Source: Aphelocoma coerulescens
Lineage: Eukaryota > Chordata > Aves > Passeriformes > Corvidae
Length of the DNA: 64,000 nt
Reading direction: 5' to 3'
Assembly (NCBI RefSeq): GCF_041296385.1
Contig: NW_027184085.1
Span: 53,473,109 to 53,537,108 of the forward strand
Made by a program: the position numbers and the translations under genes. Below are positions 1-64,000 of this stretch, piece after piece. The notes beneath the pieces are model-generated. The model saw nothing but the letters and a program-made list of their open reading frames with translations. It had not been told where the DNA came from and ran no database searches. How positions within the stretch are numbered: position 1 is the first letter of the stretch; each line of letters opens with the position of its first letter.

Positions 1-654
1 GAATATGTGAGAATGAAGACAAAAGGTCAGAACAAATTTTAGTTAAATTACTTTCTACTTCCTTTTAAAGGTCTTAAAAACATAAACCTAACTCTTCTTT
101 CAACGGTAAATACTCCCACATATAAAAGCTTTGAAGATCTTTCGTTAATTCCACAGCAATGAGGCTACAGTATATGTGTTTTGCTTTGCTTCTAGCAATG
201 CCCAGCAAATGGCAAAGAAAACCTACAAAGAAAGGCAGGATAGAGCTTGAAGTTCATTCTAAAACTGACTGTAATGGGTATACATTAATTAAGCAACCTA
301 CTCATGTTAGTTTCCCTTGTACTTAGTAAAAATAGATTTAAACAAGGCATCTGTACTGATAAGTAGCTGTTTCAATGTTAAACCAAGACTAATTCATACA
401 GGGATATAAGTATTAGTTGAAATTATCTAGATAGTCTTTGAACTTCATTGTTCCAAAATAATTAATTGGAGAATGTTTAACTGTAACATTCAGCTCAGAG
501 TGTGACACAGCAGTATATTTCCCGCAGTGTTTTATTAGAATCGCCTTCTGAGGTGTTCTTGGTTTTTTCTAAAAACCCTATTAAATGTTTGTCTCCAGTC
601 CCACCTTTTACAACATAAACAAAGTGTTCCTTTACATCAGTTATTTATTTGTGA
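1..654. other. AT-rich stretch without a recognisable gene
   Basis: I see no exon with splice sites, no repeat I can name and no long open frame here. The composition is AT-rich, as expected of avian intron or intergenic DNA. Confidence 0.5.
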
Positions 655-659
655 CAGAG

Positions 660-875
660 TCACAAGATGACAGAAGAGTTGACCTTGGAAGGCACCTACA
701 GAAATCATTTGGTCCAAGCCTGTGTTGCTCAAGGCAGGGTCATCTCAGGGATGTTCCTCTAGCCTTTGTCTACTCAGGTTTTGAAAATATCCAAGAATGG
801 AGAAGCCACAAACTTTCTGAGAAACCTGTTCTACTGTTTTATAACCCCTGGAGTATAATAAATTTTTTTCTACTT
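660..875 (-). repeat. CR1 LINE 3'-end fragment, old
   Basis: Reading the plus strand gives the reverse complement of a CR1 tail. The landmarks are GACCTTGGAAGGCACCT, a degraded form of the 'atcatctggtccaa' block, 'tgctcaaggcagggtca', then 'caggttttgaaaatatcc' and a degraded 'cctgttctactg' block. These come in the order known for the CR1 3' untranslated region and the end of ORF2. Divergence is clear throughout, so this is an old insertion. Frames through it are shadows of the repeat and not genes. Confidence 0.75.
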
Positions 876-1498
876 AAATTGAATTTTCCACATTTCAGTT
901 GCTCCTTAATTACTTTTTCATCTCTATAAATTACCAACACAAAAAAATTATTCTGGTTTTTTGTTATCTCATCATGTAAATTAATTTTTGGAACTGGCAG
1001 AAGTAAGTGGTTAAAGGTCTGAGGGTTTTTTTAGGTACTCATGGAACAGTTTTGAGCAAGGTGGAAAAGTATGACATGTAGAATTTTGCATTCTGGCTTA
1101 CTGATTAAGCACAGTACACTTTTGAACTGGCACTACAAAGTTTCAGCAAGTACATTTGCTACAATGCAGCGCTGCCTCCATGCTTTATTTGGATTAAATT
1201 GCATTTGGTTTTCTAATGAGAAAGAAAATGTTTTCAGTTTCTCTCTGGGCAAAGGGATACAGCTGTTGCTATTATTTTTTCTATTGGAACAAAGTTATAT
1301 TGGACAAATAATTACTCTGAAGAATCTTCTAGCTGTTTTCTTTCACTTATTTCTCTAGGAAGAGAGGTTGTCACTGATTTAGATGCTTTCTACCACAGAT
1401 AACATCCATCATGAGTAAACTATTATTATGAATACTTCACTTTTGTGGTTTCAGCCATTCCCCAAGTAAGATATCATCTTTCTTTATGACTCACTCAC
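876..1498. other. Stretch with no feature seen
   Basis: AT-rich sequence between the CR1 fragment and the minus-strand exon. On the minus strand it would be the intron immediately downstream of that exon. It begins with a strong donor and holds nothing else I can support. Confidence 0.45.
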
Positions 1499-1595
1499 CT
1501 CCGCAGTCCAGCATGTTATACTCATCTGGCTTTTCCAGGGGCCAACAGTCATAGTCTTTGTTATCTAAATCATGCCACCCCTCCACTAGTATCAC
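1499..1595 (-). CDS. Internal coding exon of an unidentified host gene
   Basis: This 97-bp segment has all the marks of an internal exon on the minus strand. It is preceded by an acceptor (TGTCAG) behind a long U/G-rich pyrimidine tract and followed by a near-consensus donor (GGAG then GTGAGTGAG). Read from the first base it gives 32 codons plus one base with no stop, so it enters in phase 0 and leaves in phase 1. The peptide is unlike repeat translations. It is rich in D, W, Y and C, with segments such as VEGWHDLDNKDYDCWPLEKP and ending near MLDCGG. The two cysteines and acidic-aromatic character would suit a secreted or luminal domain, but that is inference. I do not recognise the gene and give no function. 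The neighbouring exons are not certain: the exon-like segment at 4512-4626 lies upstream in transcription order but ends in a stop. Confidence 0.6.
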
Positions 1596-1672
1596 CTGAC
1601 AGAAAAAAACAAAAAAAAACCCAAAAAACAAAACAAAACAAAAAAAACCACAAAAACAAAACAAAAAAAATA
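1596..1672 (-). repeat. T/G-rich low-complexity tract at a splice acceptor
   Basis: On the plus strand this is almost only A and C (runs such as caaaacaaaac). On the minus strand it is a U/G tract that ends in the acceptor of the exon at 1499-1595. It therefore doubles as that exon's polypyrimidine tract. The same type of tract recurs at 5.13, 45.6 and 49.7 kb. Confidence 0.7.
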
Positions 1673-3184
1673 GAGTCAAAATGACAGTATGAGAACAGGG
1701 AAAGGATGGGTTCCATCTCCTAAGTTTGTAATCCTTCTACAGAAATCAAACAAAATGCAGAAACATAGCATGGCATATTTTGCTGTCTTCAACTTCTGGA
1801 GAAAAAAATAAAAAATATAAATAAAAATAATAATTAAAAAAAGATAGCTCCTTGGGGGTATATAAACACAACCAGTATGTTATTTTGATCTGTCCAGAAA
1901 TTGGCTTGAAACAGTGAGCGGACTTAACTAACCTTTCTCTTCCAGAATGGTTCTTTACAAAGAGCAGGTGCTTCTAGGACCATATGCAGAGACACAATTT
2001 ATTTAAAGAGGTTTTTTTGTTTGCTTCTAGAATGGCACTCTTCCCACTCCAAACTGTTCAGTTTCTTTTAATCTTTTATACCTAAAATCTTTGAATGAGT
2101 AATTTTCTATTATACCTTTAATAACACACTACAGATTTTAACCATATAAATGTTAATATAGACAATGACACATAAAATAAGGACAGCATAAGCCTGGTAT
2201 CGGTAGAATACAGCATCATAGTAGCGTACAGATTGAATTGCAACAGTAACAAAATATACGTTTTATATATATATATATAACAGATTATATCAGTCATGTA
2301 TTAAAAAATACTCCACGGTGTATATGAACAGATCAGAATACTCTATGATAATGTACTCTGGGCTTATTCTACTTCTAGTAAAAGATAATCGTTTCTACTC
2401 ATAGAATCTGCTATTGTTTTTCTACATATTATTAAAGCATAATCATCTACTGTATTATACAATTTCTTAACACAACATGAATGGAATAAGATAGAATGAT
2501 AAAACTAGTTATTTGTAATATATCTTCCATTACTTTTGGTTTCTACATTACTAAAATAAAAATCAACAACTGCCTGGTACAAATAGCTGTTTCACTGTAA
2601 TAAGCCATATACAGTTCTTTCTGTATGCACAGATCAGAGGAATAAGTTCTGGTAAGCAGATCTAGGTAGACCTACCAATAAACTGAGGAGGCTTCGGAGC
2701 TCTACAGCTGGTGTTTTGACAGCTCCCATGCTCCCTAACGTGCACCCAGCTCACCAAGTGTCAGGGCTGCTTCTGATGTTGCTGTTGCTTCTGAATTAGA
2801 TGCCCTTCCCTAAGAAGAGGGTTGCTAGGCAAGCTGATCCTGGCAACTCCAGCTGCTGCAGCTGTTCTGCTTCCTCCTTCCCTCTTCTTCCCTAGCCCAC
2901 TTCATCGTGCAGGATGGAAATACCCCTCTGCACCTCTGCTGAAATCCTTTGAAAAGTCCCCACTTATTGTAGGGCCAGCCCCACCCCCAGACCACTGAAA
3001 TTTGTGCCCCTTACTGCTCAAAATCAGAAAACCAATTGGGGGGATTTTCTTGCAGTGCCTTGTCAAATGTGAACAGCGTCTGACCCTTAGGCAGATGAAT
3101 TGATGCTGTGGAAATAAATACAGAGACATAGCTGAGCCCAGAGGAGGAGAGATGTATAAACACCAAGGCAAGCAAAGGCTACCT
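1673..3184. other. AT-rich stretch with a short (AT)n run
   Basis: Mostly AT-rich with an alternating AT run near 2263-2279. A C/T-richer patch at about 2690-3010 has no recognisable coding content. I see no exon I can support. Confidence 0.4.
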
Positions 3185-3256
3185 ACATAAGATAAATGGT
3201 AAGGCTAGAGGCTGACTAGCTTCCTGAGCTTCCTTCCAACCTGAATTTTATGAGAC
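3185..3256 (+). repeat. Short CR1 3'-end fragment
   Basis: The block 'cttccttccaacctgaa' followed by 'ttttatgaga' resembles the very end of plus-strand CR1 elements, which read 'cccttccaacctgaattattctatga'. Only about 70 bases can be followed, so the call is tentative. Confidence 0.4.
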
Positions 3257-4511
3257 CCTGTATCTTCAACTTCGCAGTCCTTGAAGGTGTAGGACAACTT
3301 CTGTCCAAGTGTCCTGCTACATACACAGGTGAAACGGACTTCTGTGTGGCCATGCTGGTACACTAAAGACATAGATGTGTCCATGAATATCTATGTTTGC
3401 TGAAGCCCTGCCAATACAAATCTTCAGTTTTGATTCAGCTCTCCTGAATATTTCTCTGTTTTCTCTTGAATTCTGTCTCTCAGCCAAATCCAGTATTAAG
3501 AACCTTACTCAAAATGCTTGAACTTCACTATGTCTTGCATCAAAACGGCATAAAAAAATGCAATGTGTGCCAAATTAATCTTGAAAGGGCTGTAGATTAA
3601 TTAAAAAATCTGTTTGGATTCACTCATTAAAGAGCTATTTGTATAAGCTAATATGTTTTAGGTTGAAATCTTATGTTATGAGATCCTAAACCTCATTCGT
3701 GTTTTGTTTTCCTGTGCTTCACTATGATGAGATCACCCAAATGATAGGTCTCACCACGTCTTTTAGCAGTCTTTTAGAGAATTTCAGAATGCCACCTTTT
3801 TTTTTTTTTTTTTTTTTTTGGTACAATTATCTGCTTAAAAGAGCCCACTTAAATTAACATACTGGAGAGGTTTTATTGGCACTGTCTTTTAGGATATCTT
3901 TGCTTATTAAGGAATTTGCTGGCAGCAAAGCTAAGGATTACAACTTGTTACATGCTACAGAAGCCTAACGATTACCAGACTGATCCTACTTTCTTTAATA
4001 GGACTGACAAATATTCAGGTGACATTGATATCAATATTCAAGGACTGTAAGTATCATACATTACCTTTACAGCTGCTTGTCTATCCCCTCATTCAGAATT
4101 CCTGGAGAACGGGCACATGTACATGGGAATCTTGGATTAAAGATGGACAGACAGAAGTGGCTGTCAATTATCTGATTTAACAACCTATCCCAGCTATTTG
4201 AGATGCACATTACCATCTCTGCATTTAAGCAGATAAGCACCAGAAATTTTAAAAAGGAAACAAGTACAATATAAATATGTACACCTTGGTAAAAAGAAAG
4301 GATTGATAGCTCAGTGAGTAATATATTCTTCAACTCTATCCACAACTCTCTGTATATAAAAGAAATCAGAAATACATTTGAATAAAGTGCTCATCTCAAA
4401 CTTAGTAATAATTGCTTTACATTTGTTCCTTTTACTGGTTGTAAGTTATATGCAGTTACAAAATTTGCAGTAGTATCTTAACATCACATCATACCAAGGA
4501 TGAGTTTATTA
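3257..4511. other. AT-rich stretch with a 23-base poly-T run
   Basis: A homopolymer of 23 T lies at 3797-3819. On the minus strand it would read as a poly-A tail, but I could not find the body of a retroposed copy next to it. Nothing else is recognisable. Confidence 0.5.
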
Positions 4512-4626
4512 TCATAGCCAGACCCAGTCTAGCATAGATTTAGTGAATTCTATGTACTGCTGCTTGGCTTGCTTAGTGCAGTAACACCGAGTTCTTTGGT
4601 TTCTTCTCTTCAAAGGATCTCTTAAT
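4512..4626 (-). CDS. Candidate terminal coding exon, unidentified gene
   Basis: On the minus strand a strong acceptor (seven T then CAG) opens a segment that reads 37 codons to a TGA when its first base completes a codon split by the intron. The peptide starts LRDPLKRRNQRTRCYCTKQA and ends SMLDWVWL. It is basic with a C-Y-C pair. A second frame gives 17 residues ending LLH before a TAA. The acceptor is good. The coding case rests only on an open frame of modest length and on peptide character. It lies upstream of the exon at 1499-1595 in minus-strand order yet ends in a stop, so the two cannot be consecutive exons of one transcript. It could be an alternative last exon, another gene, or chance. 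I recognise no family. Confidence 0.3.
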
Positions 4627-5130
4627 CTGAAAAAAACCCAGGTCATTTCTACTGATTGAAATTAAATTATCAAATCACTTTATGTTTACATATTACATGT
4701 TTCTGTTATGTTGGCTGTACTCAAGACAGTCCCTTAAGCTACATTATTTCCATTTCATTAATTGACACAATTATAACTTCTGCTACAAAAGAAAGGGAAA
4801 ATAAAGATATTTCAAAAATCTATGAGTAATACAACTTTAGATACTGTTAAAAAATGCATTCTTATTAGTGTTTCAATAACCATATAACTTAAATATAATT
4901 TTGTAACATTTGTAGCAAATAACAATGGATACAATATTGCTGAACAAAAGTTGCCACCTATGTGCTTTCAAGTATTTTAGGATAGCAAATTCCAGCAGTA
5001 AGTGAGAACAAAATTAGTGTGATTAATGCTTCAGATATCCTTGAAAATATTTATTTATTTATTCTGACATTCAAATTTTCCAGATGGTTCTTGTCTTGAA
5101 GGCAAGATGAGGACACTGAGTAAAAAAAAA
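4627..5130. other. Stretch with no feature seen
   Basis: AT-rich, no repeat family or exon recognised. Confidence 0.4.
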
Positions 5131-5320
5131 ATACCCAAAAACCAATAAAAAGCCCCCCCCCCAAAAAAAAACCAAAAAAAACACCAAACAGCACCCTCCT
5201 AAAACCCCAAACAAACAAACAACAAAACCAAACAGTCCCCAAAAAGCAACAAACCCAAAAAACCCCAAACCCAAAAAACAAAAACAAACCACCAAAAAAC
5301 CCCAGACAAAAACTCAAAAA
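5131..5320. repeat. Long A/C-rich, nearly G-free low-complexity tract
   Basis: About 190 bases of A runs and C runs with only a handful of G and T. It includes a block of nine C and repeated CCCCAAA and ACAAACAAAC units. It is not a clean tandem repeat. The open minus-strand frames across it (F, G, C and V-rich peptides) are artefacts of composition. Single-stranded C blocks of this kind can form i-motifs, and the complement can form G-quadruplexes. That is a property of the composition and has not been shown here. Confidence 0.8.
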
Positions 5321-5733
5321 ATCACTACCAGGGCTTATTTGATGTTTAAAAATTATGGCGTTCCGAAGACAAAATTTATCAGATTCATGACGACTGTGCT
5401 GCAATTTGTGAAATCAGTAACTAAAGCTTAAGTTCTTAGCATATAAAACTCCACCATGCAGACTATGTTCATCCTGCGCATCGGTTGGCACCCTGCTCAA
5501 TGCTACACCGCTCCAGGCTCCTATCAGCGACAGGGATGTAAGATTATCCATACTATTCTCATCTTATAGTGATAGCTCCAAAATCATTTTCAACGACACA
5601 GAGTCCAAGTGCCTCTCTTACTGGGACCAGCACGGCTTCCCCTACCCGCGGCATTTGCTGGGCATGGACAGAGCACTCTGGCACTGCTCTCTAGTGGTTT
5701 CCCTGCAGCACAACGGCAGGCAGGTTCCCATCG
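5321..5733. other. Stretch with moderate GC, no gene seen
   Basis: GC rises from about 5600 onward. Short frames exist on both strands over 5590-5812, but there are no splice sites or recognisable peptides. I would not annotate a gene. Confidence 0.4.
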
Positions 5734-5825
5734 TGTCCGGTCTGGTTCAAGGACAGCTTCCTCTGCATGCACCCACTATGTCCAGTCTGGTTTAAGGAAA
5801 GCCCCCTCTTGATGCACAACCTATC
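5734..5825. repeat. Imperfect 45-bp tandem duplication
   Basis: The segment starting TGTCCGGTCTGGTT at 5734 is followed by a copy starting TGTCCAGTCTGGTT at 5779, giving a period of 45 bases. The copies share the order GTCTGGTT.AAGGA.AGC..CCTCT and TGCAC. They have since diverged. Confidence 0.75.
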
Positions 5826-8464
5826 ACAAATGGAGTACAGAGCAGCAATGTAGCAGAGAACCTGCCTGATTTCAGGTTCTTACCTGGGAGTTCAGAGGCA
5901 GAAGATAGTGGCCTTCTACCCCTGACCAAGAGCAGAGTGATACACTGGCCAGCCACAAGAAACTCCCAGGGCTCTGGCAAGTGGTGACAGTACCATAGCA
6001 CAAGTTATCACACCTTCACTGGGTCACCCTAATCATTTTTTTATGCATTTTTAGCCTGCAGGAAGGGTTTTGCTGACCTATGTAATGCAGCCCTACAGAC
6101 AAAGAGCATTGACTTTTGTCTTATAAATCCACATTGACACAAACAATTACATGTGCCAAAAGAGGCCTTTCAGCATGAGCTTCTTGTTCTCTCCTTATGG
6201 TGCTGGTCCTCCAGGCTTTCTTCTGCTTTTGAAATAAACTGGACAACTGGGTCAAAAGTCTGATCTGGTTACAACTGCCATGATGATGATGATGATGATT
6301 GTTATTATTATGCATTAGCTTAAAAAGATTCAGTGTTTTTTCCTCCCACCCTTTGTTTTTTCTCATCATTCTTGTTGCAAACACTTATTCAAGTAACACA
6401 CATGTGAGCTCATATGGTTCAGTGAGGCTCACACCTAATCCGAGCCTGGATTAGCAGGTTTAAAAAATAACACCTGATTTTCTTCAGAACTATTGATAAT
6501 TTAACTAAAAGACTAAACATTGTAAAAAGTTTTGTAGTAGATTAGTAGCTTCAGAGGTACTGAGTGCCCTCAATCTGCTGGAAGTGCTGAACAGGTAATA
6601 AAGTGTGGGTCTGAAGAAATGCTGGAAAGCAGTAAGCAAGATCCTGAGTCTTGCATGCACACCATCACTTAACTTTGTAGTATCTCTTCATTTCCCTAAT
6701 ACACTTTTCCAAATACTGAAAGTTTGAGAGAATTTCAAAGAAAGAGGTCTCAAGCTAAAGAAATGGTAATCATAAATTAGAAAAGGAAACGGTCACATAT
6801 TGGTTTTCAAGGATCTGAAAGGTTAATGTTAGATGATTAATCTTTGATGGCAGTTTACTCGCAGCAGAAGGAGCAGTTACATACTTACACAAAGGAACAG
6901 AGCAGGGAGGCAGTATGAAAGCAAAACAGACAAAAAAGGCAACTACAGACATTGAAAACTACAGCAAAGAAACAGCTTATTCTGACGAACACCCACAATG
7001 TTGTACATACCTCAGAAACTCAGAGAAACCTCAAAAAAGCAAGTGGTATTAATTGGTGAAGGTGGCAGATAGTCTTCCCTGCACTCTCAGATTACTGGGA
7101 ATACTGAACAAATGCATGCTTTTACAGACACATTCCTCAGGTTCACTCTAGTTCATCAGGCATCATAGGAAGGCTTGTTCTGTTGCTGCGCTTTAGGTTT
7201 GATCTGTGGCACTAAATAAGCCTAAATATTTATTTCAAACATCTTAGAAAATACTCCAAAACTTGAAATGAAAAGTATCTTGCATACTTCCTGCAGGTTG
7301 TATGAAGACTGTCACCTAGGATATGTCACAGACTTGAAGAAGAAACATTTTTCCTTAAGAATAAGACTATTCTCTGTTTAGAGGATTGACCAGTACATGA
7401 GGTATTGTGGTACAAAAGCAACATGCTAGAATTTTCATCATGTAAAACAACATGTAGTTTTTTTCCTTCTAAAGAGAAGATAGAATGATGATATCGAGAA
7501 TTCTGCAAGGAAAATACTCATGGGTAGAAAACTAACAGGTAACAGTGATTATCTCACTAACTGAAAATACTGATGTTAGTTATTTGATGTAACATACAAC
7601 TGAAAGCTTCTAAAGAGACTGGATAAGAAAAAATGAACTCTCAGTTCTCAGAGAAGCCAACAAGCATTTTATTTTCAAAGCTTTAACTTTCTAAACTTTA
7701 GAAAATCCTACCCTATGCACATAACTTAAAATAGATTTCTTCATAAGAGATTTTCCTGAACAAATCTTTCTGTTTCTGTTACTGTAACATAGCATGTCAA
7801 TGCTATAGTTGTTCAAAGGGCATTCAGCAAGTCTGAGAATGTGAGAATGAATTTCAATTTGTTAGGATGGCTGCCTAGGAAGCTTAAGAAGTGTGGGTCC
7901 CAGTTCAGAACAGTATAATTTGAGTTTTTCAGCTGAGCAGAACATCACTGATGTTCTCAAATGCTTCCCATCTTTCAGTCCTCCCACACAGGCAGAAATG
8001 TTACAGATGTCTGCAGTGCTTAAGAACAGAAACCCTGGCTGCTCTTAAGATCTACTGGATGACCTGGGTAATAGTGACAGACAGTAGCTGAAGGACAATT
8101 CTGTTCTTAACCTGCATTATGGTCCTAAGATACACTGGTCATTCCACTGACAGTAGTGGCATTCAATTGAAATCTTCACTTTCACTTAATGAGTTTTTCC
8201 TGTCCTCCTCACTTCTCACTGTATTACTCATTCCTGATTCCAGAACTCTTCAATGATTTTCCAAAGCTCATATTTTTATGTACAATTAGGACTGCACATC
8301 TCTTGACATTGCACACAGGCCTTCCCTCCCCCAGAAAGACGCCCTCATAAACCATAATTGCTTCCATGTTTCCAAGATGTCATGCAATCAGGAATTCCTA
8401 AGAGACACTGAGAGATCGCTGAGACAGGGTGTCTTTTAACCAAAGGAACATTTAGCCTTTTTGA
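5826..8464. other. Stretch with only a short (ATG)n microsatellite
   Basis: Seven ATG/GAT units lie at 6280-6299. The rest is AT-rich and I see no exon, CR1 block or LTR. Confidence 0.45.
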
Positions 8465-8760
8465 TCATCTCTTTGGACCAACCCAAAAAAGAAGAAGAGA
8501 TCCAGACTATTTCCTTTGCTCAAGCCACGATCATTTCTGCATATGCCAGGCTAGAGATGTTTGCCTAACCTGTTTTTAATGACCTTTGGAAATGGAGCCT
8601 CTATCCCTTCCTTTCTGGTGTAATCCAAGGCTTCACTACCCTTCTTTACTAGAAGGTTTCCTCTATAGCCCCACCAGCTTCTATCTTGCTATAATTTCAG
8701 TTCAATACTTATCCCAGCTACACAAAGAACAGTCATATTGTTCTGTATCCTTTTTTACAT
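8465..8760 (-). repeat. Very old CR1/L3-like LINE fragment
   Basis: The plus strand holds 'tttgcctaacctgttttta', then 'gaaatggagcctctatccc', then 'ggcttcactacccttctt' and 'agaaggtttcctctat'. This is the order of blocks seen on the antisense strand at the end of ORF2 in old CR1/L3-type elements (amniote age). The sequence is strongly diverged, so family assignment is approximate. Confidence 0.55.
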
Positions 8761-8898
8761 GCTCAAAGTCTCCACCATTCTGGTTTCTGCCAGTTACTAA
8801 GTATCAAGATGCCTTACATAAATGTGTTCTACATTTCTTCACAGGGGAAAAAGGATCATCCTAGGTTCTGTAATACAATACAGGAATAAAGGGAGATT

Positions 8899-8914
8899 AA
8901 AAAAAAAAAAAAAA
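8899..8914 (+). repeat. Poly-A run of 16
   Basis: A short homopolymer lies just past the end of the old LINE fragment. It may be a tail of an unrecognised retroposed sequence or a plain A-stretch. Confidence 0.6.
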
Positions 8915-8990
8915 GCAGAACAGATATTTCAACTGTAGGAATGTTGGTTTTTGTATGCAAACAACTGATTACAAATGCAGCCTGGGATCA

Positions 8991-9255
8991 CTACCATGCA
9001 ACCACTCTCATTCTGTAATTAAAATAAATGTCACAGTTATAGAGAGAAGTAAAAATCAGTCTTTCTTTAACATCACAGTCTTTCTGCTGATGAAGGCTTT
9101 GTCTTAATGAGCTTTCTTTAATCTGTTCCTCAAGTGGAGTGAACTTGGTAAATGTCCGGTTTGGTATAACGCCATTTTGTAGAATGTTTTGTGACTGACT
9201 AGTCGTCAGAAGTAGTCTAGTTGGAGAAGAAGAGAATTTTTGCACACTACTGAAC
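8991..9255 (-). CDS. Candidate coding exon, unidentified gene
   Basis: On the minus strand the sequence CTTTTCAG ends at 9256 and is followed by an open frame of about 87 codons running to a TAG at 8991-8993. The first two thirds look protein-like: polar, S/T/Q-rich, with segments such as SQSQNILQNG and TKFTPLEEQIKESSLRQSL. The last 22 codons look like intron, so a donor may lie inside, near 'gatgttaaag'. That site is weak. No ATG occurs near the start, so it would have to be internal. I recognise no family. Chance is a serious alternative because AT-rich DNA yields frames of this length often. Confidence 0.3.
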
Positions 9256-10149
9256 CTGAAAAGATTTATTTTCTATTCAGGATTCTCTGGTTCTTTGGGT
9301 ACATTACTTTCACTGCTGAAGTCAGACATATCTTCCTTCTGTCAGAAAACACTGGGCAGCCAGCAACTTCTTTTACTTCACCCAGAGATCAATCTACCAT
9401 TTGCACTGTAGCTTTGACACAAGAAGTAGTGGCTCAAATGGTGAGAGAAAGGAAGAGACAGAAAAGAAAACTGGTTTGATTTGAAACCCAAATACCTGAT
9501 CTGATGTACCTGTTGGGAATAAAATAAGGTATCCTTTGTAGCCACATGCAACTACCATCTGATTTAGGGCTCAGCCTCACTTTGACTGAAATCCCTGGCA
9601 TGTCTTTGCTTTTCCCAATGATGTGCTAGTTCCAGAATGGAAAACTTGCAAACCTACTGCAAGGAGAAACACAGGCATATTAAGTTGTATTTATAAAGAG
9701 GATTTTTATTTTCCATTATTTCAATTTTATATTGTCTAGGTCTACTGCTAATTGCTTGTTCTCCTGTTTTTGATATCTCTCTCCCTTCAGAGAGTACACT
9801 GCAAAGTGGAATCCTTAATGATTTCTAGTGCAGTCTGGCTGGCAAGAAGCAGTGTGTCAGATGATTCTACCATAAAGTATTTCAGTGCTCTGCTCTGTCA
9901 AATATTAGTTAGGAGCTGAGCTGAGTATCTTCTCATCTCACACATTTCTTCCAGATCCCTCACTTCCTTTATAATTTAGTTCTTATAAAATAATTTCCTG
10001 GTTTTTAAAATTTCAAAAGGAGATTTTCAAAGACATAAATAGCAACCAGAGGCCTGATGCCCACTGAATCCGCACATGGCTTTCGGACACTTAGTTCTTG
10101 AAAAAATACCTCATTTTTATGTATTATGTGTAAAGCAAGTAATAAAAAA
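9256..10149. other. Stretch with no feature seen
   Basis: An open plus-strand frame at 9240-9479 overlaps the minus-strand exon candidate and ends in a lysine/arginine-rich stretch. It lacks splice context and I do not call it. Nothing else is recognisable. Confidence 0.4.
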
Positions 10150-10630
10150 GAAACCCAATCCTGACATGGGTTATAAGCAGCTATGCTCCCTGAGCATCCC
10201 CTTCTCTTCTGGAAGCTACCTGCCTGGTCTCAGGGCCAACACTGACAGTGCAGCTCCCCAGCCTCAAAGCCATGCACAGGAGTGTTGCCTGGGAAGCCCT
10301 TGCAGCGACTCCTCACCTCTCTCCAGGATCTGCTTTTAGGCTGGGCTCTCACACTTGTTTTCTGCCAGAGCTATATTGCACCTATGCCCACACCTGGCCA
10401 GGAACACTCTTTATCTGAATCCTGACCCTGACTACATGGATTTGACTTCCTGGCTTGACCTTGGATTTGTCTCATCACCATGTTTTCATCTGTTAACCTC
10501 CAATTTTGGCCGGACTCTATCTACAGACCCGTCATGATTGCCCTCCTCTGGTACTGTAGAACTGGCTCTCTTTGGGCTGACACTACTCTGCCTGCCTTGC
10601 TGCCTGGATCTCCCTCCCTTGTCAAGCACT
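10150..10630. repeat. C/T-rich block, possibly an old interspersed repeat
   Basis: About 480 bases are distinctly richer in C and T than their surroundings. They hold loosely repeated phrases such as 'cctgaccctgactacatgg' and 'gacttcctggcttgacctt'. This texture is like old LTR or DNA-element relics, but I cannot name a family. Plus-strand frames at 10076-10537 follow from the composition. Confidence 0.3.
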
Positions 10631-10665
10631 CTGTTCTTGCTCAATGACAAGGATACCTCAGCTGT

Positions 10666-10762
10666 AATGGTGGTGGGGAAAAAAAATTAAAAGCATTAAA
10701 AATAAATAAATAAAAATGGTGGTGGGGAAAAAAATTAAAAGCATTAAAAATAAATAAATAAA
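10666..10762. repeat. Near-perfect 49-bp tandem duplication
   Basis: The unit begins AATGGTGGTGGGGAA and ends ATAAATAAATAAA, occurring at 10666 and again at 10715. The only difference is one A in a homopolymer. This near-identity implies a recent duplication. The minus-strand frame across it shows a repeated F/N/P-rich peptide as a result. Confidence 0.9.
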
Positions 10763-12337
10763 AATAATGTTCAGGAGTAAGTATGCAATAAAATAAAATT
10801 CTGGCCAGAAAGGAACATGTAAATGCTTTGCTCAAAACCTAACAGAGATGTCCCTCTACAGTATCTTTTGCTAAACTATTTCTAATTGCAAACATGGATT
10901 TTTGTAAAGGACTTACTCTTTACAAACAAGAAAATATTTTCATTTCTTTCTGTTCCAGTAGAAAATTATCAAGACAGGACAGAATTCTATCCATCACTAA
11001 CTTGAAACACAGATGTTATCACTGTCTTTGGATTATGTCTCGTTTCAACAGTATTTTAAAATTAATGGTATTATAACTGATTTAGTTTCATATCCAGTTT
11101 CATATCACACTCCTGCTTCAGACTGGCTCTGGTTTTAGATATTTTTATAACATATGTATTGGTACTTTAGTTTTTTACCACTGATAGGTTTCTGTTAATG
11201 CTTGACCATAACCAAGTGTTGTATTGGATCATAATATCACTCTTTCACTAGTCATTAAAATTATGAGGCATATCTTCTCCTCATGCCCCCGGTGTTTATT
11301 CCATTAAGAGGAGATGACCTTTAACTGATATAAATTTTGTTCTCAGTACTTCTGTGGGAAGGAAAAGCCTATCTTGTTAGTTTTTATATCCCATGAAAGC
11401 TGCATAAACTGCTCCATACTTTGTGGAAAAGTTGAGAGATGCAAGTTACACATTTGGAAGAGCAATACACAAAAGTCTCAGCCCTCCAAGTGCGAAGTAG
11501 GATAAATCTCCTACCAATGTCAAACAGGAGATTAAAGAATCAGGCTACCTGCAGACAGAGTAGGTGAACTAGGTATGTTATGTAGGGAAAACCAGGAAAG
11601 AAACTGCTTTTCTCTCAACTCCTGAAGTGTTGCTTCCCAGGGATCATGAGAGTTTCTCATTAAGGACTGATTTCTATGGACCCTGAAATACAATAGATGC
11701 TAATGTATTCTCCATTTAAGGGGAGAAAGGGCGCATGAGAACCTGAATGTCCAGGGTATTCCTGTACTTCTGTACTAGTGAGAAAAGGATGCCATTTTAA
11801 ACAGTGACTTGTGAGGAACTCATTAGGAGGACTGTCATAGATGATCTTAGGGTCTTCTTCTCCCTTTTCATTTGAGCACAAGGATGTTTTTCATCTCTGG
11901 CTTGGCTACTTCTGATACTAGCTAGGACATGTTTCATGGCAATCTCCGTGCTTCACGGAGGGCTAATGAAAAGACTGTTTTTTATCACATGATTATTAGC
12001 AAGTCTCTCCAGTTCTCCTGCCTCCCTCAGGGTCAAATTCTCCCCTGAAAGTGCTCTGATTATGTAAGAGATTTAAATTGGAATTCCACTGGGAAGCTGT
12101 GGCTAGCATAAAGCTGAAGAGAAAATTACTTGCGTGGCTCTGGGTAAATACAAGAAAATCATTCTCTTAAATAAATAAGTGTTTATTTTTTGTTTCCTCT
12201 GAGGTATCAGTGGTTTAATAAATACCCAACTCTAAGTTTCATTCTTAAACTGACTCACATCTTGTGCTGCTTCAATGCACTCCCCCTGCCAAATCTGAGA
12301 TAGTAAGCTTTTATGAAATAGCTACATCTCTGTGTAT
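10763..12337. other. Stretch with no feature seen
   Basis: AT-rich. No exon, LINE or LTR blocks recognised. Confidence 0.4.
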
Positions 12338-12367
12338 TATGACTAGGATCATAATGACTAGGATCAA
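12338..12367. repeat. 15-bp tandem duplication
   Basis: ATGACTAGGATCATA is followed directly by ATGACTAGGATCAAA. Confidence 0.85.
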
Positions 12368-12881
12368 AATCTGATCTTTCTAGTTCCACAAAGAGTATTC
12401 TCTTATTCTTAATGAAGTCTGAGATTACCTTCAGTTCCAACCATGAAATTAACATGACTTAGCAGCAGCAGCACCATTTTACTCCATTACTCTATGTACA
12501 CTGCATGTAGTCACTGGGCCAGACTTTAACCTTCCCAAGAAGCAACACCTCTCACCTAATCCTGTCTGTCTGGGAGGCACGTTTGTTAAAAGAAGCAGTC
12601 ATGATATATGAGAGAATCATATAATACACAATATATGGACTATTGTAATATATGTTTTGTTATTATATTAATATATGTTTTATTTTGTGCGCAGAAACCT
12701 GGGTTAGCCAGCTTTAGTAAGTCTGCCCAGCAAAAGTTTTGAGGTATAAATGTTATAGCTTATAAATGTTATAGAAGAAAGAGGGAAAAAAAAATTATTT
12801 TAGAGTTGTCTAGACTTGGATGACCAGCAGTTCCACAGGTTATATGCATTCTAGAAGAATTTAAGTAGCAGAAATGTTAGT
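12368..12881. other. Stretch with no feature seen
   Basis: An AT-only patch lies near 12605-12690. No gene is visible. Confidence 0.4.
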
Positions 12882-12936
12882 CATTAAGAAGTAATATTAA
12901 CATTAAGGAGTAATGTTAACATTAAGGAGTTACTCC
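12882..12936. repeat. 19-bp tandem repeat, about 2.9 copies
   Basis: The unit CATTAAGGAGTAATGTTAA occurs at 12882 (with two changes), 12901 and 12920 (partial). Confidence 0.85.
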
Positions 12937-15900
12937 AGGATAGTAAGCGAAGTAAGGAGTAGCAGCAGGATCACAGAGCAGGGCCATCAGAAGAAAGGTT
13001 TACATGGCATATCACAATGAGAAAGTCCTTGTACCTCTTTGTTGAACAAATGTGTTTCACTGGATTTTTGGGCTGCAAATGACCTTGATGGGATGCAGAC
13101 ATACTCCAAGTGCTCTGCTGTCTCTTTTCTGATTGGAAGCCCTGATTATGAAATGAAACCAGCTGAGAGACGATAGATTTGCTGAATGGTGCTGGCACAA
13201 TAGAGAATGCAAAATGGCTGTGTGATTTCTTAAGTAGTGGAAGTGGCAAAGAGAATTTATGCAGAATGGCACTTGATAAGCAAGCAATGAAGTAGGTGGA
13301 AGGGCAGAGTTCACTGGACCCCCAATAAAAGGTGTCAATCAACAGTTTGGTCTGCTTTAGCTGAGAGGGACAAAAGGACCTTAAAGGACAAATGAATCTT
13401 CATTGCTAGGAATGAATGGGGGAGTGCTACTCATAATTGTGAGATATATATATATACACACACACATATTTACTCTGCATCAGATGTATGAAATTAAAAA
13501 TGACAGGAGCCAAGCATGTCTGAACTTACCCGGTGATATCACTAAGCACATCATCTCTGTCTTATATGAGAATGGTCACCAGTATTTGTTACTGTTGCCT
13601 TCTGTAGTGAATGCAGTCTCCTGTTTTCTTTAGGGTGTGCTGAAAGAATTGTCTTGTCTGAGATCTTCAAGAAATAGCGAAAAAGACATGTGTTGATACA
13701 ACAAAAGTCTCAGCTGTCACACGAACTGCCAGAATTCAGGCTAGCTGTATAATTTGTGTTTTAAGCAATGCCATGCAAGTTATGTTTTCTTATGAGTAAA
13801 AGAAATTCCAGTCACATATTTAATCTTGATTTTTCATGTGTGTTTACAAATCCATGACTCTGCCTGTGCCCTGTACTTTTACTAAGGTATTAGTTTCTAG
13901 AGTGGAAGACAGAGATGCAGATTCACATCAGGGATATTTAGCCACAATAGCAAAAGAGCAATGCAAGTTTCTACCTGACAGGTAGAGAAAAATCAAAGCT
14001 GTAACAGTGATCATGCACTACTAATCACAGTGGGAAACTCTGGTAATGCAACATTTTTACAGACATAATTTTATCACTTTTCTGTGATAACTTTTTGAGA
14101 GTCCAAAAACTTTGGTTTAGCCAGTATCGGTTTTACTATTCTTAACATACTCTGTTTTGTTGTGTTTTCATTGGCCAAGATGTTGTTCTTCTATTAATAC
14201 TTTTAGATCACTCAAGAATACATTTATTTAACTTCTTCAGTCCTAGCATGGCAGGAATCACAAGCATAATTCTGTACATGGGACAATCATTTACTGTTGT
14301 TGTAGAACCTCAGTTCTGACCCAGTGGCAAATCATGTCCCACTTGTTAAAGGTAACAATACTGATGGTTAGAGCCATACAAAAGAAACATCACCAAGAAG
14401 ATGACTTCTTTAGAAACAATTTTTTCATTCTGGTTTCATCACAGTATTGAATGAAAGAAAATTGATATAAAGAACAAATTATAAGGAACAAATTTGTATT
14501 ATAATAGATTTATAGGATTCATACAAATCAGAATGATTAAATATCTCAGTTTGTGTATCTTTCTATTGGGCTCACAAGCCTTGAGCTAGTGCTGGCTGCA
14601 GAACTGTTACCTGAATTTCTCCTTCCCTAGACTACATCAGGCATTCAGCACAAAAAATATTTCAAGCATCTACCTTCAGAACCGTTTCCTACTCCATGAA
14701 CTAATCAGTTTTGTCAGACTTGTCCCAGATACATCACTATACCACTATAAATACTTAATGACTTTCTAAATTCTGTTTTTATTAGTAGTTGGACTTTATT
14801 ACTCTGCTAAATTATGGGGGAAATATAGTGATTAAACATACTTCTAAAATACACTTGCCAGTACTTCTCTAACTCTAACTTAAAAGCCTTTTCTTTGAAA
14901 AAAGTAGTATCTTTTCAAAATGCCTAAATTTTCGGCTCAGGTCTCATGAATTTCATTCACATCTTCTTAAACTGGGAAAAAGAGCAAGAAAGACAGAGAC
15001 TTAACCTGCTGAATAGATTGTCACCTACTCTAAGTGCTATTTTCTGCAGAAATTAGTAAAATGAGTTCTAGGAGATGGGGACTAGTGGAAGGGATATATG
15101 TGTCTGATTTTCTCTTTAATGGAAAGTGAATTTACAGAGGATCGAGGAAGTGCTGGGGTACATCAAAAAATGCGGGCCACTTCAGTAACTAGATGAGGCA
15201 GGAAGGTGGTAACCCTGTATCATTTGCTTTGAAGTTCCTAGGGCATCAGAGTGAAAACAAACAGATTAAACCCTTTGTCCCAGAGGAAAAAAAAAACAGA
15301 ACAAACAGCCCAGACTCATCACATTTAACTACAGAATATAACAGTACTTGGAAAAGGCAGTAATTTGGCTGCTACTGAAACTGTGTTACGGCATGTTACA
15401 CCTCTCTGTAAGCCCAGTTCAGTGATAGTAGTACAGTTCTACAGAATCCCTCCTGAAACAATGCCAAGGAGGTGGTTTACCGCACTCATGCAGACATTTA
15501 ACATAAACTTACAACGATTGCTTAAAATAGGACTTTTAAATGCCACAAGTAGACATCACTGCTCTTGCAAAGGAAGCTACATTTTATCTGCATATACAGG
15601 TTTGACTTTTTTTTGTAACTAAATGATCCTGGTATTTCAATCCCTAGGGCTGCCATTTCAAAAACTCAAGTTTAAAAATTTCATATTCTAGTCTCAGCTG
15701 AGGGGTCTGCCACAGTTTATAACTAAGGGAAGTCTTTAAACATGGAAATAAGGAAACTGGTATCCTTATTTGTACAGATTTTGAATGGTCTGGTAGGCTA
15801 CATCCAAGACTTTCTGCAACTTGACAATGCAGATGGCATAGTACTAATAGAGTATTACAGGCCAGCCCACCAGTTCCAACTCCACCCTAGACCTGCTCTG

Positions 15901-18379
15901 TATTAGTGTAATCTGCTGGACTTTTCTCTTCAGTTTTCCTGTTTTTGAAGAAAGGCTGCAGGGTAATGACTAAATCACAAACTAGAGATTAGAAAAAAAT
16001 ACGTTACAAAGGTTTGATTGCTGCTGAGCTGTATTAACTGCTCAGTTCCAAGGTAAGATATATCATATAATGTATCTGCACACCGAAGTTTTTAAAATTC
16101 ATATGAAAACCTTAGTATTCTAAATAAGTCTTGCAAGAAAATGTTCAGGTTAGAAATCCTCATGAATTGTAAAAAAGTACTATGTATTTGACTCTTGATT
16201 TTACTCTCTAGAAACTAGGTGCAAAAATACATTAAGAATTAGTCATGCCATAGAGCAAGAATAAAAATAAGAATAAATAGGACTCCTTATAGGTGCCTGC
16301 ATGTGTGTTTATAGACAGCTGCTGCTGCAAGTTGGCACTAAATGTAATTCAGCATGCAGTATAATACCTTTGTTCCTTTTCTATAAAATTAGTTCAAATG
16401 CCAGAGATTCTTAACACAAGTTTCCACTTCTGGGATCCGAAGATCAGTTTTAAATCAGGTGTTCCTGCTTCCAACTAGGGTATTAATAGCACAGATATTG
16501 TTTGTTCTTATCTATTTTTACTCCTTCTTAGAAGCCAGTTTTTAGTGTCCATGAAACACACCTTTTTTTTCCTACAAGGACTCAAGCTGCAGCCCTAGAC
16601 ATTTTCCAAGAGTCCTTTTTGCTCCAGATGTTGCACTACTTAGTAATTTCATAACAGTTCTGAGTCTTGCTTTTTAAGAATAAATGGTAGATTGTGAGCA
16701 GTGCCAAATTAAGAACAAACACTTTTCCTTGCTTTACCAGATCACAAGGAGACCTGGTGAGAACAGTAATTCAGTCCTTGGGCAGCAAGACACTTGTGTC
16801 GAAACAGACTGGAATTCTGCATAGCTTGAGCACCTGAAAATTACGTGGAAGTTTTCTCTTTTGGTCTCATTAACAGAAGTCCACTGACTTTCTCAGTATT
16901 CTGAATCATCAGCACTTCCAGCTCTCACCAATATGCTTAGAATTGGAATGCTTTATTCTAGTCCCTTGTTACTTGTGTTTACTCATTGGGAAGAATGGAA
17001 GGAACTAAAATTTCTCCAAGGAGGATTGTAATAGTAACAGTCAATAAAGCCACTGCAGACACTGAGATAAAAATTATTTCATTTAAATATGTAAACAAGG
17101 AGCTATGAAATAAATTTTATGTAGTTCTATTGGGCATGTGTAAAAGTGGATCCACAATCACATCCATTGGGGGTTGTTTACACACAACCAGACCAGCCAA
17201 CTAAGAAACAGACCCCATCTTCTGCAGGGACTGAGAAACACAGAATATTAGAGAAGCAAGAGTAAGCATAAGCAACATATTTTGGTGACACCAAACATCG
17301 CAGGATTAAAACAGAAAAAAAACACCACTCTACAGAAGCACAAACACAAATGCAGTTCTTTCCAGTAAATGCAGCTCTTGTGAACTTTTATGAGTGAAAT
17401 CTAATAAAAAAAACCACACACTAGCTCTGTAGCATATAAAAAATGAAATTCTTATAATTCATTGATACTTTAATCAATGTGATGCCTACGAGACTGGCAG
17501 TAGGAGTACCTTTAAGTACCTGTGATGCAAACATTAACTATTCACATAATTCTTAGGAGCCCATAGATTCTCAAGAGCACTGGGCTGCTTATTGATGCAG
17601 TAACAGGTTGGATTAAATGACTGGGAATGATGTGCAGGTCACAAAGCCTTTTTTCTTTCAGTGACAACACCAGCTTGAAGAACACATCACAAGCCAACAA
17701 AATTAGGAGATGTGTCAGCACCAAAAATTTGACAATAAAGAATTAAGAAGGTAAATTATTTGTCCAAACAAAACAAAGTCAGACAAATCAAACCAATTTC
17801 CTTACTTTTCAGAGGGCACATAACAACAAAGGAAAATATTCAGAAATATGTAAAATGTTGAACTTGCTACTTGGTACATCAGACTTTCCAGGGAATGACT
17901 AAGGACCACATTTGAAAAATCTAGAAATGTCTGTCAAGAATTTACCAGTCATCCAACAATCACCTGATTTCCACCTGGTTTCTTGGTTTCCTCAGAAGCC
18001 TTTTTATTTCTGACAGAATGACGGCTAAAATACTCCAATCCAAGCAACTGAAGCTACGTCTGATATGGAAGCCAGAACTTGGGAGTTACTGCTCACTTCC
18101 CAGGAGCAAACGGGGCTGACAGAAATTTGCAAGGGCCGTCTGCTAAATACAAACTAAAGCCCATTGTTTGTCATAAAATTCTTCATTTAAAATCATCTAT
18201 AATCGTGGGTGATGTTTCTTTCCTCTTCCTTAAGATACTGAATTCAGTTCAGAAAAATTAATATGCAGCTACTTCAAATAAATTTATTACTGATTAAGTC
18301 AGTTTTACTTTTAGTACAGAAATGTCAGCATCGCCAACAACCTGCAGGCCTGCAGCTACAACCTGCCAGGGGAGATCAG
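12937..18379. other. 5.4-kb gene-empty stretch with a short AT/AC microsatellite
   Basis: A compound (AT)n(AC)n microsatellite lies near 13443-13466. Overlapping minus-strand frames at 12971-13342 have no splice context or known peptide. I found no CR1, LTR or exon that I can support in the remainder. On the minus strand this could be the first intron of a gene starting at the CpG island, but that is only a possibility. Confidence 0.45.
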
Positions 18380-18585
18380 CGGAAAGGCCGAGGCAGGATC
18401 AGCACGGCTCCCTTCCTTCCCGAAGCCGCTGCATTTCTCCAGGTTAAAAGCGGGAAAAGCTGGTGGAAAAGGCCCGCGCCGGGCAGGAGGAGCGGGGCTC
18501 CCGCCGCAGGGAGCGCTCTCTCCTCAGGGCGGCACCGCGCTCCCGCCGCCGCCCGCGCCGCTCCCCCCGCACGCTGTGCCGCGCA

Positions 18586-18600
18586 CCGCCAGGTGGCGCC
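18586..18600 (+). promoter_or_regulatory. CTCF-like binding site
   Basis: CCGCCAGGTGGCGCC fits the core of the vertebrate CTCF consensus (CCASYAGRKGGCR), with a G at the third position. It sits inside the CpG island. Occupancy is not shown by sequence. Confidence 0.55.
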
Positions 18601-18634
18601 CCGCGCCCGCGCACCGGCTGCCGCGCCCCGGGGC

Positions 18635-18671
18635 AAGATGGCGACCTGAGGGTGCGCGGGAAGATGGCGGC
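18635..18671 (+). promoter_or_regulatory. Two YY1-like sites
   Basis: AAGATGGCGACC (18635-18646) and AAGATGGCGGCG (18661-18672) fit the YY1 consensus AAGATGGCGGC. The first ATG runs into a stop after three codons (ATG GCG ACC TGA). The second opens a frame of 19 codons. Both could act as upstream open frames or simply be YY1 sites. Confidence 0.55.
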
Positions 18672-18760
18672 GGGCGGGGTCGGGTTCTCCAGAACAGGCA
18701 CTGCGCCCTCGTCCTCCTGATGGCCTCCCCGCCCTTCCAGGAAGTTCCAGCTGTCAGGCT

Positions 18761-20009
18761 GCCTTGTCTGCAGCTGTCCCCCGTGTAGCTCTCCCATTCC
18801 ACTTTCATCAGCTTGTCTTGACAGCTGCTGAGGCCTCTTCCCTACCTACTTTGTAAAGCAGGGAAGTGCTAATTGCCTCAGTTTGTAAAGGGCTAGGTTA
18901 GCTACAGAGAAGAAAAAGGAATTACAAAGCTCAGTTCGTGCCAGGTTTGGCTGGTAGATGTGCTCAGTAACATGCCTGAGGTGGCCAGTTCCGCACTCCA
19001 TGTGGAAACCACCAGACCATCCCCACTGGCCAAAGCTGTTCACAGTCTGAGGAGGGGATCAAGGCTAACTGCAAAACCCCTGGACCTCTGACCTGATTTC
19101 CTCAGTTTCTTTGGTGCTTTGCAACATAATTCACAACACGAGAATCTGTACTCAAATTAGGTAGCTCCTGTGTAGGCCATGTCTGATAAAGTGTAAAACT
19201 CACCTTCATTGTCCTTGTTTGCTCACGCTGTTGAAAGACAAGCTGAGGAAGCTAACATGACCCAAATGCAACCTGATTATTGTGCAGTAAAAGTTCCTCA
19301 GACCCAAAACCAACCAACCAACCAACCAAAAACCTCTAAACCCCAGAAAACAGAGGCCATAGGGTTAGAAGTTCTCTTTTTTTCATGTAATTTTTGTAGA
19401 GTTAACTGCAGCACCTTCAGTAGACTAAACTAAATAGGAAAAAATACTAAATAAGGAACATGCACTTCATCGGAGACAAGTATAGGTCGAGTACCAAACA
19501 TAGAGTAACTTATTCCAGATGGTGTTGCTGAATGGAGTAACGTGACGTGACAATAACATCAGTGTCTTCTATCCAGTTCCTTTATAAACATATATTTTTT
19601 TTTACTAAAACAAAAGGACTAAAAGTCCTTTTGGTCTCTTTTTTCCTGGGCTTCTTCCAGAGAAATGTCCCAAAGAAGAGGACAAATTGCTCAGTAAAGC
19701 AAGTATCTCAAAGACAATTCCTTAACCTCCTTGACTGTACTGTGCTTTGGTGTTCCATTGCTGTCCTACTGGTGAGCCAGACTGTTCTGGGAACATGGTT
19801 TGCTTAGACTGGGGCTGGGGTTTTTTCCTGTGTTGCTGCTATGAGGACAAATTGCTAAGCAGGGGTTCACATGTAAAAAGCCATGCCACTCCTAAGTGTT
19901 GTAGATATATTTTTCTGTAAATGAAGGTCAGAATAACGTTATTAAAATGAAAGGTCTTTAATTTAATGAATGGTTTTCAAATATAATAATAACAAAAAGA
20001 AAACAAAGG
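18761..20009. other. Stretch with no gene seen
   Basis: Just right of the CpG island. It includes a short CCAA-rich patch near 19308-19335 (AACC units). If a plus-strand gene starts in the island, this would hold the end of exon 1 and the start of intron 1, but I cannot place a donor with confidence. Confidence 0.4.
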
Positions 20010-20345
20010 AAGATGGCAGACGTTACTAAACAAGAGGAAGCAGAGAAGGCAGAGTACTGAACACCATCTTTGCTTCGGTCCTCACTGATAAGAGCAGCCC
20101 ATACAAATCTCTGACCCAGGAGGCCAGGGTACAGGAAGGAAGGAAGGAATATTTTCCCTTGGTCAAGGAGAATTGGGTTGAGAACATCTAGGTAAACTTG
20201 ACATGTGTAAGTCCGTGGCTTCTGATGGGATACATCAATGAGTGCTGAGAGAGCTGGTGGAAACCTAGCAGTGGCTGCTCACAATCACCTTTGGAAAGTC
20301 TTGGCAGCCAGGAGAGCTCATTGGAAGTCTGTAAATCACGGCTGG
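20010..20345 (+). repeat. CR1 LINE internal fragment (ORF2, linker before RT)
   Basis: Blocks such as 'aaggcagagtactgaac', 'tctttgcttcggtcctcac' and 'gatgggatacatcaatgag' followed by 'tgctgagagagctggtgg' match the region of CR1 ORF2 between endonuclease and reverse transcriptase, in plus orientation. The fragment is broken by stops. Both ends are truncated, which is unusual because most CR1 copies keep the 3' end. Confidence 0.7.
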
Positions 20346-22131
20346 ATATCTCCTGATGTTGTGTGATACAAGTAAAACCTGTGCAAAGCACCTACATGAA
20401 GGGGGGGTCAACATGGAACTGCAGAGTTTTTCCAGCAGCTGGAGAAAACTAGAACTGAGTTTAGTGCTCTGTTCTCAGTGCACAATCTTCACATTCATGT
20501 ATTCTGTTTTCAGTAATAGACAGATATTATGCTTAAACTCCTAGGAATTTCTAAGTTACAGGCTAATTATCTGTGCACTGAGAAATATGGAATTATGGTC
20601 AGAGAAGTACCAAGAAAACAGTCTTTTCCTTTTGTACTGGTAAGTGGTATAAAGCCCCTGTACATCTTTTGGAGAAGCAGATGATTATCAAAGCAGGGGA
20701 GAGATCTAAGCAGCTATGGAAATGCAGCTGCCATTTTTCTATTAGCCATCCACACAACAAATGGTTTCTGACTTTATAGTCCTTCAGCATTGCTTGAATT
20801 TTATTACAACACAGTCTCAGTTGTTAAATAACTTCAGAGGTGTGACCTGCAAGAGTAGTTTTAGGCACAGAAGCTTGTAGTGCTCCTTGTATTGTACTTT
20901 AAAGATAAACAATATTAATCCCAGGAAAACAAAATTAAGAAATTTGCCATGCCAGGTTGAAGCAAAGATTTCATTGTCTGTCTTAATAATGTTCATTCTC
21001 TTTTGCTTAATTCCGGTCACTGGAGATGTAAAAAGAATGTAAAATATAAAGAACTATATACATTACTAGGCTTCTCCTTGGAAATCAGCTAATATGCCTG
21101 AAATATAGAGAGTCTGCTGTCTGCCTGACTAGAGAAAAGAGAAAGAAACTATTGAGAAATATATAATTTCTGTATTTTAGTAGATGCTGTTGGAATAAAG
21201 TGCAACAGTTCTAAGTGTGACTAAACTTCATACAAAAGAGTTCATTATATAATTTGTTAGAATTGAGTATGTGACAGTAGTTTCTGAGAATGTCATTCAT
21301 GAACGTGAATTTCAGCTAAATTTCCTTTAGCTGAAGTGATTTTTCACTTTCAAAAATGTGAAAACCGATAGTGGACAGCATACTTCACAAATTGTTCAGC
21401 AGAACACTAAAATACCTTTTTTAATTAGATATTGACCCACAACTGCACTCCAGAACAGAATTACAGCATTTGCTGGTCACCTGTGCTGTATTTAAGGGTA
21501 AAAAGTATTCCAATTTTCTTGACTGTAGGTCTTTGTAGGTCAAGTTAACCATGTCAGTTCATTTTGTATGGGCTGGTAAATAGCTGTTAGATAATGTCAG
21601 ATTTCAGTTCCTGCTGTGCTAGGCAGGATGCAGCCTGTTGCCCTAGGAGTCACAGGGCAAAAGTACTTCTAATTAAGATGCTGCTTTGAATCTGTTCAAA
21701 AATCCTTTTCAGAAAGGTAAGGTTTCATGTTCACTTGGTCTGTTAATAATGTCTCTACATGCATTAGGCACGCATGTGTCCATGGAGATTTATATTTCAA
21801 CAGTTGCTTGATTCATACATCCCCACAGCTAGACTTGTTAAATACAGTGAGTTTCTCATGTGTGAGCAGCTTGACAGCTGTCACTAAGCAGTGGGTTAGG
21901 GTTAATAGTACGAGCTTCAGCAAGTAGAACTTTTGTGGACATCACAGGGTTGTGATACATGGTCATGTGTTTTATATGTGTTTATATGTCCATCCTGTTT
22001 TCTTCTGCAGTAGGTCCATTGCTTGCTCTTCCTTTTTATACCATTTATATACTAGGAAGGTGGGGAGAAAACAGATGTCTTGAACTGATAGACCTGTGTG
22101 GGACATGGCCTTTTCCTGAGGCAACAGTGGA
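20346..22131. other. Stretch with no gene seen
   Basis: AT-rich with no recognisable repeat or exon. It includes a G7 run near 20401. Confidence 0.4.
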
Positions 22132-22260
22132 CTCATGGAATAGTCTGAGTTGGAAGGGACCCACAAGGATCATCAAGTCCAACTCTTAAGTGAATGGCCT
22201 ATACAAGGATCAAACCCACAATCTCAGCTTTGTTAGCAACATGCTTAACCAATCTCAAAT
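22132..22260 (-). repeat. SINE with tRNA-Ile-like head and CR1 tail
   Basis: Read on the minus strand, the left end (22196-22258) resembles a tRNA-Ile: GGTTAAGC, then TGCTAAC at the anticodon region, then a B-box-like GTGGGTTTGATCC and a closing GGCC. This is followed by a CR1 3' tail (complement of GTTGGAAGGGACC and GGATCATCAAGTCCAAC, ending near 22132). A tRNA-Ile-derived SINE with a CR1 tail is known from zebra finch and other songbirds (TguSINE1 type). The copy is diverged, with a broken A box. It is not a working tRNA gene because stems are mismatched and it is fused to the tail. Confidence 0.65.
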
Positions 22261-22996
22261 GAAGATGTGTTCCCTTGAAAACACTGCTTTCTTGAACCCT
22301 TCTTCTAACCCAAATCTTTCTAACAAAAGATCCCTTTCTGAGCTTTTGTAGTAAATATACGGGAGTATAAGACAAAACTGTACTTAAGTGTTTGAATCTA
22401 AGAAACAAACTCCAACATTCATAATTATCAGATCTACTTAAGCCACTAAGCCCATCATGTTAAAATCTAGTTTTCCCAGCCCCATTCATCTTTCTTTTCT
22501 CTCTAAGCTCAGAGATTTTTCTTTGCCTATCAGTGTTAATGTCATTTTGAATTCACTGCAAAACTAATTTGGAGGAAGTAAGGAAGGATAATGAAGCTGC
22601 GCATAACTGTATAAGAAGGTGTGAAAACTGCATAGATGCCTGCTCAATCTGGCAATGAGGTAATGGTCCTCAAGGTTTCTCTCCAGGATTCCAGGACACT
22701 AGAAGCCTTATTAAAGCCCTTGCTGAGCATGAGCTGAGACTCCTTCTCACCTCTGAAGGACTGAAATGTAGAATTTAGTGAGGGTCATGCTGTGATGTCA
22801 TATTCACTTGTAGTCCAGAATTGCACACAGCCTGACTTTGGGAAGTTTTTAGCAGTGTTTTTTCTTTACCCAAGTGAAGATATTGTTCTTCCTATGCTAC
22901 TGTCAGCCATGTCTCCCTGGAAAAGCAAAAGCAACATAGCAGTTAAACCATTTTATTAAGGACCTGCTTAAACAAACACAATTAGGTTTTCTATTG
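22261..22996. other. Stretch with no gene seen
   Basis: No exon or repeat recognised. Confidence 0.4.
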
Positions 22997-24065
22997 GAGC
23001 TGGCACAAGAGTTCACCAAGCCTCTTTCAATCATTTGCCAGCAGTCCTGGCTAACCAGGGAGGTCCCAGACAACCAGCAATGCCCATCTCCAAGAAGGGT
23101 GGGAAGGAAGATCTTGAAAACTACAGGCCTGTCAGCCTGACCTTGGTGCTGGGGAAGGTCTTGAAGCAGATCAACCTGAGTGCCATCACATGGCACATGC
23201 AGGACTACCAACGCATCAGGAACAGCCAGCATGGGTTTAGGAAAGGCAGGTCCTGCTCAACCAACCTGATGTCCTTCTATGACAGAGTGACCTGTTTAGT
23301 GGATGAGAGAAAGACTGTGGATGTTTTTTGTTTAGTAAAGCCTTTGACACTGTCTCGCACAGCATTCTTTTTGAGAAACGGGCTGGTCATGGTTAGGACA
23401 GGTGCACTCTGGTTAAAAAACTGGCTGGGTGGCTCAGCCCACCACAACTCCATTGTGGTGAATGGAGTTAAACCCAGTTGGAGAACAGTCACTAGCAGTG
23501 TTCTCCAGGGTTCAGTTTTGGGCTCAGTTCTGTTTAATATCTTTATCAATGGTCAGGATGAGGGGATCGAGCGCACACTTTGAGTTTTCTGTCCTGTTCT
23601 GGGCCCCTCACTACAAGAAAGTCATTGAGCGAGTCCAGAGAAGAGAAACAGAGATGGTGAAGGGTCTGGAGCACAGTCTGATGAGGAGCAGCTGAGGGAG
23701 TTTATCCCAGAGAAAAGGAGACTCCAGGGAAACCTTACAGCTCTCTACAACTGCCTGAAAGGAGACTGTAACAAGGTGGACTCAGCCTCTTCTCCCAGGT
23801 AACAAGTGACATGGCAACAGGAAATTACCTCAGGCTGTATCAGGGGAGGTGTAGATTTGATATTAGGGAAAGTTTCATCTCTGAAAGGGTAGTCAAGCAT
23901 TGGAACAGGCTTGGAACAGGGAATTGGCTGAGTCACCATCCTTGGAAGTATGTAGTAGACACGTAATGTGGCACTTGGGGATTTAGTGAAGATGGCAGTG
24001 TTAGATTAAGAGCTGAACTCAATGATTTTAGAGATCTTTTCTTGATCGATTCTGTAATCCTATAA
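22997..24065 (+). repeat. CR1 LINE fragment: RT part plus 3' end, internally deleted
   Basis: The 5' part (to about 23580) encodes a CR1-type reverse transcriptase stretch in one frame. It has recognisable steps: a Y-R-P-V-S-L-like motif (ENYRPVSLT), [10 protein letters not shown], then [18 protein letters not shown] and DEGIE. The sequence then jumps to the 3' part ('ctgttctgggcccctcac', 'gagtccagagaag', 'ctctctacaactgcctgaaa', 'tgatattagggaaag', 'gcattggaacaggc'). The catalytic F-A-D-D box that should follow DEGIE is missing, so about half a kilobase was deleted. It ends in 'gattctgtaatcctat', the degenerate CR1 terminal repeat. It is a dead element. The 182-codon open frame (23035-23583) is RT sequence and not a host gene. 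Confidence 0.9.
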
Positions 24066-27000
24066 AAGGAGTGAGAGATAGAAGCTAATTTAGCATCTGA
24101 GATAGACAGTCTATTAGGACATAGCGTGCAGAACAAGGTGAGAACTACAAGGTTTCAAATGGCCTGAGCTAACAAAGACACTAAGGTACATCAAAGCATG
24201 AAAACATTCCTTATCAGATTTTCCAAGATTGACTGAGTATTGACAAGCTGTGCCAAAAAAATGTATTGTAAACATGAAGATATCTGGTATTGACTATAGT
24301 GGAATTTATAATCCTGAAAACTGGTGAAATGTGGAAAAAATTACTTTATTATATTATTCATCCAGGTAAATAAAAACTCATCTCTATCTGCAGAAGGAGT
24401 GACTCCTGTAGCTATGGAAAAGGAAGAGATAAAACACTCTTTGATGAAGTGAGTGTTATGATCTGCCCATTATCTTCTGTAACAGCAGTCTGAGTGTAAG
24501 CTTTTTTTCCTGCAACATACCAGGGGTTATTTTATTAATTCTTATGGAAATAAGTTGGAACACTGTATGTGACTGAGCTGACTCAAATGTGAGCCAGTGT
24601 GCAAATGCTTCTAATACATAGAAACATAGAAAAGATAGAGTAGATAGAGGGGGATGTTTCAAGCTCTAACAAACCTCATCTTGTAAACTGTGCTCTCCCA
24701 TCATTCTCTAACCCAACAGGACTGTCCAGTTTTACACTGTTTTTCCAGGCAGAATAAAGTGATAATTGCTTCTGTTTTTACTTTGGTTTGCTAGAAGACA
24801 CAGGTATTTTAGAACTCGACAACTGTTCTTAAGACAGGAATGTCAGTGAAATATACAGTGTTTCTTTTTTGTGAGTTTTACAAATTTAATTGCATTTCTG
24901 CTTCAGCTAACATTCCAGTTGAGTGAAGTATGTGTTTACATCTGTGAATAAGCTTAAATATCTTGAGATATTGGAATTTCAAACCACTACATAGGTGGGA
25001 GGTTTACTTTGAGGTAGTTATCTAAAAAGCCAAAATTTGGGGGCAAAATTGTTAAAAATAAACCAAAAGAAATTTACAACAGAAACCCATTATGCTGGTA
25101 ATGGTCTGCAGAATCTTGTACAATCACACTGTTGATTGGTGAAACCTGGCTTAGGTCTGTAGCAACCAAAAGATGATGCTGTGGTTGGATGGAGAAGTCC
25201 ATGTCACGAAACCCGCAGATCCACCACTTCAGCTGCCCTTGAATGAGCTGCTTTCCTGCAGTCCTAGGGCAGAGTGGTCTCTGCAGAGACAGCAGAGGAA
25301 GTTCAGTCTTCTGTGGAGTGTGTGTGTGTTTGTGTGTGTATGCCCAAGACTGCTCAACCTACATTTGATGTGAACCAAAGCAAAGCTCTTCTTCAGAGTT
25401 AGTGTTGCTAGCAAGTTTCTCCAAGAGTGTTTTCCTGTGCCCAATCCATAAACTATTCTCTTGACTCCTGGAGTTTCTGTGAAAAGCCATGCAGTTTGCC
25501 CAGCTGTGTTCCCTGCCTAACATGGCAACTCTTTGCTATTGTTAAGCCCTTCATAAACAAGGTTATGCTTGTTCCTTTCTCTTTCCCCCACACTCCTCTT
25601 AGTTCCCTCATAAGATTTAATTTTCTTACTCTTTTGTCTGCTCCTTTATCTGAGCAGAGGTAAGCTTTGGACTGCTTCTTGTAACATGAAGGAATTTCCT
25701 GCAGAAACCCTGCTATTCTCATATGGGAACCTGGACAGAACCAGCAGGATTTGAAGACCTCTGTTGCCTAGCTCTTGATAGAGCATACTCTCTGGACTGA
25801 AATGCTCCTACATCTTCTTATTTCTTGCTGCAACAAATTACCTTATTGAGTGTCAGAACTGAATTAGGAAGAGCTGAAACAAAAATTTCTCCATTTTTCT
25901 TTAGGAATAAATCACAGTACTTAGTGTGGTCTTAAGTTGACAAAATGTGGGAGATGCACCAAAAATATGTTTTAAAAGGAAACATTTCTTTACAGAAAAA
26001 AAAGCACCAAACCAATCAAACAAACAAAAAAAATCACAAAAATAACTCCCAAGCATGGCATCTTTTAAAATCCACTGGCTGCCAGTATTGTCCTGTTATA
26101 TCAGTGTAGTTTCTCTGCATTTCTCTCATATTTGAATTGTTGCTAGTTGCCTTTAGCAATTACACAAGTTCTTCCAAATAGTGGTTTGTCCCTTGCATCT
26201 GAAAAAGATGTGTAAGTCTGAGCAGGGAGACTCCTTATGTTCACTTTACTTGCACATCTGGAGTTATCAGGAGGTCACCTGTTAAATCCCACTGTTTCTA
26301 TGGTGTCTTCTTACTAACTAGCATCCCAAAGGACTGCTGATGTCTCAGGCTCTGCTTTCCCTTGCTGTACACCCCCAAGAGTGATGCTCCTAGCAGTGGG
26401 GATTCCTGCAGCCCAGTAGAGCAGGATGGCTGTGCTGGTCTCCTGCCACCTAGCAGTCAGTTTCCAAAGTGCCTGGTTGCCTGAACTCAGACTGCTATGA
26501 GATACTTGAGAGACAGATCTATATTGCTTGCTGTTGCCTATTGCTTGTTTTTTCTTCATCTACCACAGCTTGTACTGATTCAATGTTTGTACTACATAAT
26601 GTTACAAAGTCTTACAGTTTTTAAATAAGTGACAGAGTGAATGTAAAAATGGTACCACAAATGAAGTTCGTTATGACATGAAGTTTGTAGCATCTCTTTG
26701 GCTTGAGAATGATATTTAAAGGTTGCAAAGTCTGTATTCAGTGTTAATTTTTTCCAAAGGCTATCAGTCTTTCCAGGAAAGAGATCTACTACTTTATTAA
26801 CCAGGGGAGTGGATTCAATGAGAGAGCTCTGTGTCTCACAGCTGGTCTGTGTCATTCTTCTGGATGCTATTTCACTGAATTCTTGCCTAACTATGTTGAG
26901 CACACTGAAGTTTTGATGAAAACAGTTACTCTAGGTAATCAAAGAAGTCTTACAGGAACTGTATACATGCATTTGCAGTTAGTAATTAATTTGATTAGTG

Positions 27001-28073
27001 ACAGCAAATTTAAGGGGTCAGTGGCAGAGTTTTTTGTTTATAGACAGTAAGCTGTAACTAATGTACTCAGTGATTCCAAGAATGTGAGAAGCTTATTTAT
27101 TAATATTCAAAAGCTCAAAAGAATCAAGACCTAACTAAATTTCTCCTTGTTGCCAAAACCCCAGGTTGCCAGATCTTTTCTGCAGGGCAGTTTAGTATCT
27201 ATGCTGTAAATATATCTAGAACACCATAAAACATGGTGTTAATAATAAAGATTGGTTTGCTTTTGGGGTATCATGCAGTATAATTAAACAGTATGGAGCT
27301 TAAATTTTCAAGAGAATTTTGGGTTAGAACCACAGCTTCTCTAAGTGCAAATCATTAATTCATTCTTCTCTTCTGCTTAATTCCTCTATTCTCTATTTCA
27401 CAAATATTTGCAATTTCATTCCTATGTAGAAATTTTAGCTCATTACACTGTGGTTGTTTGCTAATTAGAATGCAGTTATTATCTTATTTCTGGATAAAAT
27501 TTAAGAAGTCAGTTCCCATTGTGGACGAAGTAATGCCATTATGGAAGAAAGTTCCTTTATTTAGAAGGAAATCAGTGTGCAGTACAGCAGGCCACAGAGA
27601 CAAATGCATAGTGTAACTCAAGCACATCTAAGAATACTACTCCTTTACAGTTACTGTAAAGGTGTTCATGAAGAAATCGATTGCATTTTCTTTTTTAATT
27701 TATGGTCAAATTATTTATTATTTACTATATTTTATAATTTCCACCTCTCCTAAAATCCATTTTTCAAATGTGTCTGCTATCATGGCTGCGTCACAAACAT
27801 TTCCCCTCTAGTCCCCACTGGTGGCCTCTCGCACACAGCTGAAAGGACAGAAACTGTTCATGTGGATTCCTGCAGGGATGGTGAAACACAGACTTTTGAG
27901 TGTGTGAACTGAATCATTTTACTCTCCCTTAGCCACCTCTCAACTGTAATGTTCTGTCAGACTCATATTCATGATAATTCGGTTTCTGGTGTTGTAGCAG
28001 TCTTTTGCAGCCCTTATCCTGGAAATCAGATTTGATTCTCAAGACTAGCCTGCAATCTGCTGCTACTGGCCTA
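24066..28073. other. 4-kb gene-empty stretch with a (GT)n microsatellite
   Basis: A GT-rich microsatellite lies at about 25317-25341. An A/C-rich patch lies at about 25995-26045. Frames at 26314-26903 (minus) lack splice context. No CR1, LTR or exon can be supported. Confidence 0.4.
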
Positions 28074-28240
28074 TCACAGAATCACAGACTCACAGAATGG
28101 GTCATGTAGGAAGGCACCACATCAGGTCATCTTGTCCAACCTCTGTGCTCAAGCAAGGTCTCCCTAGAACACATTGCACAAAATTACATCCAGACAGTTC
28201 TTGAGTATCACCAGTGAACAAGACTCCATGTGGGTGTTTC
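28074..28240 (-). repeat. CR1 LINE 3'-end fragment
   Basis: On the plus strand it begins with the complement of the CR1 terminal repeat ('cacagaatcacagactcac'). It continues with 'catcttgtccaacctctg', 'tgctcaagcaaggtc', 'acattgcacaaaattacat' and 'ccagacagttcttgag', in the CR1 order. Confidence 0.8.
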
Positions 28241-31200
28241 ATCTTCCTCGCCTCTCATAGCAGAATGCTTTAATGTCTTCCCCAAGAGCAGGCCTGCGTG
28301 CCAAACGTATCTTCAGCGGTGGCTCACTGCCCAGGGCCCCATATGGCAGAACACTTGCTTTCCAAGCTGTTGCCCAGGAGCACCTGCAGGAATACCACAG
28401 CCTCTTTAAGTGATGGTCAGAGGGCCTGGAATTGTGGCCACATGCTTGGGATGATCAGACGTGCTGTCTGCAATGCACTTGCCAAGGCACCAGTGCTTCC
28501 TGCAGAAATGTGCCACCTGCTTCCTGCTCTGGCATGCCACTGCCATGGCACGGGCTGGGATGTTACGTCAAAGGCATGACAGATAACTCACCCAGCAGCT
28601 GCTGCCCCATGCAGTGTAGGACAAGGATGGGACTATCCGGGTTCATTTTCAGCTTCTATCACAGGACTGCCAGGCAAGAGGCAGCAGTGTCAAGTTGTTA
28701 CAGGATAGTGATACCTAATTCCCCAGTCATGGGCTCATGCTGGAATGTATCCAGAAAACATTTAAAATTGAACTTATGGGTGACATTGAGAACCAAAGAA
28801 TAACACTGGCTCAGCAAAGACCAAAAGACCAGCTTTAAGAGCCTAATCTCCTGTCCACAGAAACTAATGGAACTCTTTAATCTAGCTGCAGAGATTGTTG
28901 CCCAAATGCAAAAGTATGGTTTCAAAACTGGGTCAGTGAGACAGGAAATGAAGATTAAAACTTTTTTTCCCCTCCTGCATAAGTGGAATGATAGCAGACC
29001 AAAAGTATATTTGCACAAGTCATAACCATGCTAAAATTCCTTTGGAGATTATGCAAATGTTAGTCTTTGCACTATGACCGAAGAACAACCCAAGATTTGA
29101 TATGGCAAACCTGTGACCATTAGGCAAGAAGATAGCAGCAACATCAGTGGCAAACGGAGGCTGTTCTAGTTCTTACAGAAATTCAGTGTTCTGTTTCCAT
29201 GCTGGTAAGCGTGGCAGTGGGAACAAATTAGGTAATTATTCTGATCTGGTGAAAAGTAAGCAAATGTTGACTGTTTAAATATTGTTGTTACTGATGACCC
29301 AAACTTTTCTTTTCCTCTGGAACACACATTCATTCTAGTTAGTGCAGAGACCAGACAATTCAGTTTTTAGTAGCATTTTATTAGTTAATTTTTTTTACAA
29401 AAGTAAAGAAAGTGTGTCAACTGAAACAAAAAACAGGCTGTTGTTTTTATTATCACATATGTCAAGTGTGCTCTACCTTTATGTTAGACTTTTCTGTTGG
29501 ATAAGGTCCTTAATGGACAGTCTCTCTTCCACTTCTCCAACCTCTGTCCCTGGTATTTGTTGTAAATAGGAATCTGTGTTAAATAGCAGCTTTGATCCTT
29601 TGGGTCTCTGATTATTCAGCAGGACAACTATTTTGTATGGAGCTGTGTGTATGATTTATTGGTCCCAATATTACTCAAAACTGATCTGCTTGCTCTTTCA
29701 GATGTGAAAATAATGTTTTAAAAGGATTTTTCTTTTGTCTCATAAAACTCACAAGATGTTGTGATTGTAAAATCAAAGTTGTCCTATTTGTGCTTTAGGC
29801 TGCTTCATTTTTTGAAAATGTCTATTTCCATTGTCAGAGCCAATATAGCCAGTATGGGTTATTCTGTTGGTAATCCATGGGCTTTGGAAGTGTCCCATAC
29901 TTGTAATAATTTTCATTTCTTTTCATCTCTTCTCTGCAATTTATGCTGTACAATTTCCTGTTTTCCTAGTATTTCAAGAATATACCCTTGAAGTTTGCCT
30001 TCAAATGATAGAAAGTAAGAAATTCAGACTTCAAGAGAAACTTGCAGGTAATTTGCTTTCTGGCGCCTAAAGGCCAAAGTGCAGGAGGACTTCATTGGGA
30101 GACTATATGGGAAAGCTCTTGGCTTGCCTCATTACCTCTTTCTCTGTAATTTCTGCATTTGCAGAGAATCAAGACACTGAAAAGTATTCATAGCCTACAG
30201 CATATTGGGGCCAATATATTATGAAAGAAGATTGTTCCTTGTACCCATGGCGTAATTCATGTGACTCAAGCACTGATGAAGTTTCCTTTGTGTTCTTTCC
30301 TGGTGGACCACTGTTTTGGAAACCTGCTTTGATTGACAGCTTGGTCCAATGCTCTGAGATAAACTCCAAGGTTAAACCTTGCTTGGGAGCAAGGAGGTGT
30401 TAGGAAGCCCAGTTCAGGGTACTGGAGAAGAGACAACTGGACCTGTTCCCAGAGGGAAGTTTCTTTGGCCTTAGCCTTAGCACAGGCCATAGCCTGAAAA
30501 AAGGATGAAAGGAGAAATTGCAAAAGAAATTTTAAGTCCTATCCATGTTAAAACCCAGAAATTTGTCTTGTTATAACACTGCTGTGACCTTGAGAAGGAA
30601 GTTAACTTTTATAGAATGAAAGCTTTAGAATTAGGGGAAGCCTTGTCACAGGAAGTCTAGTGGGCTTGTCCAGGCCCTAACACTATTCCTTTAGCCAAAA
30701 CTAATCCTTTTGTCCTCAACAGGCTCCAACAGGCTCCAACAACTGCAACTGCAGCTGGAGCTGTGGAAGACATGTGTAGGAGATTTCTCCTGTCTCCGAC
30801 CCTGCTATTGAGACCAGGTTGTTAAGAGAAGAAAGAAAGATGCTTTGAGTACCAAGGCTATAGCAGCTAAACGTCTGGAGGTATGTCACGAGTGAGAGAG
30901 ACTGTTGGAAAATAGTATCAGGAGAGTGGCAAAATTATTTTTCTGAGTGTTGGAGTGGAATATTAGGGTCAGAGATTCAGCTTTACATACAAAAATACCT
31001 TTGCAACTTGACAAGGAGTAAAGAGATTTGAAGGGTGAAGGACTTTGACTTGGCAGGAGAAAAAACTGGAACTGTTCAAAGCAGATAAATCTGTATAGGT
31101 GAAAGTGAAATTGAAGACTCAGCTAGAGAAAGTACAACATGTTGTACAAATTGCATTTAAGAGGGGTAGGCGTGATAAGGTATCTAACACTTTTCATTTC

Positions 31201-33794
31201 CTAAACTATTGGAGGACAGGATCTTGTGAGAAAAAACAATTTGTAAGAGTTCCAGTCCTGCTCTCTCTCTCCTGCCTTTCTCCACATATGTTCTTCTCCC
31301 AAGGTTCCTCTAGATTACCTGGGTTTGGGTAGATGACATTTCCAGGATATCTTTACTAGATGAGAAATTGCTTCTTTGAGCTCCTCTTTCCTTAAGACAC
31401 TTATAAGCACGTGGATAAAGTCTTGGATGGATGAAATAGTATATTACATTTGCAACCCACAGACCTGTCATCAATTTATCTCAGCGTCACAAAGACATTC
31501 CCTTGCCTTACAGTATGGGCCATATGCATCATATTTTGCATAAACTGCTAGCACTTTATGTCTTAGGAAATCATAAGATTTTAGGGAAAATAAAGTATAG
31601 AGAAAAAGGAGTAAAGAATTTTCATACCTCTGATAGCCTACGAGTAGCATGTGTTCCAGAAACCATAGACTCAAACATAGACTTATTAAACACAAATCAT
31701 TCTGCATTATAGGTTTTATGTCAATTGAGAGTCAAATACCATGCAGTGGTGCTTGACACCTGTGCTTATGACTACTGGGAGAAATACTTCCGACAAACGC
31801 CATGCAAGATAACTTTGAAAGAATATACAATTAAGGCTTGTGAGGTGATACCTGGAGAATTACCCTGTTTGACTTTATTAAAACTTAACTGTCTGAATAC
31901 TTACTCTGTTGCCACACTGCCTGTCAGTTGATTTTCCTTTATCCTATGCATTATGTCCATGACTAAATGTATGATGGAGTCCCCTGTGGATGACTCTCCC
32001 CATAGTACGTTATTTTTAGATCTAATTTCTTGACCTTTGTGATTTTCTCACCTGCTTCTAGCCCTCCTGCTTCCTTAATATTAGAGGCAAAGCCATATCA
32101 TTTAACTCACATCCATATGGCAATGCTGGGTTTCTCCTGTCTCAGCTGGGGAGTGACAGAATACAAGGTGACAAAGGCATTTTTCCACTGTTCTGTTGTC
32201 TGTATAGTTTTTCTTTCTTGCACTGATGTGCAGTGAGGCTGGGATGAAATACTCTTTGTGAGACAAAGGGATATTGCAAGTGAGGAAAAAGTAGTCAGAC
32301 ATGTAAATGGACGTAAAACGGCATGCAATTTTGAGTTTAAGGATCAGAGGTAGCAAGAAACTCACAATAGCTTGGACTGAGTTAGTTTGTTCACCAGTCC
32401 TTGAAGCCATGGTTCTGCCAAAGCATTGCTTGATTTTAAGTTTTTGAAGATTCTCTCAGATTCTTTTGCTTAACATTATTTTTTTTTCTCCCTTAGAGCA
32501 TCATAAGTTGGAAGTATCACTAGAAACATTAAGTTATATTTCTCATTTTCCTAAAAGTACACATTTTTGGCTGACAGCTGAAGAACAGCCTTGTCTTTCC
32601 TTCCCCCGTTATTCCATGTTTGGGAACTAGGCTGAAGAGTTGCACATGAAGAGTAACCCATGTAAGTAGTGTTGGAGATTAGCAGGGGAGGGATCTATAT
32701 ATGAATACTTCTTCAGTGAATAAAACTGCAATAATCTGATACTCTTTTAGCAGCTATCTGTGAAACAGTGTAGTAGTAGTGGTCAGTCCCTGTCCTCTTG
32801 AGGATATGTAGCACCATAGCTGTTTCTCTGCTTAAGGCAGAGAGATCTGTGCCATCCTACCTTTAAAGATAACAATGGAGAGGAAGACTTCACACTGTGG
32901 CCTGTTGGTGCTATCAGAGAAGGGATGAAATCATTGGCTCTTCAAACTCTTTATCAAATGTACTGATGGCTCATATATACCCTGTTGTAGTCTCCAGTCA
33001 CATGTGACCTAAAAAGACCTGTGTATGTTTCTGTAGATAGTGGTGGTTAGAATGATCCTGTGCTGCCAAAAAGTTATGTGGTAAAACTTTAATCTGCAGG
33101 ATATGGGTTTGTAGCAGGCACAGCCGTTATGCAGTTGGGTGCTGTTAGGCTGCAGAAAATTCTGTTGTCATCTCTCTTGTATTAGTGTTCTTGAAGAGGA
33201 TGAAGCAGGAGAAATGCTATTTCAAGAGTGTAGGAGAAAATAGAGCACTTCCTTTTGAATGTGCAGGACGAAGTGTTCCAGCTTTTCTCCTGTCTGTCTG
33301 TAGACCTGTCTGTGTTGATACTGGTGTCAACTGAGTGCCAAATGAGTGGGGCTGCTGGAGCCAAAAGCACAGTATGTGAATGCTTGCATTCTGTCTGGCC
33401 AGCAGAGGACTCTTCACCTTACAGATGTGGTGTGTTTTCCATGCTGTAGGTATTATATACATTAACAGTCCAGAGGAATTTTATAGAAAAGACAAGTCTT
33501 TGTAATTTGTATCAGCTCATTCTAAAATTAAAAGCTCACTTGTCATAGCAAGATATTTCTCATGAAATTTGGAATGTGACTCACTGGTGACTTTCTGACT
33601 GAGGATGAAGTCAAATTAGTTGAAAAAATTTCTTCATCATAAAAGGCTTCAATGGAAACGCATGGCTTACAGAAGTGAGGAGTTTGTATCAAGTAACTAA
33701 TCTGAACTAATAATTAATTTTACTCTATAAAATGTGTATATGCTTTCCTATAAAAAGAATTTGGTTGTAAGCTAACTACTCTAAATGTGAATTA
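28241..33794. other. 5.5-kb gene-empty stretch
   Basis: A GC-richer patch lies at 28260-28690, with overlapping plus-strand frames but no recognisable protein or splice sites. A 10-bp duplication (CAACAGGCTC twice) lies near 30717. The rest is ordinary AT-rich sequence. Confidence 0.4.
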
Positions 33795-34235
33795 ATATTG
33801 TGTGGCCTATAATGAGCAGCTAAAGGCTCTGGCTTTGCCTAGTTTGGAAAAAAATGGGCTGATGGGTGACCTCATTGCTCTCTTCAGCTTCCTGAGGAGA
33901 GGAAGGAGAGAGGGAGGTGCTGAGCTCTTTTCCCTGATACCCAGCGACAGAATGCATAGAAATGGTTCAAAGCTGAGGTTTAGACTTGATATTAGGAAGC
34001 TTTTCTTTACTGAAAGGGGGCTGAAATACTGGAACAGGCTTCCTGGAGAGGTGATAAGATGCCCCAAGTATGCCAGTGTTTCAGACATTGGGACGACAGC
34101 TTCCTAAGCTTTTTGTCACCCCAGAAAGGGTCAGGCAATTGGACTGGATGATTGTTGTTATGTCTCTTCCAAGTGTAATTTTTCTATCCTACTGTATTGT
34201 ATTCCATTTCATTCCATTCTATTAGAATATTTTGC
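33795..34235 (+). repeat. CR1 LINE 3' end
   Basis: Plus orientation. Landmarks are 'gacctcattgctctcttc', 'cttcctgaggagaggaagg', 'agacttgatattaggaagc', 'ctggaacaggcttcctgg' and 'caattggactggatgatt', ending in a TTCCATT/TTCTATT-type terminal repeat. The 101-codon frame inside is a translation of this repeat. Confidence 0.9.
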
Positions 34236-37200
34236 TAAAAGTAATTTAATTGCTTTTTTTAGTATCTCTCACCTTTTTTTTTTTTATGGCTCTGAATGAC
34301 AGTGTTTCTCATTCCTTGAGGCCAATGGCAAATTTTCTACTGATTCACTGTAGAATAGTAGCAGTTATGCTGTGTTTAATGTAAGGCAGTAAATAATTTT
34401 CAAAACTGCTCAGTATGAAAATAAATATCAAATATAATTTTTTAATTGGAATTATCACCTCTGCAGTTCTTCCTGACTGTTTTAGTTACAGATTGTGCTG
34501 TTTCCAGAAGCTGTGAAGCTGTAAAGTTCTCTGCAATTTACTTCATCTTTACATATCTACTGTTAGAATTCAGAATATCCTCCCTGGTGTAAATATTTTA
34601 TTACTTTTGGAAAAATCTGTCTTACAAAGCTTTGAACAGGTCCTTTTAGAGTTCTCAGAGGCTGCTAGTTTAATATTGTTCTGACTGTTGAGGAAGTATA
34701 ACCCAGTTATGAAGACAGTTTTCCAAATCTGCTCTGGCAAATGGAATACCATGATTTTTGTACTGAACTTTTCAATACACTCAGACAAGGATCCTCTTTG
34801 AACACAAATGCTTGAAAATACCAGCAAACACTGCTGTCCTTGTCCAAACAAGAAGATATTATGCAATTTTAAATAGGATGGATTATTTCTCTTCTGTTGA
34901 AAGAAACATCAATTTTGCTGCTTACAGAAAATTAGTTTTCAATTATGGGATAAATATGGAGAACAGATACTTCTACTGCATCTTCGCCCTAATAAAACTG
35001 ATAAAACTCTCTTAGGGTGATACGGGTTTCTTACTCAGCAAGCTTATTCTGAGAGTTTATACAAGTGGGAAAGCCTGTCTTATACCTGATAGAGTCATTC
35101 TTAATCTGAGCCAGATGACGGCTTTTCAGCCTTGGGAACAAACCTTTGCTAGCTGTAGATGAGAAACAGGATTATTTTTTGCCTCAGGGAGAAAATAAAA
35201 GGATAAGAAAAGTCAGGACATAAACAGGAAGCAGGGCAGATGTCTGAAGGGTAAGGCTTACCACTTTTTCAGGTTTTAGGGGCTGCAAGAGATGCCAGAA
35301 TGCAAAATTCACCCCTTGTCTCAGGCCTCTGATAAATCAACATATCATAGAGTAGAGCCACAGTCCCTTTGAATTTTTCATCAGTTTTAACCTGAACGTT
35401 AATGTGCCTATGTTTAAAAATACCACTGTTGGACCAGTTCAGAAGATCATGAAACACTCTATTGAAGATATTACTGCTACCATGGCTTATGCTAGATGGA
35501 TATTTGACTTTCTGTGTATGTGTTTGGTCCCAACATGTATCATGTTTTTACATTATATATAAAGTTATCCTTGAAATTTAAGATTACCTTTACAGATGAC
35601 AGCTCTGTCTCCCCTCCAGTAGAACTGACTGTGTTAAAGTCCAAGTAAAAAAAACTATTGTTTGGCTTTGTTGCAGAGTTTCTAGTCATGAGACTGCTTG
35701 TAAAAAGTAGGCATTTATCCTGTGGCATGAAGAGTAATTGTTTGTTGGTACCTGCAGTACATGGTTATAGACTGATGCTTGATCCTTGATATACAAAGTA
35801 AAATAACTTTTGTCAACAACAGAAATAGACTTAAGGCAGTACTGTGGTTGCAAAAGAGAAACATAGGTGGCTAGTATGATCTAATCCCTACTGATAAAGG
35901 TGTTTTCCTATTAAAGCAGTTAGGTGTTGTAGGTTAGACACTCACAGAGATGCACAGAAATGAACAGAATTTTCCAAATAAACCACAATTGTTAAAGGAA
36001 GCACACGTGTCTGGGCACTTCTGGAAATGTGTCTGAACATCCCACCACAACAAAGAACCAGGATGGTTTAAGCAGTGCTTCAATCCACTGAAGTAAAATA
36101 TTTCAAGTGTGGCTCAAAATGTGCCGCATGACTTAAGTGATAATGCACTTAGGATCTAGACTGGGGATCATATCACATGCCTTTACTCAAGGTACATAAT
36201 TTATTCAACCTGTTATTGTTAGTACTGAGGGAGATTGAAAAGGCTTTCACTTTACCTCATAATCAATTTTCTGCTAACTCATCCAGAAACCAGCCTGAGG
36301 TGGTGTTATAAAAAAAAATTATTTATTACGAATTTTGGTTTTCCAGCAATCACATCCTTCTTCATGATTCTCATTATGGATGTAGCTAGTGAATATTCAC
36401 AGATGAATCTAGAGAAACATCCAACATGTTTGCTCACAAATTAGTTGTTTATGAACCAAAGAAGAATTTTTCGGAAGGATTGAATCTAAATTTATTTGAG
36501 AGGAGTCTGGATCTAGTCAAAGAAGAGGGAAGAGAGAACTGAAGTTTGGGAAGAAAGGGAACAATGAAGAGACAAATGTGTACTGTCTTTACCTCTTTGT
36601 TTGAGGTGGGATCAATCCCAACATTTATTTGCTTTCCTGGTGGTGTTTTTTCACCATGCTACTGAGGAGAAGGCCATGTAATTACAGAAGAAAATTAATG
36701 CTAGAAACTCTGGAGTTCTTTATGCTTATATTAATGACAGTGTAAAGCTAGATGCTGAATAGCATTCAACAGCAACCTTTTCCAAGAGGAAAGGGAAAAT
36801 GCAAATATTTTTTTCTCCTTTAGGAGTGTTTTATCAGTGCAGATGTTTTTAGTGCCATTCAGTGGTGGCAAACATTATTCATTATGATGAGTGCTTGTTT
36901 TACTTCAGTGTAGAAAATACTGATCTGACCTTAAGAATACCTAATTTAGTGTAGTCAAGGACAAACAATTTGATAAAATGGGGGAATATTTATATGTCTT
37001 TGTTCCTTGATATTAAAATATTACTTCAAATTGAGAGGAATACTTACTTTTTTTTCTGAAAATATGTCCTGCTTATTCAGAAAAATAGGTTTGTAACCAT
37101 ATCTTTCAGGTCTCTGTACAATAAGATGTTTTTAGAAAGTCATGTAGCAACTTCTGAAGTGAATCAGAGTTACTTTGAAGGTTCAAAGAGAAATTAATTT

Positions 37201-37572
37201 CTGGTGGCATTGCATAGGAATATACTGATTAGCAGTTCTGTGCACACTGAGGCCCCCCTTCTGCTTTAATGGAACACCATTTTTTTTCTCCTTTCAAAGG
37301 GTCCCTTTTGTCTTAATTTAAAATGGCTATTTGATGAATGATGTCACAGTAAATATCCCTCAGACATTTAGCTAGTTTCTCATCCACCTTTGAATAAAGC
37401 TGACTAGGATGTGGAGAATAGTCTTCAGTACTTCTACAGCTGTGGCTGCAGTCCTTCAATGGAAGAGAGTAATTTGAATAAATCAGTATCGATGAAAAGT
37501 ATGGGTACCTGATTGAGTGCTGAAGATAATATTCTCTTGCTAATCAGATTAATTTCCACTTCCTTTAATTGC
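34236..37572. other. 3.3-kb gene-empty stretch
   Basis: AT-rich with T runs near 34275-34290. No exon or repeat family recognised. Confidence 0.4.
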
Positions 37573-37690
37573 AGACTCAAAGAATGCTTTGGGTTGGTAA
37601 GGACCTTAAGGATCATTTAGTTCCAACCATCTGGCCATGGGCAGGGATGCCACCCACTAAATCAGGTCCAACCTGGCCTTTAAAACTATT
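37573..37690 (-). repeat. CR1 LINE 3'-end fragment
   Basis: The plus strand reads 'tttgggttggtaaggacct', 'aaggatcatttagttccaac' and 'ccatgggcagggatgccacc', then 'caggtccaacctggcctt'. This is the complement of a young-type CR1 tail. It is truncated after about 120 bases. Confidence 0.85.
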
Positions 37691-40659
37691 CAATTCTGTA
37701 TAAGAGTGCCATCAAGAAAAGCTCTTTGACTTACTGAATGCTGACTCCAAACTACAAAAACAGAATTAAAACACCACCCTAAAATCCTGGTATTCAGAGG
37801 ACAATGTAACCACTAACCTGTGTGACTGAAAGTACTCAGGTGAAACTTCTGTTCAGCATTTCCTTTTCTTCCGTTTCATGTTCAAGGATTTACATCCATG
37901 CAGCTTTAGTTGAATATTCTGTTGCTGTTGAGTTTTTTAGATGAATTATGAGGATCCAAGATTACACTTTCTGGTGTATCAGACAAAGTATGTCACCTGG
38001 GACACGGAAACATCAGCACTGTATAGAATGTCATGGAAGTCTGATCCTCTAAGTAATTTGATCACAAAAGAATGTCTATTAAAGACATTAAACTCTGTTT
38101 TGCTTTGTTATTTAATCTTACTGCTTTCTTAATGTGCTCTTGATTAACCAGTGCTTGCCATTCAGGAGTATATTTGCCCCTAGAAATATCTCTTTAATAT
38201 TGAGGAGACAGTAATTTTGTTGTTGTCATGCTGCAGAATTTGGGAGACACAGTTTACTCTTAAGAATCCAGTTTTTCTTTCAGAACTCAGTTTTCATGTT
38301 CCACATGCATGTTCTTTGTTTCATCCAAGGGCTGTGGCTCTTTAACTATTTCCCTAGACCTCAGTAAAGAGGCCTGATATCAAGTGATGTAAATGAAAGT
38401 CACTTTTTCATATTATTCAGAGAGGGAAGTCACAGAGTTTCAAGTACTTTTTCCTTCCCTCATTTAAGGGAAGAGTCACAACAACATAGACTTTCTTTGC
38501 TCTGTGCTGGTGTTCTTCCTACTGGATTTGGGAATTTTACTTACCCCACTCTCAGTTGCATAGGTGTCCAGTATATAGTACATGTGCAGAGCAACATCTT
38601 GAAAAACTGTTAGGTCTGAAGAGTTTTATAGCCATTTATTTCCTGAAATCAGATTTGAGACAAACTTCCCAGAACAGGATGATACTAAGGAGCAAATATA
38701 TCCATTTTTTAAGAAGACAGAGACTACTCCCAAACTCCGATTCACAAAGAATATAAACCAGGATCCTTATTTCTCTATTTTCTTTGTTTTAAAGACTGAT
38801 CGGCAAGATAATTTTCTTCTGATGTTTGTAGCTTTTTAACCTTTCTAGAAAAAATAGGACACAGTGTTTGCATGGCACTTCTGACTTTGAAACACCTGTT
38901 TTTCATTTGCAAATTACATGAGAAGCTCTGATCCTGTGTTTAATTTCAAATGAAATCTGTGTGGCAGTAATGCAGAGCAGTACTGTTCTGGGTCCTGGTT
39001 ACAAGGAGCATCTTAATTGAATTGACAAAAACACTCTTCTTTCTTCTCTTCCCCGCCAACCCCCCCAAGTTCAAAGTTATATTAGGAATAAAGAGTTGGA
39101 ATGAAATAAAATGAAGTGAAATAAAGACAAGGACCCCTTTCAAACAGCATGTTCCAAAGTGTCTGGATAAAAAAAACCCTGTAGCTTGAGCTGATGCTAT
39201 GATACAGGTCAATCGGCTATGAACTCCACTGTGGAGAAAAAGAATTAGGAAAAATGTGGGGAGAGTGCACTAGAAAGTTCACAAAAGGAAATTTTGGTAA
39301 GTGTAATAGTAATGGATCTTCAGCTGCTTGGATAAACCCTGTAAATTGGTAAAGTGGGTTTCCCAAGAGGGAACTGCAAAGGAAGAAAGGAAGCAATCCT
39401 TTTACTTTGTCTTCATTTTTGAAGATAGTGCAGGTTTTGAATGTTCTCTTTGAGACTAATTTCAACCACATGGAATGCTGCCTTTTCTCTAGTTGCTGCC
39501 TTCAGACTGAGTTAGCCACCTTCTTGGGGATTTAACTGTCTCTGATGGCAACCTGCCCATCTAGATGTAGATAAAATCATCTAAATTCTGACCTCTACTG
39601 CCTTCCCACAAAATTTACTTTTTGCAGGTGAGGATTTGCAGTGTAAACTCCCAGAAAAAACTAAAATACAGACAAGGAAGTGTAAAGACAACAGGAACAT
39701 CTTGTAGCTGTTGAATAATTTCTAGTCCACGTGGTCTTGTTGAAGTTGCAGTTGTTTCTGCTGACAGAACCAATATTCCCATTGTCCTCCCCTTAAACAG
39801 ACAGAAAGACAAACTGAAAGAGAATTTTTGCTCTGTCCAAACATGCTGAACAAAATCTGGAACATGTCATTTCCTGAAACTTCTGACCAATGAGTTGTTA
39901 ATGTCTCAGAAACAAAAGGATTAGCTGTGTCTTGACCCACCCAGCACTGTTACACACCCCACAAGGTAACCTCCAAGTGAGCTTCACTTCCAGTTCTTTT
40001 TTTCAGCTTGAGGTTTGTGTCCTAAGGTCAGCCACAGCCCTTGTAGTGCAGGTTGGCCAAGCTGTGCACTGTGCAGATAATATAAAAATTCTGGTGATGA
40101 AAAATCAGGAAGTGAAATATTCTGTTGGATGTGAGTCCTCTTGGTTTCTAATCACTCTCATCGCTATCTGCATTAATGAAGTAGAAATTTGGTGAAAATG
40201 TTTCTTTCCATACTGTACAGAGGCCAAAGCAGTAGCTCTTTCCTACGGCTCACCCAGGTCCTGAGAAGGGCCCCAACCTCTCTCTAATGATGCCACTTTT
40301 TTGGTAATAGTTTTCTTCCAATTTGTCTGAATGCTCAGTATTGTGCTGCCACAGCATCTATGTGGCTGTTGGTGTTATATCTGAGTATTCTGAAGTGACT
40401 TGTAGAATAGACATAATCACATTGTCTGGTCATTTATAACTGTATTGGACACAGTTCTGAAAATTTACTGGCAGGGTGAGCTCTGGGCTTCTGAGATAGC
40501 CTAATGGATCTCTTCCATCTTTCAACTTTAATCATTAATGTCTCATTTTGTTTAATTTGTCCCATTAGTGGCTCTTAGACAGCCAATAAAAATATCCAAT
40601 ACTTTTCATGTGAAAGCTAACTGAAGCAATCAGCAAACAACTGTGCATTCATCCAGACT
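37691..40659. other. 3-kb gene-empty stretch
   Basis: No exon or named repeat. A short region (39056-39068) has a C run next to an A/G-rich 'gaaataaaatgaagtgaaa' pattern at 39103-39125. Confidence 0.4.
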
Positions 40660-41076
40660 TCAAGGATGGTGAAGTGTGTGGAGCGGAAGCCGCATGAGGA
40701 GTAGCTGAGGTCACTTGGTCTGTTCAGCATGGAGAAGAGGAGACTGAGGGGAGACCTCACTGCAGTTACAACTTCCTTGTGAGGGGAAGAGGAGGGGCAG
40801 GCACTGATCTCTCCTCTGTGGTGACAGTGACCAGACCCGAGGCAATGGTCTGAAGCTGTGTCAGGGGAAGTTTAAGTTGGATATCAGGTAAAAGTTCTTC
40901 ACCTAGAGGGGGGTTGGGCACTGGAACAGGCTCCCCAGGGAAGTGGTCACAGCACCACCCTGGGAGAGTTCAAGTGCATGACTCTTGGGGTGTCCTGCAA
41001 ATAGCCAAGAGTTGGACTCAATGATCCTGATGGGTGCGTTCCAACTCAGCATATTCTGTCATTCTATGATTCTGCA
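40660..41076 (+). repeat. CR1 LINE 3' end
   Basis: Plus orientation: 'gcatggagaagaggagact', 'ggggagacctcactgcagtt', 'agttggatatcagg', 'cactggaacaggctcccc', 'gagagttcaagtgcatg' and 'tggactcaatgatcctgat', ending in 'attctgtcattctatgattc'. The terminal repeat is well kept, so this is one of the younger copies here. Confidence 0.92.
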
Positions 41077-42594
41077 TTTGCAATTTTGATCACTGAGAAA
41101 TGTAAGTTGTACCTTTTGAGATTTTCTCTTACTTTCTGGTTCCCTTCATCCATCCATCTACATGGAAATACACTGACCACTACTGTTTAGCACATAAAAT
41201 AACTTCAGGCTGCTTTCTTATAACCTTCTCGAGGTTACAGGATGTGTTCAAAAGGCAAGTCAGTCAGGGTGTGAGCTGAAGCCTTGTCTATGCTGCTTTT
41301 CTCTGTTGTCATTACCTCTTTACCTTCTTGTATTGGAGAGCAGACTGTTTTCCTTCAACCACTCATTTTGGCTTCGAACAGCACATGAAATTGGAAGACC
41401 TTTGACCTGCACACTAAAAATAAATAAATTTGTACTTGAAAAAAATTAATTATAGGCTTTAGATGATCTGCTTTTGGGGTCAGAAAAGAAAATTACAGTA
41501 TTTAAGAAAACACTTTAGTAGGTGAGCATAGAAATTCCCCTCTATCCTGTCAGAGCAAAATATCTTCACTGTTTTAAATGTGATTTGTTTCTGTAATGTG
41601 ACCAAGCTATTAAACTTGTTAGAGATCATGGCAGATGGCAGGTGTCTTATGAATTTGAGCACATGTTATCGTCTCAGAAGTCATAAAAAAATAATTGAAA
41701 ACTCTAGCTCTTAGCTGCATAGGCAAGCAAGAATTTTAATATAAAGAAATACTATAAAGCTTTCTGTGCACAAGTAAACCCTCCCTTTAAGCACTAGGGC
41801 TTGGTGTCAGAGGCCTTCTGAGGAAAAACGGATTTCTGAAAGGCAAGAGGGGCTACTCCTCAGCAAAACTGTGGTTTTATAGACATTCCCAAAATCACAT
41901 AAAGAGAAGGGTTTGTTTTTCTGTAACTCAGTTATTTTCCTTTCATGCTAAGAAGTTCCAGATACCTGCAATGAGATGATATTCTCACATGGCATATGAA
42001 ATGTTCTCTAAACTCTTTTAAGATTTGTTCTTAATTTTAAGCCCTTTACTCCTACACCAGACACCGTGATCTGCCCTCCAGCCTAAGTCTGAATAACGCA
42101 GTAGTGGTTGCGTGGGTGGAGCCACGAAATACCCAGCAGTCTCCCTGTGTGTGTGTGTGCTAGACCACCCACGAGGAGATTAATGCATGAGCAATCCTTC
42201 GGACTGCAAGAAACAGCTCCTTGTGGGACTTTCAGAGCTGCAACACACAGACATGCTAACATAGTCAAGGGCAAAATATGTGACTTGTACCCTGTCAAAG
42301 ACACACAGATGCAGGTCCTGAAACACTTGCATGTGAAACATCTTCCTCCAAGAGCTTCAGCTACTGAGGCAAGTAAATGCTGACATCCACTTAACAAAGG
42401 GTGGTCTACTGGATATGCCTGCAGAATGGTCATGGACAAGGATACCCCTGCAGAATGGCCACAAACAGCATGCATGCAAATGCCCACATGCAATGGCTGT
42501 CCCTTGGGCAGGGATGAGCTGTCAGATTGGAGGCCCCATCCATGCGTACAAGGTGATAATTGCCCTTTTTTTAAAATAGTCCTGGTTTTGGGGA
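41077..42594. other. Stretch without a gene; short GT run and 29-bp repeat
   Basis: A (TG)n run lies near 42146-42160. At 42419-42470 the phrase CCTGCAGAATGG occurs twice about 29 bases apart. Frames on both strands over 42083-42683 are not recognisable proteins. If the LTR to the right belonged to a longer provirus, its internal region would lie here, but I see no gag or pol signature. Confidence 0.4.
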
Positions 42595-43171
42595 TGTCAT
42601 TGTTTAACCCCAGCCGGCAACTAAGCGCTACACAGCCCCTTGCTCACTCCAGCACCAGCAGGATGGTGGTATCAAAAAAGTGAGACAAGTTTTACGTTTA
42701 GATAAAGCACAGTTTAATAGGGAAAGTAGAAGCTGTGCACACAAGCAAAGCAAAACAAAGAATTAATTCACTGATTCCCATGAAGTAGATGGGTGTTTAT
42801 CCATCTCCAGGAATGCCGGACCTCATCACACAAACAGTGACTTGGGCAGACAAACACCATCACTCCAAACGTCCTCCCAGTCCTTCTTCTGCCCCTGGCT
42901 TTATATGCTGACACCACAGGGTATGGGATATCCCTTGGGTCTGTTGGGGTCAGCAGTCCCAGCTGGTTGCCTCCCAACTTCTTGTGTGCCCCCAGCCTAC
43001 TTGCTTGGAGGGTGATAAAAGAAGACGCAAAGGCCTTGGCTCTGTGTAAGGCTGCTCAGCAATAACAAAAACATCCCTGTGTTATCAACACTGTTTTCAG
43101 CAGAAATCCAAAACATAGTCCCATACCAGCTACTGTCAAGAAAATTAACTCTATCGCAGCCAAAACCATCA
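42595..43171 (-). mobile_element. Solo LTR of an avian endogenous retrovirus
   Basis: Read on the minus strand the segment starts near 43171 with a TG, followed by 'gttttggctgcgatagagtt', 'agctggtatgggactatg' and 'ctgctgaaaacagtg'. A TATA element (complement at 42899-42907) follows, and it ends with 'gccggctggggttaaac' and a final CA near 42595. This text and order match a widespread avian ERV LTR type. I see no matching second LTR or internal genes beside it, so it is probably a solo LTR. Clear target-site duplications were not found, so the boundaries may be off by some bases. Confidence 0.65.
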
Positions 43172-45566
43172 CTTCATTCCTGAAGTGAAAGCTATTGCTG
43201 AAATTATATGACTGCAGTCTGTGTCCTGGCTCTGCCCCATCTCCCTTTACACTGGCAGCATTGCCATACCAGAGGCACCATCTCTGTAGCACCACTTCTG
43301 ATTTAATATATTCCTACAACGACAATTAAGAAGTCAGGGAAGGAGAGAGTTGTACCAGATCTTAAACATAAGGAGTAGAATTGTCTTTCATCAGGTCCCT
43401 TACAAGTAGCCTACCAGACATCAAGGCTCACAAGAAAATTCAGGCCTCAATTTAATTTTTTTTATAACACCTGATTTCACTATGCAAATCTGCTCTTCAA
43501 ACAGGAAGGGGTTACTAAATGGCAAGATAAGAGTTCTAAAACTTCTTCCCTAGTGAAATAGTTTGAGAAGTACCATCCACATCCTTAGTCTGCAGACACA
43601 AATATTTTTTAAATCACCTAAACAATTTAAAGGAAGAAGTTCTAGTCACTTATTTCAAGTCAGCAGTTAAAAAAAATATCATTAAGTGGTATTTTAAAAG
43701 GTTAATTTAACAACTTCAGAGTTGCACTCGATTGTTTCCCTACTGAATCCAAAGATGCTTCCAATTTTATATTTTCCACCATCTGAAAGATGGCATGCCA
43801 TTAATGTCATCTTGGATGCACTGTGTATGTGTTTGGTGACACCATCTGAACCTACAACCTTATAAGTAAAAGAGAAATTGGCAAAACAGCAAGATTGAGT
43901 TAGTATGTGAAGTAATAGCATAAAGTCCTATCCATTTGCCTTGGAAACAGGAGAGATATTTCGGTCTCTACATGCCAAGTGAAGTCAGTCAAAGGAGGTG
44001 TATAAACAATTTAATATCTGAATGCAGCTTCTTGGAAAACAGAGGAGTCTGGACAAGGCTGGCTAAGGCAACACACAATGTATATTTCTAGTGTACATGT
44101 CCAGGAATGCTGGAAACTAGATCTCGATTCCCTGCTGTTTGCTACATCTCTCTTGGTGACCCCATGCAAACACTTGTAGCACTGCATGGCCATGAACTTG
44201 GTACTGCTCTGTATTTTAGGAAGTCTAGAAGGCATGGAGAAGGAAAAAAGTATATTAAGAGTTGCCTACTCTGTTTACCTTTATCATGGGGACAATGGGT
44301 ACTGTCACTATAGGCAGAATGCATTGCATCTGGCTCTTCACAACACGATGCCTTGTCTTTTTTTGATTTTTCTTTTTGTTTTCTTTAATTAAAAGTTAGT
44401 CTCTACAAAGGCTGGGTGAAATACAGAGCCTCTGAACATCAGAGAGAGCAACACCATCCTTACGAGGGCAGACCACTTCAGCAGTATACTTCCTCTTCTC
44501 TGAGAATTCATTTGCTAATAACCTATAAATAAACATGCTTTCCACTTACTCAGCTTCCAAGAAGTCATCAGGAACCAGTTAGTCATTGTATCCCAAATCA
44601 TCTGCTCAGGCAGAAAGGTGCATTACTCATACATAGCCAGTTTCAATGCCAAAGGTAATGAAATGTATGTAAGAAGTTCTAATTTAAAGTCAGATTCATC
44701 ACTAAGTAGTCAGAGGACTAATTTTGTGATATGTAAAATGATGCCTTATTCTAGAAAAGACAGCAAAACGTACCTCACTATTATTTATTTTTACAAGCAT
44801 GGATGAGGGATGGGGAACAGCTCATTACAGTTACAGGCCCATTAGCAAATATTTTTCTTGCTTTTGTACTTTCTTTTCTTTCCTCATAAGGAAATGTGGG
44901 AACAGGCAGAGGTTCTCTGGTTTTAGGCCTATTTCTCCCTCAAGAGCTTTACCCTGAGCAGGCTGTGATAAGCTGAATTGCCCAGATTCACAGAGGATTG
45001 CATGGCATCTGGCTGTTCTTGGTCTCAGGATACCAGCTTAGTCTTCCCTCCAAAAATGTACACTCCTCTACTTTGATCTGTGTTCTGCACACTTTTTGGA
45101 TACTTTCTAAAAATTGTCAATTAACCCAAGTGGGAGAAAAGAATCCACTTAGTTCTTGTGAATATGTTTTCCATTTTGAGATAATTCCAGTGTTTATTAA
45201 ACCTGGCAGTCCTCATAGATGGCCTTTATATATTAAGTAATATAAACAGGTTGTGATGATGTAAACAGGATGTGTTTTGGATAGGTGATTATTCAAAAAC
45301 CAAATTATCTCTTGATTCATATCAGACTAATTTATACCATTAGTATTAATGTGTTATACTACACAAGAAAAGAATGGAATGAAAGTCTCAAGTCTCATTT
45401 AGTCTCTGGACCAGAAAAGTGCTTAGGTATGTGCTTAGTTATCAGTGATTGTGATGCTTGAAACTTCTGCGTCTCAATAAAAAATCATAGCTTTGATTAA
45501 ATGGAAGTCTCCACTGTTGTATGAAGAAATCTTCTCCATCTCTCTTTTTATGTTTTTTCCTAGTTT
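43172..45566. other. 2.4-kb gene-empty stretch
   Basis: No exon or named repeat recognised. Confidence 0.4.
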
Positions 45567-45677
45567 TTTCTTTTATTTGGTTTTTTTGGTTTGTTATTTT
45601 TGTTTGGTTTTTTTTTGTTTGTTTGTTATTTTTGTTTGGGTTTTGTTGTGTTGTTGTTGTTGTTGTTTTGGGTTTTT
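45567..45677. repeat. T/G-rich low-complexity tract
   Basis: About 110 bases of TTTG, GTTT and GTT units with almost no A or C on the plus strand. It is the complement of the A/C-rich type found at 1.6, 5.1 and 49.7 kb. Frames across it give F/V/C-rich peptides and are not genes. Confidence 0.8.
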
Positions 45678-46870
45678 TTAAAGGAATACAGATGTCCCCA
45701 GGCAATAAAATTTGGGTTTAAAAATGTTGTTGGGCTTCGCCAGTACTGTATTTCTGAACCACATTATTCCCAGCTAGCTTGCAGTTGCTGTTGCTCTCAT
45801 CTTCATACCTTCAAAGTTAAGCACATTCAGGTAATTTGACCTGGAATTCTGCAGTCTGGTGAGCAGTGAATTGCTTCAGTCGTTTGGTTTAGACTTTATC
45901 TGCATGGATTACCAGATGTTTAACCACAATGCACTAAAATGCTCCATTCCCTTATGTCTCAAGCAGTGCATACCTGTGTAATTTAGCTGAGCATGCGGAG
46001 ATTATCATCAAGTGGAACACTGGATATTTAGTGATCCCTCTTCCGATGCCATGTCCCTGCAAATAAGCCATGGTATCTTGCATCAAGGAAGATGTTATCT
46101 ATTGCCCAGGGAACAGCCATGGAGAGAGGTATTTAGTACCTGAGGGAATTAGCTATACTGGAGGCGATTTATGATGACCTGGACAATGAACAATTATCCA
46201 TATGAAGTCCTGTATACACAACCTGTGTGGGCTACATTTGAAGGGAGTAGAGCATTGTCCTATGCAAACTTACTGGCACTAATGACTTGGAAAGACACTG
46301 AGGGACAAGGTGGATTGAATTGGCTGGACAACTCTGTCAGTACAAAGAATGTCTCTATTCCTCCCTCCAGGCCTGCATGTTGCCTATGGAGAAACTGTCC
46401 CATGGATTCCCACAGTCTGAAGAAGACATACTCTCCATGTGTAGGGATCAGTATCTTACAAATTAGGCGTAAGCATTCTTCTTCTCAAGAGAGACAATAG
46501 AGTGGGTGCACACCATGGGCCACTCTACGGTTTTGCCTGCATGACCATGGAGAGGACATGATGGAGGGGGATGGAAAATCTACCTTGACCCTAGAGGCAC
46601 AGGTACGTGAGTTGCAGGGAAAACCAATCACAAAACAGTGTTCTTCAAGGAAAATAGCTGCTCTGGTTTCCAGTGTGCAGTTGTGAAGGGCTGGTCTTAT
46701 TTCTGTTCTTAATAAAGGGACTTCTGATTTGTATTTACAAGCAGTGAATAATGAACACTGTGACCCAGATTTAGAGGGGCTTTGCCTTCAGCCAGGTGGA
46801 GCAAAGGTCCAACCAGGTTTACTGGACTGTGTGGATTTGATGGCCTGGCACAGCAGCCCCACAGGATTAC

Positions 46871-47075
46871 AAGGCTTTAGTAGACACTGGTGTACATTGT
46901 ACCCTAATGCCATCAAGCTATGTAGGAACAGAATCCATTTGTATATCTGGAGTGACAGGGGAGTCCAAACAGATAATTGTATTGGAGGCTGAGATTAGTC
47001 TCACTGGGAATTAGAGGCAAAAGCACCCTAGTGCGCCTGGACCAGACACTCCATGCATCCTTGGCATAGACTGTG
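46871..47075 (+). pseudogene. Retroviral protease remnant with DTG triad
   Basis: In the frame starting at 46871 the catalytic triad D-T-G is encoded at 46883-46891 within LVDTG, followed by a T-L-M-P stretch. After about 40 more codons there is one in-frame stop, and then a C-I-L-G-I-D-like motif near 47045-47065 that matches the conserved C-terminal part of retroviral proteases. A frame-shifted longer open frame (46729-46992) masks this reading. Confidence 0.65.
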
Positions 47076-48160
47076 ACAGGAGAGGGTATTGCAAGGACTG
47101 AAAACGGTAAGTTGGCCTTTGGTGTAGTTCCTTTGAAGGGAGAGGAATTTAAGCATCTGTCTACCTTGCCTGGTCTCTCAGAGGACCCTTCTGTTGTGGG
47201 GTTGCTGAAGGCTGAAGAAGAGCAGGTGCCAATCACTACCACAGTGGTGCATGGGAGGTAATAAGGCTCCAACTGAGACTCTCTAATTCCTACCCATAAG
47301 ATGATTTCTGACTGGAGAGCCAAGGAGTGATCAGCAGGACCTGCTTACCCCTTAACAGTCCCACAGGGCAAATGCAAAAGTCTAATGGGGATGGAAACTA
47401 AGAGTAGATTACCATGGCCTAAATGAACACCACATCTGAGTGCTGCCACACCCAACATTCTGGAGCCTCAATATGAACTCGAGTCAATGGCAGCCAAGTG
47501 GCTGATGTGTTTTTCTCAATCCCTCTGGCAACAGAGGGTAGGCCACCATTTGCTTTCTCTTGGAGGGATGTCCAGTAGACCTGGAACTGACTCTGCCAGG
47601 GGTGGAAATGCAGCCCCACCATCTGCCACGGACTGATCCAGACTGCACTGGAGCAGGGTGAAGGTCCAGGACACCTGGAATATATTGGTGACATCATTGT
47701 ATAGAGAAATGGAGAAACACAGCAGGAGACGTTTTTGAAAAGAAAAGTGGGAAGAAAATGGTCTGGCTTTGCTCTAAACAGAAGTGACATCAAGGGACCT
47801 ACACAGGAGATCCTGTTTTTGGGAATAAGATGGCAAGATTGAAGTCATGTCCCAGTGGATGGAATAAACTAGATAGCAGTACTGTTTCCACCAACTAGCA
47901 AAAAGGAAACAAGCTTTCTTAGGTGTTGTGGAGTTTTGAAGAGTGTACATCCTGAATTACAGTCTGATTGTTGGCTGTCCCTGTCAAGAAACTGGGAAGA
48001 AAATCAGTTTCAAATGGGGGTCTGAGCAACAGCAAGAATTTGAATAAACTCAGTGGGTGATGATTCATTATTCATAAGTTGTAAACAATGTGTTCTACAC
48101 TGCAGCTGGGTAGGATGGTCTTTAGACAGAAAGTCTCAAGGGAATCTCAAGGTTGACCCT
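47076..48160 (+). pseudogene. Retroviral reverse transcriptase remnant
   Basis: After the protease, the frame at 47073-47261 has the L-P-G-L-S-E-type linker leading into RT. Further on, at 47681-47695, the polymerase box appears as Y-I-G-D-I, where the first catalytic aspartate of Y-x-D-D is replaced by G. It is closely followed by a stop. Together with frameshifts this makes the RT inactive. Confidence 0.55.
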
Positions 48161-48490
48161 TAGGGCTTTGGAGCTGAATGTACAGAGGCTCTGAGGGATG
48201 TTATAGTCCAGCTGAAAAGGAGATACTGGAAGCTTACGAAGGGTTTCAAGCTGCTCTGGAAGTGATGGGCACCAAAGCACAGCTCCTTCTGGCACCCCAA
48301 CTGCCAGTGCTGGGCTGGACGACCAAAGGAAGGGTTTCCTCTACACATCATGCAGCTGATGCTCCTGATGCTGCATGGAGTGAGACACACTGATCGCACA
48401 GTGAGCTCAAGTAGGAAACCCCAGTCATTCAAGTCCTTGAGCAAAAGCAGTATCACAGATGGGTCTGCCTTTGCCTGAGGCAAGAATAAC
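48161..48490 (+). pseudogene. Retroviral connection/RNase H-like remnant
   Basis: The open frame from 48178 (about 71 codons) begins with YRGSE and has a PAEKEILEAYEGFQAALEV stretch. This is typical of the start of the connection/RNase H part of ERV pol, where 'T-x-x-E-K-E-x-L-A' patterns are common. It is cut off by a stop at about 48391. Confidence 0.5.
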
Positions 48491-48814
48491 AAAGACTATT
48501 TTCCCCAGCTTATTTTTTATGTTCAGTGCAGGAACATTATCTCCTTATACAGTACATAAAAGTTTTGATTAGGCAGAGGCAGCCTGACTAGTAGAGCCCT
48601 TAGACCTGACAAACAAGGTGGATTTCATTAAATGCATATGTAAAACTTCTTTTTTCCTTCATTTGCCTAACTTGTTTTTCATGGGTTTTATTTCTCTTGT
48701 CTTTTGTTGTTTTCCTTTCTATTACGGTTGTTGTTGTTAAAGCTGTACTTACCTCAACCCACAAATTTTCTTACTTTTTCCCTTTTGATTCTCTCCCCCA
48801 TCCCAACAGAAGGC

Positions 48815-48875
48815 TAGTGATTGAGTGGCTGTGTGGTAATTGCTGTCTGGGATTAAACTGTGGGATTGTCATTGG
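48815..48875 (+). mobile_element. Possible LTR-end fragment
   Basis: The phrases 'gtgattgagtggctgtgtgg' and 'gctgtctgggattaaac' resemble the 3' end of the avian LTR type seen on the other strand at 42.6 kb. If it is real, it may be the right LTR of the gag-pol remnant. It is short and diverged. Confidence 0.3.
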
Positions 48876-49667
48876 TTTAAAGAAATTATTCAGACCAGTG
48901 GGCCATCCCATCTCATATCCTGTGTTGGCACTTCTGGCTGCTTTAGAGGAAGTTTAAGAAAATTATGCCATATAGTTACAGAACAGGCAAGGATTATTTT
49001 TGCAGTGTGATACAGTCACATTAATAATTAATAAATGTAAATACTAGAATTTCTTCTTCCAAATGTTACATTCTTTTACTGAGGACTTGATATATGTGCT
49101 CTTCAAGTCTTCTTTAATTTGTATCTACAAATTTTCAAATATACTGCCAAAGTTCACCAAAAGTTGAGAAAAGATCAGTTTTCTCCTCTGTTAAATAAAA
49201 CTTCCCAGAAAGTCCATTATGTCAAACAGTACTATTATTTCCTCATCTGCCATGTTTTTATTTGGGAAAGCTTCCATGAAATTTTCTTCCTCTCTGAATT
49301 CTTACACAAAAAAAAATGAGTGGAAAAAAATTCCTTGAAAACTTAATGGAAAGAGGTCTTCCCTTTATTTTCTTCACATAAAGTGAAATAAGTTTAAGCA
49401 AAGGTTTTTGCACAAGTTTTTGTTCAGTGGCATTCTACCCTATGTAAAACTACATGGAGTTAATCAACTCTACAGTTCTTCTGATGTATTGGCACTTGCT
49501 TTTGCTTCCCATTTAATTTCTTCACTAAATAAATATGGTTGTCTCTCTGTACAGAGAAATTTTATTTCTCCTCATCTGAATACACCTGGGACAGAAGGTT
49601 TTATGGACAGCTATACACAAGTACCACAGGTTGAAATATGCAAACAAAGAACACCACAAGTATAAAG
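48876..49667. other. Stretch with no gene seen
   Basis: AT-rich, nothing recognised. Confidence 0.4.
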
Positions 49668-49800
49668 AGTGAAAAAAAAAAGACAAACAAAAAACAAAAC
49701 AAACAAAAAACCCCCAAACAACAACAACAAAAACAGTAACAAAAATCCCCAAAACAAAAACAAACAAACAAACGAAAAATCAACCAAAACCCAAAAACAA
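49668..49800. repeat. A/C-rich low-complexity tract
   Basis: About 130 bases of AAAC, CAAA and AACAAC units that are nearly free of G and T. Minus-strand frames across it are composition artefacts rich in F, V, C and G. Confidence 0.8.
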
Positions 49801-51633
49801 TGTCATTGTAGGGCATGCAGGGTATTAAGAATTCTTTAAGAAATGTATATACTATCAGAACTCATTGTTGAGGCCTTCATGTGTTCTTTAACTTTCTCAT
49901 GTTTAGTTTAAGACAACAGCTATTTATAGTGAAATTATTTGTCATGGTAGTTGATGCTGAGCATGGCATTTGCTTTCCAAGCTGAACCTAACTTTTTCCT
50001 TTGTTCCATGACCCATCCTCTCCTCCCCACTTTTTTAGTCCTTGATAGAGGTGTTTTTGCTGAGGTAATTATAATTTATTTGTTAGATTGGTCTATACTC
50101 TTAATAACTCATGCATACCACTGAGATTTGATATAAAATCAAAACTGGAGGTCAAGCCTCATTCCATAAGGGAATATTAGTGACTGTGTATAAAAGAAAT
50201 ACAGAGGATAAAGAACCAAGAATACAGAGATTTGGGTATTTTTCAGTAGATGTTTAGAAGTCTGTTGTAAGCCATATGGTTGTGTTTCCCATTATCTACC
50301 CTGGTCTGTTTTTCTAATGTTTGTTACCAAATCTGTATTGATTATAAACCTGTGGGAAGGAAACAAAAAAGAACAGAAAGGGAGTCAGATTGAGTTCTAG
50401 GTGTCTGAAACACCAAAGAATATGAAGCAGGTTTTTTTTTTTACATGCTGGTATATAGATTTAGAAACTTGAAGTGATAGTCACTTGAAATAGTGCATCG
50501 AGTTTAACTCACAAGGGAGAGTACCAAAAAATAAACACTCCTAAACAAAATTAATTCCTCTAGAAAGACAAGCAGAAGGAGAGGTATGTAAGAGCCTGAA
50601 GAACTGTAGACATGTTCTGAGTTTCATTTAATGACAGAAGCAAACAGTTCAGCAGCCTGTTGCTGATCAGAGGCATAGTCTGTCTTCTGCTGGAATTTCC
50701 ATACAGCTGTGGGATGGCTGTTGCAGGGTAAAGATAATCCTATGGTGTCCCGGAACCATGGGACAACCTCTTTCTGCATCCAGTGTAAGGGACTGGGTGA
50801 AGTAAATAGGCTCACGTGTATATTACTCGCCAAGAAAGCAAGACTAGAGAAGTGCCAAGCCACCTTTCCATACTTCTTTGGCTAAGCCTAGTGAGAGCTC
50901 TCTTGAATTTAGTCAAATTCCAGCAAAAGAACAAGGATGCATGAAAAGAGGGCTTCCTTTTCCTCATCTCTGGGTTTATGTTGGAATAAGTTAACAAGGA
51001 GGAGAAAGGCAAAAAGTGCTTACTGTGTGAGATTATTCAGCCAGGCCACAGGAGAAAGGAGCTTTCTTCTAAAATCCCTGTTGGGCCTGGGCTCATTGCT
51101 TGGAGGGTTGATCTCATACTGGGAAGCAAACCAAGATATAACATCTGTCACCAGCCAGACATAGCCAAATTCTAAATTCTACATGCACAACAGAGGCTTG
51201 GTAATGGTCTGTTCTTCAGGACAAAAGGACATCTCTGCTGTCTACAGCTTCACTGGAAGAAATTGAAGAAGAGCTACCAGACAAAATTCTGGGTTTGTTT
51301 CCCCTCCTGGAGGCTGGCATGAGTTTTCACACTTGTATTCTCAAAAAATTATTATGGAGTTTATCATCTATTCTATTTTGCACATGCACTGTGCTAGTCA
51401 TGTTGTAGAGTGCACACATTTGTCCATGACCTGTCCCTTGAGTCAGCTTATTCTTTTTTGCCTTCTCAGGACTAAAAAGTACAGGTTACATGAATGGCTG
51501 AAGGCAGAATTTACTGGTCCTTGCAGTACCTGGTAGCCACTTGGAAAGGCTTCCAGGTTTGTATTCTGCAAGGAACATACATTAATCAGGCAAGAGAGGG
51601 CTGCAACTGTTTGTCATCTACAGACCATCTGAC
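49801..51633. other. Stretch with no gene seen, left flank of the LTR element
   Basis: No exon or repeat recognised. Short frames at 50624-51536 have no splice context. Confidence 0.4.
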
Positions 51634-51639
51634 AGGTTT
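51634..51639. repeat. Left target-site duplication, AGGTTT
   Basis: Six bases directly before the 5' LTR. They match exactly the six bases directly after the 3' LTR (53952-53957). A 6-bp duplication is typical of class II (beta/alpha-like, ERVK) retroviral integration. Confidence 0.9.
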
Positions 51640-51931
51640 TGTTGGGGCCCTCCCCCTGCCACGTGGTCCTGGGAGAGGGGCCCTCAGGGGGAGGACATGG
51701 GGTTTCCCTAGCCCCTGGTAAGCCTCGTTCCCCATTGGTTGTTTTGTGTTCCCCTGCGCAGGCAAGGACCCTCAGGTCTCATGATTGCCTCAGTTCCTCA
51801 GCAGATCTTCAGCCATGCGGCTGGAGAAATAAACATCTCTCTAAAACATCTATCAAGAATCGGTCCATATCTATTTCTTTCCACGGGCCTCGTTGTCTGA
51901 TACATCATGTTGCAGTTTCCCCGCTGTAACA
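51640..51931 (+). repeat. 5' LTR of the cold-shock element
   Basis: It starts TGTTGGGG and ends GCTGTAACA, with TG...CA termini. It contains a palindromic E-box CACGTG (51660-51665), an inverted CCAAT box (ATTGG, about 51734) and a poly-A signal AATAAA (51828-51833). By hand alignment it differs from the 3' LTR at roughly 13-14% of positions, including several small indels. The match is strongest around the inverted CCAAT box, the poly-A signal and the last 60 bases. Confidence 0.9.
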
Positions 51932-51960
51932 AATGGTGGATAATGCAAACAGAATGATCC
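51932..51960 (+). other. Candidate primer-binding site, not assignable
   Basis: Two bases after the 5' LTR stands TGGTGGATAATGC. A TGG at this place is expected for a tRNA primer-binding site, but the bases that follow do not match a tRNA 3' end I know. It may be decayed or use an unusual primer. Confidence 0.35.
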
Positions 51961-52040
51961 CCGATCCCTACAGCAACTGATTTGTGAGTAAACTCTGGAT
52001 TTCTCTTCTTGGTTTTGTTTTACTGTTCCATCTCTAAACT

Positions 52041-52410
52041 ATGGAGGAACTGTGGAAAGACTCTTGGCTCTCAGAGCCGCATGTGGACATTCATCTTAAA
52101 CTTGAAAAGATTCTTGAACAACGATTTGTAAATTTTAGCTTAATTCAAGCTCAAAAGGAACTGAAACGTTTCCTTGCATGGTTGTTTAAGAACTTTTTCT
52201 ACGTTTCTTGGGATTTAATTCTTTAAAGACTTTTGGAAGACCGTTTGGACATAGTTAATTTTTGAGTCAAAATATATGCCAATAGAAGAATATTTTCATG
52301 AATATTATTTAATTACTGAGACTGTTGAGCAATGTCAGCTGTGTCGTGGCGAAGGGAAGCGTGCCTCAGAGGCCATGCGACCCAGACCACATGGACTGAG
52401 CGCTCTGTGA
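52041..52410 (+). pseudogene. gag: Gag N-terminal (matrix-like) remnant, broken
   Basis: An ATG in a strong context (A at -3, G at +4) lies 110 bases after the LTR, where gag is expected. It opens 61 codons ending in VSWDLIL. The peptide is helical and basic (EKILEQRF, AQKELKRFLAWLFKNF), as in retroviral matrix domains. At 52224-52226 there is a stop. The adjacent frame then stays open from about 52222 to 52407 except for one TAG at 52252-52254, and its text still looks protein-like up to about 52350. This suggests one frameshift plus one nonsense change in an originally longer matrix segment. No capsid or nucleocapsid follows. The identification rests on position and character. I could not run a profile search. 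Confidence 0.5.
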
Positions 52411-52783
52411 GCAGTAGTGAGGCAATTCCCGCGCACAGGCGGAGTGACGTGAGCTGCAGTGTCGGCAGCAGAACGAGGAGCAGCGGGAGTGGCACGACAC
52501 GGCGGTGGCTGCCCATCCCCGTGCAGTGCATGGTGGACGAGCCCTGTGAACACCTGACCGAGAGGGGCAGCGTGTGGGTGGCAGCCGGCAGCGGTGGCGG
52601 CAGAGCAGAGCTGCACCTAGCCGAGATGCGCACTGGAGCAGGGAGTGGTGGGGTTGTCGCTCGGGGGCCCAGCCGAGACATGGGTGCAGCCCCAGGCAGC
52701 AGCAGTGCAGCTGAGAGCAGAGGAGATGGCGCGCAGGGAGCTGAACGGCACAGCCCGGCCCAGCCCAGCCCGCGTGGCCCCGA
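52411..52783 (+). other. GC-rich segment between gag remnant and cold-shock frame
   Basis: This part is markedly GC-rich, in contrast to the AT-rich gag remnant and the AT-rich cold-shock coding part. It probably comes from the 5' end of the captured mRNA: the N-terminal region and leader of Y-box genes are GC-rich and encode Ala/Pro/Gly. A frame of 205 codons (52332-52949) covers it but does not join the cold-shock frame (different phase). The minus-strand frames of 93-192 codons here are shadows of composition. Confidence 0.5.
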
Positions 52784-53392
52784 ATGCAACCCTGGGAAGA
52801 GCAGACAGGCACGAGCAGCCCCAATGGTCCCAGCAGCACTGACAACCCTGGCAGCTCCAATGCGGGGGCGAGCGAAAACAAAAGTGAAACCAAGAACGCA
52901 GCAAGACAGAAAACAGCAGCCACTTGGAAAAAGGAAAAAATCACTGTAGCTAAGGTTTTAGGAAGAGTAAAATTGTATCATGTTAAACAAAATTATGGTT
53001 TTATAACAAGATGTGACAACCAAGAAGACATATTCATTCACAGAACTGCCATTAAAAGGAATAACCCTAAAAATTACCTGCAAAGTGTAGGAGATGGGGA
53101 AGTTGTACAATTTGATATAGTGCAAGGAAAAAAGGGTTTACAAGCAGCGAATGTTACTGGGCCTGGAGGTATTCCCATCAAAGGCAGCCGTTATGCACAA
53201 AATTGGAAACAATATCCATCCCAGCAATTTCCCTACCCACAGCCTACTTTCCCCTTTTACCCTATACCCAATATGAACCCTTTCCTAAGTTTACGCCATC
53301 CCCAATTTATCCCTAATCCATTTTTCACCCCATGGCTTCCCTATACAATTCCCTTTCCCTACAATGCCTCTCCAATGCCGAGTGGGGGATGA
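52784..53392 (+). CDS. Y-box-type cold-shock-domain protein captured in an LTR element
   Basis: Predicted 202 residues. Residues 1-50 are polar and low in complexity (S, N, T, K). Residues about 53-120 form a cold-shock domain of the vertebrate Y-box type, a five-stranded beta barrel binding single-stranded RNA/DNA. RNP1 is Q-N-Y-G-F-I (69-74) and RNP2 is I-F-I-H (83-86). It keeps family blocks such as RTAIKRNNPKNYLQSVGDGE and AANVTGPGG (111-119). Compared with the RNA contacts of human YB-1 (W65, F74, F85, H87), three are kept (F73, F84, H86) and the tryptophan is replaced by L64. After GSRYA (124-128) the tail is Pro/Phe/Tyr/Asn-rich to the end, without the alternating arginine-rich and acidic islands of Y-box proteins, so half the usual protein is missing or replaced. 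The start is uncertain: the ATG at 52784 has a weak context and the same frame is open back to 52745. Transcription would come from the 5' LTR. The frame is intact even though LTRs and gag have decayed. Confidence 0.8.
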   Translation: MQPWEEQTGTSSPNGPSSTDNPGSSNAGASENKSETKNAARQKTAATWKKEKITVAKVLGRVKLYHVKQNYGFITRCDNQEDIFIHRTAIKRNNPKNYLQSVGDGEVVQFDIVQGKKGLQAANVTGPGGIPIKGSRYAQNWKQYPSQQFPYPQPTFPFYPIPNMNPFLSLRHPQFIPNPFFTPWLPYTIPFPYNASPMPSGG

Positions 53393-53663
53393 AAAGGGGA
53401 GGGAAGAAATTAACTATTGTTGTTTAGAGTTCCAACAGGTACAAATGGAAGAAACCCTCTCCTGCCTCAGTTTCCCCACAAAGCATGCCCAGAGAGTCCT
53501 GTCTCCCTTCTTTCAGCCTTAAGATATTCCAGAGAATCTGTTTGAACGTTTAAAGACTCAGGAGGGTGGCTTGTTTTGTTTTGAAACTGTTCTTGTTATG
53601 TTTATCCATTTGTTTTCAACGTTAAGTTTTAAATCTCTTTTTGTTAAAAATAAACGGGTGAAA
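53393..53663 (+). other. 3' untranslated region of the element, up to the 3' LTR
   Basis: A purine tract (GGGGGATGAAAAGGGGAGGG, from 53384) overlaps the stop codon of the cold-shock frame. The bases just before the 3' LTR (AAATAAACGGGTGAAA) form only a poor polypurine tract. Nothing env-like can be read between them. Confidence 0.45.
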
Positions 53664-53951
53664 TGTTGGGGTTCCTGCCCCCTACCGTGTGGTCCTGGAG
53701 AGGGGCCCTGGGGGGGAGGCACGGGGTTTCCCTGCCCCTGGTCAGCCTCGTTCCCCATTGGTTGTTTTGTGTTCCCCTGTGTGGGCAAGGACCCTCAGGT
53801 CCCGGGACTGAGCAGTTCCTCGGCAATGCCCCAGCCATGCGGCTGGGAAAATAAACATCTCTGAAACATCTATCAATAATCCGTCCATATATATTTCTTT
53901 CCATGGCCCTCATTGTCTGATACATTGTGTTGCAGTTTCCCTGCTGTAACA
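53664..53951 (+). repeat. 3' LTR of the cold-shock element
   Basis: It starts TGTTGGGG and ends GCTGTAACA, like the 5' LTR and in the same direction. The poly-A signal AATAAA is at 53850-53855 and the inverted CCAAT box is kept. The CACGTG E-box of the 5' copy is changed here (CGTGTG). The frames of 63-128 codons crossing it on both strands are not genes. Confidence 0.9.
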
Positions 53952-53957
53952 AGGTTT
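53952..53957. repeat. Right target-site duplication, AGGTTT
   Basis: Identical to the six bases before the 5' LTR, which proves that both element ends are the original integration ends. Confidence 0.9.
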
Positions 53958-56374
53958 GTGCTGCAGTTGCACACTGTAGGTGCTGGAGCAGAAGCCTGAC
54001 AGAGGCATTGCCACATCCATATACATGCATGTCTGCTGGGGCATGGGTGCTCTGTGAGGTCTACTACTGCTTCTGCCAATACTAACTTTCTCAGGTACCG
54101 GAATGGTCTGCTTCTACTTGGCCGTACTCACTTTGTCAGGGTTACTAAAAAGATATTCCCCAGGTCAAAACAGCGGGAGCAGTTCTTTCAGAGGTAAGGG
54201 GGGAGGAATAACTTCCTTCCTTTATAGTGTGGCTTGCAGATCACTTTCTAGGTGTGCTCACCTTAATCCTGTGTTCCTGGAGGGTCCCAGGGTTTTGGTC
54301 TTTCTGCAGTCCTCTTATGATATGACTGTGATTTGAGGCTGTTGGTTCTGAATTGCCATCTTTCATTTATTTTGGAGGAATTTAATTTATGACTTGTTAG
54401 TATGAAGGAAATATTGGGAAATTCTCTTTCCAGAAGGAATGTTTAGCTCACAGTTCCTGGTTGGTTGCATGAAATGAAACTTGTCCAAGCAGGCAAGTCG
54501 TTACATTCCTATATTTCTATACTGCTGGCTATATCTATCAATAGAAAACTCCTCCTAAGACATGTTCTAAAATTCTTGTGAAACTTAAGGGAAAGGTTTC
54601 ATTCTCTTCTCATAACTCCTGCAAGTCATTCCTATGAAAACCAGGAGTTTGAGAAGGTGGTTCTACCCACAAGGTTGTGCATTTGTAAATGGCAGATCCT
54701 GCAACTGGAGTCTTGTGGGAGAAAGCTCACAAAGGTATCAATTCTACAGAATTATTGACCAGAGACATATACTCAGTGAACATGAATTTAGATTATTCTG
54801 TAAGCTGGAACAGCAAGTTTTCATGTGATTCCTCTCCCCCACCCTGCTTTGAATCCAATTAATTGGGTTGAATAATTGTCCAACAGAATAAATTCATCAT
54901 GCTAGTTATGATGCTCAATTAGGATTATAACTGAGGTGCTGTAGTATTCTAGTACTGACTCAGAAAGAAAAAGCTCAAATTTGGGTAAGGGGAAAGAATA
55001 TCTTTGAAATAAGGGAAACTCATTAAACCCCTGTGCTCTTTAACTTCAAATTTGTTATTTTATATGACCAGCCTCCCAGCAAGGTCCAGTGTGTAATGTT
55101 TCTTCAATCCATCAGGTTTACATCTCCTCCTGTGAAAATATGGTTGGGCAGTAGTCTGCTCCTTGTGACCTTTGGACACTCTTCTTGTGTGACAGTGATG
55201 TGGTAGGGCCAGGCACAACTGAGCTATTGTGCTTGCTTGCCGGATGAGTCCTTCCTGTCAGAGCATGGTAAAATGTTCTGCTGGCTGCCAAAACTCCCCT
55301 TTCTCCTGCACCTCCTCTCCCCCTGATTAAAAACAAAAAGCACTAGGATTCAGTATTTTCATAACTTTTGGGACCTCTTGCGTGGAGAGGAAGGGGGAGA
55401 GAGGGTAAATGCAGAGCAGCCACAACCAGCGGGTTTGCGCCTCTCAGTTTATGCCTGGGAAATTCTCTCACTGGGTAGGTCTGAACAAGCCAGTGCTGCT
55501 GTGCAAGCTTTTTCATTTAGCAGAAGTGTCTGCTCTGCCCTGTGTGGCAGGCGTGAAAGCACCTGGGGTCAGTGTGAGCAGGTGCCAGAAGACTGCTGGT
55601 GTCATAGACTGTCTGGGAAGCAAGCAGAAGGCCTCGTGCTTACTTTTTTATGTTTTTGTATTCAAAGACTGAAAACCCAGGGGATCTCAAACTTTCTAGT
55701 CCTTTAAACTTGCAGATCAGTGCAGTACTGGATGAAATCTTACCTCCTCTATAATTTCAATGAAATCAGAGTTTTAATTTGTTAGGGGTGAAAAAAAACA
55801 AGGAAATAGTTGTGGGTTTGTGACTATTAAAAGAGCAATCATTGTTTGACTTACTATACTTCCTAAATCTGTAGGAGTACAGCAACAGAAGCTTTTCTTT
55901 TACTCCTAAGCCAGATAGTTCACAGCAGACTGCAGAGATCTAAATCCATAGCTAACAAAATGCATGCACCTGAGGTACTTTTCATGTTCTTTTCTAAAGG
56001 TTTATTTCAGTTTCCCCATCCACTCTTGCTACTTCTCCGGGTACTTTACAAAGCCAAATAAATATTCGCTTTGCAAACACATGTTCTACCTGATTTCTCA
56101 CCATGCATATAAAGATAAAGCATATTTAGAATAAATATTAGAAAAAACCCCAGCATGAACAATAAATGTTGTACAATTTGAAAACGTGTATTTGAACAAA
56201 TATTAATAGAGTTTTTCACAATTTTTCAGATTTTACTTTTGTCATGTCTAATTAGCTTTTCTAAAGAACCTTCTAAAGTTCTTCCTCTAAAATATTGAAA
56301 TGTGTTTAAGAAATGCATTGCTAAAGTATGCTACTTTGCGTAATATACATCAAAACAGTGCTCTGCTTTTTAAA
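53958..56374. other. Stretch with no gene seen
   Basis: A GC-richer patch near 55380-55620 has two overlapping plus-strand frames (87 and 109 codons) without known peptide features. No named repeat. Confidence 0.4.
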
Positions 56375-56500
56375 TCATTTTGGTCTTGTTAAATGGCTGA
56401 AAACATCTTCAAGTTTGTCAGGGAAGAAGTTGTCACCCTGTTTTGGTGGGAGTTGATTTAACAGATTGTTTTGTGGCAGAGTACTGGGATTCATTAATTT
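56375..56500 (-). CDS. Exon-like segment, possible C-terminal exon, unidentified
   Basis: On the minus strand an AG (GTGCAG, ending at 56501) can serve as a weak acceptor. It is followed by about 41 codons to TGA at 56375-56377. The text is protein-like (NPSTLPQNNLLNQLPPK, then DKLEDVFSHL, ending TRPK). The pyrimidine tract before the acceptor is poor. It could be chance in AT-rich DNA. I recognise no family. Confidence 0.2.
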   Translation of the reverse strand, partial: KLMNPSTLPQNNLLNQLPPKQGDNFFPDKLEDVFSHLTRPK

Positions 56501-59500
56501 CTGCACCTCATGTTGAAATATAAATAGGTATTTTTTAAAAGTCCTGTGTATTTCTATAGAAACACTTCTGCCAAAACTGGCTATTGTACTGCAAACATCA
56601 TGAACTGTACCACAGCTTTCACGCAGTCCCATCCAAAAATTGAAGGTATTTTGTCATCCTGTAAAAGAATAGATTGTGACTTTGCTAACATTGCCTTGGG
56701 AATGAAAAAATGCTATACAAAGAAATTTAACCAGTATAACCTGAGAGCAAGTTTGGAGCTGTTGATATTTTGTCATTCATTCATTGCACAGTCACTGCTT
56801 GGTATAAACTAACAAATATATAACACAATGAAATCACACCAGAACCCTGAGTTATGAGCCTAATTCCTTCTAGAGACACTGTAGAAACAAAACATCGAAG
56901 CTGGACTGTGTAGTTTGTTTCCTTTAGCTTTATGAGACTTGCACTTTTAATTCAGGTCTGTCTTTGTGAACATGAAATCTGTGAAACAGGACAGGGTTGC
57001 CCTGGTATCTCATGACTCATCTCATTTCAAAAGGCAAGGAGCCTGGTGTAGTAGACTACTAGTTCTCTCATGCTGAATTTACTAACATGTTGGAATGCAT
57101 TAATATCATAAATGGAGTTGTCCATTTCATAGGAAACAAAAAAATTTGTATAAAAGAACTAGCTGTATAAATAGTCCATCTCTAGAGCCCCAAATAGCCT
57201 TCTGTAAAACCCAAGCTGTATTTCTAACCCTCTGATGTTTTATTGCTCTCAAATTGTTGCTGGACAATGTCCTTTATTTTATGTGGTCCCAAGGACTAGG
57301 AAACAGATTCCAGTGAGAAAGTTTCTCCCCTTTCTACTAATGAAAATATAGAATCTAACTATAGGGTTGAAGTAAAAATAGTAGCATAGCAAGTGCCATG
57401 AATATGGTCATTCTCTGTGAATGAATGTAACTGTGTTTTCTTCATGGCACAAGAGCAAGTGAGCAGTGTTGAGCGTGCTGCGTCCATAATGGATATATTT
57501 ATTCCCTGTGTTGCAGGCTGTGTTACGTCAGGTGTTAGCAGGGGAAAGAAGGTCTTAAAAAAAAAAAAAAAAGCTACAAATAAAAATGGTAAGTGCTGGC
57601 ACAATGCAAAAAGGAAAAAAAACATTTTGCTGCAGTATTTTGCATCTCAACATGGATCATTTGTAAGTTGCAATTAGAGTTTTAAGTAAAATTGAAAAAT
57701 TCACAAATTCCGTCCTTGGTCTCTGTAGTGCAAATTCAGAATAATCATTTATTGTCAATGAAGCTGCTGTGACACTTGCATTAAAATAAATGATTTGTAG
57801 TGACCAACATGCTGGCAGGCCCATTAAATTTCCAGCAACCCACAAAGTTTCACTTGGATCACAAGTGGATCATGGTGAAGTTTGTGTCTTTGTTTGTGGT
57901 GTCCAAGGCTTGGGATTTTTTCATTCCCTCATGCCATCAGTCACTGGGATCATACAGAGCAGTGGCAGGCAGTGTATGAATGCCAGACCACTGGTGGTTC
58001 AGCCACAGCTGTGCCTCATGTGGCTGTGTGCTCTGCCAGCTGTGGGAGAGGCAGCTGTCTCCAGGAACCCTGGGGTACACCATGGTTCATTCGATTTCAG
58101 ACGGTCTTTTCTGGGACCACTTTCCTAAACCCTGAGTCCTTTGCTGTGAATAACACAGGTATGCAGAGATTATTTTAAGTGAGAAAATATGGAAAATGAG
58201 AAAAGGCTCTGGGTGACAGTGTGAGAGGGTTTGTTTAGTCTGAGGTTGCCACTGACATTCAGTTTGAAGGCTTTACCAGCATACTAGTCAGCACCTCAGC
58301 CATCTACTTTAGGAAATCTTTTCAGCTTAGGTGGTCTGATCTGCTAGCCTCTGGATTTGCAGGCTAGTAGGTTGCCTTGAAATGGCAATATGCCAGAGGG
58401 TGATTATGTTGCTGAGAAGACTTCTCCAGAAGTTTCCTGGAAGATGGTGAATGTTCTGCTTTCATCTTTGTGAGGCACAGCTCTTGGTGCGTGGATGAAA
58501 TCGAGGATTTGCACAGATGGTCACTCTAACACCAGCAAACATTTCTGCCCTACAGTATATCTTTTTCTACCTTCTGGTTTTTAAAGACAAGATTTTCACA
58601 CTCAAAAGCCATGCAATATTTATACTGCATTTGAGCAAACAAAACCATGACATTTTCCACATTATCAGAAAGGCAGAGCTGGGACTAAAAGGTCTGCTCC
58701 GTGCATCTTATTGAAACATTAGGGATAAAAACATAGAGAACAAGGCAAAAAATAGAAGTGAAAGTAATTGTAATTATATCATTCAGCCTCACGGAATGTT
58801 CTTACCATGCCTCTCCATCTCCTCATATTGACAGTCAATGGTTTATTTTTGAAGATAACAAGCTGTTCCTTGTGAAAAGATAAAAAAGAATGAACTTCTT
58901 AGGTCAGAGGGGAGGAAAAGGGGGTGTTACAGAGGATGAATAAAAAATATATAGGGCAAGGTAGGTCATTCTGGTGTCCTCTTTAAATAATCTCATAATG
59001 TTGGGGTCAGTTAAATTGAAGGATAGAAAAAGCATGAAATTACATAAACTGAAAGTATGAAACAGTACCATGAAGTTAGCCTTTGAATCTTGCTGCTGCA
59101 AGCATCTCTGTGTAAACAAATATTGCAGATTTTAAGAGAGTCTGATACTACCATGAAAAAAGGAAGCATCCATCATCATTGCAAAATGGGATAAAATTTC
59201 CATGACAGCCTTCTTCATGCTTGAGAATGCAAATTCCTTAGGTTAAGGAACTAAGAAAGGTTAAGGTTAAGAAAACTGCCAGTGGAAGCAAGGTATCTTG
59301 AAGCATTGCAAGAGCTGTGTGGCTTGGCAGCATCTGGTAGAGTCCATGCAAGGTCCCAGACCACATACTGTTCTGATAAGAAATCTGATAGTCCTCTGCT
59401 TGGTTTTTTCATTCCCCAAAGTGCCTGATTTTAATTCTTGCCCAGTCTTACAGGCCCTTGGCATTGTGTGTGTGAGCTGGAAAAGAGATTTAGTCTGTGG

Positions 59501-59763
59501 TCAGCTGTGCTTTCTGAGCCTCTCGAGGATCTGAGGGACAAATTCCAGCAGCCACATCTGTATTTTCACAGAGTAGAATCTCACCCACATTCAGGCCTTT
59601 ATTCTGTCCTGAAGCTGTAGATTAATTAGACTGTGGTCACCAGTTAAATCATTCATGGCAGGTTTGACTCACTGGTTGTGACAGCATGGTGTTTATTCCT
59701 CATGAATGTCACATTCATATCTGTGTTGAAATCCAGAGAGTTTAGATTTGCTTTTTTTTCCTT
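56501..59763. other. 3.2-kb gene-empty stretch with a poly-A run
   Basis: A 17-A run lies at 57557-57573. It may be an old retroposition tail, but no body is recognisable upstream. Frames at 57790-58178 lack splice context. Confidence 0.4.
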
Positions 59764-59777
59764 CCCCCCCCCCCCCC
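59764..59777. repeat. Poly-C run of 14 after a T run
   Basis: A T-rich stretch (eight T, CCTT) runs into fourteen C. This is a length-unstable and assembly-sensitive site. Confidence 0.9.
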
Positions 59778-62555
59778 TCGATGTTTTAAGACTTAAGCTG
59801 CTCAGCTTTTCCTTAAAAGAACTTCATTTGCCAGCACTGTAATGAGGAGTGCCCTCCCAGTCTGAAGGCACTGGGATGTCAGGGGAGAAAGAAAAAGTGC
59901 TGAAGAGCATAATGTGCAGTGCTTAAGTGCTCCGTGCATGTTCCACGTTTGTCTGTTCCATCTCTCCCTCCTCTTCCCCTTCCCCACTGCAGTCTCACAT
60001 CTGTCCGCCCTCTGGCTCACCTCATCCACAGCCTCCCTTCCAGGAGGAGAATGGTGATCTCATTTGGAGCATGCCAGTCAGTGTACTGCACAGGTGCTAC
60101 TCACAGGGCTTCACTGCCTAAACTTTATGTACCTGCAGGGCCTAAAAATCCAACTTTATTTTTGACTTTTTTTCTTTTTTTTTTCTTATTAAAGGCTTAC
60201 TTTGTGAAGTAAGTCCCTAGCAATAAGCACTTAGATCATGAAGAATAAATTTATACAGTTAAAATAGAACCTGACTACACGAATATGATATTTAATAAAT
60301 TATCCATATCTGTACAGAAAGGCAGCCCCATGCTGGGCATTGATCCCATGTCTGATGTTCACACTGTCTCCTCCCTCAAGTTCTTGCTTTATTGAGTTGT
60401 ATATGATACTGTGCAGGGAGAAGGTGGCTTGTGTCTTCTGTCTTACCTTTGTGAAATTATTTTTTCCTTCTATTTCCCAATAAAAAGTGTAGAAGTCTGT
60501 TAGCTTATTTCATAGATTCATGAAGTGGATACCACAGTTACCTCCCTCTTCTCATCAGTCACAGACCTGTGGCTTCCTCCTCAGAGTTGAAGGTACAGTG
60601 TCATATATCAAAGTACTACACTACAAAGTGTGGGTTTCGGTTTTTTTCCAAGGTAGCCAGAAAATGAGCTTGTTTTTCTGATCTTTCAGATTTAGCATCC
60701 AAACTCAGAAGCACTAAGATATCTAGGGTCAGTGTTAGAGTTATCATTATGGATGCTACTTATCTATGGCAAATTTATTTCATTTAAGCTGTCTTCCGAG
60801 AGATGAATCTTCCCGTGCTGGTTTTTGAATATTGCATTTTAAAGAACATTCCTCCCAATGCTAAAATAAGAGTCAATAGCCTGTTTTTCACAAAATGCAT
60901 GGTGATTACTTCTGGACCCAAACTTTTGCAGCATGAAAGTTCAGTACAGGCTCTCTACTGAATTAAATCTACATGTTTGTTTCTAAAATGTAGTTGAGAT
61001 AATGTATTTCTAAGTAAAAGAGAATACATTCTTGTAGTCAGAGCATTCTAGAGAAGTGCTGCACTTTCAGAGAAGTGCTGCAGTTCTTTCATTCTGGATT
61101 TACTCTAAGAGCTTGACAATGGACAGAGAGATACCTAAATCCAGTTGTGATGGCCTTCACATTTTTTGCTGTTGTTGGCTCATGGCAGTAGAATAAAAAT
61201 TATTTGGGGAAAAAAGCAAGCATGATGTAAACCTCTGTTCACAGAGTAACTTTTTCCAGACATCTGATCATGTTCCTAATTTTATTTTACTTTTTCTCCT
61301 TAGTAGGTGGATGACTCTGATCAAATGTTTATGGATGTGCAGTCTTTGGCATGACTCTGTCAGTTCACTGGGCAAACCCTTGAGTCTTTGTGTGGGTGCA
61401 TTGGAGAGCCAGCTGGCACTGTTCAGAGCTGTTGTCCTGAAAGCAGATCTTCTGGGAGCCATGCTGAAATGCAGGCCTGATTTCATCAGGTGTTCAAAGT
61501 GGACGTATGTAGGATGTTCACCTTTTCTGGAAGCCAGGTTGCTAACAGCACACAGAAATACATTCCTGAGGCTCTAACTGAGGTGGGAGCTCTGCAGCAG
61601 TCAGTCCCTGTCCTGAGTAGCCCATACTGAATATGAATATTTGATATTCAAGGGACTGAGACGGAGAAATTGCATTCCCAAACTTTTGCTTGTGTGTACA
61701 ACCCAACCAATACGAAGTTCAGTGCGTTATTGGGATCTGGGGAGTCAGTAGGAAATTTTTGGATTCTCTAAAATTTTGGTCCAGTGCCACATTTTCCGTG
61801 TGATTATTCCAAATCTAAGGGAAGAAAATCTCTCTTCCGTCCTTGGCTCACAGCACAGCAGCTCCAAATCCCTGAAAACCTAGCCTCTGAGTCTTAAAAC
61901 TGCATGCTGGCTCTTTAATGTGGCATATTTGTCTGAAAGCTTCTTTCCTCTCTGTGTGATATGGTGAGGTACGAGGAGCAGGAGTGATTAAAACCAGCTG
62001 TTTTCCCTGAGCAGTTTTTCTGGGTTCTTTTCATTTGGTGTTCTTTCAATAAAGAATGAGAAAACAGTGAAGTTGATAAGACAGCATAAGAGTATTATTC
62101 TATGTATGGAAATTACTGCAATAGAACGGAATTTCAACAGTGTTAGAAAACCAGCTCTTAAGCCAGTGTACAGAATTCCCTCTAATAACCTTTTATTAAA
62201 TTAGCCTGTTGAATTCTGACAGGTTTTTTATCCTTTCATAACGTCATAGGATTTCCTGATAAAGGGGTGGATCTATTTTTGCTTTTTTCCACCCTCAATA
62301 CAGCTGACATAAATAAAAGCTGATGCTTTGTGATTGCTTTTTCAGGCAAATGTCTCTATTGATAGAAGGGCCTGATAATTAACACCCTCCTCCCCTGCAC
62401 CATGGTTCAAAACTTTCTGAAACAAGCCTTTTACAAAGGAAAACAAGTCTAATCAAAGCATTTTGAAGGAAATATTTTAAGTGAGATTGATAATTTGAAT
62501 GCCTCCCTGATCTATTGACAAAATGATGTTTTCTTCCTCTCTGTTGGTCTTGCAG
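59778..62555. other. 2.8-kb gene-empty stretch
   Basis: No exon or named repeat recognised. Confidence 0.4.
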
Positions 62556-62688
62556 GACTTGGGTTTCCGTGTTGGCAGCCAGGGTCTTGGTGCTGGAGTG
62601 TGCCTTTGTGGAAAGGAGCTGTCTACTGCATCTGGTTTACAATCATCCTGATCCTTTTTCTTCTCAAACCATAAGTGAAATTCCATGA
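62556..62688 (+). other. Strong splice acceptor followed by an open frame
   Basis: The plus-strand tract ending CTTCCTCTCTGTTGGTCTTGCAG at 62555 is an excellent acceptor. The segment after it stays open for 43 codons in one frame (starting TWVSVLAARVLVLECAF) to a TGA at 62686-62688, and for a similar length in a second frame. Either reading may be chance. It could also be an exon of a non-coding RNA. Confidence 0.2.
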
Positions 62689-64000
62689 ACCATTTAATGT
62701 CTTAATTGTCTTCAAAAGTGGTCTTTTACTTGTGCCCTGCGTGTGTCCCACTTCAGGCTGTCTGTAACAGCAGGCATTCAGCCACATCCTGAAAATACAA
62801 GAAGGTCAAGGGATGCTAATGTGACATTTAACAGTGCACATTTCTTGCAAGTGACATTTTATTGGAGGAGTTCTCATAAAGAGAACAGTTTAACAAGAAT
62901 CAGGAAGTGAACATACAGTTATAATTTTAAAAATTAGTACATTTTATTTTGTGATCGTTTTTGTCAGTAAGTAATTCCTGTAGACTTCAGCAGTAGTTTA
63001 TTTGTGGCAGCGATGTACATTAAAGGAATCAAAATTGTTTCATCTTTTGTTGGAAATCACTGCAATTCTGACATTTAGGGTCAGTTTCATTTGGCAGGAC
63101 AAATATTTTATCTTCTGTTTTCAGTCATTTTGTAAAATTAATTTGATTAATAAGAGGAAAAGTGGTCAGGGAGTGATGTTACCGTAACTTTTAAGCAGTA
63201 GCCTACAAGTCTTGGATCATATTTATGTTTTCAGGGTGGAATCTAATACAGCATTGGTGACTGCAAGTTCATTATTGCGGTCCCAAGTCTGGTTTGTTGA
63301 TTGTTGAAATTACCTAAATTCTCCTTGTAGCTGTGCTCATTTTATTTTGTCATTTACCTATTCTAATGTATAAGTGAAAGACATCCATGAATAAATGATC
63401 ATTCATATCTCACTTTCAGGCCAACATGACCTACCTCAGGAGAGGGGAAAAAAAGCTTTGTTAAACTCATTCTTAAACAGGCTGATTGCCTCTACTTCTA
63501 AGCACCTCACTGCAGAAGGCTGATTTGCTGACATGTTTCTGAAGCATGGCATTCGTCAAACCACACCATCCTAGCAGGCAGAGCACCTACACTCCAGGCA
63601 TACACAGAGATGGCAAAGGGTAACAGAAGCAAAGATCACGCCTGGTATGTTGTCAAAGGGGAAATCATCTCCCCTATCCCTTTAAAAGGGCCTTAGGCTT
63701 GTAAAATTCAACCACAGGCAAAAACACCAGGAAGATGCCAATTAAAAACACTGGATCCAATTTATTCAGCAGGCACATGTTTTCAGGAAGGATTAGGAGG
63801 GAAAAAGTGGAGAGGAAATGAGAAACACCCTTGTCAAGGTCAGATTTAAAGCAGAAGGGCATTACTTGTTTCATATCAGAGCACGGGGGAGAACAGCAGG
63901 TCTTAGAAAATGATATCTAATTGTGCTCATGGCCCCCCAATCAGGAAGGGAAAGTAACTGTCAGACAAATCTTCCTCATTGAAGAGTCAGCATGTAAGAG
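62689..64000. other. Stretch with no feature seen
   Basis: AT-rich to the end of the window. A weak LINE-like phrase near 63465-63510 was too diverged to call. Confidence 0.4.

What the first reader, a model, noticed from the sequence alone, without database searches (positions are those of the whole stretch)
51634..53957. An LTR element that has captured a Y-box cold-shock-domain gene
Two direct LTRs with a perfect 6-bp target-site duplication enclose a truncated gag-like start and a cold-shock-domain reading frame, with no pol or env. Retroviral capture of cellular genes is well known for avian oncogenes. I know of no described endogenous element carrying a Y-box/cold-shock protein. Such a protein binds RNA and could affect packaging, translation or stability of the element's own RNA, which would give the capture a purpose. 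The structure is read from the sequence; the role is inference.
Basis: partly seen in the sequence, partly recalled or inferred. Interest (0 to 1): 0.92.

Follow-up and report, generated by a model that had tools for sequence, protein, structure and literature searches.

The report
Bird jumping gene with borrowed RNA-binder
In the Florida scrub-jay and a crow, a numerous retrovirus-derived jumping element encodes a Gag matrix-like domain fused to an RNA-binding-type domain that was likely taken once from a host Y-box gene and would help package the element's own RNA, and the insertion that others linked to hooded-crow plumage is very likely one of its copies.

Summary
Window 51634-53957 is one copy of a 2.2-2.3 kb LTR element with a perfect 6-bp target duplication. 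It belongs to a mobile family: 37 of 40 copies examined have two LTRs, and 25 of those 37 have perfect, all-different 6-bp duplications. Of 150 places scored by protein search, 102 lie in open frames of at least 440 codons. Intact frames join a Gag matrix-like domain (homologous to that of an ERVK in the same genome), a linker, a Y-box cold-shock domain and a Pro/Phe tail. The cold-shock domains form one clade, lack the YBX1 introns, mostly keep the RNA-stacking residues and show purifying selection. The genome matches the Florida scrub-jay; a Corvus has a 440-aa relative. Both element-side primers published for the 2.25-kb insertion upstream of hooded-crow NDP match this family exactly, one of them inside the fusion ORF. 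The window copy is old and broken (frameshifted matrix, W65L). Best mechanism, inferred: a Gag-like adaptor whose RNA-binding half is a Y-box domain and which packages its own RNA into a helper's particles. No helper was identified.

The parts
51634..51639 (.). target-site duplication, left copy (AGGTTT)
51640..51931 (+). 5' LTR (TGTTGGGG...TGTAACA)
51934..51950 (+). presumed primer-binding site, starts TGGTGGA; not the TGGCGCC type of the arrayed ERVK
   Evidence: sequence; assignment to a tRNA untested
52041..52379 (+). Gag matrix-like region, broken here: open 61 aa from ATG 52041, then continues in another frame (ORF 52276-52410)
   Evidence: homology to the ERVK domain; fold
52380..52951 (+). 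GC-rich Ala/Arg/Gly linker, frame broken in this copy; in frame in L044, L083, L084
52784..53392 (+). remaining open frame, 202 aa, holding the end of the linker, the cold-shock domain and the tail
52952..53209 (+). Y-box cold-shock domain, 86 codons; W65L and N67H in this copy
53210..53389 (+). Pro/Phe-rich tail; in B-type copies it contains the crow primer site
53649..53663 (+). polypurine-tract-like stretch before the 3' LTR (clearer in L083: ACGGGGGAGA)
53664..53951 (+). 3' LTR
53952..53957 (.). target-site duplication, right copy (AGGTTT)

Best explanation
This is an old, broken copy of a corvid LTR retrotransposon family that lacks pol and env and whose intact copies encode one fusion protein, a Gag matrix-like domain joined to a Y-box cold-shock domain that was apparently captured once, likely from a spliced host mRNA, and that protein is predicted to act as a Gag-like adaptor that helps package the element's own RNA. 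Shown: the LTRs, 6-bp duplications and copy family; the ~440-450 aa fusion frame in young copies; homology of the matrix-like part to an ERVK Gag; CSD homology, clustering in one clade and constraint. Inferred: enzymes come in trans from a resident ERVK-like element; the CSD stands in for the missing nucleocapsid by coating the element RNA in the germ line; the matrix part would bring that RNP to the helper's assembly site.
For: Family: 37 of 40 copies with two LTRs, 25 of 37 with perfect, all-different 6-bp duplications. Young copies L083 and L084: LTRs 99.7% and 98.6% identical, duplications TATATA and CTCATC (read by eye from the printed ends), intact frames of 449 and 442 aa. Matrix-like part: BLASTP 4e-10 and hhalign 95% to the domain in front of Gag_p24 in an ERVK of the same genome. 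CSD: one clade 99/100 with stem 0.36; 33 of 40 copies keep all four residues W65, F74, F85 and H87 (no motif filter), which stack on RNA in YB-1 (PMC7226217 passages). Constraint: L083 v L084 dN/dS about 0.10 in the CSD, against 0.57 in the matrix, 0.75 in the linker and 0.27 in the tail; shared v private changes in 40 copies, Fisher p 0.0023; 16 synonymous to 10 nonsynonymous changes among 13 young CSDs, p 0.0002. Host YBX1 splits this domain by introns; the element does not. Precedent: MMTV Gag assembles with its RNA and YB-1, and YB-1 knock-down lowers particle output (PMC4486188 passages).
Against: No helper was identified: no convincing match to the element's LTR, leader or 3' part in 30 integrase loci of 3.3 kb, and the one ERVK piece read has a different primer-binding site and no LTR match. 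No expression, binding or packaging data. The name matrix rests on position in front of Gag_p24 (in L085 in another frame) and a weak fold match; Pfam names no matrix family for either partner. The matrix start lacks the Gly2 seen in the ERVK protein. The 13-copy test drew from a list ranked by protein score, which favours conserved proteins. In subfamily A alone the shared-v-private test gives p 0.09, and its tail and N part are not significant; the CSD-v-rest contrast for L083/L084 gives p 0.05.
Confidence: 0.5

Rival explanations
1. Same element, but the protein works mainly on its RNA in the cytoplasm: like germ-cell Y-box proteins it masks and stabilises the element RNA, and packaging into particles needs only cis signals.
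For: The CSD is an RNA-binding domain of the Y-box proteins, which pack mRNA, and loss of MSY2 (YB-2) destabilises mRNA in mouse oocytes (PMC7226217 passages). No Gly2 on the matrix domain.
Against: The matrix-like domain is found in all three lineages A, B and C, which a simple masking protein would not need. The charged C-terminal domain of Y-box proteins is missing.
Confidence: 0.25
2. The CSD is a passive passenger: a captured piece carried along by an element that moves only through its LTRs and leader.
For: Non-autonomous LTR elements can spread without coding (recalled). The window copy is broken, and none of the 40 older copies has an open stretch as long as 440 codons over the CSD (longest 419); the matrix frame is open for 100 codons or more in only 10 of 40.
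Against: Frame kept over a B-v-C divergence of dS about 1.3 with dN/dS about 0.17 (uninterrupted copies only); shared changes depleted in nonsynonymous ones; 102 of the 150 best-scoring places with open frames of at least 440 codons (ranked by protein score).
Confidence: 0.12
3. The fusion protein is a dominant interferer that hijacks or blocks the helper's Gag, as a parasite or as host-kept restriction.
For: It shares the matrix-like domain with a resident ERVK, and Pfam finds no capsid in it.
Against: Many mobile copies with intact frames speak for a mobile parasite and not for one retained host gene. Nothing tested shows interference.
Confidence: 0.08
4. Processed Y-box pseudogene that landed in an older LTR element.
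For: Intronless CSD.
Against: CSD at the same place in the 40 copies (chosen by that region), 25 with different perfect target duplications, and fused in frame to the matrix-like domain in several lineages.
Confidence: 0.01

Closest known systems
corCorLTRK1b, crow ERVK subfamily; the 2.25-kb insertion upstream of NDP (Weissensteiner et al. 2020, PMC7341801; passages and section 24 read)
   Same: Full length 2.25 kb v 2.20-2.33 kb here; LTR 296 bp v about 296 in L083. Both element-side primers match exactly: P_R_F_1 in 8 of 40 copies, P_L_R_2 in 12 of 40, 11 of those 12 in subfamily B; L036 and L040 hold both.
   Different: The words open reading frame and non-autonomous do not occur in its main text. 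It places the primers in the LTR regions; here they match just behind the 5' LTR and in the ORF tail. The NDP insertion itself was not available to read. The young C-type copy L083 does not match the primers (7 mismatches each).
Gag-oncogene fusions of acute avian retroviruses (gag-crk, gag-erbB; recalled)
   Same: Intronless host segment joined in frame behind the start of Gag in a defective element.
   Different: Here endogenous, in many copies, kept over long evolution, and the cargo is an RNA-binding domain.
Mouse mammary tumour virus and host YB-1 (PMC4486188 passages read; the original report Bann et al. 2014 is not held and known only from its citation)
   Same: Gag, viral RNA and a Y-box protein in one assembly.
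   Different: There the Y-box protein is the host's and separate; here it is encoded in the element and fused to a matrix-like domain.
Y-box-binding proteins YBX1, YBX2, YBX3
   Same: Cold-shock domain 56-60 of 86 residues identical in young copies; RNA-stacking residues kept in 33 of 40 copies.
   Different: No charged C-terminal domain; matrix-like domain in front.
Non-autonomous LTR elements in general (TRIM, LARD, MusD/ETn type; recalled)
   Same: LTRs and cis signals without pol.
   Different: Carries a constrained captured gene.

Membership tests
ERVK-type (class II) LTR retrotransposon | Two LTRs with TG..CA ends | tested here: met
ERVK-type (class II) LTR retrotransposon | 6-bp target-site duplication | tested here: met
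   25 of 37 perfect; L083 and L084
ERVK-type (class II) LTR retrotransposon | Lys-type primer-binding site (TGGCGCC, recalled) as in the resident ERVK piece | tested here: not met
   element TGGTGGA..., ERVK piece TGGCGCCCG
ERVK-type (class II) LTR retrotransposon | Related pol | not testable with these tools
   the element has no pol, so it cannot be placed by pol
ERVK-type (class II) LTR retrotransposon | Gag N-terminal domain of class II type | tested here: met
   (partner lies in front of Gag_p24, zinc knuckle and protease, in another frame); Pfam itself names no matrix family
Retroviral matrix fold | Helical bundle like a solved matrix | tested here: inconclusive
corCorLTRK1b (crow NDP insertion) | Primer sites inside the insertion | tested here: met
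   20 shuffles of each primer reach 4-7 mismatches at best in 10 loci
corCorLTRK1b (crow NDP insertion) | Whole-sequence match to the subfamily | not testable with these tools
   no crow genome DNA or repeat library held
Y-box protein family | Y-box type cold-shock domain | tested here: met
Y-box protein family | C-terminal domain of alternating charged clusters | tested here: not met
   Pro/Phe tail instead; feature from PMC7226217 passages
Gag-onc type capture | Intronless host segment fused in frame to Gag | tested here: met
Gag-onc type capture | Moved by a helper | not tested
   helper not identified

The most novel reading that the evidence does not exclude
A retroelement has rebuilt Gag: it kept matrix, dropped capsid and nucleocapsid, and put a captured Y-box domain in as its RNA-binding half, so it carries in its own genome the kind of host cofactor that a betaretrovirus recruits. 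This self-packaging adaptor let it flood corvid genomes and, by one insertion at NDP, contribute to the plumage difference between hooded and carrion crows.
Probability: 0.4. Interest if true: 0.93.

Novelty: new variant of a known kind. Interest (0 to 1): 0.82.

Why it matters
It is a case of a vertebrate LTR element that appears to have domesticated a host RNA-binding domain and kept it under selection while multiplying. It turns a general question, how a non-autonomous element gets its RNA packaged, into one testable with a single protein. It also gives a reading frame to the family that very likely includes an insertion linked to plumage and mating isolation in crows.

Tried and rejected
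Processed pseudogene inside an element: rejected. LIN28 donor: rejected, LIN28 chains score at most 33.5 bits against 129 for Y-box. Donor paralogue: not resolved. Of six copies compared over 86 residues, L083 and L084 are identical to YBX2, YBX1 and a YBX3-like domain at 60, 58 and 56; the window copy leans to YBX2 (55-56 v 53 and 53), L017 is level (56-57), L040 and L033 lean to the YBX3-like one (57 and 54). In one search nearly all listed hits that carry a Y-box name are YBX2 (120 of 207 proteins listed; one metagenome entry is named Y-box-binding protein 1), but that search collects by exact words. A search of the genome for a YBX2 C-terminus found nothing and had no control. Helper: PF00665 search (150 of 7792 candidates scored), 30 loci of 3.3 kb scanned for the element's LTR, leader and 3' part: no convincing match; one arrayed ERVK piece (L085): no match. 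Fold search of the matrix model gave no strong hit. The region search with the matrix part of P0010 found only P0010 and P0011. A count of the crow primer site genome-wide and an unbiased sample of young copies chosen by a non-coding stretch did not run, machine busy. tRNA scan of the window: none.

My first residue count (19 of 23 copies) used copies picked by a motif that contains F74, and my first young-copy test (12 copies, 14 to 8) had dropped L091, whose frame is open but has F74Y; both were redone without these filters and the redone figures are the ones reported. The dN/dS groups still use the motif-picked, uninterrupted copies (10 A, 11 B, 2 C).

Novelty in print: ten paper searches (listings with abstract starts) in the open PMC library listed no paper whose title or shown abstract describes a cold-shock domain in an LTR element; subscription papers and repeat databases were not searched.
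Full report
What is there. Window 51640-53951 is a 2312-bp element with two LTRs (292 and 288 bp) and a perfect duplication AGGTTT on both sides. Between the LTRs lie a presumed primer-binding site, a broken Gag matrix-like region, a GC-rich linker, a 202-aa frame with a cold-shock domain (Pfam E 8.8e-19) and a purine-rich stretch before the 3' LTR. Pfam found no pol or env domain in the three frames scanned.

It is a mobile family. A DNA search of the window's own genome scored 40 places out of 1530 first-look candidates. I fetched the 39 others. Of these 40 copies, 37 have two recognisable LTRs. Of the 37, 25 have a perfect 6-bp duplication, all 25 different; the other 12 gave none or a shorter one. 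LTR K2P is 0.024-0.146, median 0.089; the window copy is 0.123. The 40 were chosen by likeness to the window's CSD region, so they cannot show how many elements with this LTR lack it.

Young copies carry an intact fusion frame. A protein search with a Y-box stretch scored 150 places of 1561 candidates; 102 of the 150 lie in open frames of 440 codons or more (recounted). Two were read: L083 has LTRs 99.7% identical over 296 bp, duplication TATATA and a 449-aa frame; L084 has LTRs 98.6% identical over 277 bp, duplication CTCATC and a 442-aa frame (duplications read by eye from the printed ends). With the crow paper's formula (LTR differences over 2 x 0.0158 per site per million years) L083 would be about 0.1 and the window copy about 4 million years old; a slower rate would make both older in proportion.

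The cold-shock domain. The best solved relatives are Y-box CSDs; LIN28 is far lower (33.5 bits at most). Host YBX1 in this genome splits the domain over at least three exons; the element does not, so the source was likely a spliced RNA. In a tree of 75 rows (86 columns, few for so many rows) the 30 element CSDs lie on one side of a branch with support 99/100 and length 0.36, and six residues are changed in both B and C lineages against all five host references: most simply one capture. Which paralogue was the donor is open. The four residues that stack on RNA in YB-1 (W65, F74, F85, H87; passages of PMC7226217) are all kept in 33 of 40 copies; the window copy has lost W65. One young copy, L091, has F74Y.

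Three lineages and recombination. Lineage A (with the window) matches lineage B in the first 39 CSD codons (dS 0.10) and lineage C in the last 45 (dS 0.14), while A v C in the first part (1.2) and A v B in the last part (saturated) are far apart: A is a B/C recombinant, as expected if RNAs were co-packaged. The matrix-like domains of A/B and C are only about 31% identical.

Constraint. L083 v L084: CSD dN 0.009, dS 0.091; matrix 0.105 and 0.183; linker 0.095 and 0.126; tail 0.097 and 0.358. The CSD-v-rest contrast gives p 0.05. B v C: dN 0.22, dS 1.29 (uninterrupted copies only). In the 40 copies found by DNA, changes private to one copy are 69 of 88 nonsynonymous (about the neutral 0.75), shared changes 40 of 72 (p 0.0023); B alone p 0.0019, A alone p 0.09, A tail p 0.62, A N part p 0.28; repeated mutation at CpG sites was not modelled. 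Among 13 young C-type CSDs, 16 changes are synonymous and 10 not (neutral expectation 74% nonsynonymous, p 0.0002). For that test 15 places were fetched; three had no open frame (L086, L088, L099), L100 is B-type, and L083 and L084 were added. The 15 came from a list ranked by protein score, which biases towards conservation.

Species and relatives. Assembly size and scaffold statistics nearly match the published Florida scrub-jay assembly (1,330,612,911 bases in 660 contigs here, 1,330,898,477 in 659 scaffolds there; contigs of 68.04 and 168.97 Mb are its N50 and longest; PMC11631490 passages), and the contig of the Aphelocoma coerulescens protein P0010 has exactly the length of contig C36 here (4,676,095). 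Protein search with L044's open frame gave 16 hits: ten from Corvus moneduloides (best 440 aa, 76% identity, full cover, 24 member sequences), one from Aphelocoma, and five other CSD proteins, three of them named Y-box.

The crow link. PMC7341801 (passages and section 24) describes a full-length 2.25-kb ERVK insertion (corCorLTRK1b, LTR 296 bp) 20 kb upstream of NDP, associated with reduced NDP expression and plumage. Its two element-side genotyping primers match this family: P_R_F_1 exactly in 8 of 40 copies and with at most 2 mismatches in 31 of 40, just behind the 5' LTR; P_L_R_2 exactly in 12 of 40 (11 of the 15 B copies and L025) and with one mismatch in 3 more, over codons reading HPWFPSQ in the ORF tail; L036 and L040 hold both exactly. 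Shuffled primers reach 4-7 mismatches at best in ten loci (20 shuffles each). Against it: most A-type copies lack the P_L_R_2 site (6 mismatches or more), and the young L083 matches neither primer (7 mismatches each), while L084 has 3 and 1. Sizes agree. I infer that the NDP insertion is a B-type copy; its own sequence was not read.

How it likely works. Mobilisation must come from elsewhere, since there is no pol. MMTV, a betaretrovirus, assembles with its RNA and host YB-1, and YB-1 knock-down lowers particle output (PMC4486188 passages; the primary paper was not held). A protein that joins a Gag matrix to a Y-box domain would bind the element RNA through the CSD and bring it to the helper's assembly site through matrix. 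This step is inference; the helper is unidentified and the element's primer-binding site differs from that of the ERVK piece read.

Novelty. Captured genes in retroelements are known (recalled). An endogenous, multiplied vertebrate LTR family with a constrained matrix-Y-box fusion did not turn up in ten searches of the open library (calls listed under Tried and rejected).

Noticed in passing
G000 C37:3198980-3426305, C38:2974306-3080100, C331, C349, C522: Long head-to-tail arrays of an ERVK-like unit, mostly with about 6.86 kb spacing, with open integrase frames; one piece (L085) has a matrix-like domain, Gag_p24, zinc knuckle and protease.
   Followed up: partly
G000 C34: Contig of 20.98 Mb, about the size given for the largest W scaffold of the scrub-jay, holds many integrase and CSD-element hits.
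   Followed up: no
L085:442-2308: The matrix-like and Gag_p24 frames overlap in different frames in this array unit.
   Followed up: no
L086, L088, L099: A further, decayed CSD lineage with features of both B and C.
   Followed up: no
L083 and other copies, first bases after the 5' LTR: Primer-binding site TGGTGGA..., perhaps for a tRNA other than Lys (resemblance to tRNA-Ala is recalled, untested).
   Followed up: no
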